From: Microbacteriaceae bacterium PS02068
GTDB taxonomy: Bacteria > Actinomycetota > Actinomycetes > Actinomycetales > Microbacteriaceae
Reading direction: 5' to 3'
Length of the DNA: 64,000 nt
NCBI GenBank assembly: GCA_029959325.1
Contig: JASCPF010000005.1
Location: 1-64,000 of the forward strand
Positions 1-64,000 of the stretch are shown here, in pieces; position 1 is the stretch's first letter, and every line of letters begins with the position of its first letter. A model generated the notes under the pieces. The model had not been told where the DNA came from, did not search any database, and saw only the letters and a program-made list of their open reading frames with translations. Made by a program: the position numbers and the translations under genes.

Positions 1-72
1 CGCGAAAGCAGGCTGGATCGATCATTTCGGGGGCTGAGAGGGGCTCGGCCCCCGGTTCAGCCTGCTTTCGCG
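1..72. repeat. Perfect 15-bp inverted repeat with nested hairpin
   Basis: Bases 1-15 (CGCGAAAGCAGGCTG) are the exact reverse complement of 58-72. Inside lies a second GC-rich dyad (GGGGGC at 34-39 against GCCCCC at 49-54). The whole stem-loop falls inside or at the end of the serine hydrolase reading frame. It could be a REP-like palindrome or a terminator running into the coding 3' end. Confidence 0.6.
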
Positions 73-1279
73 ACACACTCTGGCGCCACTCGGTGCCGAC
101 CGCGAGTTCCCCGGCCCCCGGCAGGGCGAGCAGCCACCCGCCGTCGGTGTCGGTCAGCGCGAGTCCGTCGGCGTCGAAGGGCGCCTCGGGCATGATCTGC
201 AGCAACGCACGAGCGTCCCAGCTGTCGCGGGTCTGGTGTGGTGTCGCTGCCCGGGCGGTCGCCGCCGCGGGAGCGGATGCCGCCGCCGCGACCGTCGAGA
301 CCGCACCGCCCGAGGCATCCGCGGCATCCAGCGGCTCCACCGCGTCGACGAAGGCCCAGAAGGCGCGCAGCGTCGCCTGCGTGTCAAGGGTCGCGCCCTG
401 GTACGCGATGACCAGGTCGTGCTCGGGAAGCACCAGCCCGAACTGGCCTGCTGCCCCGTCGAGGCGGAAGCCGTGCAGCCCGCGCCACACCTGATAGCCG
501 TAACCGAGGGCCCAGTCGTTCACCTCATCCTCGGCCGCCTGCGGGCCGTCGAAGTCCGCCGTCACCGACCAGGGACGGCTCAGCTCGTCGACGTACCAGG
601 CGGGGGCGACCTGCGCGCCCGCGAAGGCCCCGCCGGCGCCGAGCATCGTGGCGGTGCGGGCGAGATCCTCGACGGTGAGGTGGTAGCCGGATGCCCCCAT
701 GTCGACCGGCCCGATGGGCGTCATGAAGCGGTCGCCGATGCCGAGGGGATCGAGCAGTCGCGGACGCAGATATGCCGTGAGGCGCTCACCGGTGACGGCC
801 GTGACGATCCGCGAGAGGGTGTACGTGGCCGGGCTGTTGTACGCGAAGTGCGTGCCCGGCGCGCGCTCGGGCGGGGCGGCGAGCAGGTCGTCCCACCCGT
901 CGCCGAGAGCGTCGAGCTGCGCCGCGGTGTGCCCGGTGTTCATGGTCAGCAGATGCCGCACCGTGATCCCGTGACCACCCGGCACGCCGAGCAGGGTCGC
1001 GGCGTCGTCGTCGAGCCCGATCCGCCCCTCGTCGGCGAGGAAGCCGATCGCGAGCGACGTGTACGTCTTGGATGCCGAGTAGACGAGCGCCGGGCGATCG
1101 AGCGTGTAGGGCGCCCATGCGGTCTCGAACGCGACCTCGCCGCCGCGCGCGACGAGCAGCGCATGCGGGTCGAGTCCCTCGCGTTCGAGCCGGTCGGCGA
1201 GCGCCACGAGCGCCGCGGACGGGATGCCGAGTGCTTCCGGATCACGACGGACGAGCGGGCGCGGAGCGGGGATCGACAT
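1..1279 (-). CDS. Serine hydrolase, beta-lactamase/penicillin-binding-protein-like (3' end beyond window)
   Basis: The frame stays open from ATG 1279 to base 1, so the C-terminus is cut by the window edge (426 codons visible). It carries the class C beta-lactamase/DD-peptidase signature: S-x-x-K as YSASKTYTS near residue 66 and a Y-x-N as YNSPATY near residue 150, with Ser and Lys expected to form the acyl-enzyme. No signal peptide is seen, so it is probably a cytoplasmic esterase or amidase-like member. A TAGGGT hexamer lies 7 nt before the ATG with no Shine-Dalgarno, suggesting leaderless translation. Its far end includes the inverted repeat at 1-72. Substrate is not predictable. Confidence 0.88.
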   Translation of the reverse strand, partial: MSIPAPRPLVRRDPEALGIPSAALVALADRLEREGLDPHALLVARGGEVAFETAWAPYTLDRPALVYSASKTYTSLAIGFLADEGRIGLDDDAATLLGVPGGHGITVRHLLTMNTGHTAAQLDALGDGWDDLLAAPPERAPGTHFAYNSPATYTLSRIVTAVTGERLTAYLRPRLLDPLGIGDRFMTPIGPVDMGASGYHLTVEDLARTATMLGAGGAFAGAQVAPAWYVDELSRPWSVTADFDGPQAAEDEVNDWALGYGYQVWRGLHGFRLDGAAGQFGLVLPEHDLVIAYQGATLDTQATLRAFWAFVDAVEPLDAADASGGAVSTVAAAASAPAAATARAATPHQTRDSWDARALLQIMPEAPFDADGLALTDTDGGWLLALPGAGELAVGTEWRQSVSRKQAEPGAEPLSAPEMIDPACFR

Positions 1280-1364
1280 GATCTCCACCCTACGGCGACC
1301 GCTCGATGTGCGAGATTGAGCGTGGCATCCCACACACGGACGGATGCCGGAAAGGAGCGGCGAC

Positions 1365-2681
1365 GTGGGATGGATCCAACGACTCCGACGTGCACGTCGG
1401 CAGCTCGGCGCCGCTCGCGCGCCGCAGACCGACACGGGCGACGCGGGCGCCGATGCCGGCCTCTCCGAGCTCCTGGGCGAGGCGGGGGCCGCGTTGCTGC
1501 GCTCGTCGCGCGCCACGAGCGCCGTCGAGGTGACGCTGCGTGATCTCGCCCGCGCCTACGACCGCCCGGACATCCGCTGCTTCGTGCTGCCGACGCTCGT
1601 GATGATCGACGACCCCCGCGATGCGGCGCGGACGGCCCTCTTCCCCGTCACGAGCGCGGCGCTGCGCCTCGACCAGGCAGGCGAGGTCGAGCGCGCACTC
1701 GCGCGGGCGACCGCCGAGCACCCCCCACCGGCCGACGTCGTGCAGCGGCTGCGGGCCGTCGAGGGCAGCGCGCCGCGCTTCAACAGCGCCGTCCGACTGC
1801 TCGGCCACATGATCCTCACGATCGGCTTCGGCCTGGTGCTCGATCCGATCGCGTCGGCCCTGCCGATCTACGCCGTGCTCGGGCTGCTGGTGGGGGTCGT
1901 GGTCGTCTACGGCCCGCGGGTGCCGACGCTCGCCCTGATCCTGCCGATCGCGGCGGCGTTCGGGGTCACCTCGCTGACGATCGCCGTGCTCGCCCCGCTC
2001 GTCGGCGATGACGCGATCCGGCTCGTGACCCCGGCCCTCGTGAGCCTGCTGCCGGGCCTGACCCTGACACTCGCGGCTGTCGAGCTCACGGGCAATCAGG
2101 TGGTGGCGGGCGCAAGCCGGCTCATCTACGGGGGCGCGCAGCTCGGGCTGCTCGCTTTCGGACTCTTCGCCGCCATCACGATCTTCGGCGCTCCCGCCGG
2201 GGCCGCGCCGCAGAGCCAGCTCGGCGCCTGGGCGCCGTGGCTCGGTGTCGCGCTCACGGCGCTCGGCTACACCCTGTTCTCGGTCGCGCCGAAGGGCGCC
2301 TTCCCGTGGATCGTCGTGAGCCTCGCCGTCGCCTACGGTGCGCAGCTTGCGGGCAGCCACCTCGTCGGCGCCCAGCTGTCGGGGTTCGTCGGCGCGTTCG
2401 TCGTCATCGTGTTCGTAGCGCTGCTGCGACGCCTGCCGGCCGCCCCTCCCTCCGCGGTGATGTTGACCTGCGCCTACTGGTTGCTCGTTCCCGGCGCGCT
2501 GGGGTTCATCGGTCTCAGTCAGGTGGCGGAGGGGTCGCGCGGCGGCACCGATCTGCTCGTGCAGATGCTCGTGTCGCTGCTCGCGATCGCGATCGGCATG
2601 GTCGTCGGCGCCGGCCTCACGCGCGACACCAGCACCGCGTGGCGAGCGTGGCGCGGCAGCGGCGACGCCCCGCCTCGGTGA
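1365..2681 (+). CDS. Threonine/serine exporter family (ThrE/DUF1212) membrane protein
   Basis: ThrE-family proteins export Thr/Ser across the cytoplasmic membrane. The N-terminal ~130 residues form the soluble DUF1212 part; about ten hydrophobic segments follow, in two blocks. Family landmarks visible are the LTGNQVVAGASRL stretch after the first block and the CAYWLLVPGALGF stretch near the C-terminus. I chose GTG 1365 because AAAGGAG ends 8 nt upstream; an in-frame ATG at 1344 would add seven residues. At about 438 aa it is near typical length. It is single-gene and divergent from the serine hydrolase. Exporter family is clear; the actual substrate is inferred. Confidence 0.85.
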   Translation: MGWIQRLRRARRQLGAARAPQTDTGDAGADAGLSELLGEAGAALLRSSRATSAVEVTLRDLARAYDRPDIRCFVLPTLVMIDDPRDAARTALFPVTSAALRLDQAGEVERALARATAEHPPPADVVQRLRAVEGSAPRFNSAVRLLGHMILTIGFGLVLDPIASALPIYAVLGLLVGVVVVYGPRVPTLALILPIAAAFGVTSLTIAVLAPLVGDDAIRLVTPALVSLLPGLTLTLAAVELTGNQVVAGASRLIYGGAQLGLLAFGLFAAITIFGAPAGAAPQSQLGAWAPWLGVALTALGYTLFSVAPKGAFPWIVVSLAVAYGAQLAGSHLVGAQLSGFVGAFVVIVFVALLRRLPAAPPSAVMLTCAYWLLVPGALGFIGLSQVAEGSRGGTDLLVQMLVSLLAIAIGMVVGAGLTRDTSTAWRAWRGSGDAPPR

Positions 2682-2709
2682 CCCTGCCCGCCCCTGCTAG
2701 CGTGCCAGG

Positions 2710-3144
2710 GTGAGCGATACCCCCGAGCACGTCGAACCCGGCACCACCGGCTCGATCCGTGTGTCGGCTGCAGTGATCATGGATGCCCCGGATGGCGTGG
2801 AGCGCCTGCTGCTCGTACGCAAGGCCGGCACGACGGCGCTCATGCAGCCAGGCGGCAAGCCCGAGGCGGGCGAGACCGCGGCACAGACGCTCGTGCGCGA
2901 GCTGGCCGAAGAGGTGGGGCTTCGCGTGAGCGTCGACGATCTCGAGCCGCTCGGCGAGTTCACGGCGCACGCCGCCAACGAGCCCGGGTTCCTCGTGATC
3001 GCCGACGTGTTCCGCGTCGACATCGGCGACCAGACCCCCGTGCCCGACGCCGAAATCGCCGAGCTGCGCTGGGTCACGCGCGCCGAGGCATCCACTCTCG
3101 AAGTCGCTCCGCTGGCCGCGCAGTATTTCCTGCCTGCCGACTGA
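2710..3144 (+). CDS. Nudix hydrolase
   Basis: A 144-aa Nudix protein with a canonical box at residues 49-71: G-x5-E-x7-R-E-L-x-E-E-V-G-L, with the RELAEEVG core binding the catalytic Mg2+. Nudix enzymes cleave nucleoside diphosphates linked to another moiety; the substrate cannot be told. The start is GTG 2710, preceded by TAGCGT and exactly 6 nt, a leaderless arrangement. It lies 28 bp after the exporter gene and is convergent with the DUF1684 gene, 11 bp apart. Confidence 0.92.
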   Translation: MSDTPEHVEPGTTGSIRVSAAVIMDAPDGVERLLLVRKAGTTALMQPGGKPEAGETAAQTLVRELAEEVGLRVSVDDLEPLGEFTAHAANEPGFLVIADVFRVDIGDQTPVPDAEIAELRWVTRAEASTLEVAPLAAQYFLPAD

Positions 3145-3155
3145 CCGGGAGCGCC

Positions 3156-3800
3156 TCAGCCCTGGTAGTGCTCGCCGACCGGAACCTCCGCGGCGAGCAC
3201 GTTGCCGGGCGGGGCGAGCGGGCACGCCCAGGCCGGGTCGTACGCGCACGACGGGTTGTACGCGAAGTTGAGGTCGATCGTGAGTGCGCCGGCCGCAGCG
3301 TCGCCGCCGAGATCGGCGCCCTTGATCGTGTCGATCAGATAGCGGCCGCCGCCGTAGGTGCCGCCGGGGTGGCCGGCCAGCGCGTCGCGCACCGGCACGA
3401 ACAGGCCGCCGCCGTACGAGGCGAGGCGCCACACGTCGAGACTGCCGACCTCGGGGATCTCGACCCGGCCGATACGGTCGAACGGCACGGTGCCGTCGGT
3501 GCCGGTCGGCACCTCGAGCCGGTGCGGCGCTGCCGGCAGGATCGGCAGCTCGAACCGCCACCGCGGGTCGTACGGCGCGACCGGCAGTCCGGCGAAGCCC
3601 CCACGCGCTTCGGGCAGCAAGGGCGACGCGGGGTGGCTCGCCATCAGCTCGTCGCGTCCCCTGCGCCACAGCGCATGACCGTCCTCGGGTAACGCCGCGT
3701 CGCGCACCGCGTCGTAGAGCGCGAACACGCGGCGGCGCCAGTCGGCGGTCTCGAGCGCGGTGCGAGCGGCGCGGGCGTCGCTCGCGGGCGTGGCATCCAT
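3156..3800 (-). CDS. DUF1684 family protein
   Basis: A 214-aa DUF1684 protein. The family hallmark is visible near the C-terminus: NFAYNPSCAYDPAWACPLAP, a Cys/Tyr/Pro-rich segment shared by nearly all members, preceded by a GGTYGGGRYLID glycine-rich turn. No signal peptide, so it is cytosolic. Family function is not established. ATG 3800 is preceded by TACGCT and 6 nt, again leaderless. It is divergent from the SnoaL-like gene 50 bp away. Confidence 0.9.
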   Translation of the reverse strand: MDATPASDARAARTALETADWRRRVFALYDAVRDAALPEDGHALWRRGRDELMASHPASPLLPEARGGFAGLPVAPYDPRWRFELPILPAAPHRLEVPTGTDGTVPFDRIGRVEIPEVGSLDVWRLASYGGGLFVPVRDALAGHPGGTYGGGRYLIDTIKGADLGGDAAAGALTIDLNFAYNPSCAYDPAWACPLAPPGNVLAAEVPVGEHYQG

Positions 3801-3850
3801 TCCGCCAGCGTACGTCGGTCGCCGGTCGCGATCACCGGGAGAATGGGAGC

Positions 3851-4237
3851 GTGGAGCCCTGGGAGATGCACGAGTGGTTCGGCGACTACCTGGATGCCTG
3901 CAACCGCCACGACCTCGACGCGATCCGCGGGTTCCTCGCGCCGACCGTGCGCCGCGCGCACCTGCCCGGCGGGGCGGATGCCTGGATCGACGACCTCGGC
4001 GACCTGTTCCGGGCGTTCCCGGACTGGCGGTGGCGGCGCATCCAGCTCGTCGCCGAAGGCGACCGCATCGCCGCGCACCTGCGCGCCGGCGGAACCCAGG
4101 TCGGCGCATTCCGCGGGATCGCGGCCACGCGCCGGCACGTGAACGTGGCGGAGTTCGCGATCTATCGGCTCGCCGGCGGGCGGATCGTCGAGGCGACCGG
4201 CTCCGAACCGTTCGAGCTGCTCGACCAGTTGCGCTGA
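3851..4237 (+). CDS. SnoaL-like / ester cyclase family protein
   Basis: A 128-aa single-domain protein of the NTF2-like fold. The sequence shows the family pattern: N-terminal helix with NRHDLDAI, the FRAFPDWRWRR strand and a C-terminal hydrophobic strand FAIYRLAGGRIVEA. Members include polyketide cyclases and many small-molecule-binding proteins of unknown role, so the reaction is open. Start GTG 3851 has GAGAAT 6 nt upstream. It stands alone between convergent and divergent neighbours. Confidence 0.82.
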   Translation: MEPWEMHEWFGDYLDACNRHDLDAIRGFLAPTVRRAHLPGGADAWIDDLGDLFRAFPDWRWRRIQLVAEGDRIAAHLRAGGTQVGAFRGIAATRRHVNVAEFAIYRLAGGRIVEATGSEPFELLDQLR

Positions 4238-4274
4238 GGCCGGCGACACGCGCCGCGACCGCCGCCGCTCGAAC

Positions 4275-5768
4275 TCACCACGAGCTCTTGCGATAGTCCT
4301 TGAGGAACACGCCGTAGAGATCTTCGCCGGCCTCGCCGCGCACGATCGGGTCGTACACGCGCGCGGCGCCGTCGACGAGGTCGAGCGGCGCGTGGAAGCC
4401 CTCTTCGGCGAGGCGCACCTTCGTGTAGTGCGGGCGCTCGTCGGTGATCCAGCCGGTGTCGACGGCCGTCATCAGGATGCCGTCGGTCTCGAACATCTCG
4501 CGCGCGCTCGTGCGGGTCAGCATGTTGAGCGCGGCCTTCGCCATGTTGGTGTGCGGATGCCCCGGGCCCTTGTACCCGCGGCCGAACACGCCCTCCATCG
4601 CCGAGACGTTCACGACGTAGGTGCGGCGGGCGGGCGATGCGGCCATCGCCGGGCGCAGGCGCGAGACCAGCAGGAAGGGCGCGGTCATGTTCGCGAGCTG
4701 CACCTCGAGCATCTCGAGGGGCTCGACCTGCTCGACCGACTGGGTCCAGCTGTTGATGTGATGCTCGTCGGGCACGAGCCCGCCCGCGTCGATCGCGGTG
4801 CCCGCGGCGAGCCGCTCGAGTGAGGATGACCCCGCGGCCATCGCCTCGGCGGTGAGCTCGTCGGCCGTCCGCGCCGCGGCGGCGAGGATCGGGTGGCTCG
4901 ACACCGACTGCGCGAGCGCGAGCGGGTGAGCGTCGTTCGTGTGCCCGAAGGTCAGCAGCTCGGGCAGCGGTCCGGTGGGCAGCGGCGCGAGCTCGGCATC
5001 CACCAGCGGCTTGTACGCACCGGCCGAACGCCGCACCGTCTGCGCGGCGTTGTTGATCAGGATGTCGAGGGGGCCCGCGGATGCCACGGCGTCGGCGAGC
5101 CCGATCACCTGCGCGGGGTCGCGCAGGTCGATGCCGACGATCTTCAGGCGGTGAATCCAGTCGGCGCTGTCGGGCAGCGCCGAGAACCGGCGCACGGCGT
5201 CGCGCGGGAAGCGCGTCGTGATCGTCGTGTGCGCGCCGTCGCGCAGCAGTCGCAGCGCGATGTACATGCCGATCTTGGCCCGGCCGCCGGTCAGCAGCGC
5301 GCGGCGCCCGGTGAGGTCGGTGCGCGCGTCGCGCTTGGCGTGGCTCATCGCCGCGCAGTCGGGGCAGAGCTGGTGGTAGAACGCATCGACGAGCGTGTAC
5401 TGCTCTTTGCAGATGTAGCAGGCACGCGGCTTGATGAGCTCGCCGGCGTGCGGCGCCTCGGTGCGGGTCGCGAGCGGGATGCCCCGCGTTTCGTCGTCGA
5501 TCCGGTCGGGGGCTCCCGTGGCGGTGGCGGCGACGACGGCCCTGTCGGCGTCGGCGATGCGCTGGCGCTTGTCGCGGCGCGACTGGCGCTTCACGTCCTT
5601 GTACATCTTGCCGGTGGCGCGCCGCAGAGCGATGTAGCTGGGGTCGTCGGCGTCGAGCGAGGCCGTCGCCTCGATGACCCGCAGCGCGATCTCGAGCTCG
5701 GCCGGGTCGATCGAGACCGGGTCGTTCGCGGCCGGGTCGTTCGCGGGATCGGGGGTCGTTTCGGGCAC
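4275..5768 (-). CDS. SDR-family oxidoreductase with N-terminal zinc-ribbon-like insert
   Basis: A 497-aa protein, about twice a classical SDR. Residues 1-145 precede the Rossmann domain and contain C117-x2-C120 and C135-x2-C138, a likely zinc ribbon. The nucleotide-binding motif is T160-GGRAKIG, followed by an NNAAQT loop. The expected catalytic Y-x3-K is replaced: the line reads HPHTNMAK, with Thr where Tyr should be; the Ser (NVSAMEG) is present. This suggests either altered chemistry or a non-catalytic nucleotide sensor. GTG 5768 was chosen because TACACT lies 5 nt upstream (leaderless); longer readings have no support. Divergent from ltrA. Confidence 0.85.
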   Translation of the reverse strand: MPETTPDPANDPAANDPVSIDPAELEIALRVIEATASLDADDPSYIALRRATGKMYKDVKRQSRRDKRQRIADADRAVVAATATGAPDRIDDETRGIPLATRTEAPHAGELIKPRACYICKEQYTLVDAFYHQLCPDCAAMSHAKRDARTDLTGRRALLTGGRAKIGMYIALRLLRDGAHTTITTRFPRDAVRRFSALPDSADWIHRLKIVGIDLRDPAQVIGLADAVASAGPLDILINNAAQTVRRSAGAYKPLVDAELAPLPTGPLPELLTFGHTNDAHPLALAQSVSSHPILAAAARTADELTAEAMAAGSSSLERLAAGTAIDAGGLVPDEHHINSWTQSVEQVEPLEMLEVQLANMTAPFLLVSRLRPAMAASPARRTYVVNVSAMEGVFGRGYKGPGHPHTNMAKAALNMLTRTSAREMFETDGILMTAVDTGWITDERPHYTKVRLAEEGFHAPLDLVDGAARVYDPIVRGEAGEDLYGVFLKDYRKSSW

Positions 5769-5821
5769 AGGAAAGTGTACCGAGGGCGCCTGAGCGGGCG
5801 CCGCACCGGTACCCTGTCGCA

Positions 5822-7021
5822 GTGACTTCCTCGTCGATCTCCACCTCCCCGCCCGCGCCGGGCCGATTCCGCCTCGTGCCGATGCGCCCGCGCGACGCGC
5901 ACGAGCCGCACCGCGCGGCATCCTCTCTCGAGCTGTTCTTCGACCTCGTGTTCGTCGTCGCCGTCAGCATCGCGTCGATCCAGCTGCACCACGAGCTCAC
6001 CAACGACCATGTCGTGCATGGCGTCCTGACGTTCGGAATCGTGTTCTTCGCGATCTGGTGGGCGTGGATGAACTTCACTTGGTTCGCCACCTCGTTCGAC
6101 ACCGACGACTGGCTCTACCGCGTACTGACGATCCTGCAGATGGGCGGCGTGCTCGTCTTCGCCGCCGGCATCGGGCCGATCTTCGAGCACGGCGACTTCC
6201 GCATCGGCATCGCCGGCTACGTGGTGATGCGCCTTGCGCTGGTGACGCAGTGGCTGCGCGCCTCGCGCGCGGCGGGCCCCACCCATCGCACGACCCTGTT
6301 CTACGCCAAGGGCATCGCGATAGTCCAGGTGCTGTGGCTGCTGTCGCTCCTCCTTCCTTCCGCGGTCGCCCCCGCCGCGATCGTGGTTCTCGTCTTCCTC
6401 GAGATCGGTGTGCCGGTCATCGCCGAGCGCAACGGCACGACCCCGTGGCATCCGCACCACATCACCGAGCGGTACGGTCTGTTCACCCTGATCGTCCTCG
6501 GCGAGAGCCTGCTCGCCTCGGCGAACGCGATCATCGAGGCGTTGAACAAGGGCGAGCACATCGCGTCGCTCATCGGCCTCGCGGCCCTGACCCTGGTGAC
6601 CACGGCAGCGCTGTGGTGGATCTACTTCTGGCCGCCCCACCACAGGGCGATCGGGGGAATGGGGGCCTCACTGTTCTACGGCTACGGGCACTACTTCGTC
6701 TTTGCGGCGGCCGCGGCGTTCTCGGCCGGCATCGAGGTCGAGATCGACATCCTCACCGGCGAGAGCAAGCTGCACGAGCCCTGGGCCGCGTTCACCTACA
6801 CGGTGCCGGTCGCCCTGTTCGTGCTCGGCATCTGGCTGCTCGCGATCCGGCGCAGCGCCGATGCGGTGGTGAACGTCGTCGTACCCGTCGGCGCTCTGCT
6901 CATCCTGATCGACCCGCTGCTGCCGCTGCCGATCGCGACGACCGCCCTGACCCTGATCATCGTCGTCGCGGTGCTCGTCTGGCGGCCGCCCGTGGAGGCG
7001 AAACGACCCCTCACCGCGTGA
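5822..7021 (+). CDS. ltrA: Low temperature requirement protein A (LtrA) family membrane protein
   Basis: A 399-aa polytopic protein of the LtrA family, named after a Listeria locus needed for growth in the cold; biochemical role unknown. The N-terminal signature is clear: ELFFDLVFVVAVS near residue 37, then WAWMNFTWFATSFDTDD near residue 79 and IVLGESLLA near residue 223, amid about ten membrane spans. Start GTG 5822 follows TACCCT plus 6 nt (leaderless). Its stop TGA overlaps the start of the barstar gene (GTGA), so the two are translationally coupled. Confidence 0.93.
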   Translation: MTSSSISTSPPAPGRFRLVPMRPRDAHEPHRAASSLELFFDLVFVVAVSIASIQLHHELTNDHVVHGVLTFGIVFFAIWWAWMNFTWFATSFDTDDWLYRVLTILQMGGVLVFAAGIGPIFEHGDFRIGIAGYVVMRLALVTQWLRASRAAGPTHRTTLFYAKGIAIVQVLWLLSLLLPSAVAPAAIVVLVFLEIGVPVIAERNGTTPWHPHHITERYGLFTLIVLGESLLASANAIIEALNKGEHIASLIGLAALTLVTTAALWWIYFWPPHHRAIGGMGASLFYGYGHYFVFAAAAAFSAGIEVEIDILTGESKLHEPWAAFTYTVPVALFVLGIWLLAIRRSADAVVNVVVPVGALLILIDPLLPLPIATTALTLIIVVAVLVWRPPVEAKRPLTA

Positions 7022-7428
7022 GCGGGCAAAGCCCGGTGAGTCGCACCTTCGTGCTCGAGGGGCGGCGCATCAACGGCATCCCCTCCTTCTACGGCGAGCT
7101 GAATCGCGTTCTCATGCCGAACGAGGAATGGATGCTCGGAGAGAGCCTGGATGCGCTCGATGACCTCCTCTACGGCGGTATCGGCGAGCTGAACGGCGTC
7201 GACGAGCCGGTGATCATCCTGCGCGATCATGGCCACGCGAAGTCAGCGCTCGGGGTCGAGGCCACGCGTGCGTACTACCTCGGCAAGATCGCCCACCCCG
7301 AGATGTTCCACGTGGAACGCTTCGTCACGGCGCTGGCCGAGCTCGATGCGGGAACGGGCCGCACGTACTTCGACCTCGTGACCGAGGTCTTCGCCGCACA
7401 CCCGGGGGTGCAGCTCGACCTGGCCTGA
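7018..7428 (+). CDS. Barstar-family ribonuclease inhibitor
   Basis: About 136 aa (130 if GTG 7036 is used) with a barstar domain in the N-terminal 85 residues: INGIPSFYGELNRVL, then GESLDALDDLLYGG, equivalent to the barstar helix that plugs the barnase active site (ENLDALWD in Bacillus barstar), then VIILRD. The C-terminal ~45 residues extend beyond the minimal domain. It overlaps the ltrA stop by 4 nt. No barnase-like ribonuclease or polymorphic toxin is visible in the window, so it is an orphan immunity-like gene here. Confidence 0.88.
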   Translation: MSGQSPVSRTFVLEGRRINGIPSFYGELNRVLMPNEEWMLGESLDALDDLLYGGIGELNGVDEPVIILRDHGHAKSALGVEATRAYYLGKIAHPEMFHVERFVTALAELDAGTGRTYFDLVTEVFAAHPGVQLDLA

Positions 7429-7431
7429 CGT

Positions 7432-8724
7432 TCAGCGCGCGGCGCTCAGCATGGCCGGTTCGTGCGGGCGCCGACGGACGACGATCGACAGCAGCGCGGC
7501 GATCGCGCACAGCGCCGCGCCGCCCCACCAGGCGTAGGTGTACGTGCCGAACGTGTCCCGGATGACGCCGGCGCCGAGCGCTGCCGCGGCCGCGCCGATC
7601 TGGTGCGAGGCGAACACCCAGCCGAACACGATCGTGCCGCGCTCGCCGAAGATCTCGCGGCAGAGCGCCGCCGTCGGGGGCACCGTCGCGACCCAGTCGA
7701 GCCCGTAGACGACGACGAACAGCACGATGCTCGGATGCACGGCATCCGACAGCAGCACCGGCAGCAGGACGAGTCCGACGCCGCGGAACGCGTAGTAGGC
7801 GACCAAGAGCACGCGCGGATCGAATTTGTCGGTGAGCCAGCCCGAGGCCACCGTGCCGACGATGTCGAAGACGCCGACGACGGCAAGCAGCCCCGCCGCG
7901 GTGGTCGTGGCCATGCCGTGATCGTGCGCGGAGGGAATGAAGTGGATGCCGATGAGCCCGTTCGTCGTCGCGCCGCAGATCGCGAAGGCCGCCGCGAGCG
8001 CCCAGAACGAGCGGGTCTTCGCGGCGTAGGCGAGGCCGTCGAGGGCGCGCTTCGCGGCGTTGCCGGTGGGGCGCTCTGGTGCGGTGTAGGTGGCGGGATC
8101 GGCGCCGTACGGCAGCACGCCGAGATCGGCGGGCTGGTCGCGTAGCACGAGCCACACGATCGGCACAGCGGCGAGCGCCACGGCCGCGATGACGAGGGAT
8201 GCCACGCGCCACCCCGACGAGCTCGCGAGGTCGGCCACGATCGGCAGGAAGATGAGCTGCCCGGTCGCCGAGCCCGCGGTGAGGATGCCCATGACGAGCC
8301 CCCGCCGGTGCACGAACCAGCGGTTCGCGATCGTCGCCGCGAACACGAGCGCCATCGATCCGGTGCCGAGGCCGATCAGCACGCCCCAGAACACGACCAG
8401 CTGCCACGACTGCGTGACCGCGACGCTGCCGCCGGCGCCGAGCGCGATCAGCACGAGCGCGACGGCGACGACCTGGCGCACGCCGAAGCGGTCCATCAGC
8501 GCCGCGGCGAACGGCGCGGTGAGGCCGTAGAGCAGCAGGTTGATGCTCACGGCGAGCGACATCACGGTCGTCGACCAGCCGAACTCGTCGTGCAGCGGCA
8601 CCATGAGCGCGCCCGGGGCGGCACGGAACCCCGCGGCGGCGAGCAGCGCGAGGAAGGCCACCGCGGCGACCCACCACGCGGGGTGGATGCGGCGTCGGTG
8701 CGTGCTCGGCGTCTCTGCGGTCAT
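7432..8724 (-). CDS. MFS transporter
   Basis: A 430-aa major facilitator with about 12 transmembrane segments and the loop 2-3 motif as DRFGVRQVV and its C-half equivalent LTDKFDPRVLL. N-terminal and C-terminal tails are short and polar. The family fold is certain; the substrate (small organic acid or drug) is not. It converges with the barstar gene, only 3 bp between the two stop codons. Upstream lies an AT-rich 190-bp region shared with the HNH gene. Confidence 0.9.
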   Translation of the reverse strand: MTAETPSTHRRRIHPAWWVAAVAFLALLAAAGFRAAPGALMVPLHDEFGWSTTVMSLAVSINLLLYGLTAPFAAALMDRFGVRQVVAVALVLIALGAGGSVAVTQSWQLVVFWGVLIGLGTGSMALVFAATIANRWFVHRRGLVMGILTAGSATGQLIFLPIVADLASSSGWRVASLVIAAVALAAVPIVWLVLRDQPADLGVLPYGADPATYTAPERPTGNAAKRALDGLAYAAKTRSFWALAAAFAICGATTNGLIGIHFIPSAHDHGMATTTAAGLLAVVGVFDIVGTVASGWLTDKFDPRVLLVAYYAFRGVGLVLLPVLLSDAVHPSIVLFVVVYGLDWVATVPPTAALCREIFGERGTIVFGWVFASHQIGAAAAALGAGVIRDTFGTYTYAWWGGAALCAIAALLSIVVRRRPHEPAMLSAAR

Positions 8725-8807
8725 GGGGTTCTCTCGGGCTGGTTCTCTTGCACGAAGTTACCGCGGCGGCGAGGGTAAGAGACGCGGGTCGTATTTATCT
8801 TCTTATG

Positions 8808-8836
8808 TTGTTTTCCTGATCTGCTAGAGATATTGC
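8808..8836 (+). promoter_or_regulatory. Candidate sigma-70-like promoter for the HNH gene
   Basis: In an AT-rich gap TTGTTT (8808-8813) and TATTGC (8831-8836) are separated by exactly 17 nt. This would drive the rightward HNH gene; the leftward MFS gene may start from the same region. Confidence 0.35.
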
Positions 8837-8941
8837 TCCTTAGTTGCTATTCTGGATGTGGCGGTCACGACATTCAGGTGGGCGCAAGGGTAGAGCCGGC
8901 GATGCTACCGGACGTTGAATGATTCGACGTTTGGAGCGCCC

Positions 8942-10348
8942 GTGTTCGATTCGCAGCACCCTGAAGAGCAGCACCCGCCGCTCGTCGATCCACCACGCGT
9001 TGATCCGCACTGGGCGGATCTCTCCGAGCTGGTGTCTCGGGCCGAGGCGAACCGTGTCGAGATGTGCCGTCTGCAGGCCGACCGGGTCGAGATCTGCGCG
9101 CATGCCTTGGAGCTGATCGCGCTGCGGGTGCAGCAGCGCGCCGCCGCCCGTGCGGCCGGTGGCAAGGGCGACGGGTACCGCGGCGACACGATTCCCCTGC
9201 GCGAAGTGCTGGCCGAGCTCTCGGCCGCACTACGCGTCACCGAGCGCACGGTGTCGTCGTGGCTGGGAGATGCCGCAGCGCTCGTCGGCTCGTACCCCGC
9301 AACCTATGCCGCGCTGCGCGAGGGCCGGATCGATGACCGGCACGCCTCCGCGATCATCGATGCCGGTCTGCCCCTCGACCGCACGCACCGCGCCGAGTAC
9401 GAGGCCGCGGTGCTGCCGATCGCGGAAACCGACACCGCGGCCGGCACCCGCGTGATGGCGCGGATCATCGCTGCCCGCCTGCAACCCGACATCGTCGAAG
9501 AGAGCCAGCGTCGTGCGCTCGCGGAACGCCGGGTACGCATGTTCGACCTCGACGACGGGCTCTCGCGCCTGCTGCTCGACGGCCCGGCGGCCCTCATCCA
9601 CGGGATCTACGACCGCATCGCCCACATGGCCACTGCGCAGGCCGCGCTTCCTGATGTCGAACCTGGGGACGGGCCCGAGCCGGAGCCCGAGCCCGACGAG
9701 CCCGACGAGCCCGACGAGCGCACCATGGATCAGCGCCGCGCCGACATCATGACCGATCTGCTCCTCACGGGGCAGCCCGCCCTCGACGAAGACGCCGGTC
9801 TGGGCGCGATCCGCGCGGCTGTGCAGGTCACCATCCCGATCCTCACCCTGATTGGCCGGGGCGATGAGCCCGCGCTGCTCGACGGCGAGGCTCCCATCGA
9901 TGCCGAGACCGCCCGCATCCTGGCGGGCGCGGCCGCTGCCTGGCAGCGCGTCATGACCGACCCCATCACTGCCGAGCCGCTCCGCCTCGACACCTACCGG
10001 CCATCGAAACGGCTTCGCCGCCTGCTCCAGGCGCGCGACCAGCACTGCCGCTGGCCGGGTTGCCGACGCCGCGCGCATGCCTGCGATGCCGACCACACCG
10101 TGCCGTGGGAAGAGGGCGGACCGACCTGCTCCCGCAACCTCGAGATGCTCTGTCCGCACCACCACACCCTGAAACACGCGTCCCAGTGGACGGTCGTGCA
10201 ACTCGGCGGCGGCGCGCTCGAGTTCACCTCGCCGACGAAGCGAAAATACCGAAACAACGCACCACCCGTCACAGTGGGCGTCGACCGGCGACCCTGGGCG
10301 CGCCTCCTCGGCGCACGCTACGACCCGGGCGATCCGGCGCCGTTCTAG
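8942..10348 (+). CDS. DUF222 / HNH endonuclease-domain protein
   Basis: About 468 aa. The N-terminal ~300 residues are the helical DUF222 domain found fused to HNH nucleases in many copies per genome in Microbacteriaceae and Mycobacteria. Near the C-terminus is a zinc-type HNH motif: CRWPGCRRRAHACDADH, then WEEGG and CPHHHTLKH. A Pro-Glu-Asp linker with imperfect PDE repeats lies around residues 220-235. I chose GTG 8942, preceded by GGAG and 5 nt; a TTG at 8915 would add nine residues. The biological role of these proteins, sometimes tied to mobile DNA, is unresolved. Confidence 0.9.
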   Translation: MFDSQHPEEQHPPLVDPPRVDPHWADLSELVSRAEANRVEMCRLQADRVEICAHALELIALRVQQRAAARAAGGKGDGYRGDTIPLREVLAELSAALRVTERTVSSWLGDAAALVGSYPATYAALREGRIDDRHASAIIDAGLPLDRTHRAEYEAAVLPIAETDTAAGTRVMARIIAARLQPDIVEESQRRALAERRVRMFDLDDGLSRLLLDGPAALIHGIYDRIAHMATAQAALPDVEPGDGPEPEPEPDEPDEPDERTMDQRRADIMTDLLLTGQPALDEDAGLGAIRAAVQVTIPILTLIGRGDEPALLDGEAPIDAETARILAGAAAAWQRVMTDPITAEPLRLDTYRPSKRLRRLLQARDQHCRWPGCRRRAHACDADHTVPWEEGGPTCSRNLEMLCPHHHTLKHASQWTVVQLGGGALEFTSPTKRKYRNNAPPVTVGVDRRPWARLLGARYDPGDPAPF

Positions 10349-10391
10349 ACCGTCGGGCGACGAGTGCCGTTCGGATGGGTAGCGTTGGTGC

Positions 10392-10823
10392 GTGGTTCGC
10401 GATTCCGTAGCGGTAGGGACTCGAATCGCCGCGCCCGCTGAGATCGTCTGGCTGTTCCTGACGGTGAAGCGCGACATGTGGTGGCCTGGGTTGCGCTTTG
10501 ACGCCGTTGTCGGCTCGCCGCTTACCGAGACCTGGATGGAGGAAGGTGTCCAGGCGACCGCAACGGGCAGCGTGACCCGCTGTGAAGAGCCCAGCCTTCT
10601 CGCGTTCGAATGGACCGAGCCGAGCTGGAGTGGTCCCCTCGACGTCGTCATCCGCTTGACCACGGAACGATCATTCACCGTCGTAACCCTCACCGAGACC
10701 GGATTCTCCCGTGCGCAAAGCTCGCTCTCGCTGCCGGACGAGCACGAGGAGGGGTGGCACTACCACTTGACGCGGTTGAAGCGGGCAAGTGAGGGGGAAG
10801 GCATCGACGTCGATGTCCGGTAA
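10392..10823 (+). CDS. SRPBCC (START/AHSA1-like) domain protein
   Basis: A 143-aa protein of the SRPBCC helix-grip fold, built to hold a hydrophobic ligand. Evidence is the N-terminal TRIAAPAEIVW strand-helix, central strands LAFEWTEPSW and FTVVTLTETGF, and a C-terminal helix with GWHYHLTRLKRASEG. Start GTG 10392 is preceded by TAGCGT and 6 nt (leaderless). Its last 11 bases overlap the small zinc-ribbon gene that follows, implying coupled expression. Ligand unknown. Confidence 0.82.
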   Translation: MVRDSVAVGTRIAAPAEIVWLFLTVKRDMWWPGLRFDAVVGSPLTETWMEEGVQATATGSVTRCEEPSLLAFEWTEPSWSGPLDVVIRLTTERSFTVVTLTETGFSRAQSSLSLPDEHEEGWHYHLTRLKRASEGEGIDVDVR

Positions 10824-10962
10824 GAACACGCACGCGCCTGAGCCGTGGACGTGCCCGACCTGCGGCGATCCGCTGAGGTTCGAGATCCTCGACGACGAGA
10901 AGTTCCTCGTCGCGTGGTCGTGCGTGAACTGCGGCCTGATCCGCACCACCGAGCCGGCGTAG
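10813..10962 (+). CDS. Small zinc-ribbon protein (49 aa)
   Basis: ATG 10813 lies inside the end of the SRPBCC gene and the frame stays open to TAG 10960-10962. The product has two CxxC knuckles, CPTC at residues 14-17 and CVNC at 37-40, spaced 19 residues apart, typical of a treble-clef or rubredoxin-like zinc ribbon. No further domain. The overlap with the SRPBCC gene and clean knuckle spacing argue that it is real. Function unknown. Confidence 0.75.
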   Translation: MSGKNTHAPEPWTCPTCGDPLRFEILDDEKFLVAWSCVNCGLIRTTEPA

Positions 10963-10970
10963 CGTTCAGC

Positions 10971-11198
10971 TCAAGCGCACACCCGCACGCGGCGGTCTTC
11001 GAACCCCACCACGTCGCCGAGCTGCAGCTGCCGGCCGCGGCGGCGATCGACCTCGCCGTTCACCGTGACGAACCCGTCGATGATCGCCTCCTTCACGTCG
11101 CCGCCCGAGTCGAGCACGCTGGCGAACTTCAGGAACTGCCCGAGTCGGATGCCATCGCCGCCGATCGACACGTCTTCGATCGGAACCTCATTCGTCAT
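10971..11198 (-). CDS. S4 RNA-binding domain protein
   Basis: 75 aa, essentially a lone S4 domain of the YaaA/RqcP-like type: IRLGQFLKFASVLDSGGDVKE, then VTVNGEVDRRRGRQL and GDVV. The Lys/Arg-bearing loop binds structured RNA, probably ribosomal. ATG 11198 follows a perfect TAGAAT at a 6-nt distance, the best leaderless promoter in the window. It sits 32 bp downstream of the RecQ gene on the same strand but with its own promoter. Confidence 0.9.
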   Translation of the reverse strand: MTNEVPIEDVSIGGDGIRLGQFLKFASVLDSGGDVKEAIIDGFVTVNGEVDRRRGRQLQLGDVVGFEDRRVRVCA

Positions 11199-11230
11199 GC
11201 CCGAATTCTAGATGCGCCGATGCGCGCACC

Positions 11231-13348
11231 TCACCCGCGCAACGCGAGCGCGAACGGCAGCACCGCCGTGGCGCCGGCACGGCGCAGCTCGCGCGCGGCG
11301 ACGGTGATGGTCCACCGGCTGTCGACGAGGTCGTCCACGAGCAGGATCGGCCCCGCGGGCACGTCCAGTGCCTCGGCGCTGAAGCGCTGCCACACCCCCG
11401 CCAGACGGAAGACGCTGTTGCCGCCGGGCCCGTTCGTCGGCCCGCCATCGACGAGGTCGAGGGTGCCGATCAGGGGCAGACGCCCGATGTCGGCGAGGCC
11501 GCGGGCGAGCGAGCCGCCGAGCTGCGGCTTCGAGCGCGACGGGATCGCCACGACGCCGACGGGGCGATCCGCCCACCCCCAGTCGGCGAGCACCCGCACG
11601 CAGGCGGCGAGCACGTTCGGGGGAACGGGACCGTCGGATGCCCCGGCCGCGAACATCTCGCGCAGCGCTCCGCCCCAGCCGAGGTCGGTGAGCCGCGCGA
11701 GCGCGCGGCCTTCGTCGTGCTGTTCCTCGGCCGGGATCCGACCTCGCACGGGCACGCCCAGTCGATCGGCGCCCGTCGGCCACTGCCGACGCGGTTCGAT
11801 CGGCACGCCCACGCGGTCGAGCGACGAGGCGGCGGCTGTCGTGGCATCCGCACCGATTCCCGTGGGATACCACGTGCCCGCGCAGTTGTCGCAGCGACCG
11901 CAGGGCGCCGCGGTGTCGTCTTCGAGCGCGCGCTGCAGGAACGCCATGCGGCAGGCATCCGTCCGCTCGTACTCCAGCATGTGCTGCTGTTCGGCGACGC
12001 GCTCGGCGGCGATGCGCGCGTAGCGCTCGGCGTCGTACGCCCACGGCTGACCGGTCGCCGACCAGCCGCCCTGCACGCGACCTGCCGCACCGTCGACGTC
12101 GAGCACCTTCAGCAGCAGCTCGAGCGGCGTGCGACGGATGTCGACGACCGCCTCGAGCGCGGCCGTCGACAGCGGCTTCGGCGACGCGCCGAGCGCCGTC
12201 AGCACGCGCTCGGCACGGCCCTGGTCGGGCATCGACGCGGTCGCGAAGTAGTGCCAGATGTCGCGGTCTTCGACGCCGGGCAGCAGCAGCACGTCGGCCG
12301 AGGCGGTGGCGCGCCCGGCGCGACCGACCTGCTGGTAGTAGGACACGGGCGACGAGGGCGCGCCGAGGTGCACGACGAACCCGAGGTCGGGCTTGTCGAA
12401 GCCCATGCCGAGCGCGCTCGTGGCCACCAGAGCTTTCACGCGGTTCGCCTTCAGCAGCGACTCCGACTCTTCCCGCTCGTCGGTGTCGGTCTGGCCCGTG
12501 TACGCGCGCACGTCGTAGCCGCGCTCGCGCAGCAGCCGCGCGGTGTCGTTCGCGGCCGCCACGGTCAGCGTGTAGATGATGCCCGAACCGGGCAGGTCGC
12601 CCAGGTGACTGAGCAGCCACGCGAGACGGCTCTGCGCGTTCGGCAGGCGCAGCACACCCAGCCGCAGCGAGGTGCGCGCAAGGGGACCGCGGATCACGAG
12701 CACCTCGGGCGCCGCACCGCTCTGATCGAGCGCGCCGAGCTGCTCGGCGACGTCGGCCACGACGCGGCTGTTGGCGGTCGCCGTGGTGGCGAGCACGGGC
12801 ACGCCGCCCGGAATGCGCGCGATCAGGTCGCGCAGGCGCCGGTAGTCGGGGCGGAAGTCGTGGCCCCAGTCGCTGATGCAGTGTGCCTCGTCGACCACGA
12901 GCAGCCCCACGCGCGCGACCAGCTGCGGCAGCTGCTCGTCGCGGAACGACGGATTGTTGAGCCGCTCGGGCGACACGAGCAGCACGTCGACCTCGTCACG
13001 ATCGAGCGCGGCGAGCACATCCGTCCACTCGTGCGCGTTCGTCGAGTTGATCGCGACGGCACGCACGCCGGCGCGCTGGGCCGCGGCGATCTGATCGCGC
13101 ATCAGCGCCAGCAGCGGCGAGACGAGGATCGTCGGACCGGTGCCGCGCCGACGCAGCAGCAGCGTCGCGACGAAGTACACCGCCGACTTGCCCCACCCCG
13201 TGCGCTGCACCACGAGCGCGCGGCGGTGCCCGTCGACGAGCGCCTCGATCGCCTCGAACTGCCCGTCATGGAAGTCGGCGTCATCCCGCCCGACCAGGGT
13301 GCGCAGCACGTCCAACGCCTCGGAACGGGTGGGCGTCGTCGTGGTCAT
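11231..13348 (-). CDS. recQ: RecQ-family ATP-dependent DNA helicase with C-terminal phosphoribosyltransferase-like domain
   Basis: 705 aa. Helicase motifs: Walker A GWGKS at 51-55, DEAH at 153-156 followed by CISDWGHDFRPDY, motif III TTATAN, and motif VI QQVGRAGR. A four-cysteine zinc site (C-x17-C-x2-C-x2-C around CGRCDNC) follows. The last ~180 residues are not RQC/HRDC but end in ILLVDDLVDSRWT, the PRPP-loop signature of ComF/PRTase proteins. This RecQ-PRTase fusion recurs in actinobacteria. Likely acts in repair of stalled forks; the role of the PRTase part is unknown. Confidence 0.93.
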   Translation of the reverse strand: MTTTTPTRSEALDVLRTLVGRDDADFHDGQFEAIEALVDGHRRALVVQRTGWGKSAVYFVATLLLRRRGTGPTILVSPLLALMRDQIAAAQRAGVRAVAINSTNAHEWTDVLAALDRDEVDVLLVSPERLNNPSFRDEQLPQLVARVGLLVVDEAHCISDWGHDFRPDYRRLRDLIARIPGGVPVLATTATANSRVVADVAEQLGALDQSGAAPEVLVIRGPLARTSLRLGVLRLPNAQSRLAWLLSHLGDLPGSGIIYTLTVAAANDTARLLRERGYDVRAYTGQTDTDEREESESLLKANRVKALVATSALGMGFDKPDLGFVVHLGAPSSPVSYYQQVGRAGRATASADVLLLPGVEDRDIWHYFATASMPDQGRAERVLTALGASPKPLSTAALEAVVDIRRTPLELLLKVLDVDGAAGRVQGGWSATGQPWAYDAERYARIAAERVAEQQHMLEYERTDACRMAFLQRALEDDTAAPCGRCDNCAGTWYPTGIGADATTAAASSLDRVGVPIEPRRQWPTGADRLGVPVRGRIPAEEQHDEGRALARLTDLGWGGALREMFAAGASDGPVPPNVLAACVRVLADWGWADRPVGVVAIPSRSKPQLGGSLARGLADIGRLPLIGTLDLVDGGPTNGPGGNSVFRLAGVWQRFSAEALDVPAGPILLVDDLVDSRWTITVAARELRRAGATAVLPFALALRG

Positions 13349-13411
13349 ACCCCCAGTCTCGCGTGCCCCGCCGACATCGGGCCGCGAGCCGTCAGCCGAC
13401 GGTCACCGGCG

Positions 13412-13978
13412 TCACGCCGCGGTCACCGGTCGGTAGCGCAGAGCGACTGCACCCGAGCCGAACTCCCGACGCGCCACGAGCTCGAGCGCGATGCGCTCGC
13501 GGAGCCCCGCGAGCAGCGTGGGTCCATGGCCCGCGATGACCGGCTGTACGACGAACTCGTACTCGTCGATCAGGCCCCACTCGGCGAGCGCCCGGGGCAG
13601 GGTCACGCCGCCGACCCACAGCCCTTCGCCCGGTTCCTGCTTCAGCCGCCGGATCGCCTGTTCGAGGTCGCCGCGCACGAGCTCGGCGTTCCAGTCGGGG
13701 GCGCTCAGCGTGCTCGACACGACGTGCTTCCTCGCCCCATCGATCGCCTCGGCGAAGGGGATCTGCCATGCGCCCATCCACTCGGGCCACGCGCCGTCTG
13801 ACGGTCGGCGCCACGCGGACTGCATCATCTCGTAGGTGGTCCGGCCGAACAGCAAGGCATCCGCTCGCGTCATCTCGTCGGTCCAGTAGCGCATCGACTC
13901 GTCGTCGGGCGGGAGCCCCGCCTCGTGGTGGCAGCACCCGTCGAGCGTGACGTTGATCGAGTATCGCAGCGGTCTCAT
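13412..13978 (-). CDS. Dihydrofolate-reductase-like (RibD C-terminal) family protein
   Basis: 188 aa of the RibD_C/DHFR-like fold. Visible family elements are SINVTLDGC at the N-terminus, DALLFGRTTYEMM, HVVSST, and the NADP-binding GLWVGGVTL followed by IDEYEFVVQPVIAGHG. Most relatives are uncharacterised NADPH reductases. It starts 13 bp after the response regulator stop, so it is probably cotranscribed with the two-component system, although nothing in it suggests a signalling role. Confidence 0.88.
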   Translation of the reverse strand: MRPLRYSINVTLDGCCHHEAGLPPDDESMRYWTDEMTRADALLFGRTTYEMMQSAWRRPSDGAWPEWMGAWQIPFAEAIDGARKHVVSSTLSAPDWNAELVRGDLEQAIRRLKQEPGEGLWVGGVTLPRALAEWGLIDEYEFVVQPVIAGHGPTLLAGLRERIALELVARREFGSGAVALRYRPVTAA

Positions 13979-13991
13979 CGCGGCTCCCGTC

Positions 13992-14606
13992 TCAGGTCTC
14001 GGGAAGGTTGTCGCGCGCCCACATCGCCGCGCTCGTTCGGTCGGCGACGCCGAGCTGGCGGAAGATGCTGCCCAGGTGCGCCTTGACCGTCCGCTCGGCG
14101 ATGTCGAGCTGATGGGCGATCTGCTTGTTCGCGAGCCCCTGCGCCACCAGCGCGAGCACCTCGCGCTCGCGCGCACTCAACGGATCCTGCGTCGCCCGAT
14201 CGGGCAGCAGGATGCCGGCGACCCGCGCATCGAGCGGCGCGTGCCCCGCGTGCGCGGCGCGCACGGCGGCGCGCAGGTCTGACGGCTCGGCATCCTTCAG
14301 CTGGTAGCCGATCGCCCCGGCTTCGATCGCGCGACGCACGCGGTCGCGGTCGGTGAACGAGGTGAGCACGAGAATGCGCACGGCCGGCACGGCGTCGTGG
14401 ATGCCTCGTGCTGCCGCGATGCCGTCCATGACGGGCATCGACAGGTCCATCATGACGACGTCGGGCTCGAGCTCGATCGCCAGGTCGACGGCCTCAGCCC
14501 CGTTCGCCGCCACGCCGACGACGTCGATGTCTCCGTCGGCGGCGAGGACGCTGGCGAGCCCCTCGCGGACCATCGCGTGGTCATCGGCGATGAGGACGCG
14601 GATCAT
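13992..14606 (-). CDS. NarL/LuxR-family response regulator
   Basis: 204 aa. Receiver domain with acidic pocket D8-D9, phospho-acceptor D54 (VVMMDLSMP), T in LVLTSF and K in GYQLKDAEP. C-terminal LuxR helix-turn-helix LSAREREVLALVAQG...NKQIAHQLDIAERTVK. The gene overlaps the kinase gene by 4 nt (ATGA), so the pair is a translationally coupled two-component system. The nested palindrome at 16570-16605 is a candidate binding site, consistent with autoregulation. Confidence 0.95.
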   Translation of the reverse strand: MIRVLIADDHAMVREGLASVLAADGDIDVVGVAANGAEAVDLAIELEPDVVMMDLSMPVMDGIAAARGIHDAVPAVRILVLTSFTDRDRVRRAIEAGAIGYQLKDAEPSDLRAAVRAAHAGHAPLDARVAGILLPDRATQDPLSAREREVLALVAQGLANKQIAHQLDIAERTVKAHLGSIFRQLGVADRTSAAMWARDNLPET

Positions 14607-16042
14607 CGAGCACCTTCCTTTCGGACGGCGGCGGCGGGAATGCGCAGTCGCCAGGCGGTACCTGCCCCCGGCGCGGTGCGCAGCGACAGCTCTGCGCCGG
14701 CATGAGCGCTGAGGTCGAGAAGCACGCGTGTGCCGATGTGGCCGACGTTGCCGTCCGCACGGTCGGCGGCGGCGTCGGGGTCGAAGCCGGGCCCGTCGTC
14801 GGTCACATCGAGGAGGATGTCGGTGCCCTCGCGCCGCAGGTGCACCTCGACCGCACAGGGTGCGGCGTGCGTCACGGCGTTGCGCAGGGTCTCTTGCGCG
14901 ACGCGATAGATGAGCTGCTCGTGCGCTTCGGAGATCGGCGGGAGGTCTTCGTCGAGCACGAGCGCGACCTCGACCCCGCGCGTCCGTGCCGTGGCGACGA
15001 GATCCTGCAGGGCATGACGCAGCCCCGCCGCGCGGAGACTCGGGGGATAGATGTCCACGAGCAGCGAGCGAAGGACGCGGATGTTCCCGCGCACCGCGTT
15101 GCCGACGTCGCGGAACGCGTTCGCCGACGGATCGTCGCCGCGCTTCGTCGCCGCCTCGGCCGCGATCTCGGCCGCGAAGCTCGTCGCCACGAGCTCTTGC
15201 ACGGGCCCGTCGTGCAGTGTTCCGGCGATGCGGCGGCGTTCCGCGTCGGAGGCATCCACCGCGTGCTCGAGCAGGGCGGTGCGGCGACGTTCTTCGCCGC
15301 GCAGGCGACGCAGCAGTCCCCAGACGATCGGAGCGGTCAAGGCGACCAGAAGCAGCAGACTGCTGGTCGTCACCCCCGCGAACCCGCGCCACAGATCGGC
15401 CGAGCGCGCCGCGACCGGGTCATAGGGCAGGTACACCTCGAACAGCAGCTCCCGCCCGTCGGGGGTCCAGACGGGTCGGTACACCTCGAGCAGTCGGGTC
15501 TCCGACTCGAACTCGTTCTCGGCCTCAGACAGATCGGATACGGCGGCGTGGGTCGCGGGGTCGATGAGGGCCTGTCGCTGCTCTTCATCGAGCGCGAACG
15601 TGCGGCCGATGAGCTGCGGCTCGTCGGCGTACAGCACCGTTCCGTCGGGGCTCCAGATCTTGACCCGCACGACATCGTCGCCCAGCACGTGCGCGCGTAC
15701 GAGCTCGTCCATCGCCGCGGCCGCCTTGGCGCTGCCGTCGGCGAGCGCCGTGGTCAGCGCGGGCTGGATGACCGCGTCGGCGAGCACATCGGTGACGGCG
15801 GCCGCATCGTTGACGGCTTCGCGCTCGGCGAGCCATTGCGCGGCGAAGGTCGCGAGCAGCCCCACGACCACGAGGACGGCCACGAGACCCGCCGCGAGTC
15901 GGACCACGATCGCCCGCGTGCTCAGCGGCGCACGCGCCGTCGCATCTTCGTCGGGGGCAGCGACCAGCACCCGCCAGCGCGCACGGTCACCGCCGCCGTC
16001 GGAGTCCGACGGCGGCGGGAGCGGGAGGGTGTCTGAGATCAC
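14603..16042 (-). CDS. HisKA_3-type sensor histidine kinase
   Basis: 479 aa. TM1 at about 45-67 and TM2 at 222-245 bracket a ~150-residue extracytoplasmic sensor that looks Cache-like (VRVKIWSPDGTVLYADEPQLIG). After TM2 come the HisKA_3 dimerisation segment with phospho-acceptor H277 (GTLHDGPVQ) and an HATPase_c domain (DDGPGFDP). GTG 16042 directly abuts the TGA of the upstream repeat-protein gene, so the exported repeat protein, kinase and regulator form one unit. Signal unknown. Confidence 0.93.
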   Translation of the reverse strand: MISDTLPLPPPSDSDGGGDRARWRVLVAAPDEDATARAPLSTRAIVVRLAAGLVAVLVVVGLLATFAAQWLAEREAVNDAAAVTDVLADAVIQPALTTALADGSAKAAAAMDELVRAHVLGDDVVRVKIWSPDGTVLYADEPQLIGRTFALDEEQRQALIDPATHAAVSDLSEAENEFESETRLLEVYRPVWTPDGRELLFEVYLPYDPVAARSADLWRGFAGVTTSSLLLLVALTAPIVWGLLRRLRGEERRRTALLEHAVDASDAERRRIAGTLHDGPVQELVATSFAAEIAAEAATKRGDDPSANAFRDVGNAVRGNIRVLRSLLVDIYPPSLRAAGLRHALQDLVATARTRGVEVALVLDEDLPPISEAHEQLIYRVAQETLRNAVTHAAPCAVEVHLRREGTDILLDVTDDGPGFDPDAAADRADGNVGHIGTRVLLDLSAHAGAELSLRTAPGAGTAWRLRIPAAAVRKEGAR

Positions 16043-16510
16043 TCAGTCGTCTCCGCCGTGCCCGCCGTGGCCGCTGCCGGAGTCATCCGAGCCGCGACCC
16101 GAGCCTGAACCCGAGCTTCCCGAGTCATCCGAACCCCGGCCCGAATCGTCCGAACCCCGACCCGAATTCGAACCTGCGGAGTCGTCCGAGCCCGAGCGCA
16201 CCGAGTCATCCGTGCCTTGACCCGAGCCTGAGCCCGAGCCGCCCGAGTCGTCCGAACCGCCGGTGCGTCGGTCGTCGCCCGGCTCCACTCGCTGATCGCG
16301 CGGGACGTCCCCGCCATGGTCGTCGATCGACGCCGACGGCGAGGGCGTCGCAGTCGGCGACGGCATCGCGGTCGGCGACGCCGTCGCTACCGACGCCGGC
16401 ACCCGCACGGGGACGGACTGCGCAAAGGACGCATTGCCCCACAGCCCGACCACAGCGGGCGTCGCCACGAGGACGAGGGCGCTGGCGCCGAGGAGGATTC
16501 GTTTGTTCAT
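16043..16510 (-). CDS. Exported Asp/Ser/Gly-repeat protein, first gene of two-component operon
   Basis: 155 aa. Residues 1-30 form a Sec signal peptide (positive MNKR, hydrophobic core, ASFAQ cleavage region). A Pro/Ser/Thr linker with PSPT repeats follows at about 40-62, then ~85 residues of low-complexity acidic repeats of the type GSDDSG/GRGSDDSG ending in HGGHGGDD. Such tails are disordered and could chelate Ca2+ or other divalent metals. It matches no named family I recognise. Position directly before the kinase suggests a role in envelope or cation sensing; this is inference. Confidence 0.8.
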   Translation of the reverse strand: MNKRILLGASALVLVATPAVVGLWGNASFAQSVPVRVPASVATASPTAMPSPTATPSPSASIDDHGGDVPRDQRVEPGDDRRTGGSDDSGGSGSGSGQGTDDSVRSGSDDSAGSNSGRGSDDSGRGSDDSGSSGSGSGRGSDDSGSGHGGHGGDD

Positions 16511-16569
16511 GATTGTGCCTTTCGCTCATTCTCACGTGTTTCCACCATCGCCGAGTGCCGGATTCGCCA

Positions 16570-16605
16570 CCATCGGACGATGGTCCTACGACCAAAGTCC
16601 GATGG
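16570..16605. promoter_or_regulatory. Nested 36-bp palindrome between divergent exported-protein genes
   Basis: Outer arms CCATCGGAC (16570-16578) and GTCCGATGG (16597-16605) are perfect over 9 bp; inner arms TGGTC (16581-16585) and GACCA (16590-16594) are perfect over 5 bp around CTAC. CCATCG-GA-CGATGG is a further 6-bp dyad inside. Placement between divergent genes suggests a regulator site, most simply for the adjacent response regulator. Confidence 0.6.
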
Positions 16606-16664
16606 ACCGAGGCCGTGCCGCGCCCGCAGAGTGAGCATGCTCATCCGACGAAACGAGGCATCCC

Positions 16665-17522
16665 ATGAACAGACACACCATCTCCCGGCGCACCGCGATC
16701 GCGGTGACCGCCGTTCTGGCGGCATCCGGCATGCTGCTCGGCGGCGGCGCCGCGCAGGCGAAGACGACCTCTGCCGGCGGCGACTACGCCGTGACCGTCA
16801 ACGGCACGACGTACAACCCCGCGGCCGGCAAGGACCTGAAGCTCCAGAACGTCGCGGTCAGCGGCACCATCACGGTCTCGGGCCGCAACAACGGGTTCAC
16901 GATCGATCCCGCGACCCTCGGCGTCTACGACTACACCCTCACCGGTGCCGCCGACACGCAGCGCATGGTCACGAAACCCACCGTCGTGTTCGCCTCGAAG
17001 GTGCCGACGCTGACGGCGGCGCAGCGCGCGGGCGTACAGCTGTCGAAGCTCGAGGTCAGGGACGACACGCTCGTCGCGATCTTCACGACCTCGGCGGGCA
17101 AGCTCAAGATCCAGGCGAAGGACGGCGCGCAGGGCGGCATCTTCCAGATGGAGCCCGAGTTCGCCGGCCCCGTCGAGCTGACGCACACCCTCGGCGCCGG
17201 GCTCTTCTACTTCGTCAATCAGTTCACCGGCAAGATCAACTTCGGCGACGGGACCGACGCCGTGACGAGCGGAGCCGGCGCGCACCAGATGCTGCTCGGC
17301 AAGGACAGCCCGCAGGTCGCCGTCAAGACGCTGCAGACAGGCACCGTCACGAAGTGGATCGTCCAGCCCGGCGGCCGCCTGGGCGGCGTGCTCGGCGAGG
17401 ATGCCATCGAGCTGTCGGCCGGCGCGACGAACTGCACCAGCCAGTGCCAGGCGCAGAACCGGATCAACGGCTCGCTGCCGGTGCCGCCGAACCCGACCAC
17501 CCCCACCCCGATCGGGGGCTGA
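16665..17522 (+). CDS. Secreted protein of unknown function
   Basis: 285 aa with a signal peptide of about 32 residues (MNRHTISRRTAIAV..., hydrophobic core, AQA cleavage region); the SRRTAI segment is reminiscent of a weak Tat motif. The mature part is a beta-rich, Gly/Thr-rich domain without transmembrane segments; near the C-terminus are two cysteines (CTSQC) and a Pro/Thr tail (PPNPTTPTP) that could span the wall. Family not recognised. It is divergent from the two-component operon and shares its palindromic control region, so it may be a target of that system. A strong terminator follows. Confidence 0.85.
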   Translation: MNRHTISRRTAIAVTAVLAASGMLLGGGAAQAKTTSAGGDYAVTVNGTTYNPAAGKDLKLQNVAVSGTITVSGRNNGFTIDPATLGVYDYTLTGAADTQRMVTKPTVVFASKVPTLTAAQRAGVQLSKLEVRDDTLVAIFTTSAGKLKIQAKDGAQGGIFQMEPEFAGPVELTHTLGAGLFYFVNQFTGKINFGDGTDAVTSGAGAHQMLLGKDSPQVAVKTLQTGTVTKWIVQPGGRLGGVLGEDAIELSAGATNCTSQCQAQNRINGSLPVPPNPTTPTPIGG

Positions 17523-17555
17523 CTCGCCCGCACCGGGGGGAGCGGCGCGAGCCGG

Positions 17556-17591
17556 AACCTCGGGGTCGTGCCCAGACGACCCCGAGGTTCT
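17556..17591. terminator. Bidirectional hairpin terminator
   Basis: A perfect 15-bp stem (GAACCTCGGGGTCGT, 17556-17570, against 17577-17591) with a 6-nt loop GCCCAG sits between two convergent genes and can serve both strands. It lacks a long U-tract, as usual in high-GC actinobacteria. Confidence 0.85.
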
Positions 17592-17609
17592 TCGCGTGTT
17601 TCCCGCGCG

Positions 17610-18224
17610 TCAGGAGAGGCGGCGCTGGTCGTGCGCGAGCCGGGCCCGGATGCCCGAGTGCACCGAGATGTACGTCGCCGTGTCTTCCCCCGTGAGCAGG
17701 GCGAGGTGCGAGACCAGACGGTCGACGTGCTCCACGATCTGACGTGGGCTCGTGTTCTGCCGCGGAGTCACGCTCACGTGGAGAACCGGCTCGTCGCGGA
17801 TCGTGCTTGCCGTGACGCGCGACGAGAGAACCTCGTCCTTCCTCGCGAGCGAGTTCTTCAGCGCGTCCGAGACGAACGATTCGGTCACGGTGACGCGTCC
17901 GAGCGGGTTCTGTGCGCTGCTCGAGCGCAACACGGTCTTCGACCGGCGTCCACTCACGCTGGTCAGCGCGAGGATCAGAAGCACGATGACGACGGCCACC
18001 GCTGCCACGGCACCGAGAGCGATCCAGCTCAGCGAGGTGCCGGCGATGGCCGTGGCCTGCACCGCCTGTGCGAGCCAGCCCTCGGCGGACTCTCCCGCCG
18101 TCGACCAGAGCTCTGCCGCCGTCGGCCATGCCGTGATCGCGACCCCGAGCGCGCCGAGCGCGAGCAGGACGATCCCGATGAGGAACAGCACGATGCGGTT
18201 CAAGGCGCGATTGGTGTTGTTCAC
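17610..18224 (-). CDS. AmaP-like alkaline-shock membrane anchor protein
   Basis: 204 aa with two N-terminal transmembrane helices (about 11-31 and 64-88) and a C-terminal cytoplasmic Asp23-like domain (VTVTESFVSDALKNSL, then PVLHVSVTPRQ). AmaP proteins tether Asp23 to the membrane in Firmicutes; in actinobacteria they close this conserved cluster. It overlaps the DUF6286 gene by 4 nt. Last gene of the operon, ending before the shared terminator. Confidence 0.82.
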   Translation of the reverse strand: MNNTNRALNRIVLFLIGIVLLALGALGVAITAWPTAAELWSTAGESAEGWLAQAVQATAIAGTSLSWIALGAVAAVAVVIVLLILALTSVSGRRSKTVLRSSSAQNPLGRVTVTESFVSDALKNSLARKDEVLSSRVTASTIRDEPVLHVSVTPRQNTSPRQIVEHVDRLVSHLALLTGEDTATYISVHSGIRARLAHDQRRLS

Positions 18225-18805
18225 GCGTCGACCTCGCTTTCCTTCGGTCGTTCGATGCGCACGCGCGTCGTGAGGCTGCGGGCAAGCTGGTACGACTCGA
18301 CCTCGGCATCCGCGATGCGCTGCACATCGGACGCCTCGAGAGGCACGTCCGCGCCCGGTCGCACGGTGACGTCGGCGGTGCGATGGCCGACTCCGACGAC
18401 GATGTTCTCGCGGGCGATGCCGGTCTCGTCGCTGACGTGCTGCGCGAGGGATGCCGCGACGACGCCGTTGTCGACGACGACGGCACGCTCACCCCATTGC
18501 ACCACCTGCTTCGAGAGCCGTCCGGGCGTCACGGCCAGCACCATCAGCACCAGGCCGACGAGGGCGAGCACGGCGGCGCCCGCGGTGACGAGGCCGGCCG
18601 GCTGCGCGGTCGGAAGCCCGACGAGCCACGCCAGGCCCGCGCCCGGCCCGAGCAGCAGCGCGGGCTGACCGGCCAGGTACAGCACGATCTCGACCGCGAC
18701 GTACCCGAGCGCGAGGATCAGCACGATCACCGCGACGAACATCGCCACGGTGCGCGGTGAGTGGGTCTCACGCCGCACGACGCGGCGGAGCGCCGAGGTG
18801 CTCAT
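18221..18805 (-). CDS. DUF6286 membrane protein
   Basis: 194 aa with two hydrophobic segments (about 21-43 and 72-92, plus a semi-hydrophobic stretch between) followed by a soluble domain with WGERAVVVDNGVVAASLAQHV, the DUF6286 hallmark. It is always found with Asp23/AmaP genes, as here. Start ATG 18805 overlaps the preceding gene by 4 nt, and its own end overlaps AmaP by 4 nt, so the block is translated as a coupled series. Probable envelope-stress anchor; role inferred from context. Confidence 0.85.
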   Translation of the reverse strand: MSTSALRRVVRRETHSPRTVAMFVAVIVLILALGYVAVEIVLYLAGQPALLLGPGAGLAWLVGLPTAQPAGLVTAGAAVLALVGLVLMVLAVTPGRLSKQVVQWGERAVVVDNGVVAASLAQHVSDETGIARENIVVGVGHRTADVTVRPGADVPLEASDVQRIADAEVESYQLARSLTTRVRIERPKESEVDA

Positions 18806-19140
18806 CGGACTCGCTTCCTTTCCGGGATGGTGGCGCCGGTGATGGTGAGGTCGATCCGCGCGATCTCCCGACCGAGCAGGTGCGTCAGGCGGCCCTGCAG
18901 GTCTTCTTGCAGGCGTGCGGCGCGCTCGAGCAGCGGCGGCTCGGCCTCAACGGCTGCGAGGTCGTCGAGGTCGGGGATCGGCAGCGGTGTCGACAGCCGC
19001 ACGACGAGCCCGCCCCGGAGGTTCGAGACATCCGCCGACACGTCGCCACGCGGCACGCCGATGAGCCCGGCGGATGCCTCCTGCGTGACCTTCACGAACA
19101 CGCGATCCTTGATGTCGATGCGGCCGCCCGCGCCGGTCAT
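18802..19140 (-). CDS. Asp23/Gls24-like protein (small, N-terminal-extended)
   Basis: 112 aa. A diverged Asp23 domain: VFVKVTQEASAGLIGV, strands VSADVSNLRGGLVVRL, and a C-terminal LQGRLTHLLGREIARIDLTI that matches the usual final helix-strand of Asp23 proteins. No membrane segment. It sits between DUF2273 and DUF6286 with 1-nt and 4-nt overlaps. Likely part of a cytoplasmic-face membrane scaffold with the neighbours. Confidence 0.75.
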   Translation of the reverse strand: MTGAGGRIDIKDRVFVKVTQEASAGLIGVPRGDVSADVSNLRGGLVVRLSTPLPIPDLDDLAAVEAEPPLLERAARLQEDLQGRLTHLLGREIARIDLTITGATIPERKRVR

Positions 19141-19328
19141 CAGGACGTGCGCCGACCCGTGAAGGCGTCGGTCACAGCCCGGACATCGAGCTGGCCGGAC
19201 GCGATCCGACCGACGACCGCTCCGATCGCCATGAACAGGGCGACGAGGAGGAATCCCCAGAACCCGAACACGAGCGCGGCTGCGGCCAGGATGGCGCCGA
19301 CGAGGGCGCCGGTGACGGTGGCGGTCAT
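19140..19328 (-). CDS. DUF2273 small membrane protein
   Basis: 62 aa with a long hydrophobic stretch at about 7-42 (two short helices) and a basic tail. DUF2273 proteins accompany Asp23 genes in Gram-positive bacteria. Start overlaps the end of the Asp23 gene by 4 nt. No catalytic feature; a structural membrane partner is the best guess. Confidence 0.82.
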   Translation of the reverse strand: MTATVTGALVGAILAAAALVFGFWGFLLVALFMAIGAVVGRIASGQLDVRAVTDAFTGRRTS

Positions 19329-19822
19329 GCGACGCGCGACTCTTCGGTGTCGCTGCTGTCGTCGCTGGGCAGGTGCACGTCGTTGACCTCGACGTTGACC
19401 TCGACGACCTCGAGACCGACCAGGCGCGTGATCGCGGTGGTGACCGCCGAGCGGACGTTCGACGCGACCTCGTGCACCGGGGTCGGGTACTCGACGACGA
19501 TGGTGATGTCGACGGCGGCCTGCGTCTCGCCGACCTCGACCTTGACGCCCTGCGTCAGGTCGGTGGCGTTGACGGCGTCGCGGATCGCACCGAACGCGCG
19601 CGCTCCGCCGCCGCCGAGCGCGTACACGCCCCGCACCTCGCGAGCCGCGATGCCGGCGACCTTGGCCACGACGCCATCGGCGATCACGGTGGTGCCGGCT
19701 GCCGTCTCGGTGGCGGCGGTCTGCGACGTGCCGAATGAACGGTCGACGCGGGGGGCGGATGCCACGGCGTTCTTCCCGGTGCTGACGGCGGTGGTCGGGG
19801 TCTTCTGGTCATCGGTAGCCAT
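19325..19822 (-). CDS. Asp23/Gls24 family envelope stress response protein
   Basis: 165 aa. After a ~40-residue polar N-terminus comes a full Asp23 domain: TTVIADGVVAKVAGIAAREV with GVYALGGG, then VEVGETQAAVDITIVVEY and SAVTTAITRLVGLEVVEVNV, and an acidic tail. In Staphylococcus, Asp23 is an abundant membrane-associated cell wall stress protein. ATG 19822 was chosen; a 135-bp gap separates it from the upstream genes and may hold a second promoter for this half of the cluster. Confidence 0.93.
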   Translation of the reverse strand: MATDDQKTPTTAVSTGKNAVASAPRVDRSFGTSQTAATETAAGTTVIADGVVAKVAGIAAREVRGVYALGGGGARAFGAIRDAVNATDLTQGVKVEVGETQAAVDITIVVEYPTPVHEVASNVRSAVTTAITRLVGLEVVEVNVEVNDVHLPSDDSSDTEESRVA

Positions 19823-19957
19823 GACGTGTCCTCTGTCTGTTCGCGTTGCGGGTGGCATCCGATCGGATGCCACCGGGCCGGTTCTTTCGGCCTCATACAT
19901 ACGAGGAGGAAGTGCGCGGATTCGTCACAAAAAAGTTCGGACGAGTTTCGCGCGGCG

Positions 19958-20266
19958 TCAGTGGATGCGTGCGACCTGGATCGTGATCGTGGCATCCGGC
20001 GGAGTGCTCGCGAGCAGGGCGTCGGCCACGCGGCGGGCTGAGTCGGCGGTGCTGTCGTCGATCGAGGTCGCGACGCGCGCGGCGACGACGGGGACGCCAT
20101 CTCGGATCGAGACGGCGACCTCGGCGGTCCGCTCGTCGGCGGTGCCCCGCGCCGCGGCGATGAGGCCGGGGATCCGCGCCAGCGCCGAATGCGGCGAGTA
20201 GACGTCGGTCACGCCGTCGACAGCGCGGACGCGGGCGACGAGGTCGTCGGCGGGGATCTCGTTCAT
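19958..20266 (-). CDS. Asp23-like small protein
   Basis: 102 aa. It resembles a degenerate Asp23-type fold: VRAVDGVTDVYS, then AEVAVSIRDGVPVVAARVATSIDD and a final VTIQVARI-type strand. No membrane segment. It overlaps the anti-sigma/Asp23 fusion gene by 4 nt and is the third gene counted from the sigma factor. Function unknown beyond the cluster context. Confidence 0.75.
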   Translation of the reverse strand: MNEIPADDLVARVRAVDGVTDVYSPHSALARIPGLIAAARGTADERTAEVAVSIRDGVPVVAARVATSIDDSTADSARRVADALLASTPPDATITIQVARIH

Positions 20267-20853
20267 TCGGGCTCTCCCGCGGGGGTGATGCCGTGCAGCT
20301 CGTCCACGGCGACGTTGACGGCGGTGACGTTGAGCTCGGTGTGCTGCGCGAGCACCCGATAGACGAGCTCGCGCAGCGACGCGGTGAGATCGGGGATCGA
20401 CCGTCCCCAGGCGACGGATGCCGTCAGCTCGATCTGCACCGGAGCGCCCGGCGTCTCGGCGTCGCCGATGATCTCGGTGCGGCCGATGTAGATGCCGTCC
20501 AGGGCATCGGCGCTCGTGCGGACGAGCGCGCGGACGGCGCCCTCGGTGACGGTGATCGTCACCCTCGGGTCGGGGTGGTGGATGGGGAAGCTCCGCCCGG
20601 CGCGCAGCTCGGAGTGGATCGCGGAGAGGATGCCCTCGAACCAGCTCTGCGGCGGGCGCGGCAGGTGCGCGGCATCGTCGGCGATCAGATCCCGCGAGAG
20701 CTGGCCGACCCGCTCGAGCGCCTCGATGGCGTTGAGGCACTCGGGGCAGCTCTCGATGTGCGGATCGACCGGGGTGCGACCCGACTCGAGGTACGCGCTG
20801 AGCTCCTCGATCGTGCGGCCGCAGTCGAGGGCATCCATGCTGTCGTCTGTCAT
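20263..20853 (-). CDS. Zinc-finger anti-sigma-like domain fused to Asp23 domain
   Basis: 196 aa. Residues 1-65 carry the zinc-binding anti-sigma pattern H-x3-C-x2-C (HIESCPEC) of zf-HC2 proteins; residues ~85-190 form an Asp23-like domain (VTITVTEGAVRALVRTSADALDG ... ELNVTAVNVAVDELHG). There is no transmembrane helix, unlike classic membrane anti-sigmas, so the Asp23 part may supply localisation by binding the AmaP/Asp23 scaffold. ATG overlaps the sigma gene stop by 4 nt, which supports a cognate pair. Confidence 0.85.
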   Translation of the reverse strand: MTDDSMDALDCGRTIEELSAYLESGRTPVDPHIESCPECLNAIEALERVGQLSRDLIADDAAHLPRPPQSWFEGILSAIHSELRAGRSFPIHHPDPRVTITVTEGAVRALVRTSADALDGIYIGRTEIIGDAETPGAPVQIELTASVAWGRSIPDLTASLRELVYRVLAQHTELNVTAVNVAVDELHGITPAGEPE

Positions 20854-21419
20854 CGCCAGCCCTCCATCTCGATCGCTATGCTCGCGCGCGCTCGGGCGAG
20901 CAGGCCTCGTACTGTGCTCGGGGGAATGTCCATCTGCTCGGCGATCTCGTCGTAGCTGCATTCCGCGATCTCGCGCAGAAGCCAGCAGCGACGCTGATCC
21001 TCCTTCAGCTTGTCTAGCGCATCGGACAGGGCGCGCAGCTGTGCGCCCCGAATCGCCGTCTGCTCGGGTTGCGTGCGGGCAGGCAGGGCGACGACGTGGT
21101 CGTCGAGCAGCGCCTCGGCGGGCCTGCGCGAGACGAAGGTGAGCGCCTCGCGGCCGGCGATCCGCATGAGCCAGGCCTTCACGGCCGACGGGTCGCGCAG
21201 CGTCGGCAGCTGCTTCCAGGCGATGACGAACGCCTCTTGCACGACGTCGTCGGTGTCGGCCAGCGATCCGACGATGCGGAACACGTACGCGCGCATGAGC
21301 GAGGAGTGACGCCGGACCAGCTCGCCGAAGGCGTCGGCATCGCCCTGAACCGCGCGGTCGACGAGCATCCGATCGGCGACGGTCTGCCGCGCAGCCTCGG
21401 GTTGCGATCTCGTCTGCAC
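20850..21419 (-). CDS. ECF RNA polymerase sigma factor
   Basis: 189 aa with sigma region 2 (FGELVRRHSSLMRAYVFRIV ... DTDDVVQEAFVIAWKQL) and region 4 (LKEDQRRCWLLREIAECSYDE ... STVRGLLARARA). GTG 21419 is preceded by TAGCGT at 6 nt, i.e. leaderless. It heads the envelope-stress cluster and is translationally coupled to a zinc anti-sigma/Asp23 fusion. It most probably drives the cluster, but no clear ECF-type promoter could be matched by eye between here and 19822. Confidence 0.92.
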   Translation of the reverse strand: MQTRSQPEAARQTVADRMLVDRAVQGDADAFGELVRRHSSLMRAYVFRIVGSLADTDDVVQEAFVIAWKQLPTLRDPSAVKAWLMRIAGREALTFVSRRPAEALLDDHVVALPARTQPEQTAIRGAQLRALSDALDKLKEDQRRCWLLREIAECSYDEIAEQMDIPPSTVRGLLARARASIAIEMEGWR

Positions 21420-21500
21420 GGGGCGACGCTATCCCGCAGGCTTCGATCCGTGGAGACGCTTGCCTTCGCGTGCGGGAACGGGTAGTGAAGCGGGCCCCGG

Positions 21501-22220
21501 TCAGGAGCCGAGGATGCTTCGGGCGGTGGTCGAGCGTTCCCAGTCGCGCTCGTGGAGACGCTGGATGCCGGCGAGGATCAGATCCAGCGCGAACACGAAC
21601 TCGACCTCGTCGTCGCACGCCTCGCCCGCGTGCGGCGATGTCGTCGCCATGCGGATGATCGCGGGATAGGCCACCGCGAAGTCGGCCATGGCCTGCGCCC
21701 GCCGGGCGGGGTCGCCCGGAACCTCGGGGGTGGGCAGGACATCGCGGGTGAAGCCCCACATGCGGGTGCTGAGTGCGTGCATCGCATGGTGCACGAGGTC
21801 AGCCGAGAGCCCGCCGTCGAACATGGCGCTCATGAGGGCATCCATGTGCGCGAGCGTGCGCGGGGTGGCTCGCTCGCGCGTCTCGATCGCCTCGCGCACC
21901 CAGGGGTGGGCGGTGAGGAGGTCGCGCGCAGCGAAGATGCGGGCGCGCACGGTGTCGGACCAGTCGATGACGGGAGCGACGGGAGCGGCGGGCGAGGCGG
22001 GCGGCACCGGCGACATGCTCTCGAGCACGCCGTCGAGCATGTCGTCGACGAGCTGGGCACGGTTCTCCACGTGCTTGTACAGCGCCATCGGCGTCACCCC
22101 CAGGCGGTCGGCGACGTGGCGCATGCTCACGGCGTCGAGGCCCAGCGCATCCGCCAGCTCGATGGCCGACGCGACGATCTTCGCGCGGTCGAGGCGGGGT
22201 CGTGCGGGCGGGTTTGACAC
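21501..22220 (-). CDS. TetR-family regulator
   Basis: 239 aa. N-terminal helix-turn-helix (KIVASAIELADALG ... MRHVADRLGVTPMALYKHV) and a C-terminal ligand domain of the TetR_C type (AHPWVREAIETRER). GTG 22220 is favoured because TACGGT lies 6 nt upstream (leaderless); GTG 22235, with a distant GAGG, is the alternative. The -10 hexamer falls inside one of two similar operators, so the protein should repress itself and the divergent DUF4386 gene. Confidence 0.9.
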   Translation of the reverse strand: MSNPPARPRLDRAKIVASAIELADALGLDAVSMRHVADRLGVTPMALYKHVENRAQLVDDMLDGVLESMSPVPPASPAAPVAPVIDWSDTVRARIFAARDLLTAHPWVREAIETRERATPRTLAHMDALMSAMFDGGLSADLVHHAMHALSTRMWGFTRDVLPTPEVPGDPARRAQAMADFAVAYPAIIRMATTSPHAGEACDDEVEFVFALDLILAGIQRLHERDWERSTTARSILGS

Positions 22221-22277
22221 GTATACACCGTACACCTACCATGATCCTCGTGCGGTGGCATACGCCGTATACCTACC
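22221..22277. promoter_or_regulatory. Twin TetR operators
   Basis: Two direct copies of a 20-nt element, 22221-22240 (GTATACACCGTACACCTACC) and 22258-22277 (GCATACGCCGTATACCTACC), are identical at 17 of 20 positions with starts 37 bp apart. Each contains a dyad of GTATAC-type arms around a 3-nt centre. They cover the -10 of the TetR gene and lie just upstream of the DUF4386 gene. Confidence 0.7.
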
Positions 22278-22292
22278 CGAGAGAAGACGACC

Positions 22293-22910
22293 ATGGCCCA
22301 CTCCCCCCGCCAGCACGCCCGCGCGGCAGGCATCCTCTACCTCGTCACGCACGTGACCTCTGTCACCGCGGTCGCCGCCTACGGCGCGGGGATGATCGCC
22401 GGAGGGGTCGCGCTCGAATTCGCGCTGGCGGTGGGATGCCTCGGCACCGGTGTGCTGCTGTGGGTCCTGCTGCAGGGCGCCGGGCCCGCGCGTGCGGCGA
22501 CGTTCGCCCTGATGCGCACCCTCGAGGCGGCCGTGATCATCGCCGGCACGCTGCCGATGCTCGGTGTGCTCTGGCTGGACGGAGCCGGCCGGCAGTGGTC
22601 GGATGCCGCGACCTCGATGCACGCGGCATCCTTCCTGCTCGGCCAGGGCCTCGTGATCAGCGTGAACACGATCGTGCTCGGCTGGCTGCTGTGGGACTCG
22701 CGCAGCGTTCCGCGCGCGCTGGCCGCACTCGGCGTCGTCGGCGGACTCGTCGTGCTCGCGAGCAACCTCGCTCAGCTCGGGGGATTAATCCCCCTCAACG
22801 GCGCCGTCGCCGCCGCGTGCGCCGTGCCGGTCTTCGCCTTCGAGATCTGGTTCGCGATCACCCTGATCGCGGTCGGGCTCAGACCAGCGGGGAACGTGGC
22901 CGCGAGGTAG
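22293..22910 (+). CDS. DUF4386 family membrane protein
   Basis: 205 aa with six hydrophobic segments and the DUF4386 N-terminus RAAGILYLVTHVTSV; also VISVNTIVLGWLLW in the middle. Family role is unknown; members are commonly next to regulators in actinobacteria. SD GAGAGAAG precedes ATG 22293. It is divergent from the TetR gene and shares the twin operators, so it is the likely controlled target. Confidence 0.85.
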   Translation: MAHSPRQHARAAGILYLVTHVTSVTAVAAYGAGMIAGGVALEFALAVGCLGTGVLLWVLLQGAGPARAATFALMRTLEAAVIIAGTLPMLGVLWLDGAGRQWSDAATSMHAASFLLGQGLVISVNTIVLGWLLWDSRSVPRALAALGVVGGLVVLASNLAQLGGLIPLNGAVAAACAVPVFAFEIWFAITLIAVGLRPAGNVAAR

Positions 22911-22916
22911 ACTTTC

Positions 22917-22936
22917 TGTACTCAGCGAGGAGTACA
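22917..22936. promoter_or_regulatory. Inverted repeat covering the GAF-LuxR ribosome binding site
   Basis: TGTACTC (22917-22923) and GAGTACA (22930-22936) are perfect 7-bp arms around AGCGAG. The SD GAGGAG (22927-22932) lies in the loop and right arm, 7 nt before ATG 22940. It could be an operator or an RNA hairpin that limits translation. Confidence 0.5.
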
Positions 22937-22939
22937 CCG

Positions 22940-23803
22940 ATGGCCGAACGCCTTCTTCACTCTCCCGGCGACGAGCAGCTGTTGCGGAGCTCGCTCGCCG
23001 ACCTCGCGCGACGCACCGGCTTCCCGATCGTCTTCGGCGGATTCGCGCACGAGGGTGCCGTCGTGGTGACGCAGCTCCTGGGAAACAAGGGTGACTCGCT
23101 GCGCGGGCTGGGCGTGCGTGCCGGATCAGGCCTGGGCGGGCGAACCCTTCTCGAGCGCCGACCTCGGCTGACCGCCGACTACGGTGCCTCACGGTCGATC
23201 ACCCACGACTACGACCAGGCTGTGCTGGCCGAAGGGATCACCACGCTGATGGCGATCCCGGTCGAAGTCGGCGACTCGGTGACCGCGGTTCTCTACGGTG
23301 GCCTGCGTGCGCGGGCGACGATCGGCACGGTGTCGATCGATCCTTCCGTCGCGGTCGCGAGCGAGCTGGCGGGGCGACTGTCCGCGTCGGCCACCCCTGT
23401 GCACTCTCAGCCGTCGCCGAGCGTCGAGTCCGAGCGCGGCCTGCGCGTGCCGCAGCTCGAGGAGCTGCGGCGACTGTATGCCGACGTGCGCAGCATGGAA
23501 GCGTCGGTCGTCGATCCCACGCTGCACGCGCAGTTCGCCGAGATCGGCCGGCGCCTGGTCGAGATCGCCCACCGCGACGATGGGGCTGAGCCTGACGCGA
23601 CGGCCACCGACCGACTGACCGCGCGCGAGTCCGACGTCTTGAGCCTCGTCGCGCTCGGGTACGGCAACGCCGTCGTCGGAGCGACGCTCGGCGTCACGGA
23701 GGCGACCGTGAAGAGCTACATGAACACCGTGATGCGCAAGCTCGGCGCATCCAATCGATACGAGGCCGTCGCCGTCGCCCGGCGCCGGATGCTCCTCCCC
23801 TGA
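22940..23803 (+). CDS. GAF-domain LuxR-type transcriptional regulator
   Basis: 287 aa. Residues ~10-155 form a GAF-like sensor (RTGFPIVFGGFAHEG ... GITTLMAIPVEVGDSVTAVLYGGL); residues ~225-285 a LuxR HTH (LTARESDVLSLVALGYGNAVVG ... ATVKSYMNTVMRKLG). Such GAF-LuxR proteins often switch catabolic operons in actinobacteria in response to an aromatic or acyl ligand. ATG 22940 has a good SD inside a palindrome. It precedes the acyl-CoA/alcohol catabolic region and may regulate it (inference). Confidence 0.9.
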   Translation: MAERLLHSPGDEQLLRSSLADLARRTGFPIVFGGFAHEGAVVVTQLLGNKGDSLRGLGVRAGSGLGGRTLLERRPRLTADYGASRSITHDYDQAVLAEGITTLMAIPVEVGDSVTAVLYGGLRARATIGTVSIDPSVAVASELAGRLSASATPVHSQPSPSVESERGLRVPQLEELRRLYADVRSMEASVVDPTLHAQFAEIGRRLVEIAHRDDGAEPDATATDRLTARESDVLSLVALGYGNAVVGATLGVTEATVKSYMNTVMRKLGASNRYEAVAVARRRMLLP

Positions 23804-23827
23804 CCGTCCGTCGAAAGGCCCCGCACG

Positions 23828-24292
23828 ATGACCGACCTGATGACCGTCCCCACCGACACCGACGACGAGAGGTGTCCGATCGGATTGTCCATGGAGCTCC
23901 TGGGACAGAAGTGGACGCTCCTGATCGTCCGAGAATCGCTGAAGGGCGTGCAGACGTTCTCCGGTTTCGAGAGGTCGCTCGGATGTCCGCGCAATCTTCT
24001 CGCGTCACGGCTGCGCCTGCTCTGCGAGGCGGGCGTGATGACGACGGTGCCGTACTCGACGCCGGGTCAGCGCGGCCGCGACCGCTACGAGCTCACCGCA
24101 GCGGGTCGCGAACTCGCGCCGACGCTGATCGCGCTCTTCGACTGGGGCACCCGTCACCTGTCGGCAGACGGACGCCCCTGGGCCGAGCCGTCGAGGTGCC
24201 GCTGCGGCGAGCAGGTGCACGCCGTCCTGGAATGCGACGGCGGGCACCTGCTCGGCACGGTGGACGAGGTCAGCTTCCCCGTCGCGCGCTAA
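23828..24292 (+). CDS. HxlR-family transcriptional regulator
   Basis: 154 aa. Winged-helix HxlR domain: CPIGLSMELLGQKWTLLIVRE, then FSGFERSLGCPRNLLASRLRLL and RYELTAAG. The N-terminal Cys typical of redox/aldehyde-sensing HxlR proteins is present (C17), and there is a C-terminal extension with a CRCGEQVHAVLEC cysteine set that could bind zinc. It is convergent with the alcohol dehydrogenase gene, sharing 4 nt at the stops. Confidence 0.92.
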   Translation: MTDLMTVPTDTDDERCPIGLSMELLGQKWTLLIVRESLKGVQTFSGFERSLGCPRNLLASRLRLLCEAGVMTTVPYSTPGQRGRDRYELTAAGRELAPTLIALFDWGTRHLSADGRPWAEPSRCRCGEQVHAVLECDGGHLLGTVDEVSFPVAR

Positions 24293-25290
24293 GGCACCAC
24301 CACCAGGCGCACCGGATTGCCGACTTTCCGCTTCAACCGATCGATCGCCGTCTCGATCTCTTCGAGCGAGAAGCTGTCGGTGATCGATTCCGAGAAGTCG
24401 AGCCGGTTCAGGGCCAGCAGATCGAGCAGCTCCGGCACAGCCTCGGGGCCGCTCGCGAAGTGGCCGCGGATCTGCTGGCGCTGGAACAGCAGCATGCCGG
24501 GCGTCTCGAGGACGAGCGGTTGGGTGTTGGCGCCGACCCAGATCGTGCGGCCGAACGGGGCCGCGGCGCGGAGGAGGTCGACCTCGATGGCCGAGATGCC
24601 CACGAAGTCGAACGCGACGTTCACGCCGACACCCTTGGTCAGTTCCTTGATCTTCGCCACCGCGTCTTCGGCGGTCGGGTCGATGACGAAGTCCGCGCCG
24701 AGCCGCAGGGCCCGCTCGCGAGCCTCGGGCAGCGGGTCGACGGCGATGATCGGCGCGGCACCCACGAAGCGCAGAATCTGCAGCGCATGCGTGCCGACAC
24801 CTCCGACACCCCAGATCGCCACCGATTCGCCGGGCTTCACCTCGGCGGTCTGGGTGATCGCCGCCCACGGCGTCGAGACCGCATCGGGCACGATGGATGC
24901 CACGTCGAACGGCAGCGAGTCGGGAAGCCGCACGAGCGTCTCCGCCGGCGTCACGACGTACTCCGCCCAGCCGCCGTCGAAGTCGAGCCCCACGGTGTAC
25001 TCGGCGCCATCGCGGTAGTGCAGCAGCGAGATGGCGACGCGGTCACCCGCCTGCCAGTTCTCGACCCCCTCGCCGGGCAGGTCGACTTCGCCCGCGATCT
25101 CATGGCCGAGGGTCAGCTCACCCGTCTGCCGATGCGGGCCGCGAAGCTGTCCGGCGAGCATGTGGAGGTCGGTGAGGCAGACGCCGCAGGATTTCACCTT
25201 GACGCGCACCCAGCCGGGGGCGGGGTCGGGGATCGGAACGTCGGCGAGTGCGAACTCGTTGGTTTCCAGGTTCAGACGTGCAGCACGCAT
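24289..25290 (-). CDS. Zinc-dependent alcohol dehydrogenase (MDR superfamily)
   Basis: 333 aa. Catalytic zinc ligands C35 (CGVC) and H64-E65 (LGHEIAGEV) are visible; the NAD(P) motif is WGVGGVGTHAL near residue 160. The four-cysteine structural zinc lobe is absent, as in quinone-reductase-like MDR members. Oxidises an alcohol or reduces an aldehyde; substrate unknown. It precedes the HSL esterase in a likely ester/alcohol degradation unit (33-bp gap). Confidence 0.9.
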   Translation of the reverse strand: MRAARLNLETNEFALADVPIPDPAPGWVRVKVKSCGVCLTDLHMLAGQLRGPHRQTGELTLGHEIAGEVDLPGEGVENWQAGDRVAISLLHYRDGAEYTVGLDFDGGWAEYVVTPAETLVRLPDSLPFDVASIVPDAVSTPWAAITQTAEVKPGESVAIWGVGGVGTHALQILRFVGAAPIIAVDPLPEARERALRLGADFVIDPTAEDAVAKIKELTKGVGVNVAFDFVGISAIEVDLLRAAAPFGRTIWVGANTQPLVLETPGMLLFQRQQIRGHFASGPEAVPELLDLLALNRLDFSESITDSFSLEEIETAIDRLKRKVGNPVRLVVVP

Positions 25291-25323
25291 GATCGGCTTC
25301 CTCGCTTCTCGGTGCGGGCCGCG

Positions 25324-26250
25324 TCAGCGCGCCGCGATCGGCAGCGTGGCACGGACCCAGTCCGCGATCTCGCCGATGGCCGCGTCGGTCTCGGGGACGC
25401 GGCCGGCCGCCCAGACATACGAGTGCTGGGCTCCGGGTACGGGCAGCGCCTTCGTCGCGACGCCGGCGTCCGCCAGCCGTCCGGCGAGCTCCTCGTCCTC
25501 ACCGGCGAGGATCTCGAACGTGCCCCATGACACCAGGGTGGGCGGCAAGCCGGAGAGGTCCGCGCGGTTCAGGTTGATGCGCACGTCGTCGGCATCCACC
25601 CCCGTCCCTCCGATCCACGACTCGCGGAAGAACTCCAGCAGTCCGCGGCTGAGCACCTTGTCGGTGTCGGCGTTCGCTTCGATCGCGGGGTTCGCGATCT
25701 GCAGGTCTGCCCACGGAGAGATGGAGACGACCGCGCCGGGCAGATCCTCGCCGGCATCGCGCAGTCGCAGCGCGACGGCGAGCGCGAGGAAGCCACCGAT
25801 CGAGTGTCCGATCGTGATGATCTTGTTCGCCGGGTAGCCCTGCGCGACCAGCCAGTGGAAGGCGGTCTCGACGTCGTCGACCTGGGCGGGGTACTTGTCT
25901 TCCGGAGCGCGGCGGAAGTCCACGACCAGCGCGGGAACGCCCACGGCCGACGCGATGTGCCCGGCCAGCTTGCGGTCGACCGCGGCCGAGGTGACCACAC
26001 TCCCACCCGCGTGCGAGTGCAGCAGGACGAACGAGTCGTCGGCCCCGTTCGGGTGCACCCAGATGCCCGGCACGCCGTCGGCGTCGACGTCGCGATAGGT
26101 GACGCCCTCGGGTTCGGTCGCGGCCTGATGCAGCCCTTCGAGCCGGTTGCGGGTGTTGTCCAGCTCTGTGGTCGGCGCCATCGCCGACTCCAGCAGATGT
26201 GCGAATGCTGAGGCTTCGGGGCTCAACTCAACGACGGTGTTCTCGGACAC
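25324..26250 (-). CDS. Alpha/beta hydrolase, hormone-sensitive-lipase type
   Basis: 308 aa. HSL-type esterase: oxyanion loop HSHAGGS (usually HGGG), nucleophile elbow GHSIGG, Asp in the ILAGEDEE region and catalytic His in GAQHSYVW. GTG 26250 has a near-perfect SD, GGAGGTGAC, with good spacing. Located upstream of and co-directional with the alcohol dehydrogenase, consistent with hydrolysis of an ester followed by alcohol oxidation. Cytosolic. Confidence 0.9.
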   Translation of the reverse strand: MSENTVVELSPEASAFAHLLESAMAPTTELDNTRNRLEGLHQAATEPEGVTYRDVDADGVPGIWVHPNGADDSFVLLHSHAGGSVVTSAAVDRKLAGHIASAVGVPALVVDFRRAPEDKYPAQVDDVETAFHWLVAQGYPANKIITIGHSIGGFLALAVALRLRDAGEDLPGAVVSISPWADLQIANPAIEANADTDKVLSRGLLEFFRESWIGGTGVDADDVRINLNRADLSGLPPTLVSWGTFEILAGEDEELAGRLADAGVATKALPVPGAQHSYVWAAGRVPETDAAIGEIADWVRATLPIAAR

Positions 26251-26543
26251 GCTGTCACCTCCATGTGACGTCGCGCTTCTCGTCGGACCGCACCCGGCTC
26301 ATCTGCGAGGAGGGTGTCGAGATCCGATGATCGCGAATGGTCGGCCGCCGGGATCGGCGCCGTTTCCTGACGATAGGTCGCTGAGTACAGATCGTCAACC
26401 CAGATGGGAAGGCCGAGTTCGAGGGCGATGTCCGCGCGCCAACTTTGGTTGGTAGCGGATGCCGGGACGATCGGCTTCTGTTGTCGCACCGGGTCACCGC
26501 CGACCCGATCCACACGAAGGCAAGGGCGCTGGGACGTGACCGC
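26251..26543. other. 293-bp divergent intergenic region with a short dyad
   Basis: Between the esterase and the CoA ligase. It contains CCAAC-TTTG-GTTGG (26439-26452), a perfect 5-bp dyad that could be a regulator site. On the minus strand bases 26300-26450 read as a plausible peptide (containing RADIALELGLPIWVDDLYS), perhaps a gene remnant; I recognise no family. Confidence 0.35.
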
Positions 26544-28481
26544 ATGAACCGATCGACGCAGACCTACTCGGCGCAGTGGCGTCGCAGCCACGACGACCGC
26601 GACGCGTTCTGGACGGCCGCGGCCGACCGCATCGACTGGGCGGCGCCGCCGAGCCGGGCGCTCGACCACGACGGCAACTCCTGGTCGTGGTTCCCCGACG
26701 GGGCCCTCAACATGTCGTTCAACGCACTCGATCGCCACGTCGCCGCCGGCCGCGGCGAGCAGACCGCGCTGATCTTCGACTCGGCGATGACGGGGACCAC
26801 CTCATCGCTCACGTACCGCGAGCTGCGCGACCGTACCGCGCGCTTCGCGGGCGTCTTGCGCCAGGGCGGCGTCGGTCGGGGCGACCGCGTGATCATCTAC
26901 ATGCCCATGATCCCCGAGGCCGTGATCGCGATGCTGGCCTGCGCACGCCTCGGCGCGGTGCACTCCGTGGTGTTCGGCGGGTTCGCCGCGAACGAGCTCG
27001 CCACGCGGATCTCCGACGCCGGCGCGACGGCGATCGTCACCGCGTCGGGTGGGCTCGAGCCCGGCAAGATCATCGACTACCTGCCGATCCTCGACGAGGC
27101 GATCGGGCTGTGTGCCGCTCCGATCCGCTCGGTCATCGTGAAGGCGCGGCCCGGGTTCCCCTCGCGGATCGACTCGAGGGTCGACAGCACCGCGATCCAG
27201 TGGATCGACTGGGATCAGGCGGTCGCCGGAGCTGAGGATGCCGAGCCGGTCATCGTCGCCGCCACGGACCCGCTGTACGTGCTCTACACGTCGGGCACGA
27301 CGGGCAACCCGAAGGGCGTCGTCCGCGACACCGGCGGCTACGCGGTCGCCCTGGCCTGGTCGATGGAGAACATCTACGGCATCGGGCAGGGCGATGTCTT
27401 CTGGACGGCCAGCGACGTGGGCTGGGTCGTCGGTCACTCGTACATCGTCTACGGGCCGCTGCTGGCAGGCGCGACGACCGTGCTGTACGAGGGCAAGCCC
27501 GTGGGAACCCCCGATGCGGGCGCGTTCTGGCGGGTCATCGCAGAACACGGAGTGAAGGCGCTCTTCACCGCGCCGACGGCGATCCGCGCCATCCGCCGCG
27601 TCGACCCCGAACTGCGGCTGCTCGAAGAGCACGACACGAGCTCGCTGCGCGCGCTGTTCCTTGCGGGCGAGCGACTCGACCCCGAGACGTACGAATGGGT
27701 GTCGGCGGGTCTGGGCATCCCCACCATCGATCACTGGTGGCAGACCGAGACGGGCTGGGCGATCTCGGCCAATCCGCTCGGGCACGGGCTGCTGCCGATC
27801 AAACCCGGCTCGAGCACGCTGCCGATGGTCGGCTACGACGTCGCGATCCTCGACGGCAAGGGGCGCCCCGTGCCCGCCGGCGACGACGGGAACATCGCGC
27901 TGCGGCTGCCGCTGCCGCCCGGCACGCTGTCGGGCGTATGGGGTCAGCCCTCGAAGCTCGAAGAGGCGTACCTCTCTGCCTTCCCCGGCTTCTACGCCAC
28001 CGGCGACTCCGGCCACATCGACGACGACGGCTACCTGTTCGTCATGGGACGCACCGATGATGTCATCAACGTCGCCGGCCACCGGCTGTCGACGGGCGCG
28101 CTGGAAGAGGCGCTGATCCACCATCACGACGTCGCCGAGTGCGCCGTGGTGGGTGTGCGGGATGACCTCAAGGGCCACCGCGCCATGGGGTTCGTCACGC
28201 TCAAGGCGGGTGCGAGCACCCCCGAAGACGTGCTCACCGACGAGCTCGTCGCACTCGTCCGGAAGCAGATCGGACCCGTCGCCGCGTTCCGCGATGTCGT
28301 CGTCATGGATCGGCTGCCGAAGACGCGCTCCGGGAAGATCCTCCGCAAGACCCTGCGGCAGATCATCGACGGAGACCCCTACAAGGTGCCCGCCACCATC
28401 GAGGACGCCACCGTCCTCGACCCCATCATCGCCCTGGCCGAACGGCTGCGAGCGGTGAACGCCGATCACGTGCTCGCCTGA
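26544..28481 (+). CDS. prpE: AMP-forming acyl-CoA synthetase, propionyl-CoA-synthetase-like
   Basis: 645 aa ACS-type ligase that activates a short carboxylic acid via an acyl-adenylate. Landmarks: LYTSGTTGNPKGVVRDTGGY (P-loop; the RDTGGY variant is typical of PrpE rather than Acs), WWQTETGW, YATGDSG and catalytic Lys in TRSGKILRKTLRQI. Full length for the family. It ends 32 bp before a GMC oxidoreductase gene with which it is probably cotranscribed. Propionate or a related short acid is the likeliest substrate; other C3-C5 acids are possible. Confidence 0.88.
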   Translation: MNRSTQTYSAQWRRSHDDRDAFWTAAADRIDWAAPPSRALDHDGNSWSWFPDGALNMSFNALDRHVAAGRGEQTALIFDSAMTGTTSSLTYRELRDRTARFAGVLRQGGVGRGDRVIIYMPMIPEAVIAMLACARLGAVHSVVFGGFAANELATRISDAGATAIVTASGGLEPGKIIDYLPILDEAIGLCAAPIRSVIVKARPGFPSRIDSRVDSTAIQWIDWDQAVAGAEDAEPVIVAATDPLYVLYTSGTTGNPKGVVRDTGGYAVALAWSMENIYGIGQGDVFWTASDVGWVVGHSYIVYGPLLAGATTVLYEGKPVGTPDAGAFWRVIAEHGVKALFTAPTAIRAIRRVDPELRLLEEHDTSSLRALFLAGERLDPETYEWVSAGLGIPTIDHWWQTETGWAISANPLGHGLLPIKPGSSTLPMVGYDVAILDGKGRPVPAGDDGNIALRLPLPPGTLSGVWGQPSKLEEAYLSAFPGFYATGDSGHIDDDGYLFVMGRTDDVINVAGHRLSTGALEEALIHHHDVAECAVVGVRDDLKGHRAMGFVTLKAGASTPEDVLTDELVALVRKQIGPVAAFRDVVVMDRLPKTRSGKILRKTLRQIIDGDPYKVPATIEDATVLDPIIALAERLRAVNADHVLA

Positions 28482-28513
28482 GCACCTCACGATCCCAGGA
28501 AGGTCCTTCACCG

Positions 28514-30160
28514 ATGAATGCCCAGCCCCACACCACCCCCGCACACTCCGATGACGCGTTCGACTTCGACTGGGCCATCGTCGGCTCTGGATTCGGCGGC
28601 AGCGTCGCCGCACTGCGGCTGTCCGAGAAGGGTTACCGCGTCGGAGTGATCGAGCGCGGTCGCAACTACGAGGACAGCGACCTGCCGTCGTCGACGAACG
28701 ACATCGAGAGCTTCGTCTGGGCGCCGGATCAGGGGCTCTACGGCATCCTGCGCGACGTCGCCTTCCGGCACGTCGAGACCGCCTCGCAGACCGGCGTGGG
28801 CGGCGGCAGCCTGATGTACGGCGGCGTGCTGTTCCGCGCGCAGGACGGCTTCTACGACGACCCGCAGTGGCCCCGCGCCGAGTCGTGGCAGCAGGCGCTC
28901 GAACCGCACTACGCCCAGGCCGAACACATGCTCGGCGTCCGCACCGCGCCATGGGACTCGGTGTCGATCCAGCTCACCAAGCGCATCGGCGAGCACTTCG
29001 GCGCCGAGTTCGGGCTCGCGCCGACCGGCGTGTTCTTCGGTGAGCCGGGCAAGACCGTCGACGACCCCTACTTCGGCGGCGAGGGCCCCGCCCGCACGGG
29101 CTGCACCCGATGCGGAGACTGCATGATCGGATGCCGCACGGGAGCGGCCAACCGACTGACGAAGAACTACCTGTGGTTCGCCCAGAAGCACGGCGCGCGG
29201 ATCATCGCGCAGCAGGAAGTCGTCGATATCGTGCCCCTGGGCGCGGCCGACGGTGCCGACGGGTATCGCCTCATCACCGAGCAGCGGCATGTCGACGGTT
29301 CGCGAGCACGCACGGAGTTCACCGCGCGGGGCGTCGTGTTCGCCGGGGGGACGATCGCAACCAACGAGCTGCTCGCCGACTGCAAGCACCGCGGGTCGCT
29401 GCCGCGCATCAGCGACCGTCTCGGTCAGCTGGTGCGCACGAACAGCGAGACCTTCCTCAGCGTGCAGTTCCCGACCGACATCGGCGCCTGGCAGGACGTG
29501 ACGGCGCCGAGCCGACTGCGCTTCGGCACGGACACTCAGGTCGAGCTGCTGACCGTCGGCAAGCACGCCGACGCGTGGGCGGGAAAGTTCACCGTGCTCA
29601 CCGGCAAGGGCAACGTCCTGGTACGTCGGATCAAGTGGCTGACGAACGTCATCCTCCACCCGGGGCGCTGGAAGGCGACCAAGCGGGCCGAGGGGTGGAG
29701 TGCGCGCTCACTCGCGATGCTCGTCATGCAGCCCCGCGACAACGCGGTGCGGCTGCGGGCGCAGAAGCGGGAGAGCGGCGACGGCTACGGCCTCGTCAGC
29801 GAGATCGACACGGAGCGCCCGGCGCCGACCTTCCTGAAGGTGGGTCACCAGGTGGCGAAGTGGCTCGCGGAAGAGACCGGAGGCGTCGCCGGAAGCACCT
29901 TCACCGAGGCGTTCCGCAACGCCCCGTGGACCGCCCACGTCGTCGGCGGTGCCGTCATGGGCTCCAGTGCGGGCGACGGCGTCATCGACAGCAGCCTGCG
30001 CGTGTTCGGCTACCAGAACATGCTCGTCTGCGATGCATCGGCGCTCCCCGCCAACCCCGGCGTGAACCCCGCGCTGACCATCACCGCGCTCGCAGAGTAC
30101 GGCATGCAGCACGTGCCCGCTCGGGCCGCGCAGGGCGTCGAGAAGGAGCTCGCCGCGTAG
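28514..30160 (+). CDS. GMC-family FAD-dependent oxidoreductase with Cys cluster
   Basis: 548 aa. FAD motif VGSGFGGSVAAL at about 23-34; C-terminal GMC motif with PANPGVNPALTITALAE. Of note C197-x2-C200-x2-C203-x3-C207 (CTRCGDCMIGC) resembles an iron-sulfur ligand set, a feature of the cholesterol-oxidase-like GMC branch. SD AGGAAGG precedes ATG 28514. Likely oxidises a secondary alcohol, perhaps sterol- or terpene-like; substrate inferred only from family. Follows the acyl-CoA synthetase. Confidence 0.9.
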   Translation: MNAQPHTTPAHSDDAFDFDWAIVGSGFGGSVAALRLSEKGYRVGVIERGRNYEDSDLPSSTNDIESFVWAPDQGLYGILRDVAFRHVETASQTGVGGGSLMYGGVLFRAQDGFYDDPQWPRAESWQQALEPHYAQAEHMLGVRTAPWDSVSIQLTKRIGEHFGAEFGLAPTGVFFGEPGKTVDDPYFGGEGPARTGCTRCGDCMIGCRTGAANRLTKNYLWFAQKHGARIIAQQEVVDIVPLGAADGADGYRLITEQRHVDGSRARTEFTARGVVFAGGTIATNELLADCKHRGSLPRISDRLGQLVRTNSETFLSVQFPTDIGAWQDVTAPSRLRFGTDTQVELLTVGKHADAWAGKFTVLTGKGNVLVRRIKWLTNVILHPGRWKATKRAEGWSARSLAMLVMQPRDNAVRLRAQKRESGDGYGLVSEIDTERPAPTFLKVGHQVAKWLAEETGGVAGSTFTEAFRNAPWTAHVVGGAVMGSSAGDGVIDSSLRVFGYQNMLVCDASALPANPGVNPALTITALAEYGMQHVPARAAQGVEKELAA

Positions 30161-30180
30161 GTCATCCCGCAGGCTGATAG

Positions 30181-30240
30181 CCGCAAATCTACGAGTCCCT
30201 AAGCGCAAAAGTACGAGTCGATCTCCGCAAAGCTACGAGT
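30181..30240. repeat. Three 16-bp direct repeats at an exact 22-bp period
   Basis: Units at 30181-30196 (CCGCAAATCTACGAGT), 30203-30218 (GCGCAAAAGTACGAGT) and 30225-30240 (CCGCAAAGCTACGAGT) share CGCAAA-N2-TACGAGT. The starts are 22 bp apart each time, about two helical turns, placing all units on the same DNA face. The array ends 18 bp before the GTG of the ATPase gene. Confidence 0.8.
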
Positions 30241-30258
30241 TCAAGATACTCTCATTGA

Positions 30259-31503
30259 GTGGAGAAGCTGATATCGCGACATTCGGTCGCGAACGCGACG
30301 GAGATGATGGGTGCTTTTCCGGCGCTCGTGATCCAGGGCGCGCGTCAAGTCGGCAAGAGCACATTCGCTGAGATGCTCGTCGCTGACAGGCAGGTACAGA
30401 TCGTCACGCTCGACGATCCGGGTGCCTTGAGCGCTGCGGTCGATGATCCGATCGCGTTCGTGGGTCGCGTTCCGCACGGCACACTTGTCATCGACGAACT
30501 TCAGCGCGCGCCGGGGCTGATTCTGCCGATCAAGGCATCCATCGACCGCGACCGACGTCCAGGTCGCTTTCTGCTGACGGGTTCGAGCGATCTGCTGAGG
30601 CTGGCTCGAACCCCCGACAGCCTCGCGGGGCGCGCAGTGACGGTCAACCTGCGAACCCTCAGTCAGGGCGAGATCCGAGGGCGGGACGACGACCTCATGG
30701 CGCGCCTCCGCAGGAACGCGGATGTGGCGGCGTTCTCCACGACGGCTACACGTGAGGAGTACGCGGCGATCATCGCCCGCGGGGGATATCCCGAAGTCCA
30801 GAGCCTGCCCTCGCGATTGCGATCCGTGTGGTTCGACGGATATGTGGACCGACTTCTCGAACGCGACGTTCGTGACATCGCTCCCCGCGTCGACCGTTCT
30901 CGAATCGAGCGCGTCCTGCGCCTCATCGCCTCAGGCCAATCCGGCGAGCTGGTGAAGGCGCGTATTGCTCGCGACGCCGATGTTCCCGAGACCTCTGTGA
31001 CGACGTACATCGACCTGCTCGAGACGATGTTCCTTGTCGGTCGGCTGAGGCACTGGTCGCGGAACCTCACCAGCCGCGAATCGGCGAAGCCGAAAGTCCA
31101 CGTGACCGACAGCGGCCTTGCCCTTCATCTCAGTCGGGTGAAGGAGGGCCAGCTCGTCCCGCTCGCCAATTCGCTTGTCGGTCCGGCGATGGAGGGGCTC
31201 GTTGTCACAGAGTTGCTCCGGCAACGCGGGTGGAGTGCGGAGGAGTTCGAACTGTTCCACTACCGCGATCGCGACGGCCTCGAGGTCGATGTCGTCGTCG
31301 AGTTCTTCGACGGCAGCGTCATCGGAATCGAGGTCAAGTCCGGCAGCACGCTGAAGAGCGAGCATTTCACCGGCCTCAAGCTGCTCCGCGAGAAGCTCGG
31401 CGATCAGTTTTTCGGTGGCTACGTGCTCAACACAAGCCAACACGGCACGTCGTTCGGCGACCGTCTATGGTCACTGCCCGTCTCGGCCCTCTGGGAACTC
31501 TGA
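30259..31503 (+). CDS. AAA ATPase with DUF4143 domain
   Basis: 414 aa. AAA_14 N-terminal domain with Walker A GARQVGKST (27-35) and Walker B LVIDELQRAP, then DUF4143. The C-terminal third has DGLEVDVVVE followed by IGIEVKSG, matching a PD-(D/E)xK nuclease core (D...ExK). These stand-alone ATPases are scattered and mobile in bacteria and their role is unsettled. GTG 30259 has no clear SD. Its codon bias looks slightly less GC-rich than the neighbours, and it interrupts a catabolic region, which suggests acquisition. A regular repeat array lies directly upstream. Confidence 0.9.
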   Translation: MEKLISRHSVANATEMMGAFPALVIQGARQVGKSTFAEMLVADRQVQIVTLDDPGALSAAVDDPIAFVGRVPHGTLVIDELQRAPGLILPIKASIDRDRRPGRFLLTGSSDLLRLARTPDSLAGRAVTVNLRTLSQGEIRGRDDDLMARLRRNADVAAFSTTATREEYAAIIARGGYPEVQSLPSRLRSVWFDGYVDRLLERDVRDIAPRVDRSRIERVLRLIASGQSGELVKARIARDADVPETSVTTYIDLLETMFLVGRLRHWSRNLTSRESAKPKVHVTDSGLALHLSRVKEGQLVPLANSLVGPAMEGLVVTELLRQRGWSAEEFELFHYRDRDGLEVDVVVEFFDGSVIGIEVKSGSTLKSEHFTGLKLLREKLGDQFFGGYVLNTSQHGTSFGDRLWSLPVSALWEL

Positions 31504-31515
31504 CCGAGCTCACCC

Positions 31516-33111
31516 TCACACGCGCACAGCGAGCGCGCGCAGGTCCTTCCGGAGGATCTTCCCCGCCGACGACTTCGGGATGGCGTCGATCATCTCGACC
31601 TGGCGCACCTTCTTGTACGGCGCCACGCGCTCGGCCACGAACGCGATGACCTCCTCCCCCGTGAGCTCGGCCCCCGGCTGCAGCACCACGAACGCCTTCG
31701 GCACCTCCTCGCCGTCGACATCGGCGACGCCGATCACGGCGGCATCGGCGATCGACGGATGCCCCAGCAGCACCGCCTCGAGTTCGGCCGGCGCCACCTG
31801 GTAGCCCTTGTACTTGATCAGCTCTTTCAGGCGGTCGACGATCGTGACGAAGCCCTCGGCGCTGATCGTCGCGACGTCACCCGTGCGCAGGAACCCATCG
31901 CCCGTCATCGACTCACGCGTGGCCTCGTCATTGCCCAGGTAGCCGACCATGATGTTCGGGCCGCTGCACTGCAGCTCACCCGCGGCACTGACGCCCTCCG
32001 CCGGAACGGGGATCTCCTCGCCGGTCTCGGGGTCGACCAGGCGGCACAACATGTTCGGCACCGTGACGCCCACCGAGCCGAGCGGGGTCTCCGGCTGGTT
32101 CAGGCGGTGCACCTGCGCGACCGGGCTCATCTCGCTCATCCCGTAGCCCTGCAGCACGCGGCATCCGAGCCGGGTGGCGACGGCGCTCGCGATCGCCGCG
32201 TCGAGGGGAGCGGCGCCCGACAGGATCGCGCGCACGCTCGAGAGGTCGAACTGATCGATCAGCGGGTGCTTCGCCAGCGCGAGCGCGATCGGCGGGGCGA
32301 TGAACAGGTATGTGCAGCGCTCGTCCTGCACGATGCGCAGGAACTCCTGCAGGTCGAAGCGCGGCATCGTCACGAGCGTCGCGCGGGCCCGCAGGGCGAG
32401 GTTCAGCAACACCGTGATCCCGTAGATGTGGAAGAACGGCAGCACCGCGAGGATCGAGTCGTCGGCATCCACTTCGATCATCGGCATGACCTGCGCGACG
32501 TTCGCCACCAGGTTGCGATGCGTGAGCATGACGCCCTTGGGCGAGGCCGTGGTGCCCGACGAGTACGGCAGGATCGCGAGGTGCGTGGCCGGGTCGAAGG
32601 TCACCTCGGGGGCGGTGAGCTCCGAGTCGATCAGGTCGGCGAACGACCGGTGCCCTGTTTCTTTTCCGATGCCATCGAGCACGATCACGGCGTCGTCTGT
32701 GAGACCCAGCCGGGTCGCGGCATCCAACGCCTGCGGCAGCAGCGGTGACACGGTGATCAGGCGCGTGGCGCGCGCGTTCGTGAGCTGCGAGGTGATGTCG
32801 GATGCCGTCGCCAGGGCGTTCACGGTGGTCACCGTGGCCCCCGCGCGCAGGATGCCGTGGAATGTGGCGACGAAGGCCGGCGAGTTGGGCGAGTGCAGCG
32901 CGACCACATCACCCACGCCGATGCCGTCGGCGGCGAGCGCGCCGGCGATCGCGTCGATCTGTGCGATCAGTTCACGGTAGGGCACCTGCGCACCCGTCGT
33001 GCCGTTCGTGATCGCGACGCGGTCGCGGTCGCTCTCGGTGAGCGAGCCGAACAGGAAGTCGTACACGCTGAGATCGGGGATCTCGACGTCGGGGTGGGGG
33101 CTTCGGAACAT
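31516..33111 (-). CDS. AMP-dependent ligase, 4-coumarate/long-chain acyl-CoA ligase type
   Basis: 531 aa ANL-superfamily ligase: P-loop YSSGTTASPKGVMLTH, A4/A5 motifs QGYGMSEMSP, GFLRTGDVA, hinge DRLKELIKYKG and catalytic Lys in KSSAGKILRKDL. The 4CL/long-chain type of motif spacing suggests an aromatic or medium-chain acid substrate. It is the first (5') gene before two co-directional genes? No: it lies downstream of the hydrolase/SDR pair on the same strand, 53 bp after the hydrolase stop, so may be the last gene of that operon. Confidence 0.9.
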   Translation of the reverse strand: MFRSPHPDVEIPDLSVYDFLFGSLTESDRDRVAITNGTTGAQVPYRELIAQIDAIAGALAADGIGVGDVVALHSPNSPAFVATFHGILRAGATVTTVNALATASDITSQLTNARATRLITVSPLLPQALDAATRLGLTDDAVIVLDGIGKETGHRSFADLIDSELTAPEVTFDPATHLAILPYSSGTTASPKGVMLTHRNLVANVAQVMPMIEVDADDSILAVLPFFHIYGITVLLNLALRARATLVTMPRFDLQEFLRIVQDERCTYLFIAPPIALALAKHPLIDQFDLSSVRAILSGAAPLDAAIASAVATRLGCRVLQGYGMSEMSPVAQVHRLNQPETPLGSVGVTVPNMLCRLVDPETGEEIPVPAEGVSAAGELQCSGPNIMVGYLGNDEATRESMTGDGFLRTGDVATISAEGFVTIVDRLKELIKYKGYQVAPAELEAVLLGHPSIADAAVIGVADVDGEEVPKAFVVLQPGAELTGEEVIAFVAERVAPYKKVRQVEMIDAIPKSSAGKILRKDLRALAVRV

Positions 33112-33164
33112 CGTCGTTCTCCTTGGTTCGGGTGGGATTCGGTCGGCGATAGTCGCTCAGTCGC

Positions 33165-34034
33165 TCAGTCGGCGAGGAAGTCGAGCACCTGCGGGACGAA
33201 GGTGCGGTGGTGCTGGAACACTCCGCCGTGTCCGGAGCGCGGATAGATCGTGACGGAGGCATTCGGCATCCGCTCGGCCATGTCGATCGAGTGCTCGCTC
33301 TTGACCATCAGGTCGTTGTCGCCGTTCGCGACGAAGACCGGCATCGTCAGCACCGAGAGGTCGTCGGGGGCGTGCAGCCCGGCGTCGCGGATCGCCACGA
33401 GCTGAGCGCGACGAGCCTGCATCGAGATGCGCTTGTCGCGGTTCGCGGTGCGCCGCTTCAGCCGCGCGAAGTACTCGCGCGCCGCGGCCTTCCCCTCGGG
33501 CGTGCGAGGGAAGAAGAGGAAGTTGCGCGCGTCGCTGAAGGTCAGGAACGACTTCAGGTACGCCCGCGCAGTGACGCGGATGATCTCCTCGATCCCGCCG
33601 CCGCCGCGCGGGCCGGTGCCCGAGAGGATCATCTTGTGGACGAGCTCGGGCGCCTTCAGCGCGACCATCTGCGCGACGCCGCCGCCCATCGAGAACCCGA
33701 AGAGATCGACCTTGTCGAGGCCCTTCGCGCGGATGAACGCGATCGCGTCATCGCCCATGTCGGAGATGTCGTGCGGGACCCTGCCGCCCGTGCCGCCGAC
33801 ACCGCGGTTGTCGAACGCGATCACGTGGTGCGTCGCGGCGATGCCGTCGATGATCTCCGGGTCCCAGTCGTCGAGCGTCGCCATGAGGTGGTGCAGGAAG
33901 ACGACAGGGATGCCCCCTTTCGGGCCCAGCTCGCGGTAGGTGAACGGCGTGCCGTTCACGGTGATGGTCCGATTCGGCGTGTTGCTCCAGGTGGTCGTCG
34001 TGGTCTGGTTCGGGGTGTGTGTCCGGGTGGTCAT
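33165..34034 (-). CDS. Alpha/beta hydrolase
   Basis: 289 aa. Fold landmarks: VVFLHHLMATLDDWDPE (oxyanion region), nucleophile elbow GFSMGGG, Asp in VANGDNDLM and His in SGHGGVFQH. N-terminus is unusually Thr-rich over the first 20 residues. It is a close relative of the hydrolase at 36359-37192 (shared length, LDxWDPE and GxSMGG contexts), so the two are probably duplicated. Overlaps the SDR gene by 4 nt. Ester, lactone or C-C substrate unknown. Confidence 0.9.
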   Translation of the reverse strand: MTTRTHTPNQTTTTTWSNTPNRTITVNGTPFTYRELGPKGGIPVVFLHHLMATLDDWDPEIIDGIAATHHVIAFDNRGVGGTGGRVPHDISDMGDDAIAFIRAKGLDKVDLFGFSMGGGVAQMVALKAPELVHKMILSGTGPRGGGGIEEIIRVTARAYLKSFLTFSDARNFLFFPRTPEGKAAAREYFARLKRRTANRDKRISMQARRAQLVAIRDAGLHAPDDLSVLTMPVFVANGDNDLMVKSEHSIDMAERMPNASVTIYPRSGHGGVFQHHRTFVPQVLDFLAD

Positions 34035-34891
34035 CGTGCGCTCCTGTCGGCGGTGGCGGGCATCTGGTCGAGTCGAGCCAGTGCGGTGAGTGTCTTCGGA
34101 TCTTTCGCGAGGTGGGCGTCGAACACCGGCCCCACCAGGCCGCGGAGCGCCGCGATCGGCTTCCACCGCCCGGGCAGCATGACGCGCGTGGCGCGGCTCG
34201 CCATGGCATCCGCGATCGCTCGCGCGGCGTCGTGCGGCTGCAGGCGCGTCATCAGCGGCTTCGGAAGGGTGTCGAGCAGCGCGACGACGTCGGGGGCCTC
34301 GTCGATGCCGGCCTTGATCATGCCGGTCTGGATCAGCGAGAAGTAGACCGTCGTCGACGTGACGCCGTGCGGGGCGAGCTCGACGCGCAGCCCCCGGCCG
34401 AGCTGCTCGACCGCCGCCTTGCTCATGGCGTAGGGGATCGTGCCCATCCCGTTCATGAAGGCGAACACCGAGCTCAGGAAGACGAACTGCCCGCGCTGCG
34501 CGACGAGCTGGTCCATCGTGGCCGCGACGGTGTTGAGCACCCCGGTCACGTTCACCGCGAACGTCGCATCGACCGCGGCGGGCGAGAGGGTGCGCAGCGT
34601 CGCGCCCCGGGCGAGGATGCCCGCGTTCGCCATCGTCACGTCGATGCGCCCGAAGTGGTCGACGACCTCGGCCACCGCCCGGTCGAGCGAGGCGCGATCG
34701 GTCACGTCGGCGACGACGCCGAAGGCGGATGTCGGTGACATCGCCCGCGCGATGTCGGGGGTCTGGGGCGAGAGGTCGGCGATCGCCACGCGAGCGCCGC
34801 GGCCCAGCAGCTCGCGCGCCGTCGCGCTGCCGATGCCACCGGTGCCCCCGGTGATGAAGACGACCTTGCCGGCGAGGTCGGCGCGGGTCAT
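34031..34891 (-). CDS. SDR-family oxidoreductase
   Basis: 286 aa classical SDR: TGGTGGIG cofactor motif near residue 14, NAG in MANAGILARG, catalytic Ser (LSSVFAF) and Y-x3-K as YAMSK. ATG 34891 is favoured by an upstream GAGGG; a longer version is open further upstream. Coupled (ATGA) to the alpha/beta hydrolase. Divergent from a TetR gene 167 bp away, whose product probably represses this operon. Likely an alcohol/ketone step. Confidence 0.88.
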   Translation of the reverse strand: MTRADLAGKVVFITGGTGGIGSATARELLGRGARVAIADLSPQTPDIARAMSPTSAFGVVADVTDRASLDRAVAEVVDHFGRIDVTMANAGILARGATLRTLSPAAVDATFAVNVTGVLNTVAATMDQLVAQRGQFVFLSSVFAFMNGMGTIPYAMSKAAVEQLGRGLRVELAPHGVTSTTVYFSLIQTGMIKAGIDEAPDVVALLDTLPKPLMTRLQPHDAARAIADAMASRATRVMLPGRWKPIAALRGLVGPVFDAHLAKDPKTLTALARLDQMPATADRSAR

Positions 34892-34980
34892 CGGAGGTTT
34901 CCCTCGAAGTGAGCAGTGAACGACATGAGAACTTCCCATCACCATTGATCGGGATACGGTCGCTGTGAGCAGTGGCCGAA

Positions 34981-34995
34981 AAGGCAGGATGCCTT
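34981..34995. promoter_or_regulatory. Dyad in front of the SDR-hydrolase operon and TetR gene
   Basis: AAGGCA-GGA-TGCCTT is a perfect 6-bp inverted repeat, followed immediately by an AT-rich stretch (34993-35030) unusual for this genome. Its position between divergent SDR and TetR genes fits an operator. Confidence 0.4.
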
Positions 34996-35058
34996 ATAAG
35001 ATTACGACCATACGATAATGATCGTCCAAGGGCAAGACCCGAGGTGAAGGAGTAGCGC

Positions 35059-35640
35059 ATGCGATACGACGCAGGGCATAAGCAGGCCACGAGGCAGCGC
35101 ATCATCCGTTCGGCGGGGCGCCGGTTGAAGAGCGACGGCATCGACGCGTCGGGCGTCGCGGTCCTGATGTCGGACGTCGGGCTCACCAACGGCGCGTTCT
35201 ACGCCCACTTCGACTCGAAGGACGATCTGGTCGCGAACGTCCTCACCGACCAGCTGAACCAGCAGGCCGCGCACTTCGACGAGCTGCTCGCGCAGGACGG
35301 CGGCCTCGAGCGACTGCTCGAGGAGTATCTGTCGCCGCAGATGCGCGACGACCGGGCATCCGGATGCCCCTCTGCCGCGCTGCTCGACGAGGTCGCGCGC
35401 ACGAGCCCGGCGGGCAGGGGTGCGTACACGGCGGGGGCGACGACGATCATCGATCACCTGGCCGACTACCTGAGCGCGCGTTCGGGTTCGCCCGATCCTG
35501 CGCGCAGCCGAGTGAAGGCGATCAGCCTGTTCGGCATGCTCGTGGGCACGATGCAGCTGGCCCGGGCGGTCGACGACCCGGCCCTGTCCGACGAGGTGCT
35601 GGCCAGCGCCCTCGCAGAGGCGCGCGCGCTCGTCCTCTAG
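35059..35640 (+). CDS. TetR-family regulator
   Basis: 193 aa with N-terminal HTH (RQRIIRSAGRRLKSDGID ... SDVGLTNGAFYAHFDSKDDLV) and a C-terminal domain containing SGCPSAALLDEVART, typical of the AcrR/NemR-like branch that may use a Cys (C112) to sense electrophiles. GAAGGAG provides a good SD for ATG 35059. Divergent from the SDR/hydrolase operon. Its TAG shares the palindrome CTAG with the stop of the next, opposite TetR gene. Confidence 0.9.
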   Translation: MRYDAGHKQATRQRIIRSAGRRLKSDGIDASGVAVLMSDVGLTNGAFYAHFDSKDDLVANVLTDQLNQQAAHFDELLAQDGGLERLLEEYLSPQMRDDRASGCPSAALLDEVARTSPAGRGAYTAGATTIIDHLADYLSARSGSPDPARSRVKAISLFGMLVGTMQLARAVDDPALSDEVLASALAEARALVL

Positions 35641-36248
35641 GGCAGGATCACCGTGACCTGTCGGCGGATCTGATCGAGGATCTCGGCGAGGCTGTCGCGC
35701 AGGTTCACGGTGGCGGTCGTCGTGACGTGGATGATCGCCGTCACCACGCGCGCGAGGGTCACCGTGTCGGCGACCGCGATCGCAGGGTCATGGGCGAGGA
35801 TGCCGGCGATGCCGTCTTCCAGGCGCAGCGCGAGAGTCAGACCTTCGCGGCGGTTGGGCTCGGCGGGGTCGCCGAACACGAGTTCGTGCAAATAGGTGCG
35901 GCCGTTCTCGGGCTGCTCGCGGATGCACGTCACGACGGGCTCGACGAGCGCGAACACCGAGGCGACCGTGCCGATCTGCGCCCGCACGGCGGCTGCCGCC
36001 GCGCGAAGGCCGTCGTCGATGGCGGTGGCGAACTTCTGGTTCTGCACCAGGATCAGCAGCTCGGCCTTCGTCGACGCGTAGAGGAACAGGGTCCCGATCG
36101 CGACGTCGGCGCGTTCGGCGATCTGCTGCGTGGTCACGCCCCCGACGCCGCGTTCGGCGAACAGGGTGCGCGCGGCATCCATGATCCGGCGCCGCTTGTC
36201 TTCTTTCGCTCGCTCCCGGCGCCCGGGAGCGCCCGGGAGAGTTGTCAT
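35637..36248 (-). CDS. TetR-family regulator
   Basis: 203 aa. HTH region KRRRIMDAARTLFAERGVGG ... QQIAERADVAIGTLFLYASTKAELL; hydrophobic C-terminal ligand domain. ATG 36248 has GGAG at 6 nt. It is convergent with one TetR gene (sharing CTAG) and divergent from the alpha/beta hydrolase/oxidoreductase pair, with two dyads in the gap as obvious operators. Confidence 0.9.
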   Translation of the reverse strand: MTTLPGAPGRRERAKEDKRRRIMDAARTLFAERGVGGVTTQQIAERADVAIGTLFLYASTKAELLILVQNQKFATAIDDGLRAAAAAVRAQIGTVASVFALVEPVVTCIREQPENGRTYLHELVFGDPAEPNRREGLTLALRLEDGIAGILAHDPAIAVADTVTLARVVTAIIHVTTTATVNLRDSLAEILDQIRRQVTVILP

Positions 36249-36275
36249 GTCGTGCTCCGCTCTTGACAATTTCAC

Positions 36276-36303
36276 TGAGTAGACTCATTATTGAGTTTAC
36301 TCG
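36276..36303. promoter_or_regulatory. Tandem TetR operators (TGAGT-N2-ACTCA)
   Basis: TGAGT-AG-ACTCA (36276-36287) and TGAGT-TT-ACTCG (36292-36303) are two dyads 16 bp apart centre to centre, in an AT-rich patch between the divergent TetR (start 36248) and hydrolase (start 36359) genes. Confidence 0.7.
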
Positions 36304-36358
36304 GATCAATCGAACGCGCAACCCCGAGCTCTCCCCACCGAACAGGCAAGGAACCGAG

Positions 36359-37192
36359 ATGACAGGCTTCAGCGACGCGACGACCCGCACGGTCGAGGCG
36401 GCGGGTGCGCAGCTCGTGTACCGCGAGCTCGGGGCTGAGCACGGCGGTCTGCCGCTCGTGGCGCTGACGCACCTGGGCGCGAACCTCGACAGCTGGGACC
36501 CCGAGCTGGTCGACCCGCTCGCCGAGAACCGCCGGGTGATCCTGCTGGGCTACCGGGGCGTCGGGGCATCGACGGGCACCGTGCGCGATCGCTTCGACGC
36601 GATGGCCGCCGACGCGATCGCCGCGATCCGCGCGCTGGGGCTGTCTCGGGTCGATCTGTTCGGCCTGTCGATGGGCGGCATGGTCGCGCAGGAGGTCCTC
36701 CGCCAGGCGCCCGACCTCGTCGATCGGGTGATCCTCGCCAGCGCCGGCCCGCAAGGGGGCCCCGGGCTCACGGTGATGACGGGCGTCTTCGTGCGAGGCA
36801 TCCTGCGCGGTGTCGTCACGGGCACCCCGCCCACCTCACTGCTGTTCTTCACCCGCACCCCTGCGGGCAAGGATGCCGCGAAGGCCTACCAGTCACGCCT
36901 GAAGCGGCGCCGCAGCGGCCGCGACAAGCCCGTCACCCCGGGCGTCTTCCGCGCGCAGCTGCGCGCCGTGAAGCGGTGGGGCGGCGACGTGGCATCCGCG
37001 AATTCGTACACCGGTCCGGTGCTCGTTCTGCACGGTGACAGCGACCGGATGGTGCCGGTGGGCAACGCCGATGCCCTCGTCGCCCGCTACCCGCAGGCAG
37101 ACCGGCACATCTTCGCCGATTCCGGCCACGGCGTCGTGTCGCAGAACCGTCAGACCATCTCCGGCCTCGTCAGCAGCTTCCTGCAGCGCTGA
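36359..37192 (+). CDS. Alpha/beta hydrolase
   Basis: 277 aa. Oxyanion region THLGANLDSWDPE, nucleophile elbow GLSMGGM, Asp in LHGDSDRMVP and His in DSGHGVVSQ. Paralogous to the hydrolase at 33165-34034. SD AGGAACC before ATG 36359. It starts an operon with the MDR oxidoreductase 42 bp downstream and is presumably repressed by the divergent TetR through the tandem dyads. Confidence 0.9.
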   Translation: MTGFSDATTRTVEAAGAQLVYRELGAEHGGLPLVALTHLGANLDSWDPELVDPLAENRRVILLGYRGVGASTGTVRDRFDAMAADAIAAIRALGLSRVDLFGLSMGGMVAQEVLRQAPDLVDRVILASAGPQGGPGLTVMTGVFVRGILRGVVTGTPPTSLLFFTRTPAGKDAAKAYQSRLKRRRSGRDKPVTPGVFRAQLRAVKRWGGDVASANSYTGPVLVLHGDSDRMVPVGNADALVARYPQADRHIFADSGHGVVSQNRQTISGLVSSFLQR

Positions 37193-37234
37193 CCCCGGCA
37201 TCCTCTCCACACTCAGACAGAAGGAAGTCCCATC

Positions 37235-38242
37235 ATGCGAGCGTTCGTGTTCGACAAATACGCACAGCCCCTCCACGAGGCCGACGCGCCCGAGCCCGTC
37301 GTCGGCGACCAGGACGTGCTCGTCCGGGTGGATGCCGCGAGCCTCAACCACCTCGATGCGCGCATCCGCGAGGGCGAGTTCAAGGCGATCCTGCCCTACA
37401 AGCCCCCGGTGATCCTCGGGCACGACCTGGCGGGCACCGTCATCCGCACCGGCAAGAGCGTCACGGGTTTCCGGTCGGGCGATCGCGTCTACGCGCGGCC
37501 CCGCGACTTCCGCATCGGCACGTTCGCCGAGCGCATTGCCGTCGACCAGGCCGACCTCGCGCTCGCGCCGACCTCGATCAGCACGGTCGAGGCGGCGTCG
37601 CTGCCCTTGGTGGCGCTCACCGCGTGGCAGGCGCTGGTCGACGCGGCCGCCGTGAAGCCCGGGCAGAAGGTGCTGATCCACGCCGGGTCGGGCGGGGTCG
37701 GCTCGATCGCGATCCAGATCGCGAAGCACCTCGGCGCCACCGTGGCGACCACCGCCTCGGCGAAGAACGCCGATTTCGTCCGCGAGCTCGGCGCCGACGT
37801 GGTCATCGACTACGCCACGCAGGACTTCGCCGCCGAGCTCTCGGGCTACGACGTCGTGCTCGACTCGCGGGGGCCGGACAGCGTCCTGAAGTCACTGAGC
37901 GTCGTGCGCCCCGGCGGCACCGTCATCGGCATCTCGGGCCCGCCGACCCCCGCATTCGCGAAGGCGGCAGGCCTGAACCCCGTCGTCCGTCTCGTCGTCG
38001 GCGCGCTGAGCCGGAAGGTGCGCAGCGCGGCGAAGAAGCTCGGCGTGAACTACGAGTTCCTCTGGGTGCACGCGTCCGGTGACCAGCTGCGACAGATCGC
38101 CGAACTGGTGGATGCCGGAGTGATCCGCCCCGTGGTCGGCGCGACCTTCCCGTTCGACGAGACCGCGGCGGCGCTGGCATCCCTCGGCTCGAGCAGCATC
38201 CGGGGCAAGGCCGTCGTCGACGTGTCGGGTGCCCAGGGCTGA
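37235..38242 (+). CDS. NADP-dependent MDR oxidoreductase (quinone reductase/enoyl reductase type)
   Basis: 335 aa. Zinc-free MDR protein: N-terminal MRAFVFDKYAQPLHEADAPEP, nucleotide motif HAGSGGVGSIAIQIAK near residue 148, no structural-zinc cysteine lobe and no catalytic Cys. Relatives include NADPH:quinone reductases and RTN4IP1-like proteins. SD AGAAGG precedes ATG 37235. Operon partner of the preceding hydrolase. Confidence 0.9.
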   Translation: MRAFVFDKYAQPLHEADAPEPVVGDQDVLVRVDAASLNHLDARIREGEFKAILPYKPPVILGHDLAGTVIRTGKSVTGFRSGDRVYARPRDFRIGTFAERIAVDQADLALAPTSISTVEAASLPLVALTAWQALVDAAAVKPGQKVLIHAGSGGVGSIAIQIAKHLGATVATTASAKNADFVRELGADVVIDYATQDFAAELSGYDVVLDSRGPDSVLKSLSVVRPGGTVIGISGPPTPAFAKAAGLNPVVRLVVGALSRKVRSAAKKLGVNYEFLWVHASGDQLRQIAELVDAGVIRPVVGATFPFDETAAALASLGSSSIRGKAVVDVSGAQG

Positions 38243-38261
38243 CCCGATTCCGGCGCGCGGG

Positions 38262-39044
38262 TCAGCGGATGGATGACCCGATCGAGATGCCGCCGTCGAT
38301 GTCGAGCACGACGCCGGTGATGTAGCCGGCTGCTTCGGACGCGAGGAACGCCGCGCCCTCGGCGATGTCGGCCGGATCGCCGGTGTGGCGCTGGGGGATC
38401 TTCCGGGTGAGGAGTTCGCGTGCGGCATCGTCCATCGACGCGAGCATCGGCGTCTCGATGAGTCCCGGCGCGATGGCGTTGGCCGTGATCCCGTACCGGG
38501 CGCCTTCGAGCGCGAGCGCCCGGGTGAGGCCCACGATCCCGGACTTCGCCGCGACGTAGTTCGCCTGGCCGAAGTTGCCGCGCCACGACATCGACGAGAA
38601 CGAGACGATGCGTCCGTAGCCGCGCGAGCGCATGCCGGCGAAGGCCGCCCGCGCACACAGGAACGCCCCCTTCAGGCTCACGTCGACCACGGCGTCCCAG
38701 TCGGCATCCGAGATGTTCTCGATGCGGTTGTCGCGGATGATCCCGGCGTTGTTGACGAGCACGTCGACCGCGCCGTGGGCCGCCTCGGTGCTCGCGATCC
38801 AGGCGTTCACCTGCGTCGAGTCCGTCACGTCCACGACAGTGCCGCTCACCGGCACCCCGTGCGCACCACGCAGAAGATCAGCGGTCTCGGCCAGGAGCGA
38901 CTCGTTGACATCGATCAGCGCCAGCGCGGCACCTTCCGAAGCGAACCGCTCGGCCATGGCGAGTCCGAGGCCCTGGGCGGCACCCGTGATCGCCACCGTC
39001 CTGCCCGCGTAGCGCTCGGGAAAGGGCTTCTTCACGGTCGTCAC
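38262..39044 (-). CDS. SDR-family oxidoreductase (FabG-like)
   Basis: 260 aa. TGAAQGLG cofactor motif at about 17-24, D at the end of beta-2 (LIDVNES) pointing to NAD(H), NNAG (VNNAGIIRD), catalytic Ser in FSSMSW and YVAAK. FabG/3-hydroxyacyl dehydrogenase-like. It overlaps the crotonase gene by 4 nt; together with the acyl-CoA ligase upstream these form a three-gene operon fitting a shortened beta-oxidation scheme. Confidence 0.92.
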   Translation of the reverse strand: MTTVKKPFPERYAGRTVAITGAAQGLGLAMAERFASEGAALALIDVNESLLAETADLLRGAHGVPVSGTVVDVTDSTQVNAWIASTEAAHGAVDVLVNNAGIIRDNRIENISDADWDAVVDVSLKGAFLCARAAFAGMRSRGYGRIVSFSSMSWRGNFGQANYVAAKSGIVGLTRALALEGARYGITANAIAPGLIETPMLASMDDAARELLTRKIPQRHTGDPADIAEGAAFLASEAAGYITGVVLDIDGGISIGSSIR

Positions 39045-39844
39045 GATCGGTCGGCTTTCTCGGTGGGGCGGGTGGGGCGAACGGCGCTGCGGTCGAGGAA
39101 CGCGCGGAGCGCCGCGGGCACATCGTTTGCGGTCCAGTTGGTGCCGAAGTCGTGCAGCTCGCGGGCCAGGGCGGCCTCGTCATCCAGTTCGTGAACGGCA
39201 TGCACCAGACGCTTCATGTTCTGCTGGGCGGCCGGGTCTCGCGACGCGAGCACCGACGCGACCTGCTGCGCGCGGTCGCGGAGGGCCCCTTCGGGGACGA
39301 CCTCCCGGACCCACCCCGACGACAACAGCGCTTCCGCGGCCAGGGTCTCGCCGCTGAGGTGCATCCATCGGGCGTTGCCCTTGCCCACGGCACGCTCGAG
39401 GCGCACGGCGGATCCGGCCCCGGGGAGGAGCCTGTTGTTGACGTGACCGTCGCCGATCCGGGTGTGCTCGGCAGCGATGACGACGTCGCAGACGAGCGCG
39501 AGCTCGAGCCCGCCGGCGATCGCGTGGCCGTGGAGTGCGGCGACCCAGGGCTTGGATCCCGCCTCGATGCGCGTGAGGACCGCGGAGAGTCGGGAGAGGA
39601 ATCGCACGACGCCGTCGCCGTCCGGTGCGGCCAGGAAGTGGCGGAAGTCACCGCCCGCGCAGAAGGTCGGACCCTCACCCGCCAGCACCACGACCGACGT
39701 GTGATCGTCGTGCTCGATGTCGTCGACCTGCTCTTCGAGCGCCCGGGTGATCCCGTCGTCGAGCGCGTTGCGCTGGCCGGGACGATTGAGCACGATCCAT
39801 CGCACCGGACCGCGCTGTTCGACCAGAAGCGGAGCGGATGTCAT
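39041..39844 (-). CDS. Crotonase-superfamily (enoyl-CoA hydratase/isomerase-like) protein lacking both catalytic Glu
   Basis: 267 aa with the crotonase oxyanion loops FCAGGDFRHF and HAIAGGLELALVCD. Hand alignment to rat mitochondrial hydratase puts His (DGHVNN before LLPGAG) at the E144 position and Trp (NARWMHL) at the E164 position, so it should not be a standard hydratase; isomerase, hydrolase or dehalogenase-like chemistry is possible. Coupled by 4-nt overlaps to the SDR and the acyl-CoA synthetase genes. Confidence 0.88.
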   Translation of the reverse strand: MTSAPLLVEQRGPVRWIVLNRPGQRNALDDGITRALEEQVDDIEHDDHTSVVVLAGEGPTFCAGGDFRHFLAAPDGDGVVRFLSRLSAVLTRIEAGSKPWVAALHGHAIAGGLELALVCDVVIAAEHTRIGDGHVNNRLLPGAGSAVRLERAVGKGNARWMHLSGETLAAEALLSSGWVREVVPEGALRDRAQQVASVLASRDPAAQQNMKRLVHAVHELDDEAALARELHDFGTNWTANDVPAALRAFLDRSAVRPTRPTEKADRS

Positions 39845-41499
39845 CCGGATGCCCCGACACCCAGCTCCTCGCGCCGCCGCTGCCGCAGCACGAAGCGTTG
39901 GATCTTGCCACTGGGCGTCTTCGGCAGCTGATCGACGAAGTGCACGGCGCGCGGGTAGGCGTGCGCCGCGTAGTTGCGCTTCACGAACGACTGGATCTGC
40001 GACACGAGTTCCGGTGAGGCCTCGTACCCATCACGCAAGACGACGAAGGCTTCCAGGACCTCGCCGCGTTCGGGATCCGGTGCGGCGACCGCAGCACTCT
40101 CGGCCACCGCCGGGTACCGGCTCATCACCGACTCCACCTCGAACGGCCCGATGCGGTAGCCCGCCATGATGATGACGTCGTCGTCTCTGGCCGAGAAGCG
40201 GAAGGCACCGTCTTCGTCCTTCGAGCCGAGGTCGCCGAGCACGTAGTAGCGCCCGCCGACCGCGAAGCGCGACGCGGTCTTGGACGGGTCCTGATACTGC
40301 TGGAACGTCATCGCGGGGCTCTGCTCGGTGTCGAGCACGACGCGCCCCACCGCGCCCGGTGCGAGCTCGTCGTCGCTGTCTTCCGCGAGGATCGTGGCCG
40401 ACCATCCCGGCAGCGGATGACCCATCGACCCGGGCACGATGGGGCGCGCGAGGTCGGGGTGGTGGTGATTGGCGAAGACCATTCCCACCTCGGTCTGGCC
40501 GAAGTGATCGTGCACGCTCAGGCCGAGCTCGCGCTCCGCCCACTCGTTCACCTCGGGCGTCAGCGGCTCACCCGCGCTCGACAGCCGGCGCAGGGTCGTC
40601 TCACCGGGCACGTCCGGATAGGCGAGGCGAATGGCGCGGTAGATCGTGGGCGCGGCGGTCAGGTTCGTAACGCCGAGCCGTTGCACGAGTGTCCACGCGC
40701 GGCGGGGATCGAACGCACCGGTCTGCAGGATGGTCCCCGATCCGACCGCGAGCGGGCCCACAACCGCCGAGTAGAGACCGTAGGCCCACCCGGGGTCGGC
40801 CGCGCACCAGTACACGTCGTCGTCGGTGACGCCCAGGCCGTGCACGACGTAGCTGTGCCACACCGCCACATGACGGAACGGGTGAATGACGCCCTTCGGA
40901 GACCCGGTGGTGCCGGAGGTGAAGATGTGCACGAACGCGCCATCGGGGCCCTGTGCGTAGGGCTCCACCTCCTCGGGACCGTCGGACGCCGGCCCCGCCA
41001 TGAGATCGTCGTAGGCGATGTCGCCGGATGCCGGGTCGTGCTCGCCGACCACGATGACGGTCCACTCGCCGAGCGGCCGGCCGTCCTCGGGCGTGAGCTT
41101 CGGGCGTTGCGTGGCATCCGTCACGACCACCTTCGCGTCGGCGGCGCGCAGGCGGAAGTCCACCGCAGGGGCCGCGAATGCCGTGAACAGCGGCACATAG
41201 ACCGCGCCCAGACGCCAGATCGCGATCATCGTGGTGATCAGCTCTGGCCCCTTGCCGAGGAGCGTCGCCACCCGAGTGCCGGGGCCGACGCCGAGTTCGC
41301 GCAGCCGCGCGGCGAGGCGGGACGAATCTCGACGCAACTCGCCGTACGTCGACTCGACGACCCGGTCGGCGTCGACATCGACCACGCGGTAGGCGATCGC
41401 CGACGGGTCGTGCCGATCGCACAGAATCCATGCGGCGCGGGCATCCGCCTCTTCATACACCGCTGCGGTGCGGGCGAAGTAGGGTCGAGAGTCGCGCAT
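39841..41499 (-). CDS. AMP-dependent acyl-CoA synthetase (ACS-like)
   Basis: 552 aa ANL ligase: FTSGTTGSPKGVIHP P-loop, DHFGQTEVGM, YYVLGDLGS, DDVIIMAGYRIGPFEVES hinge and catalytic Lys in KTPSGKIQRFVL. It resembles medium-chain/branched ACS enzymes rather than 4CL. SD AAGGGGG precedes ATG 41499. First gene of the ligase-crotonase-SDR operon, divergent from a quinone-oxidoreductase gene with a TetR dyad between them. Confidence 0.9.
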   Translation of the reverse strand: MRDSRPYFARTAAVYEEADARAAWILCDRHDPSAIAYRVVDVDADRVVESTYGELRRDSSRLAARLRELGVGPGTRVATLLGKGPELITTMIAIWRLGAVYVPLFTAFAAPAVDFRLRAADAKVVVTDATQRPKLTPEDGRPLGEWTVIVVGEHDPASGDIAYDDLMAGPASDGPEEVEPYAQGPDGAFVHIFTSGTTGSPKGVIHPFRHVAVWHSYVVHGLGVTDDDVYWCAADPGWAYGLYSAVVGPLAVGSGTILQTGAFDPRRAWTLVQRLGVTNLTAAPTIYRAIRLAYPDVPGETTLRRLSSAGEPLTPEVNEWAERELGLSVHDHFGQTEVGMVFANHHHPDLARPIVPGSMGHPLPGWSATILAEDSDDELAPGAVGRVVLDTEQSPAMTFQQYQDPSKTASRFAVGGRYYVLGDLGSKDEDGAFRFSARDDDVIIMAGYRIGPFEVESVMSRYPAVAESAAVAAPDPERGEVLEAFVVLRDGYEASPELVSQIQSFVKRNYAAHAYPRAVHFVDQLPKTPSGKIQRFVLRQRRREELGVGASG

Positions 41500-41516
41500 G
41501 GATCCCCCTTGATCAC

Positions 41517-41547
41517 AGTACGAAAATGAATACTTCCGTACTCTATA
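41517..41547. promoter_or_regulatory. TetR operator, copy 1
   Basis: ATACTTCCGTACTCTATA (41530-41547) matches a second site at 43272-43287 upstream of the TetR gene. An AGTACG arm at 41517-41522 mirrors CGTACT at 41537-41542, making a longer dyad. It lies between the divergent acyl-CoA synthetase and quinone-oxidoreductase genes. Confidence 0.6.
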
Positions 41548-41595
41548 CTGAGCCTACGGACATCGCAAGGATGCCCAGGAAGCGCGGGGCGTCAC

Positions 41596-42618
41596 ATGAC
41601 AGTAAGCAGAACGTTGATGCGAGCGGTGCGCAACACGACGCACGGAGGCCCGCGCCTGCTCAAGGTCGAGAACATCCGCGTGCCTGCCCGAGGTGCGGGC
41701 GAAGTGCTCGTCGAAGTGCACGCCGCGGGCGTGGCCTATCCCGACGTGCTGCAGTCGCGCGGCGAGTATCAGCTGCGGGTGCCGCTGCCCTTCACCGTCG
41801 GATCCGAGTTCGCCGGGATCGTGGCCGAGTGCGACGACGACTCCGGCCTCGCCGTGGGCGACCGCGTGCTCGGAGTCGCGGGCCACGGCGCCTTCGCGGA
41901 CTACGTCGTCACCCCGGCCGATCGGGTGCTGCCGCTGCCCGACGAGGTCGACTTCATCACAGCTGCGGGCATGCCGATAAACGTTCTGAGCGCCGAGTTC
42001 GCTCTCGGCGAGAGGGGTCGTCTGCGGGCGGGCGAGACCGTCCTGATCCACGGCGCCGCGGGGGGACTGGGTGTGGCGCTCATCCAGCAGTCGAAGATCC
42101 TGGGCGCGACGGTCATCGCGGTCGTCTCCACCCCCGAGAAGGCCCAGCTCGCGCGCGAGGTCGGCGCCGACGTGACGATCTCTCCGTACAACTTCCTCGA
42201 AGAGGCTCGCCGGTTGACCGACGGCCGAGGGGTGGACATGGTGCTCGACCCGGTGGGCGGCGAGCGCTTCACCGACTCGCTGCGCTCGCTCGCCCGCGGG
42301 GGACGGCTGCTGGTGCTCGGGTTCACCGGGGGCAGCATCCCGACGGTGCGGGTCAACCGCCTGCTTCTGACCAATACGACGATCATCGGAGTCGCGTGGG
42401 AAGGGCTCATGCCGGTGTCCGGGGTCTCCCTGCCCGACCAATGGGCACGGCTCCTGCCGCACGTCGCACGCGGCGCCGTGTACCCGGTGATCAGCGATGT
42501 GCTGCCACTGCACCGCGCAGACGAAGCGGTCGCAGCGCTGGACGAGCGGCGCGCCGGCGGCAAGATCGTGCTCGAGCTGCGCCCCGACGTGCCCATCCCC
42601 GCAGAGGCGCGCGACTAG
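41596..42618 (+). CDS. NADPH:quinone oxidoreductase family (MDR) protein
   Basis: 340 aa. MDR protein of the quinone-reductase/acryloyl-CoA-reductase type: SRGEYQLRVPLPFTVGSEFAG near residue 50, nucleotide motif HGAAGGLGVALIQQ near residue 150, and LDPVGGERF. No zinc ligands. Such enzymes reduce alpha,beta-unsaturated acyl-CoA or quinones. Convergent with the TetR gene, sharing the CTAG stop palindrome, and divergent from the acyl-CoA synthetase operon. Confidence 0.9.
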   Translation: MTVSRTLMRAVRNTTHGGPRLLKVENIRVPARGAGEVLVEVHAAGVAYPDVLQSRGEYQLRVPLPFTVGSEFAGIVAECDDDSGLAVGDRVLGVAGHGAFADYVVTPADRVLPLPDEVDFITAAGMPINVLSAEFALGERGRLRAGETVLIHGAAGGLGVALIQQSKILGATVIAVVSTPEKAQLAREVGADVTISPYNFLEEARRLTDGRGVDMVLDPVGGERFTDSLRSLARGGRLLVLGFTGGSIPTVRVNRLLLTNTTIIGVAWEGLMPVSGVSLPDQWARLLPHVARGAVYPVISDVLPLHRADEAVAALDERRAGGKIVLELRPDVPIPAEARD

Positions 42619-43229
42619 TCGCGGCGGGCCAAGCCGTTGATGAGGATCTCGCCGAGGTCGGTGAATGCCTGACCAGCCGTGAGACCGGTCGCGTCGAGCA
42701 GCCGTCCGCTCTGCACTCCGTCGATGAGAACGGCGACCGCGTGCGAGGCGAAGTTGGCGTAGCCGGGAGTGAAGGCACCGGCCGCGACGCCCTCGTCGAT
42801 GAGCTCTCGCACACGGCGCGCCGCGGCGTCGGAGTTGAGGCGATAGATGGCGGCCGTCGGCTGGTAGCCGACCATGTCGCGGTAGAAGTCGGGCGAGTTG
42901 CGGCGCATCGCCGATCCCACCCCGGCCAGGTAGGTGACGATCCGGTCTGCGGGGTCGGAGCGATGGCTGACCTCTGCTTCGATCGCCCGCGCCGACTCGG
43001 CGAAGAAGTGTCGGACGACCGCCTGGACGATCTGCTCTCGGCTGTCGGCCACTGAGTAGAGAGTGGTCTTCGAGCACCGAAGCCGCGCGCACAGATCATC
43101 GACGGTGAGGGCGCTGAAGCCCTCGGCCAGGAACATCGCCTGCAGCTGCTCGATCAACTCCGCTCGGCGACCGCCGGGCTTCCGGGCACGCGCGCGCGTC
43201 GAACGCGGGAGAGTTCTCTCATCGACCAT
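42615..43229 (-). CDS. TetR-family regulator of the acyl-CoA locus
   Basis: 204 aa. HTH region RRAELIEQLQAMFLAEGFSA ... LCARLRCSKTTLYSVADSREQIV; a basic N-terminal tail precedes it. SD GAGG before ATG 43229. Two copies of the same dyad, one upstream of this gene and one in the divergent promoter at 41.5 kb, indicate that it represses itself, the acyl-CoA synthetase operon and the quinone oxidoreductase. Confidence 0.9.
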   Translation of the reverse strand: MVDERTLPRSTRARARKPGGRRAELIEQLQAMFLAEGFSALTVDDLCARLRCSKTTLYSVADSREQIVQAVVRHFFAESARAIEAEVSHRSDPADRIVTYLAGVGSAMRRNSPDFYRDMVGYQPTAAIYRLNSDAAARRVRELIDEGVAAGAFTPGYANFASHAVAVLIDGVQSGRLLDATGLTAGQAFTDLGEILINGLARRD

Positions 43230-43271
43230 TCGCACCTCTTCCGCGCGCGATGCGTTCGGATACGCAACGCG

Positions 43272-43287
43272 ATACTTTCGTACTATA
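43272..43287. promoter_or_regulatory. TetR operator, copy 2
   Basis: ATACTTTCGTACTATA in front of the TetR gene differs from copy 1 (41530-41547) at a single base of the ATACTTYCGTACT core. It lies 43 bp upstream of the TetR start. Confidence 0.6.
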
Positions 43288-43458
43288 GCAACGGCCGTTC
43301 CGTGCGCCGGAGCAGACCTGACCGGTACGTTCCCGGGCATCCAGGCCGTGCTTCCGACATGCCGCTGAAGATCATCGCGATGGATTGTCCTCGGAGGTCG
43401 TGGTCGCTCGTCCCCCTTGTGAGAGCGAGAGTCGCTCATCCAGGAAGGGGGCCCCGAC

Positions 43459-43908
43459 ATGGGCCGCTACACGACCATCACCCGCACCGGCCACACCGGT
43501 GCCTCCGCCGACAGGATCATCGAGCTCGTGAGCTCGACCGAGGGGTTCACGCGCATCAACCCGCACCTGACGGCCGACCCGAAGCTCGAGATCACGCCGC
43601 TCGGCCCGCACACGGGAATCGGATCCGGCTTCGCGTTCCGCGGGAAGAACGGCAAGGGCACGCAGACCGTCGCCCAGGTCGGCGACACGTACGTCGACTA
43701 CGCGATCGACATGGGTTCGATGGGCACCTCGACCCAGCGCATCGCCGCTCGGCCTGCGCCGGGCGGCGGCTCCGACCTCGAGTGGACGATGGTGCTGGAT
43801 GCCGGCGGCAACCCCCTGCTGCGACTCTTCGGCATGATGGCGAGCAAGGTCATCGGCCCGACTCTCGAAACCGGCATCCGCAACCTCTCCACCAGCCCGT
43901 CCCTCTGA
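43459..43908 (+). CDS. SRPBCC family protein
   Basis: 149 aa of the START/SRPBCC fold: N-terminal ISTG-like strand TITRTGHTGASADRIIELVSS, PHTGIGSGFAFRG in the middle, and a C-terminal amphipathic helix LFGMMASKVIGPTLETGI. Likely binds a small hydrophobic molecule. SD GGAAGGGGG upstream. First gene of an SRPBCC-YciI-sigma factor unit, a combination characteristic of ECF42-type loci. Confidence 0.85.
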   Translation: MGRYTTITRTGHTGASADRIIELVSSTEGFTRINPHLTADPKLEITPLGPHTGIGSGFAFRGKNGKGTQTVAQVGDTYVDYAIDMGSMGTSTQRIAARPAPGGGSDLEWTMVLDAGGNPLLRLFGMMASKVIGPTLETGIRNLSTSPSL

Positions 43909-43944
43909 CCTCCACCCACGCAGCACCTCACGAAAGGCACCGCC

Positions 43945-44295
43945 ATGAAGTACACGTTCCTCCTCTACAGCGACCACAGCCTGCGCGGAGAGCCCACGCC
44001 CGAAGAGCTCGAGCAGGAGCTGGCCGTCTTCGGCGCCTACATCGGCGCCCTCAGTGAAGCCGGCGTCTTCGTCGCGACCGACTGGCTCGCCCCGGTCGAG
44101 ACCGCCGCGACGGTGTCGTTCGCGGCCGGCGAGGCCGTCGTCCACGACGGCCCGTTCGCCGAGACGCACGAACAGCTCGGCGGCTACTTCGTCATCGACG
44201 CGCCCGACCTCGACGTCGCGCTGGAGTGGGCCAAGAAGTGCCCCGTCGCCCAGTACGGCAAGGTCGAGGTGCGCGCCTCGGCTATGCAAGGCTGA
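43945..44295 (+). CDS. YciI/DGPF-domain protein
   Basis: 116 aa DGPF protein: MKYTFLLYSDHS start, and the diagnostic VHDGPFAETHEQLGGYFVID. DGPF proteins are the standard partners of ECF42 sigma factors, and that is the gene that overlaps its end. SD GAAAGG before ATG 43945. Function unknown; possibly a small-molecule sensor in the sigma system. Confidence 0.93.
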   Translation: MKYTFLLYSDHSLRGEPTPEELEQELAVFGAYIGALSEAGVFVATDWLAPVETAATVSFAAGEAVVHDGPFAETHEQLGGYFVIDAPDLDVALEWAKKCPVAQYGKVEVRASAMQG

Positions 44296-45560
44296 CCCGC
44301 ATAGACACCGATCCGCAGACCGATTCGCACGCCGACGAGTCGCTCCCGCCCGACGAACTGCTCGCGCAGTTCGTCGCGGAACACCGGGCGCGACTCGTCG
44401 GTGCGCTGTCGCGGTGGTGCGGCGACGTGCAGCTGGCCGAAGACGGATTCGCGGATGCCGTGGAACGCGCGCTCCTCGCCTGGACGGCGGAGGCTCCCCG
44501 CGACCCGGGCGCCTGGATCGTCACGACCGCGCGCAACCGCATCCGCGACATCCTGCGTTCGGCTGAGCACACCCGCACGCGAGGCCTCGACGACGACGTG
44601 CCGCACCCGACCGTCGAGAACCCCTCCGGCCGCGACGACGACACCCTCGCGCTCATGCTCGCGTGCGCGCACCCGTCGCTCGACCGGGCGGTTCACGCAC
44701 CGCTCATCCTGCAGGTCATCGTCGGCGCGCAGACCACCGACATCGCGACGGCCTTCGCGCTTCCGACCGCGACGCTCGCGAAGCGGCTCGTTCGGGCCAA
44801 GCAGCGGCTGCGCGCCGATCGCGACTCGTTCGAAGTGCCCGATGGCATCCCTCCCGAGCGGGTGCAGAGCGTGCTCGACGCGATCTACGCCGCCTATTCC
44901 ATCGAGTGGCTGCGCGTGGCGCCCCCCGATGCCGTAGATCTCGTCACCGAGCAGGCGATCCACGCCAGTCAGCTGCTGCTCAGCGCACTGCCCGACGATC
45001 ACGAGGTGCGCGGTCTTGCGGCGCTGCTGCTGTACCTGCACTCACGCCGCCACACCCGAATTCGCGACGGGGTGCTCGTGCCGACCGAGCAACAGGATCC
45101 CGCGCAATGGGACCGCGAGCTCATCAGCCATGCGGAGAGACTGCTGCGCGCCGGACTGGCGAAGAGTCGCAAGGCCTCACCTGGGCCGTACGAGCTGCAG
45201 GCCGCGATCCAGTCGGCGCACGCCTCCCGGTCTGCCGACACCGACACCCCGTGGGACACGATCGCCCACCTCTACGACGCCCTCATTCTCACGACGCCGA
45301 GCAAAGGCGCCCTGGTGGCGCGCGCGGTCGCGATCTCTCGGGCGACGGATGCCGCGACAGGCCTGCGCATCCTCGACGATCTCAGGAGGGCCGACCCGAC
45401 GATGGAGGCCTTCCAGCCCTTTCACGCGGCGCGCGCGTCGATGCTGCGCCTCATCGGCGACCGGGCAACCGCCGACGCCGCGCTGGAACGTGCCACCGCG
45501 CTCTGCACCCACCCGCCGAGCAGGCGCCACCTCGAGATGTTGAGGGTGCAGGGGGATTGA
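44226..45560 (+). CDS. ECF42-type RNA polymerase sigma factor with C-terminal TPR-like extension
   Basis: Up to 444 aa. Sigma region 2 (RLVGALSRWCGDVQLAEDGF ... PGAWIVTTARNRIRDILR) and region 4 are followed by a ~200-residue helical C-terminal domain (DUF6596), as in the ECF42 group. The true start is unclear: only GTG 44226 and 44238 are standard starts, and both lie deep in the YciI gene. A non-standard start near the YciI stop is possible since residues ~35 on look conserved. No anti-sigma gene is present, as expected for this group. Confidence 0.88.
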   Translation: MGQEVPRRPVRQGRGARLGYARLTRIDTDPQTDSHADESLPPDELLAQFVAEHRARLVGALSRWCGDVQLAEDGFADAVERALLAWTAEAPRDPGAWIVTTARNRIRDILRSAEHTRTRGLDDDVPHPTVENPSGRDDDTLALMLACAHPSLDRAVHAPLILQVIVGAQTTDIATAFALPTATLAKRLVRAKQRLRADRDSFEVPDGIPPERVQSVLDAIYAAYSIEWLRVAPPDAVDLVTEQAIHASQLLLSALPDDHEVRGLAALLLYLHSRRHTRIRDGVLVPTEQQDPAQWDRELISHAERLLRAGLAKSRKASPGPYELQAAIQSAHASRSADTDTPWDTIAHLYDALILTTPSKGALVARAVAISRATDAATGLRILDDLRRADPTMEAFQPFHAARASMLRLIGDRATADAALERATALCTHPPSRRHLEMLRVQGD

Positions 45561-45590
45561 CGCGATCCGTCGCTCAGAATGTGGCGGCTT

Positions 45591-45971
45591 TCAGAACATG
45601 GTGTTGGTGTTCTGGGCCTGCTCGGGGACTTCCTGGATGACGTCCCAGTGCTCGACGATCTTGCCGTCCTCGAGGCGCCAGAAGTCGGCCGCGGAGAGCC
45701 CACGGTCGCCGGGAACAAGGTGGAAGTGGCTGTGCGTGACGACGAGGTCGCCCTGCGCCACGGTGCGCTTGATGTCGAGGTGCAGTTCCGGGAAGCGGCT
45801 GCGCATGTAGTGCACGTAGCCGATGAAGGCTTCGGCTCCGTCGGGCGCACCCGGGTTGTGCTGCGTGTAGGTGTCGCCGATGGCGCGCGCGGCGGCGGCT
45901 TCGGGCTCTCCGTCATTGAAGGCCTGCTGCCAGAAGGCGAGGACGATCTCGGTATTGGTTTCGGGGGACAT
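45591..45971 (-). CDS. SnoaL/ester-cyclase family protein
   Basis: 126 aa NTF2-like protein: FWQQAFNDGEPEAAAARAIGD, TYTQHNPGAPDG, VVTHSHFHLVPGDRG and DFWRLEDGKIVEHWDVIQ, close to the well-spread predicted SnoaL-like aldol condensation-catalysing group. ATG 45971 has SD AAAGG. Converges with the sigma factor gene. It is 24 bp from the GlxA regulator on the same strand. Confidence 0.9.
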   Translation of the reverse strand: MSPETNTEIVLAFWQQAFNDGEPEAAAARAIGDTYTQHNPGAPDGAEAFIGYVHYMRSRFPELHLDIKRTVAQGDLVVTHSHFHLVPGDRGLSAADFWRLEDGKIVEHWDVIQEVPEQAQNTNTMF

Positions 45972-45995
45972 GGTGTGCCTTTCGGTCGCGCCCAC

Positions 45996-46961
45996 TCAGG
46001 ACGCAGGGGTGGGGTGAAACGTGCGGCGGTACGCCGCGGGAAGGACGCCGATTCGGCTGCTGAGGTGATTGCGCAGCGACGTCGCGGTGGCGTAGCCGAC
46101 GGCGGTCGCGATTTCTTCGATCGGCAGGTCGGTGGTCTCGAGCAGTTCGCGTGCGCGTTCCAGGCGCTGCTGGGTGAGCCAGCGGCGCGGAGCCATGCCG
46201 GTCTCCTCCGTGAAGCGCCGTTCGAGGGTGCGCTCGCTGAGGTGGGCATGCCGTGCGAGGTCCGCAACGGTGAGCTGCACCTCGAGGTGCTGGAGCGCCC
46301 ACTCGCGAGTCGCCGTCGTCGACATTCCGGCATCGTCCGGGACGGGCCGGTTGATGAACTGCGCCTGCCCGCCTTCGCGGAAGGGAGCGACGACGCAGCG
46401 GCGCGCCGCCATGTTCGCTGTCTTCGCTCCATGGTCGGACCTGATCAGGTCCAGGCACAGGTCGATGCCCGAAGCAGCCCCCGCAGATGAGTGGATGCGG
46501 CCGTCGCTGACGAAGAGCGCGTCCTCCTCCAGCTCGATGTGGGGATACAGTCGGCGGAAGTGCGGGGTGCTCTCCCAGTGTGTGGTCGCGCGACGTCCGT
46601 CGAGCAGGCCGGCGGCGGCGAGGGTGAAGCTGCCCGTGCAGATCGAGGCGATGCGCGCGTCGTCGCGGACGAGGGCGAGCGCATCTCGCACCGCGGGTGA
46701 GAGCTCACGGCGTACGGCCGAGGGGTCGATGGGCGGAATGACGACGGTGTCTGCGGTGGCGAGCATCTCGGGCCCGTGCTCGGGGTGCACCGCGAAGCCG
46801 GCGTTGGTCATCACGGCACCGCCGTGCGGAGTGCACAGCATGACCTCGTAGTGTTCCGGAACGGCACCGAAGATGCGCGACGGGATGCCGAGCTCGAAGG
46901 CATACGCCTGCTCCTGCGCGAGCACCACGACGCGGTGGCGGGACGGTGTGGTGCCGGACAT
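45996..46961 (-). CDS. GlxA-family transcriptional regulator (DJ-1/PfpI + AraC)
   Basis: 321 aa. N-terminal DJ-1/PfpI-like domain with ASICTGSFTLAAAGLLDG (the nucleophile-elbow Cys in place) and C-terminal AraC-type double HTH (LTVADLARHAHLSERTLERR ... IEEIATAVGYATATSLRNH). Regulators of this type often control adjacent oxidoreductases. Its ATG is 35 bp from the MDR oxidoreductase stop; the three genes SnoaL, GlxA and oxidoreductase are co-directional. Confidence 0.93.
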   Translation of the reverse strand: MSGTTPSRHRVVVLAQEQAYAFELGIPSRIFGAVPEHYEVMLCTPHGGAVMTNAGFAVHPEHGPEMLATADTVVIPPIDPSAVRRELSPAVRDALALVRDDARIASICTGSFTLAAAGLLDGRRATTHWESTPHFRRLYPHIELEEDALFVSDGRIHSSAGAASGIDLCLDLIRSDHGAKTANMAARRCVVAPFREGGQAQFINRPVPDDAGMSTTATREWALQHLEVQLTVADLARHAHLSERTLERRFTEETGMAPRRWLTQQRLERARELLETTDLPIEEIATAVGYATATSLRNHLSSRIGVLPAAYRRTFHPTPAS

Positions 46962-46996
46962 GACTATCCTCCGGTGGCGATGAGCGAGGGATGCCG

Positions 46997-47929
46997 TCAG
47001 CCGACCGTGAGGACGACTTTCCCAGCTCCGTGCGTGGTCGCGTGGGCGGTGGACGCCTCTGCGAGCGGATAGGTGGCAGCGATCGTGGGCCGTAGGGCGC
47101 CTGCGGTGACGAGGTCGACGAGGCCGGCCAGGCCGACCCGGTCCGCCTCGACGAACAGGCCGGCGAGCCGTACCCCAGCGTGAGCCGCAGCGGGCGCGGC
47201 AGCTGCGAGGCTCTGGGGCAGCGTCGAGACGATGATGCCTCCGGCCGCGACCGTGCGAACGTCCCGCGCCGGGTGGTCTCCGCCGATGACTTCGAGTACG
47301 ACGTCGACGTCCCGCACCGACTCGGTGAAATCCGTCGTGCGGTAGTCGATGACGTCGTCTGCGCCGAGACCGCGGAGGTAGTCTGCCTGAGCGGTGGAGC
47401 CCACCGCGATCGTGTACGCCCCGAGCGCGTGGGCGATCTGCACCGCCAGGTGCCCCACTCCGCCCGTCGCGCCGGTGATCACGACGCGCATACCCGGCTG
47501 CACCTGTGCGGTCTCGACGAGCGCCTGCCACGCGGTCAGGCCCGCCAGCGGCAGCGCGCTTGCCTCGACGTGGCTGAGCTTCTCGGGCTTGAACACGAAT
47601 GCCCGCGCCGGCCCGGTGACGAACTCCGCATACGCGCCCGCGCCTCGGGGGAACGGCAGCAGTCCGAACACCTCGTCGCCTGGCGCGAAGATCGTCACTC
47701 CGGGGCCGGTCTGCTCCACGACACCCGATACGTCCCAGCCGAGGGTGAAGGGCAGTGCGCCGAACGCACCGCTTTGGCGATACATCGCATCTGCCGGATT
47801 CACGCCTGCCGCTCGAACCCGGATCAGGATCTCACCGATGCCCGGCACAGGACGCTCCACTTCACCGAGGTAGAGCACCTCGGGGCCGCCGAGGGAGTCT
47901 TGCGTTACAGCGTTCATCATGTTGGCCAT
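46997..47929 (-). CDS. NADP-dependent MDR oxidoreductase
   Basis: 310 aa zinc-free MDR reductase: LYLGEVERPVPGIGEILIRV, nucleotide motif ITGATGGVGHLAVQIAHALG near residue 150, and a VLEVIGGDH strand. Near the start an inverted repeat TGACGT-N12-ACGTCA (47957-47980) lies upstream in the promoter region and might be an operator. First gene of the GlxA/SnoaL unit. Substrate unknown. Confidence 0.9.
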   Translation of the reverse strand: MANMMNAVTQDSLGGPEVLYLGEVERPVPGIGEILIRVRAAGVNPADAMYRQSGAFGALPFTLGWDVSGVVEQTGPGVTIFAPGDEVFGLLPFPRGAGAYAEFVTGPARAFVFKPEKLSHVEASALPLAGLTAWQALVETAQVQPGMRVVITGATGGVGHLAVQIAHALGAYTIAVGSTAQADYLRGLGADDVIDYRTTDFTESVRDVDVVLEVIGGDHPARDVRTVAAGGIIVSTLPQSLAAAAPAAAHAGVRLAGLFVEADRVGLAGLVDLVTAGALRPTIAATYPLAEASTAHATTHGAGKVVLTVG

Positions 47930-48111
47930 GTGTTTCAGGCTACGAGCGGGAATCGCTGACGTCGAGAGACGCGAACGTCATGTAGCGATACGAATGCGCC
48001 ATCCGCAGTGGCCACTATGTCAGCGGGTCCGACGACGTTGACGCGCGGTTTGTGAACGGCCCTGTTCGCGCGGCGGAATCGGATCGGTGTCCCCTGCGTT
48101 GACAGCAGGGC

Positions 48112-48915
48112 TCACTCGTTGGGACCGCGCAGGAACGCAGTGATCGCTTCGGCAGTTCTCACAGGCTCCTGCTCGGCGGGGTAGTGCCCGGAGCGTTCGA
48201 GAACGAGCGCGGTGACATCGTGCGCGAGTGCACGCATACCGGCTTCGACGGAAGCGCCCATCGCGAATCGGCCGCCGATCGCGAGCACCGGGGTCGCGAG
48301 GGGGTCGGCGATCAGCTGACGAGTGTCTGAGATGTCGACCTCACGGGTTCGGTAGTATCCGAGTCCTGCATCGAGCACCCCCTCGGCTGAGTAGGCGTCC
48401 ACGTAGCCGCGCAATGTGTCCGCGTCGAGGCCGGCGGGGCCGGCGCTCTGTGTCAGAAAAGTGCCGTAGTAGGCGGCCTCGTTACCTGGGACGAGCTGCT
48501 CCGCGAGGTGTGGAGCACGATTGAAAGGGCCGTGCCACGACGGATAGTAGTCGGCGCCCGGAGAAACGAGATCGGCTGCGACTCCGGGAAGGATCTCTTC
48601 CTCGACGACGAGCGCGGTGACTGCATCGGGCAGTCTTGCGGCGACGTGAGCCGCCACCGTCGCACCCCAGTCGTGACCGATCAGCGCGAAATGTCTGATG
48701 CCGCTCACAGCGAGCGTCTCAACGACCCACGTCGCAAGGTCTCTCTTTCGAAAACTCTGCGACGAAGACGCCGAAACACCCAGCCCAGGGAGCGTGAGCG
48801 GCACTCCGACGAAACCTGTGGAGGTCAGCGCAGGAAGGAGGTGGCGCCAGTGATTCTGCGTGACCGGCCACCCATGCAGCAAAACGACCGGATGGTGGGC
48901 GTCGATCGGTTTCAT
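48112..48915 (-). CDS. Alpha/beta hydrolase (haloalkane dehalogenase/epoxide hydrolase branch)
   Basis: 267 aa. HGWP oxyanion motif (VVLLHGWPVTQNHW), nucleophile elbow GHDWGAT with an Asp nucleophile rather than Ser, and C-terminal catalytic His in ERSGHYPAEQEP. The Asp nucleophile places it with epoxide hydrolases, haloalkane dehalogenases and fluoroacetate dehalogenases, so it hydrolyses an ether-like or C-halogen bond, not an ester. Upstream is the 620-bp gene-poor stretch with the transposon-end-like repeat. Confidence 0.9.
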   Translation of the reverse strand: MKPIDAHHPVVLLHGWPVTQNHWRHLLPALTSTGFVGVPLTLPGLGVSASSSQSFRKRDLATWVVETLAVSGIRHFALIGHDWGATVAAHVAARLPDAVTALVVEEEILPGVAADLVSPGADYYPSWHGPFNRAPHLAEQLVPGNEAAYYGTFLTQSAGPAGLDADTLRGYVDAYSAEGVLDAGLGYYRTREVDISDTRQLIADPLATPVLAIGGRFAMGASVEAGMRALAHDVTALVLERSGHYPAEQEPVRTAEAITAFLRGPNE

Positions 48916-49049
48916 ACGCCCATTGTGGGCGTCGCTGCGTCACGACGCGAAGGCTGGGGCAGCAGGCGTGAAGATGCCAGCCGTTCACAGCACATGGCAG
49001 GGATGCCAAGTGCCTACCAACTACCCGTGGAACATGTCATTTCGGCGTA

Positions 49050-49165
49050 GAACCTACAACTACTGTAGGTTCCCGCTGGAGATGGCGGAGAATGCCGGGA
49101 TTCCACGGTAGTTGGCAGCGGATTCGGACGCGAGATTCCACGGCAACTGGCGAATTCCTACACAG
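49050..49165. mobile_element. Transposon-end-like repeat, copy A
   Basis: Begins with a perfect 9-bp palindrome, GAACCTACA-ACTAC-TGTAGGTTC (49050-49072). Three ~20-nt units of the form GRTTCCNCG...TGGC start at 49068, 49099 and 49134 (spacing 31 and 35). The same units and spacing occur in copy B at 57754. Repeated subterminal sites starting with TG resemble IS21-type ends. No transposase gene is attached. Confidence 0.65.
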
Positions 49166-49536
49166 CATGTCCTCCACAGCCGAGCTGGTCGCCCTCATCC
49201 GCGAGTTGCAAACCTTGTCCTCGCTGCTCCTGTCAGGAGGCGCGATGCGTCACGCAACGACGGTCTCCTTGGGTTGCAGTGAGTCGCCGAAGGTGGTGGC
49301 ACGGCGTCAGACGCTGTCGGCGTTGGCAGCCCGCTGATTGCAGGAGCGAGCGCACGGTGAAGCGTGCGGTTGGGACAGCGGACCAGAGTAGATTCCCCCG
49401 AACGTCAGCCCCGATGGGCCTACGCCGCGCGGATGATCCTCGAGACCACCCCGATGATCGTTTCGTAAGACGCGATACCCGCCGGTCTACCCTGCCAACA
49501 CGAAAGGGATGAAGAGTGTGCTCTGTCCGAGGCTGC
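49166..49536. other. Gene-poor stretch of about 370 bp
   Basis: Right of repeat copy A. A short open frame from ATG 49168 encodes 55 residues starting MSSTAELVALIREL, ending TAG-like at 49337; this may be a remnant of the mobile element or chance. No family recognised and no promoter or RNA signal stands out. Confidence 0.4.
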
Positions 49537-50571
49537 TCAGGGGCGGACGAGGACCTTGAGCACCTTGCGGTCGGCCATGTCCCGGTAGCCGGCTGGGACT
49601 TCTTCGAGTCCGATTACGCGGTCGAAGACCTTGCCGGGCTGGATGACTCCGTCAAGGACGAGCGCAAGCAGCTTCTCGATGTAGGCGCGAGCTGGTGCAA
49701 CTCCACCGGTGAGCGTGATGTTCTGCATGAACGGGCCGAACCCGAACGGGACGTCCTCGAACTGTGGGGCGCCGACGCGGCTGATGACACCGCCGGGACG
49801 TACGACCTGGAACGCGGTCTCGAGGGCAGGCTTGAGACCGACTGCTTCGAGGACGACGTGCGTGCCGTCGCCAGCGGTGAGTTCCTTGACCCTGGCAACT
49901 CCGTCCGCGCCTCTTTCAACGACCACGTCGCTCGCACCGAACTCACGCCCGAGCTTCGTGCGCTCAGCGTGCCGGCCCATCAGGATTATGCGTTCGGCGC
50001 CGAGCATCTTCGCAGCAAGCACCGCGGACAGCCCCACTGCGCCGTCTCCGATGACGGTGACGCTCTTGCCGGGTGCAACACCACCCTTCGTGGCGGCGTG
50101 ATAGCCGGTGGACATCACATCGGACAGTGCGAGCAACGAGGGCACGAGCTGCTCGTCGAAACCCGCGGGCACGACGACGAGTGTTCCGGATGCTTGCGGG
50201 ACGCGGACGCGCTCGCCCTGGCCGCCATCTACCCCGTCCGAGCCCCAGTGAGCCCCGTGGCGGCACGAGGTCTGAAGGCCTTCGCGACAGTAGTCGCAGG
50301 TGCCGTCAGAGGCGACGAACGGGGCGATGACGAAGTCGCCCACGCTGATGCCCGTGACGTCTGCGCCGATCTCTTCCACGGTCCCGACGAACTCGTGACC
50401 CATCCGGGCGCCCTCAGCTGTGGGCACCTTGCTCGCGTAGGGCCACAGATCGCTGCCGCAGATGCAGGCAGCGACGACTTTCACGACGGCGTCGGTGGGC
50501 TCGACGATCTGGGGGTCGGGGACGTTCTCGACGCGGACGTCGCCGGCGCCGTACATGAGTGCTGCTCGCAT
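49537..50571 (-). CDS. Zinc-dependent alcohol dehydrogenase
   Basis: 344 aa MDR alcohol dehydrogenase with both zinc sites: catalytic C37 (ICGSD) and H59-E60 (MGHEFVG), and structural lobe CDYCREGLQTSC, then NAD motif VIGDGAVGLSAV near residue 172. It belongs to the FDH/tdh-like class acting on small or medium alcohols. It follows a SnoaL gene on the same strand; the pair starts after a shared 22-bp motif (51201-51222). Last gene before the left flanking repeat. Confidence 0.93.
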   Translation of the reverse strand: MRAALMYGAGDVRVENVPDPQIVEPTDAVVKVVAACICGSDLWPYASKVPTAEGARMGHEFVGTVEEIGADVTGISVGDFVIAPFVASDGTCDYCREGLQTSCRHGAHWGSDGVDGGQGERVRVPQASGTLVVVPAGFDEQLVPSLLALSDVMSTGYHAATKGGVAPGKSVTVIGDGAVGLSAVLAAKMLGAERIILMGRHAERTKLGREFGASDVVVERGADGVARVKELTAGDGTHVVLEAVGLKPALETAFQVVRPGGVISRVGAPQFEDVPFGFGPFMQNITLTGGVAPARAYIEKLLALVLDGVIQPGKVFDRVIGLEEVPAGYRDMADRKVLKVLVRP

Positions 50572-50651
50572 GGTTGAGTGTTCCTTCGTTGGTGTTCGGG
50601 TCGTCGTCGGTGGCGTGCGGCGGCGGGTGCGTGCGCCGCCGCAGGGGCCGG

Positions 50652-51092
50652 TCAGCTGTTGAGGACGCGCTTCTCGTTGATGTTGAAGTGGGAGATGCGG
50701 GTGGCGATGCGCCAGGTGCCGTTCTCGCGGATGTAAGTGTCGTCGTAGCGGATGCTGCTGTCCTGGATGACCTCGTGGCCGTCTTCGTCGCTGACGAGCT
50801 GGACCTGGCAGTAGGCGATGCCGGTGGCGGTGTTGCCGTCTACCTGCACGTCGTGCTGGCCGTTCATGTGGGATGAGCGCTTCACGTTCGCGGTGAAACC
50901 GGTGAATGTCTCTTCCAGCTGGGTGGTGCCTGCGATGTCGAAGACGAGGGTCTCGCCCATGAACACCTGCACCTTGGTGTCGGGGGTGAACAGTGGCATC
51001 TGGTCGCTGATCCGCTTTTCGTCGGCGAGGTTGGCGAAGGCGTCGACGAGCTCACGGAGCTGGGTCTTGGCTTCGAGGATCTCAAGGGACAT
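50652..51092 (-). CDS. SnoaL/DUF4440-like NTF2 protein
   Basis: 146 aa NTF2-fold: QLRELVDAFANLADEKRISDQMPLF, TQLEETFTGFTANVKRSSHMNGQ and a C-terminal RIATRISHFNINE. Members bind small ligands or act as cyclases. Start ATG 51092, 109 bp downstream of the motif at 51201. Cotranscribed with the zinc alcohol dehydrogenase (80 bp apart). Confidence 0.88.
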   Translation of the reverse strand: MSLEILEAKTQLRELVDAFANLADEKRISDQMPLFTPDTKVQVFMGETLVFDIAGTTQLEETFTGFTANVKRSSHMNGQHDVQVDGNTATGIAYCQVQLVSDEDGHEVIQDSSIRYDDTYIRENGTWRIATRISHFNINEKRVLNS

Positions 51093-51200
51093 GGGGAGCT
51101 TCTTTCGTGTGGGTGGCGGACTGGATGAGCTCGCCTTCTCTTCAATGCAATCGCGGCGGCCAGTGCGGCGGCAGGGGCGGCTCTCCCCGGTGTTACGGGG

Positions 51201-51222
51201 CCAGGTACCGGCAGACCCTCCC
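51201..51222. promoter_or_regulatory. MmyB-type operator, copy 1
   Basis: CCAGGTACCG followed by GCAGACCCTCCC. It matches copy 2 (56684-56705) at 20 of 22 positions and lies in the same orientation relative to the leftward operon that begins at 51092. No other copy was seen in the window. Confidence 0.75.
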
Positions 51223-51282
51223 TCTGCGCCGCAGGTCACATGAATCCTCGAAACGCTGGTGATCAAGAAGGAGCCTGGGGTT

Positions 51283-51666
51283 TCACCAGGTGCTGGCGAC
51301 GGTGCGGGTCGCGATCCACCCTGCGCGGCCGTGGGTGTAGTCGATGCGCAGCTGCAGCGGCCAGGTGCCTTCCGCGCCCCAGATGGTGGCGCGCGTGCGG
51401 GACCGTGCGGTCAGCGTCACCCGATCCGGGGTGATGTCGGTGGTGATGTCGACGTTGTGGATGGAGTGGTAAATCATCTGCCCGGTGGCGATGTCGTCGA
51501 GCCATTCGCTTTTCGGCTGCAGGTACCCGGTCATGTGGGTGAGGGTGAACTCCGGAGCCAAGAGATCGCTGAGCTCACTCACGTCGGCGCCGACCATCGC
51601 GTCGCACTGTGCCTGGTAGTTGGCGCGGATCTCTTCGGCGATGTCCTGTTCGCTGTCCGTGGTCAC
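51283..51666 (-). CDS. SnoaL/DUF4440-like NTF2 protein
   Basis: 127 aa, ketosteroid-isomerase-like: IRANYQAQCDAMVGADVSELSDLLAPEF, THMTGYLQPKSEWLDDI and a final HGRAGWIATRTVAS. Its start overlaps the NmrA reductase stop by 4 nt. Last gene of the six-gene reductase operon that begins with the exporter at 56622. Confidence 0.88.
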   Translation of the reverse strand: MTTDSEQDIAEEIRANYQAQCDAMVGADVSELSDLLAPEFTLTHMTGYLQPKSEWLDDIATGQMIYHSIHNVDITTDITPDRVTLTARSRTRATIWGAEGTWPLQLRIDYTHGRAGWIATRTVASTW

Positions 51667-52430
51667 GGCTGTGCGATCCGGGTGATCTGGTCGAGGTCGC
51701 TTTGGACGGCGGCAGGTTCGTCGGCGATGGGCTGATTGTTCACGTCGCCCGGGCCGTCTAGCGGGGTGTCAGGGGTGAGAGCGGCGAACAGTGGCTCGAG
51801 GTCGGTCTGCGCAGGCCCCCGGTCGGCGACGAGCTCGAACGTCTTCCGGTCGGCCGCGGGCGACGTCAGCGAAGCGATGAGCACGTCAGCGATCTGGGAG
51901 CGTGCGATGACACCGTCGGAGGCGTTGCCGGCACGGCGGGTGTCGCCCTGCAGGAAGTGCAGCTGGTGCTGGTCGGCGTCGTTGTAGTCGAACCAGCCCG
52001 GGCGGACGATTGTGTAGGGGTGGCCGCTGACGCGAACGAGTCGTTCGGCGCGGCGCTTCCAGTCGTGCGCTTTGGCGGATCGGTTGTACGAGCCGTCGCG
52101 GACGGTGACGCCGATCGCGGTCATGAGCGCGATCCGGACGGGTTGTGCGCCGATGGCGGTGAGGATGTTGCGGACACCGCCGTAGTCGACGTCGCGCACA
52201 CCGGGTTCCCCGCCGTGGGTGCCGTGGGTGAAGACGACCGCGTCGATGCCGTCGACGGCGGCTTTCAGGCTGGCGGGGTCGGTCAGGTCTCCGGTCACGG
52301 CCGAACCTGTCGCGGTGCGTGTCGAGCGCGACAGGATGCGGACGGTGTGTCCCGCTCGAGTGGCGGCGTCTGCGACGTGCCGGCCGATGCTGCCGGTTCC
52401 GCCGACGAGGAGGATGGTGAGAGAGGTCAT
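51663..52430 (-). CDS. NAD(P)H-binding (NmrA-like atypical SDR)
   Basis: 255 aa. Glycine motif LVGGTGSIGRHVAD at about 7-20, VVFTHGTHGG, and YTIVRPGWFDYND; no classical YxxxK in place. Such NmrA/YwnB-like proteins reduce quinones or sense NADP(H). Coupled by 4 nt to the lipoprotein gene before it and the SnoaL gene after it. Confidence 0.9.
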   Translation of the reverse strand: MTSLTILLVGGTGSIGRHVADAATRAGHTVRILSRSTRTATGSAVTGDLTDPASLKAAVDGIDAVVFTHGTHGGEPGVRDVDYGGVRNILTAIGAQPVRIALMTAIGVTVRDGSYNRSAKAHDWKRRAERLVRVSGHPYTIVRPGWFDYNDADQHQLHFLQGDTRRAGNASDGVIARSQIADVLIASLTSPAADRKTFELVADRGPAQTDLEPLFAALTPDTPLDGPGDVNNQPIADEPAAVQSDLDQITRIAQP

Positions 52431-52840
52431 GGTGTGCTGTCTGCGGTGCGGGTGGCATCGGTGATCTTCGCGAGGGCGTTCATGAAGCCTTCGGAGCAGC
52501 CGGATGCTCCGGCGAGGCGGTCGATGTCAAGGGTGTCGATGTCGCGGCCGACGACAGCGGAGGGGATTGCCGCGGCGAAGCGCTGCTGGTGTTCAAGCGA
52601 GGTCGGATCTGCCGCGGGTGTGGTGATCTGAACGTCGGTGACGATGTCGTCGCTGATCGTGAGGGTCACGTCCTGGTGGGAGGGCAATGACCCGTACCAG
52701 CCGGTGGCGGTGTAGACGCCGTCCTTGTAGTCGGACACAGTTTCTCTCTGCTGCTGGGGTGAGGGGGTGGAGCAGCCGGTCAGGGCCATACCGAGAACCA
52801 CGACCCCGACCGAGCCGCCCGAACGTGCTGCCTTCCGCAT
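52427..52840 (-). CDS. Lipoprotein with FMN-binding-like domain
   Basis: 137 aa. Lipobox LTGC with Cys 23 gives an exported lipoprotein. The rest matches the FMN_bind pattern: DYKDGVYTATGWYGSLP, VTLTISDDIVTDVQITTPA, and GASGCSEGF. Usual FMN_bind proteins carry a Thr that becomes covalently flavinylated in a SGAT-like motif; here the motif reads GASGCS, so flavin linkage is doubtful. Coupled to the reductase genes, hinting at extracytoplasmic electron transfer. Confidence 0.82.
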   Translation of the reverse strand: MRKAARSGGSVGVVVLGMALTGCSTPSPQQQRETVSDYKDGVYTATGWYGSLPSHQDVTLTISDDIVTDVQITTPAADPTSLEHQQRFAAAIPSAVVGRDIDTLDIDRLAGASGCSEGFMNALAKITDATRTADSTP

Positions 52841-52848
52841 GGGTATGC

Positions 52849-53868
52849 TCAGCGGCGTCGGGCGGCGGGGACGAGTTCGTGCGTCCCGTAGCTGTTGTCG
52901 TCGGGGTTGACCGTGACACCGGGAGCGACGAGCTCGTCGATTCTGTCCAGCACGTCGACCGGCAGGCTCAGGGACGCGGCGGGCAGGTAGGACGCGAGCT
53001 GTTCCATCGTGCGGGGGCCGACGATCGCGGCGGTGACACCGGGGTGGCTGATTGCGAACGCAATCGCCATCTCGATCAGGGTCATGCCGTTCTGCTCGGC
53101 GAGCACGGCGAGGTGTTCGACGATGTCGAGTTTGCGCTGGTTCGCCGGACTGCTCATGTCAAACCTCGCGCTCGGGCGCGCCTTCGAGGTTGGCGCGGAT
53201 GCGGAATCCTTCCGCCACTTGCCCGACAGCCATCCACCGGAGAGGGGGCTGTAGGTGAGGGTGCCCATCCCGTACCGCTGGGTGGTCGGAAGGATGTCCT
53301 CCTCGATGCCGCGGACGAGGATCGAGTACGGGGGCTGCTCGGTCACGAACCGCTCAAGGTTCCGGTCACGCGACGCCCACTGCGCCTCGACGATCTGCGA
53401 ACCGGAGAACGACGACGAACCGAGGTAGCGGATCTTGCCCTGGTGTACGAGATCGGAGAGCGCGCCGAGGGTCTCCTCTATGTCGACGGCCGGATCGGGG
53501 CGGTGCACCTGGTACAGGTCGATGTAGTCGGTGTCGAGCCGGCGCAGCGAGTTCTCGACCTCGCGGATGATCCAGCGGCGCGACCCGCCGCGCTGGTTAG
53601 GGTCGTCGGCATCCATCGGCATGAAGAACTTCGTTGCCAGCACGACGTCGTCGCGACGTCCCTTGAGCGCCTTCCCGGTGATCTCTTCGGAGACACCGGC
53701 CGAGTAGACGTCGGCCGTGTCGACGAAGTTGATTCCGGCATCGAGGGCGGCGTGGATGATGCGGATGCTGTCCGCCTCGTCTTCGTTGCCCCACGGGCCG
53801 AACATCATCGTGCCCAGGCAGAGAGGGCTGACCTTGACGCCCGTGCGTCCGAGACTGCGGTACTCCAT
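52849..53868 (-). CDS. Aldo/keto reductase
   Basis: 339 aa AKR with the catalytic tetrad visible: D (FVDTADVY), Y (VYSAGVS), K (VLATKFF) and H (YQVHRPD), plus NADP-binding AIVGPRTMEQL near the C-terminus. AKR11/13-like, reducing aldehydes or ketones. It follows the second AKR by 17 bp. Confidence 0.93.
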   Translation of the reverse strand: MEYRSLGRTGVKVSPLCLGTMMFGPWGNEDEADSIRIIHAALDAGINFVDTADVYSAGVSEEITGKALKGRRDDVVLATKFFMPMDADDPNQRGGSRRWIIREVENSLRRLDTDYIDLYQVHRPDPAVDIEETLGALSDLVHQGKIRYLGSSSFSGSQIVEAQWASRDRNLERFVTEQPPYSILVRGIEEDILPTTQRYGMGTLTYSPLSGGWLSGKWRKDSASAPTSKARPSARFDMSSPANQRKLDIVEHLAVLAEQNGMTLIEMAIAFAISHPGVTAAIVGPRTMEQLASYLPAASLSLPVDVLDRIDELVAPGVTVNPDDNSYGTHELVPAARRR

Positions 53869-53885
53869 GAGTGTTCTCCTTCGGT

Positions 53886-54770
53886 TCAGGCTTCGTCGAT
53901 CACGACGTCGAAGAACGCGTCGCGGGGCTGGTCGGGGTCGGGTCCGCCGCGCACGCCCGTGTCGAGAGCGTCGATGCGGGTGAGCTCGTCTGCGGTGAGT
54001 TCGAAGTCGAACACGTCGAAGTTCTGCGCGATGCGGGCCGGATTGACCGACTTGGGGATGACGGAGCGGCCCTGTTGGATGCCCCAGCGCAGCATCACCT
54101 GTGCGGGGGTCTTCGCGTGCGCGGCGGCGATGGCGCCGATGGTCGGGTCATCCATCACGCTGCGCTTGCCGTCGCCCCAGCCGGGGTAGAAGGTGATGCC
54201 GCCGATCGGGGACCACGCCTGGGTGAGGATGCCGTGCGCGGCATCCTCCTGCTGCACGTCGGGCTGGGTGAAGTACGGGTGCAGCTCGACCTGGTTCACC
54301 GCCGGGACGACCTCGGTCTCGGCGAGGAGCCGGTCGAGGTGATGGGGCATGAAATTGCTGACCCCGATCGCGCGGACCCGACCGTCGGCGTACAGGGTCT
54401 CGAGCGCCCGGTAGGCGGCGATCGTGGTGTCGAAGCGGGTCGGCGCGGGCTGGTGCAGGATCAGCAGGTCGAGGGTGTCGACGCCGAGCTTGCCGGTCGC
54501 CTTCTCGAACGCGTGCAGGGTCTTGTCATACCCGAAATCGCTGACCCACACCTTCGTCTCGATGAAGATGTCGTTTCGGGGCACATCTGAGCGTCGGATG
54601 CCTTCGCCGACCTCGCGTTCGTTGCGGTACGCGGCCGCGGTGTCGATGTGGCGGTAGCCGACGCGGAGCGCCTCCGCCACGGCATCGGTCGTCTCCTCGG
54701 GCGGGGATTGGAACACGCCGAGCCCGATGGTGGGAAGGGTGACGCCGTTGTTCAGGGTGAGGGTGATCAT
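53886..54770 (-). CDS. Aldo/keto reductase (2,5-diketo-gluconate reductase-like)
   Basis: 294 aa AKR5-type enzyme: D (HIDTAAAY), Y (AYRNE), K (ETKVW) and H (LILHQPAP); the GVSNFMPHHL and IPKSVNPARI motifs are typical of the YvgN/2,5-DKG reductase branch. ATG 54770 overlaps the CMD gene by 4 nt. NADPH-dependent carbonyl reduction. Confidence 0.93.
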   Translation of the reverse strand: MITLTLNNGVTLPTIGLGVFQSPPEETTDAVAEALRVGYRHIDTAAAYRNEREVGEGIRRSDVPRNDIFIETKVWVSDFGYDKTLHAFEKATGKLGVDTLDLLILHQPAPTRFDTTIAAYRALETLYADGRVRAIGVSNFMPHHLDRLLAETEVVPAVNQVELHPYFTQPDVQQEDAAHGILTQAWSPIGGITFYPGWGDGKRSVMDDPTIGAIAAAHAKTPAQVMLRWGIQQGRSVIPKSVNPARIAQNFDVFDFELTADELTRIDALDTGVRGGPDPDQPRDAFFDVVIDEA

Positions 54771-55099
54771 GCGTTGTTCTCCTGCTCGGCGAAGACGCGC
54801 TTCGCGACGGTGATGGCCGACATGGCGCGCGGCCACCCGGCGTAGAACGCAAGGTGGACGATCGTCTCGGCGAGCTCGTCCACGGTGAGCCCGTTCGTGC
54901 GGGCGCGACTCAGGTGGCCGGGCAGCTGCTCGGTCGAACCGTTGGAGATGAGGGTCGCGACAGTGATCAGGCTGCGGTCACGTGGCGACAGGCCAGGTCG
55001 CTCCCAGATGTCTCCGAAGAGGACGTCGTCGGTGAGCTCAACCAGCTTGGGAGAGAAGTCGCCGATCGCCTTCTGCGCGGGGGTGAGGGTGTCGGTCAT
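54767..55099 (-). CDS. Carboxymuconolactone decarboxylase (CMD) family protein
   Basis: 110 aa with the CMD helix pattern: RDRSLITVATLISNGSTEQLPGHLSRARTNGLT and ETIVHLAFYAGWPRAMSAI. The AhpD CxxC is absent, so it is of the gamma-CMD rather than peroxidase type. Comparable clusters pair it with a cupin, and the remnant of a cupin gene lies at 57628. Confidence 0.92.
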   Translation of the reverse strand: MTDTLTPAQKAIGDFSPKLVELTDDVLFGDIWERPGLSPRDRSLITVATLISNGSTEQLPGHLSRARTNGLTVDELAETIVHLAFYAGWPRAMSAITVAKRVFAEQENNA

Positions 55100-55110
55100 G
55101 ATGGTGCCTT

Positions 55111-56622
55111 TCAGACGTGGGCATGAGCGGTCGCGGATGTCGCACTGCCGGTCGCGCTGTCCACGGTAGAAGCGCGCTCCTCACGGCGGGAGGGGCTGGC
55201 AGAACCCCTCACGACCACTTGCGATGCACCGGGGCGGGTGGCGGGGACGATGAGGGCGAGCACGACGATCAGTGCCGAGAGCAGGAAAATGCTGCCGGTG
55301 GTGAGCGCGGCGGATGCCTCGGACGTGATGACTGCGGCCGCGTCGGATTCCCCGGCTGATGCCGCGGTGCCGACGGCGATGAGGATGCCGAGTCCGAGCG
55401 ACGACCCGACCTGGTGGAACGTGTTGACGACGCCCGACGCGGCACCGGCGTCATCCGCCGTGGCGCCGCTGATGCCGAAGCTCGTCATCGGAGCGAACGC
55501 GAATCCCTGACCGGCGCCGATGAGCAGCATCGGCAGGGCGACCGCGGTCAGGTAGCCGCTGTCCAGGGTGATCCGGCTCAGCCACACCATCCCGGCCAGC
55601 GTGAGGACAGCGCCCGCGAGCAGCGTGATGGTCCCTCCGAACCGGCGGACCAGCTGGGGAATGAACATCGCGACGACGAAGTTGACGAGCGTCATCGGCA
55701 GGAACGCGAGCCCCGCCTGCAGGGGCGTGAATCCGAGGGCTTCCTGCAGGTACTGGCTGGTGAAGAAGAAGAACCCGATCATCGCGCCCAGGTACAGCAG
55801 CCGCATCAGATATGCGCCGGTGCGAACCCGGCTGGCGAACAATCGCAGCGGCATGATCGGCTGCGCAGCGCGAGCCTCTGCGACAACGAACACCGTCAGC
55901 ACCCCCGCGGCGACGACGAACCCGACGACCGTGGGGACGGTTGCCCAGCCGAACTCGGCGGCGTACAGGATCGCGAAGACAAGCGACCCGACGCCGATCG
56001 TGGAGGTGATCGCGCCGATGATGTCGAACTGGCCCGGCAGTTTCGGGGTGCGCGGGAGGAAGCGGGGCGCGAGGATCAGCATCGCGAACCCGATGGGCAC
56101 GTTGATGAAGAAGCCGGCACGCCAGGAGAACCAGGATGCCGCGGCCCCGCCGACCACGAGACCCAGACTCGCCCCGATCCCGGCCGTGGCCGAATACCAT
56201 GCGACGGCGCGGGTGCGCTCCTCGCCCTCGAAGCTGACCGTGATCAGCGACAGCGCCGACGGGGCGACGATCGCCGCACCGATGCCCTGCAGCCCACGCG
56301 CCGAGATGATCCACCAGCCCGCCGGCGACAGCGCGATCAGCAGCGACGCCACAGAGAACACGATCAGGCCGAAGATGAACACCGGCCTGCGGCCGAGCAG
56401 GTCGCCGGCGCGAGCGCCGAGCAGCAGCAGTCCGCCGAAGACCAGCGTGTAGGCATCCTGCACCCATGCCAGCTCCACGGACGAGAGCCCGAGGTCTGCC
56501 TGCAGGCTGGGCAGCGCGGTGAAGATCACCGAGTTGTCCAGCAGGATCATGAAGTAGCTCACGACCACGATCGTGAGGATCGCGCCCTTCTGCAGCGCCT
56601 TGGTGGGTGTCGTGGTGGTCAT
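55111..56622 (-). CDS. DHA2-family MFS exporter
   Basis: 503 aa, about 14 transmembrane segments. N-terminal motif D1-like LDNSVIFTALPSLQ near residue 30 and motif A GARAGDLLGRRPVF are typical of drug:H+ antiporter 2 proteins of the QacA/EmrB type. A conserved C-terminal basic, Ser-rich tail follows. First gene of the six-gene operon; divergent from the MmyB regulator with the operator copy 2 between them. Confidence 0.92.
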   Translation of the reverse strand: MTTTTPTKALQKGAILTIVVVSYFMILLDNSVIFTALPSLQADLGLSSVELAWVQDAYTLVFGGLLLLGARAGDLLGRRPVFIFGLIVFSVASLLIALSPAGWWIISARGLQGIGAAIVAPSALSLITVSFEGEERTRAVAWYSATAGIGASLGLVVGGAAASWFSWRAGFFINVPIGFAMLILAPRFLPRTPKLPGQFDIIGAITSTIGVGSLVFAILYAAEFGWATVPTVVGFVVAAGVLTVFVVAEARAAQPIMPLRLFASRVRTGAYLMRLLYLGAMIGFFFFTSQYLQEALGFTPLQAGLAFLPMTLVNFVVAMFIPQLVRRFGGTITLLAGAVLTLAGMVWLSRITLDSGYLTAVALPMLLIGAGQGFAFAPMTSFGISGATADDAGAASGVVNTFHQVGSSLGLGILIAVGTAASAGESDAAAVITSEASAALTTGSIFLLSALIVVLALIVPATRPGASQVVVRGSASPSRREERASTVDSATGSATSATAHAHV

Positions 56623-56683
56623 CGGGTTCCTTCCCACATCCCATGACACTCCACACAGGCAGGACGCGGCAGGGACGGGTGTC

Positions 56684-56705
56684 CCAGGTACTGCCAGACC
56701 CTCCC
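56684..56705. promoter_or_regulatory. MmyB-type operator, copy 2
   Basis: CCAGGTACTG followed by CCAGACCCTCCC, 20 of 22 positions equal to copy 1 at 51201. It lies between the DHA2 exporter (start 56622) and the regulator (start 56738), 20 nt from the regulator's TACCGT hexamer. Confidence 0.75.
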
Positions 56706-56737
56706 GCCCGGTCGGAGCAGCGCGTACCGTCGTGGAC

Positions 56738-57631
56738 ATGGACCACCGCAGCGAAGTGCGCGAGTTCCTCTCCACGCGCAGAGACCGCATCACCCCCGAT
56801 CAGGCAGGGCTACCCGCCTATGGAGGAAATAGGCGCGTGCCCGGTCTGCGCCGCGAAGAGGTTGCGTTGCTCGCCGGGGTGAGCGTCGACTACTACACCC
56901 GCCTCGAGCGGGGCGACCTCTCCGGAACCTCCGACAGCGTCCTCGACTCTCTCGCCAGAGCCCTTCAACTCGATGAAGCGGAGTCAGCCCACCTGCACGA
57001 CCTCGCGCGCACCGCCAACGCCTCACCCGGCACCCGGAAGCCCCGCAAGCGTGCAGAGGGAGTCCGGCCCAGCATCCTGCGACTACTCGACGCGATCACC
57101 GACGCACCGGCGATGCTGCGCAACAACTACTTCGATTACGTCGCCGCCAACCCACTCGGCCGCGCCCTGTACTCACCCGTGTTCGCCGAACCGGCACCCA
57201 ACAGCGCCCGTTTCGCGTTCCTCAACCCGGCGGCCCCCGAGTTCTACGTCGACTGGGACAAGAACACCCAAGAACTCGTCGCGACCATGCGCGGCGAAGC
57301 CGGCCGCAACCCCTATGACAAACGCCTCACCGACCTCGTCGGCGAACTCTCCACCCGATCAGAACGCTTCCGCACCCTCTGGGCCGCGCACAACGTCCGC
57401 TACCACCGCACCGGAGTGAAACGCCTCCGGCATCCCGTCGTGGGCGACCTCGAACTGACCTACGAAGCGTTCGACTTGCCCGCCGACCCGGGGCTGACGC
57501 TGTCGACCTACACCGCGGAACCCGGAACACCATCCGCCGATGCCCTGCGCATGCTCGCCAGTTGGGCAGCGACAAACGCAGCCCCCGCTCCCACGCAGAG
57601 CGCGGCGGCCATCGAGGGGCGCTCGGAATGA
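56738..57631 (+). CDS. XRE regulator with MmyB-like ligand-binding domain
   Basis: 297 aa. N-terminal Cro/C1 HTH (VPGLRREEVALLAGVSVDYY then RLERGDLSG) and C-terminal MmyB/PAS-like pocket (NNYFDYVAANPLGRALYSPV ... LRHPVVGDLELTYEAFDLP). ATG 56738 is preceded by TACCGT at 7 nt (leaderless). It is divergent from the exporter operon and has the shared 22-bp motif in its promoter. Probably represses both redox operons and releases on binding a fatty-acid or xenobiotic ligand (inference). Confidence 0.92.
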   Translation: MDHRSEVREFLSTRRDRITPDQAGLPAYGGNRRVPGLRREEVALLAGVSVDYYTRLERGDLSGTSDSVLDSLARALQLDEAESAHLHDLARTANASPGTRKPRKRAEGVRPSILRLLDAITDAPAMLRNNYFDYVAANPLGRALYSPVFAEPAPNSARFAFLNPAAPEFYVDWDKNTQELVATMRGEAGRNPYDKRLTDLVGELSTRSERFRTLWAAHNVRYHRTGVKRLRHPVVGDLELTYEAFDLPADPGLTLSTYTAEPGTPSADALRMLASWAATNAAPAPTQSAAAIEGRSE

Positions 57632-57804
57632 ACATCGAACCCACCCGACCCACGGTCAAGAGCCCCCCAGAGCAGTTCGTCGGCGACGTGTGGGTCGACG
57701 TCATCGCGGCACCCCACGAGCCCGACATCGCAATCTTCACCGAGAACCGTCACTACTGTAGGTTCCCGGTCAAGGTGGCGGAGAACTCGGGGATTCCACG
57801 CTAA
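57628..57804 (+). pseudogene. Truncated cupin gene fused to repeat copy B
   Basis: ATG 57628 overlaps the regulator stop (ATGA). The first ~35 residues (MNIEPTRPTVKSPPEQFVGD, then VWVDVIAAPHEP) match the N-terminus of cupin proteins often paired with CMD genes. The metal-binding cupin motifs are missing because the frame runs into the repeat and ends as HYCRFPVKVAENSGIPR. Copy A's left flank translates to the same tail (YCRFPLEMAENAGIPR), showing that the tail belongs to the repeat. Confidence 0.7.
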
Positions 57805-57855
57805 TTGGCAGCAGTTTCGTCAGCAGGATTCCGCGCGAAATGGCAGATCCCTACA
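57754..57855. mobile_element. Transposon-end-like repeat, copy B
   Basis: Aligned over ~100 nt with copy A (offset 8693) at roughly three quarters identity by eye, same orientation. The GRTTCC...TGGC units start at 57761, 57792 and 57827, the same 31- and 35-nt spacing as in copy A. It cuts into the cupin gene. No transposase is adjacent. Confidence 0.65.
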
Positions 57856-57947
57856 TAAGAGTAGGAAGTCCACTTAGACTTGACGTCCGCCGCCGCCGTC
57901 CGATCGCCCGCGCGATCATCCTCCCGTGCTGGGGGTGAACGCGCGGT

Positions 57948-59477
57948 TCATGACTGGTATCCGAGCACCGTGGTCATGCCGGTCTCGGCGTGGTAGATGT
58001 TGTGGCAGTGCGCGACCCACTGGCCGGGGTTGTCGGCATCGAAGTCGACCGTCAGGGTCTGGCCCGGGAGGATGATGGAGGTGTCCTTCCGGGGGCCGCC
58101 GTTCGCGTGCTGGTAGGTGTGGCCGTGCAGGTGGAACGGATGCCACATCTCGGTGTCATTGCGGATCCGCAACTGCACCCGCTCCCCCCTACTGATCGCG
58201 TGCGCGTCCCGCAACGGGTCGTTCATGTCGAACCGGCGCCCATTGATCCCCCAGTCGTACGCCTCCATCCCCCCGGTCAGCGCGAGGTGCACGACCCGGT
58301 CGGGGGATGCCTGGTGCAGGGTGACGGAGGCGGTCGCGCTCAGTCCGGCAGCGGTGCCGACCCTGCCGGTGCCGAGCTCGGCGACGGGGACGTCGCTGGC
58401 CGGAGCCGTGCCAGCGGCGGTGCGAACGAGCGCGAACGCGCGATCCTGCTTGCCTTCCGCGTCGGCGACGACAGGGAACACCCCATCGTCCAGGGTGACC
58501 TGCAGGTCGTAGCGTTCGCCCATCCCGATCAGGACACTGTCGACCTCGACAGGATCCACCGGGAACCCGTCGGTGTGGGTGATCGTCAGGGTGTGGCCGC
58601 CGATCGCGAACCGGAACGCGGTGTCGCTGCCGGCGTTGATGACACGGATCCGCACCCGGGCACCAGGAGTGCCGGTGAATTGGGCGGGGTCGGCTTTGGG
58701 TTTGCCGTTGATGAGGTAGTGCGGGTAGTAGACGTCGCCGGCGTCGCCGCCGAGCAGGTCGGAGGTGGCGCCCATCAGCAGGTTCCCCATCCGCATGAAC
58801 ATGTCGCCCATCCCGCCCATGTCTCCCATGCCCTTCGAGAGGTCGGTGAGGACCTGGTCCGGGGTGGCGGTGACGCCGTCGAGCCAGTCGTCGAGGATCA
58901 GCACCCATTCGTCGTCCCACGTCACCTTCTCGTCCGGTTCGTCGATGATGAGCGCACCGTAGAGGCCGTGGTCCAGTTGCGGGCCGACGTGGGGGTGGAA
59001 CCAGTAGGTGCCCGGATGCGGGGTGACGAACTCGTATGCGAACTGTCCGCCCGGGGCGATGGGGGCTTGGGTTACCGGAGGGACCCCATCCATGTCGTTG
59101 CGGAGGGCAAGTCCGTGCCAGTGCACGGAGGTGTCCGCGTCGAGCTGGTTGCGGACGGTCGCTTTCAGCGTGTCGCCTGCGGTGAGCCGGATTACCGGGG
59201 CGGGGATACCTCCGAACGCCCAGGTGGCGGCGGCGGTACCGGCCAGGTCGAGCGTGGTGGGGGCGGCGGTGAGGTCGACGGTGGTGACTCGGCCGGTGCC
59301 GCCACGGTTCTTCTCCGTGCCGGACACCGCTGCGCCGGTGGGTGTCACCCATTGCGGCGCGGGGGTGCAGGAGGCGAGCACGGCTGCCGCGACGGCGCCC
59401 AGTCCGAGTCCGAGCACACCTCGTCGGGTCAGCAGCATCGGGGAGGACGGTGTGGGAGAGAGCGGACGGTCAGGCAT
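57948..59477 (-). CDS. Multicopper oxidase, Tat-exported lipoprotein
   Basis: 509 aa. N-terminal Tat-like [10 protein letters not shown] plus lipobox LASC (Cys 37). Copper sites: HWHG (119-122), HPHVG (161-165), HPFHLHGH and the T1/T3 motif [12 protein letters not shown] near the C-terminus. A Met-rich segment around residues 232-252 resembles the CueO copper-binding insert. Likely oxidises Cu(I) or phenolics at the cell surface. Its start overlaps the P-type ATPase stop by 8 nt; the two genes fit a copper-resistance unit. Confidence 0.95.
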
Positions 59478-62091
59478 GTTCGGGCTCCTTCTGCATGGTC
59501 GTCGCAGCGGGCGCCTGGGCGGGCAGGCGGAGCCGCTTGAGGAGGAGGGCGTTGACGGCGACGATCACGGAGGAACCGGACATCGACAGGGCGGCGATCT
59601 CCGGGGACAGCATGATCCCGAACGCCGGGTAGAACACGCCAGCGGCGATGGGGAGGGCGGCGGCGTTGTATCCGATGGCCCAGCCCAGGTTCTGCCGCAT
59701 CTTTCGCAGTGTGCCCTTGCCGATCTTGAGTGCGATCGCAACATCGAGCGGGTCCGAGCGCATCAGGACCACGTCGGCGGTCTCGATGGCGACGTCGGTG
59801 CCGGCGCCGATCGCGATGCCGAGGTCGGCCTGGGCGAGGGCGGGGGCGTCGTTGACGCCGTCGCCGACCATCGCGACCTTCTTGCCCGTCTTCTGCAGCT
59901 CGGCGACCTTCGCGGACTTGTCCTCGGGGAGCACATCCGCGATCACGGTGTCGATGCCGAGGAGAGCGGCGATCCGGTCGGCGGTGGGCTTGTTGTCCCC
60001 GGTGAGCATTGCGACCTCGACGCCCTGCTCGTGGAGAGCGTCGATCGCGGTCTTTGCGGTGTCCCGGGGTGCGTCGGCGAGACCGATGATCCCGGCGACT
60101 TGCCCGTCCACGGCGAACAGGATCGCGGTGCGGCCGGACCCAGCCAGGTCCTGCTGAGCGGCCTGCACCCCGCTGATGTCGATCCCCTCCCCGGTGAGAA
60201 GGCGCGGGTTGCCGAGGACGACCTGTCGACCGTCGACGGTGGCGATCGCGCCCTGCCCGGTGACGTTTCGGAACGCGGTCGCGGTGCGACGGGGGACGTC
60301 GCGGGCGTCGGCGTAATTCACGATCGCTTTCGCCAGAGGATGCTCGGATTCCCGCTCCAACGCGACCGCGAGGGAGAGAGTCTCGAGGTCGTCGCCGCCG
60401 ACGGGGATGTAGTCGGTGACCTCCGGCTCCCCCTTGGTGAGGGTGCCGGTCTTGTCGAACACGACCGTGTCGATGTGGGCGGCGGTTTCGATCCCGGAGG
60501 CGTTCTTGAACAACACGCCCCGTTTCGCGCCGAGCCCGGTGCCGACCATGATCGCCGTCGGGGTGGCGAGGCCGAGCGCGTCGGGGCAGGTGATGACGAC
60601 GACGGTGATAGCGAACAGGATCGCCATCGGGATTGCAGCGCCGGCGAGCAGCCACACCAGGAAGGTGAGGGTGCCGCCGATCAGGGCGACCAGGACGAGC
60701 CAGAACGCTGCCCGGTCGGCGAGGCGCTGCCCGGGGGCTTTGGAGTTCTGCGCCTCTTGCACGAGCTTCACGATCTGCGCCAACGCCGTGTCCGAGCCGA
60801 CTTTGGTGGCTGTGACGCGGAGGGTGCCGACGGTGTTCACGGTCGCTCCGATCACCTCCGACCCGGGCGCTTTGTCCACCGGCATGGACTCGCCGGTGAC
60901 CATCGACTCGTCCACCTCGGACTCTCCGGATTCCACGACACCGTCGGTGGGGATCTTGGCCCCCGGCCGCACCAGCATCAGATCCCCCGGGACGACCTCG
61001 CTGGTGGGGATCTCGACCTCCTGCCCGTCACGGATCACGACCGCCTGCGAGGGTGCGAGCTCCAGGAGGGTGCGGATGGCGTCGTTCGCGCCGCCGCGGG
61101 CGCGCATCTCCACCCAATGCCCCAGCAGCACGAAGGTGGCAAGCACCGTGGCGGCTTCGTAGAACACTTCACCGCCGCCGGTGAGGGTGACCGCGAGGGA
61201 GTACAGCCAGCCGGCGCCGACACCGACCGCGACGAGCACCATCATGTCGAGGGTCTTCGCGCGCAGCGCCCGGTAGGCGCCGTCGAAGAAGATCCACGCC
61301 GAGTAGAAGATCACCGGCAGCGACAGGATCAGCATGAACACGTCATCGCGCAGCCCGAACGGTGCCGGCACCTCGAATCCGATCACCTCCCGCCCGATCG
61401 GAGACCACAGGGTGATCGGGATCGACAGGATCAGCGCGACCAGGAACCGGTTGCGCATGTCGCGGATCATCGCGTCCATCGACATCCCGCCGTGATGCCC
61501 ACCGTGGCCCATCATCTCCTGCGCACTGTGACCCGACGCTGCACCATGATCGTGCCCACCCGCGGCCGCGGTGTGACCGGCGTGCTCGACGTGGTGACCG
61601 GCATGCTCACCGTCATCCGCCGTCGCCGACGGGGCGTGCGTGTGGTCGTGGCCAGCGGCGTGATCGTGGACGGGGTCGTCGTGATAGCCCGCAGGACCCT
61701 TATTGCCCGCGTGGCTGGCGTGACCCGTGGCATCCGTGTGGCCCTCGTGCGCGTCGTGACTCGCGTGCGGTTCTTGTGCGCCCTCAGCTGCGGGGCCGTG
61801 GTGGGCGCTGTGGTCGTGCGCACCCTCGTCGTGCGGGTCGTGCGCGGGGTCGCAGATATGGTCGGGGACGGACTGGCCGGCGCAGTGATACCCGCAGTCG
61901 ATGACCCACTGCTGCAGGTGCGCGACCGAGGTGGTCTCGGGGTCGTAGGTGACGGTCGCGGTCTGCGAGACCGGGTTCGCGTCCACGGCGATCACCCCGG
62001 GTTGGCGGCTCAGGTGGGCTTCGGTGACGTTCTTGGAGGTCGCGCGGATCATGCCGCTGACCTGCAGGGTCACGGTTCTGGTGTCGCTCAT
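59470..62091 (-). CDS. P1B-type heavy-metal ATPase with CPD motif and His-rich N-terminus
   Basis: 873 aa. Residues 1-80 form an HMA-like fold but the CxxC is replaced (GMIRATSKN); cysteines C66, C70 and C80 lie elsewhere. Residues 84-200 contain 29 His. Then eight predicted membrane helices, TGES (399-402), the transport motif T501-C-P-D (CPC or CPH in known subclasses), DKTGT (546-550), SEHPLAKA and [16 protein letters not shown]. Best called CopB-like, probably Cu, substrate unproven. Overlaps phosphoketolase (ATGA) and the multicopper oxidase. Confidence 0.92.
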
Positions 62092-64000
62092 TTCGGTTCC
62101 TTCCCGAGGGTGGGGTCGGTGGTGTCGGGGTGGGGCCATTGCCAGTCGGCGACGGCGGGGATGTCGGTGCCGTGCTCGCGGGTGTGGGCGCGGGCGTGCA
62201 GGCGGGCGTCCTGCAGCTCCTGCCGCAGGCCGGCGTGGCGGGCGGCGAGGCCCGGGACGTGGTCGAGGACGTCGATCGCGAGCCGGTACCGGTCGAGGTC
62301 GTTGAGCATGACCATGTCGAACGGGGTCGTGGTGGTGCCGCGCTCCTGGAAGCCGTGCACGTGCAGGTTCTGGTGCCCGGCGCGCTTGTAGGTGAGTCGG
62401 TGGATCAGCCACGGGTAGCCGTGGTAGGCGAAGATCACCGGCTTGTCGGGAGTGAAGATCGCATCGAACTCCCGGTCCGGGAGACCGTGCGGGTGCTGGT
62501 CCTCGGATTGCAGCCGGGTCAGGTCGACCACGTTCACCACCCGCACTCTCACGTCGGGGATGTGCTCGCGCAGCAGCGCCGCCGCGGCGAGGGTCTCGAG
62601 GGTGGGGACGTCGCCGGCGGCGGCGAGCACCACATCCGGCTCGGTGCCTTCGGTTTCGGTGCCCGCCCACGGCAGGATCCCGAGCCCGCGGGTGCAGTGC
62701 TCGATCGCCTCGTCCATCGTCAGCCACTGCGGGGCGGGCTGCTTCCCGGCGACGACGACGTTGATGTAACCGGCCGAGCGCAGGCAGTGGTCGTAGGTGG
62801 ACAGCAGCGTGTTCGCGTCGAACGGCAGGTAGACGCGGACGATGTCGGGGCTCTTGTTCAGGGCGAGGTCGATGAACCCGGGGTCCTGGTGAGAGAACCC
62901 GTTGTGGTCCTGCCGCCAGACGTGGCTGGAGAGCAGGTAGTTGAAGCTCGGGATCGGGTCCCGCCACGACACCTCCCGGGCCGCTTCGAGCCATTTGGCG
63001 TGCTGGTTGAACATCGAGTCGACGATGTGGGTGAACGCCTCGTAGCAGTTGAACAGCCCATGCCGGCCGGTAAGGACGTAGCCCTCGAGCCAGCCCTGGC
63101 ACTGGTGCTCGCTGAGCACCTCCATCACCCGCCCAGTCGGGGCCAGGTGCTCGTCGACGGGCTCCACGGCCGCGTTCCACTGCTTGCCGGTGGCCTGGTA
63201 GACGGGTGGGGCGAGCCGGTTGGAGGCGGTCTCGTCCGGGCCGAAGATGCGGAAGTTGTCCGGGTTGTCCCGGATCACCCCCGCCAGCCACTCGCCCAGC
63301 ACGCGGGTCGCTTCCCCGGTTCCCGCACCCCGCTCGGCCGGGTCGACCGGCTGCGCGTGCTTGTGGAAGTCCGGGAGCCGCAGCGGGACGGTGAGTTGTC
63401 CGCCGTTGCCGGCCGGGTTCGCGCTCATCCGCCGATCCCCGTCCGGGGCGATCGCGACCGTGGCCGGGCGGGGGGCGCCGGTCACGTCGAACAGCTCGTG
63501 CGGGCGGTAGGACGCCAGCCAGTCCTCGAGGATCCGCAGGTGCTCGGGATTGTCGCGGACCTCGGCGAGCGGCACCTGGTGTGCCCGCCAGGTGCCCTCC
63601 ACCGGCAGACCGTCGATGATCTTCGGGCAGGTCCACCCCTTCGGGCTGCGCAGCACGATCGCCGGCCACGCCGGCCGCCCCTCCAGCGTCCCGGCCGCCG
63701 CGGCGGCCTTGATGTCCGCGATCTCATCCAGCACCGCATCCAGGACCGCCGCGAACGTCGCGTGGGACTCCTGCGGGGTCTCGCCATCGAAGCCGACCGC
63801 GACGACGTGGGGGTGATGGCCGTAGCCGCGCAGCAGCGCGACCAGCTCTTCCTCGGGGATGCGGGACAGCACGGTCGGGTTGGCGATCTTGTACCCGTTC
63901 AGATGCAGGATCGGCAGCACCACCCCGTCATGGGCGGGGTTGAGGAACTTGTTGCCGTGCCACGCGGTCGCCAGCGGCCCGGTCTCCGCCTCCCCGTCAC
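62088..64000 (-). CDS. xfp: Phosphoketolase (N-terminal part outside the window)
   Basis: 637 codons visible; the 5' end lies beyond base 64000. Family landmarks: [15 protein letters not shown] at the edge, [41 protein letters not shown] and [20 protein letters not shown] and the [22 protein letters not shown] region. The thiamine-diphosphate enzyme cleaves xylulose-5-P or fructose-6-P to acetyl-P. Its TGA overlaps the start of the metal ATPase gene (4 nt), an unusual partner. Confidence 0.95.

Follow-up and report, generated by a model that had tools for sequence, protein, structure and literature searches.

The repeat array

In Microbacteriaceae bacterium PS02068, a gene for an ATPase with a DUF4143 domain is preceded by three copies of a short direct repeat, and the question raised by this locus is what the repeats do and which protein would read them. 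The 64,000 nt stretch of contig JASCPF010000005.1 that was analysed is referred to here as the window. Within it, the pattern CGCAAANNTACGAGT has three exact matches, all on the forward strand: core 1, CGCAAATCTACGAGT, at 30182–30196; core 2, CGCAAAAGTACGAGT, at 30204–30218; and core 3, CGCAAAGCTACGAGT, at 30226–30240. All three read CGCAAA-N2-TACGAGT and recur with a period of 22 bp (steps of 22 and 22), and 18 bp lie between the end of core 3 and the GTG at 30259. The open frame starts exactly at this GTG, with a TGA immediately 5' of it. When up to two mismatches are allowed, four matches to the core pattern occur in the window against 0.43 expected, a number reached by none of 100 shuffled sequences. 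Throughout the genome (3,487,444 bases, 3.49 Mb) the three window cores are the sole exact copies of the pattern; one place elsewhere has a single mismatch to it, as is also the case for the reversed control pattern.

The array in front of the gene is real, and the exact matches and shuffle control confirm the original prediction of three such units with a 22 bp period, ending 18 bp before the start. The units had also been placed exactly two helical turns apart, which is roughly right (22 bp corresponds to about 2.1 turns of B-DNA) but not exact, and the commonest spacing in relatives is 23 bp.

The gene product and its predicted structure

The gene (30259–31503, forward strand; identified by its open frame, Pfam and PADLOC) begins with GTG and encodes a 414 aa protein with Pfam matches to AAA_14 (E 1.2e-20) and DUF4143 (E 5.7e-38). 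The PADLOC model PDC-S01, a phage-defence candidate, matches residues 1–413 (E 1.3e-149) and is matched by all 66 proteins of alignment A2. The genome has a single match to the protein and a single match to DUF4143, and the distribution in the family is patchy, with a DUF4143 match in 27 of 199 family genomes. Other collections gave little: NCBIfam returned one match (E 0.069), under the cut-off of that model, PHROGs gave none up to E 0.1, and a PDB search with the single sequence found nothing but fatty acid synthase, matched twice (E 0.91 and 0.94). In a PDB profile search, the best 60 of 97 matches (up to E 1) were mostly P-loop stretches, and 2fna was matched at E 0.093.

An AlphaFold2 model of the protein (pLDDT 95.8, pTM 0.93) was compared with known structures. 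For residues 1–293, the best folds are those of two archaeal STAND-type ATPases, PAB2304 (2qen; Z 16.1, 253 residues aligned, 4.6 Å) and SSO1545 (2fna; Z 14.1, 250 aligned, 4.4 Å). The same residues also align with NLR structures and CED-4 (Z 13.4 for CED-4), and Foldseek gave further matches to MalT, Apaf-1, Orc/Cdc6 and Avs4. The domain order of the model is that of STAND proteins such as SSO1545, CED-4 and Apaf-1: first the NTPase, then a helical domain, then the winged helix. The AAA+ ATPase part comprises about residues 1–139 (30259–30675, forward strand), with Walker A (G27...G32 K33) and Walker B (D79 E80), and the winged-helix part, delimited from the AlphaFold2 secondary structure and the STAND alignment, about residues 213–282 (30895–31104, forward strand). 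The winged helix could be the DNA-binding part and is the presumed reader of the cores. In STAND proteins, however, the winged helix is often a switch rather than a DNA-binding element.

Residues 294–414 (31138–31500, forward strand) form a domain that, modelled alone (pLDDT 93.4), resembles Can2 (Z 10.4, 120 aligned, 4.2 Å), McrC (Z 9.4), Cap4 (Z 6.9) and Shedu (Z 6.5), with a best Foldseek E value of no better than 1.0e-3. PD-(D/E)xK-like residues had been noted in this C-terminal part, and they hold up: E342 and D344 are invariant in the family alignment, E358 and K360 are at least nearly so, and the domain matches the PD-(D/E)xK fold. As modelled, the protein combines three parts: an ATPase of STAND/Orc type, a winged helix and, at the C-terminus, a PD-(D/E)xK domain of predicted nuclease activity.

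Arrays upstream of related genes

By eye, the upstream regions of family relatives show a tandem array before most DUF4143 genes, with a different unit each time. For counting, we used a detector of chains of 15 bp cores with a permitted spacing of 20–26 bp, and took as threshold a score of 6, below which 99% of the null, 315 windows from within the same genes, falls. The loci were a non-random sample, made up of the best matches of each search and 60 listed places, and 154 upstream regions remained after exclusion of L002–L005 and L009 (window copies), L014 (on a contig shared with L036), and L021, L029 and L032 (uncertain frame). A usable frame was present in 147, and 130 code for proteins more than 20% identical to the window protein, 78 of which reach score 6; the other 24 have no chain of score 6 and were kept as misses.

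The chains above the 99% null level in the 154 regions contain 227 spacings, distributed as 23 bp (183), 22 bp (35), 24 bp (5) and others (4), so that 218 of 227 are 22 or 23 bp. A score of at least 6 was found for 22/29 regions of the family, 47/69 of the closer class, 7/20 of the more distant class, 2/30 of the phylum set (picked by best Pfam score) and 0/6 plasmid loci. With the added requirement that every spacing be 22 or 23 bp, 71 of 154 regions remain (22/29, 41/69, 7/20, 1/30 and 0/6 in the same order). None of 696 control open frames (at least 300 codons) has such a chain; six reach score 6, with other spacings. The control DNA, 518 kb, was taken from the window, three further stretches and twenty 20 kb stretches of two genomes with DUF4143 genes. 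An iteron-like direct-repeat array is thereby borne out as a property tied to this gene family and was not seen before unrelated genes. Homologues without arrays, an outcome that had been named as counting against the proposal, do occur in part: one clade is nearly free of them, as seen in the 2/30 of the phylum set.

Most of the arrays (66 of 77) have three to five copies. Between-copy identity is 69–88% in core columns and 33–51% in the others, a contrast inflated by the detector, which set the core limits, and in some arrays (e.g. L012, L027) the spacers are alike too. In plasmid loci, which were scored by eye without a null, arrays are clear in Collinsella (L208, Actinomycetota), Bacteroides (L211) and Pseudohalocynthiibacter (L214), weaker in Lentilactobacillus (L212), Novosphingobium (L204), Asticcacaulis (L217), Marinobacter (L205), Sulfitobacter (L207) and rhizobia, and were not seen in Runella (L209), Pseudosulfitobacter (L210) and Methanomethylovorans (L213, the sole archaeal locus examined). 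The rhizobial loci L201–L203, which lie outside the set of six plasmid loci, show four cores at 22 bp when compared with each other. When 130 proteins were placed on a FastTree tree, array-bearing genes fell on either side of the midpoint root, and array presence or absence requires 26 changes against a shuffled mean of 40.8; in one branch, 24 of the 27 rows have no array.

Some array-less relatives carry a different kind of repeat. Taking the 95% level of 390 null windows as threshold, an inverted repeat is present in the 120 bp before the start in 10 of 41 array-less genes; a single one of the 78 array genes has it, and none of the 11 genes with weak arrays. The ten represent fewer independent cases, as L050/L051 and L043/L045 are near-copies, and in L087 and L109 the repeat lies further upstream. 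Long inverted repeats precede plasmid genes of Azotobacter (L161, one of the ten, and L194) and Moraxella (L206). The inverted repeat of array-less genes is perhaps a second form of operator. As a separate observation, inverted repeats stand right before the start in the array-less DUF4143 genes L067, L161, L194, L206, L050, L051 and L068.

Each gene has its own repeat unit

TACGAGT was discarded as a conserved motif, since the unit varies from gene to gene and the two-unit pattern occurs in only one of 398 family genomes. That genome is the window's own, and the suggestion that TACGAGT arrays would stand before other DUF4143 genes fails as worded; in a looser form it succeeds, the arrays of relatives sharing the geometry with other units. 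What is conserved is the architecture of the array, not the letters TACGAGT.

In three genomes the unit is confined to the array, entirely or but for one place. All three exact copies in the window's own genome lie within the array, as do all six matches of the L012 unit in genome G151, and the unit CGGCAGATCCACC in genome G810 has seven exact matches, six in the array and one within a long open frame. Mean unit similarity is 0.475 for 20 pairs of same-genome paralogues and 0.4745 for 2906 other pairs; as paralogues are no more alike than other pairs, the units are private to each gene, which fits a binder encoded in cis. Similarity of the units grows with protein identity (rho 0.37, 0/2000 permutations), also among pairs below 45% protein identity (rho 0.20, 0/1000 permutations). 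Such co-divergence of unit and protein shows co-inheritance alone and not binding.

When protein windows were compared with unit similarity, the highest partial correlations were 0.159 (residues 231–255), 0.157 (1–25) and 0.156 (321–345). The first of these contains the second and third helices of the winged helix and is top by a hair's breadth. The top specificity columns include 243, 247, 249, 267, 269 and 274, all in the winged helix, and also 338, 120 and 30; as these last fall outside it, an assignment of unit specificity to winged-helix residues was judged not decisive.

Promoter signals

Between the array and the gene lies a candidate -10 hexamer, TACTCT (30247–30252, forward strand), 6 nt 5' of the start codon, which would make this a leaderless promoter. 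A hexamer just before the start is the layout of leaderless actinobacterial promoters. Of the 77 array genes, 45 have the motif TANNNT 3–10 nt 5' of an in-frame start located past the array, compared with 11.6 expected from shuffling, and in 37 of the 45 it lies 6 or 7 nt from the start. Among 41 array genes with TANNNT, a -35 signal was not found above shuffles (1.93 vs 2.06 matches), and the last core sits about where a -35 element would be. Direct repeats at the candidate promoter, a feature of autoregulated operators such as that of RptR, are present here (the array plus TACTCT). Since no -35 signal was detected, activation fits as well as repression; repression is favoured because the product resembles a nuclease, and we would put it at roughly twice the probability of activation.

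Genomic context and mobility

The window gene is situated amid catabolic genes on a chromosome-like 100 kb contig. Its neighbours, named by reading, are a GMC-type oxidoreductase (28514–30160) and an AMP-forming ligase (31516–33111). The original prediction held that the gene interrupts a catabolic region; catabolic-looking genes do flank it on both sides, but a search of 295 genus genomes, in which one long match was inspected, yielded no clean empty site. The end of the GMC gene has some DNA match in 134 of these 295 genomes, nearly all short among the matches listed. In the one long match inspected (genome G1204, L195) the neighbours are reordered, and no DUF4143 gene was found in the 18 kb stretch.

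Mobility, which had also been proposed, is supported only indirectly. The gene is patchily distributed, as described above, and rhizobial plasmids have the array and the gene as a pair at more than one site, but a non-systematic look revealed neither precise ends nor mobility genes. On rhizobial conjugative plasmids, a relative lies between traH and DUF433 in L158 and L201, and at the traH–DUF433 site of three other plasmids (L198–L200) there is a DUF5615–DUF433 pair. Relatives with 85% DNA identity are located elsewhere on rhizobial plasmids (L202, L203), and the stretch that these share with L158 by blastn (2959–4214) begins within the array and extends 44 bp beyond the stop codon. At the insertion, the DUF5615 region (a PIN-like gene) lacks about 0.2 kb, and no precise ends are visible in this one case. 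Compared with L198–L200, the ATPase unit of L158 (2860–4238) and L201 takes the place of the missing part of the DUF5615 gene. In the Sinorhizobium copy L158 neither the last core nor the start codon normally used is present (around 2960–2990), and it may for this reason be a decaying copy.

The rhizobial orthologues also allow cores to be compared with spacers. Over four cores at 22 bp, L201 and L202 agree at 43/56 core positions, 12/24 spacer positions and 9/19 positions of the DNA before the array (core vs spacer, Fisher p 0.033, one comparison), and the comparison with L203 gave 43/56, 9/24 and 9/19.

Function of the array

We consider it probable that the array is a cognate operator, with the encoded protein controlling, and probably repressing, its own promoter. 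This reading is favoured because arrays stand before 71 of 154 relatives and none of 696 controls, with a spacing of 22 or 23 bp in 218 of 227 steps; because units are private to each gene and, in three genomes, confined to the array entirely or but for one place; because TANNNT stands shortly before the start in many array genes; because rhizobial orthologues at different sites keep cores more than spacers; because the model contains a winged helix and has relatives of the STAND/Orc fold; and because inverted repeats at the equivalent place are commoner among relatives that have no array. Against it stand the clade that is nearly array-free and the winged-helix window that is hardly ahead of others. 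On such an operator, the STAND/Orc-like ATPase-nuclease would bind its own 15 bp cores, with the winged helix reading the core and the protein copies probably aligned side by side in a single direction along the DNA. Occupation of the -35 side would lower transcription, and autorepression may hold down the level of a defence nuclease that could be toxic, either until there is need of it or on entry into a new host.

Other readings were weighed against this one. The array might be more than an operator, namely a working part of the defence, on which a head-to-tail row of STAND-like proteins assembles, the state of assembly setting the nuclease activity; we regard this as rather unlikely. Such a row could be docked, be disturbed or lost during phage takeover, or be formed on incoming DNA, and assembly on a private array would be akin to that of DnaA or Orc on origin boxes. 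If true, each locus would have its own key (the array) and lock (the protein), and co-resident copies would be blind to each other. Binding by another protein of the host, a regulator or a nucleoid protein with a silencing effect on such genes, would also place arrays at promoters, where they are, but one shared binder would need one shared site, so that units differing even among same-genome paralogues, and confined to one place in three genomes, speak against it; it is an unlikely explanation. Improbable, too, is that the array serves a mobile element that includes the gene, either as its recognition end or as its target site. The patchy distribution of the gene and the joint presence of array and gene at different rhizobial plasmid sites would fit, but the array is one-sided only, the sole junction analysed is not precise, DUF5615 being short of about 0.2 kb there, and the distance from array to start is promoter-like.

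The position of the array directly 5' of the start codon would suit a repeated leader element acting in RNA, to which we give little probability: TANNNT, where seen, is downstream of most or all of the array, at 6–7 nt from the start in 37 of 45 genes, and the array would thus not be transcribed from a TANNNT promoter. That the gene carries an iteron-like replication origin or partition site is brought to mind by 22 bp direct repeats beside the gene of a winged-helix ATPase, which recall plasmid iterons, and is very improbable, as most loci appear to lie on chromosome-sized contigs or in genomes with no sign of a replicon there, and no replication gene family is among the Pfam matches. Neutral tandem duplication or chance is hardly credible. 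Tandem repeats arise easily, and spacers that are alike in L012 and L027 are as expected of young duplications, but the 22/23 bp spacing in 218 of 227 steps, its absence from all 696 controls and the persistence of cores while spacers diverge all contradict it.

Comparison with known systems

The cognate-operator reading has parallels among proteins that act on repeated DNA. DnaA, an AAA+ protein, acts on repeated boxes of origin DNA, and plasmid iterons are direct repeats about two turns apart beside the gene of a winged-helix Rep protein able to regulate itself. The window gene differs from the iteron case by its place in a chromosome-like 100 kb contig among catabolic genes. Cdc6/Orc1 is likewise an AAA+ protein with a winged helix/helix-turn-helix that acts on repeated origin boxes, according to the accessible parts of the Rx1 paper PMC4599002; unlike the sites of Cdc6/Orc1 and DnaA, the window array is at the gene's own start, and the loci do not suggest an origin function. 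Mycobacterial IniR, whose ATPase domain resembles SSO1545, is a promoter-binding protein, but the accessible parts of PMC5760070 describe a C-terminal DNA-binding domain of its own, activation of another operon (iniBAC) and no nuclease domain. RptR, in the portions available of PMC12255303, is a repressor encoded within its restriction-modification defence island locus and acts on an operator there, so that a binder encoded in the locus and its repressing action, both of them presumed for the window gene, are shared. It is a small dedicated repressor, and its repeats are 9 bp with a 6 bp palindrome (PMC12255303). At the window locus, by contrast, the presumed binder is the ATPase-nuclease itself, and units of the window type are about 15 bp, non-palindromic by eye, spaced at 22–23 bp and gene-specific.

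According to the accessible parts of PMC12988326, PDC-S01 ranks fourth among the most common defences of all prokaryotes, and most PDCs still await experimental validation. The window protein belongs with it by profile matches to PDC-S01, AAA_14 and DUF4143, its anti-phage role being that of a candidate. The difference is the repeat array, which goes without mention in the available portions of PMC12988326 and PMC13356809; nor are such arrays described in those of PMC12255303, PMC5760070, PMC8195603 and PMC4599002. The literature searched gave no description of the array, and as most subscription journals and all bioRxiv preprints lay outside it, novelty is unproven. The array suggests that one of the most frequent defence candidates of bacteria still to be characterised has a means of self-control for which there was no earlier description in that literature. 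A cis element of private sequence accompanies a large part of the sampled PDC-S01 family and offers a direct experimental handle, with a predicted binding site for each protein and a natural reporter. It gives a way to test a locus for autorepression, for insulation from paralogues or for triggering through DNA, and the family is a large natural set of pairs of protein and DNA site for learning winged-helix specificity.

Arrays in viruses as decoys were also considered, and two two-unit patterns, the only units compared, had no match in viral contigs. A search of viral contigs found no relative of the window protein. By tblastn, eight records of a phage collection contain relatives, which are 24.5–30% identical, and a few members of alignment A2 have weak PADLOC matches to the CARF-PDDEXK and mad8 models.
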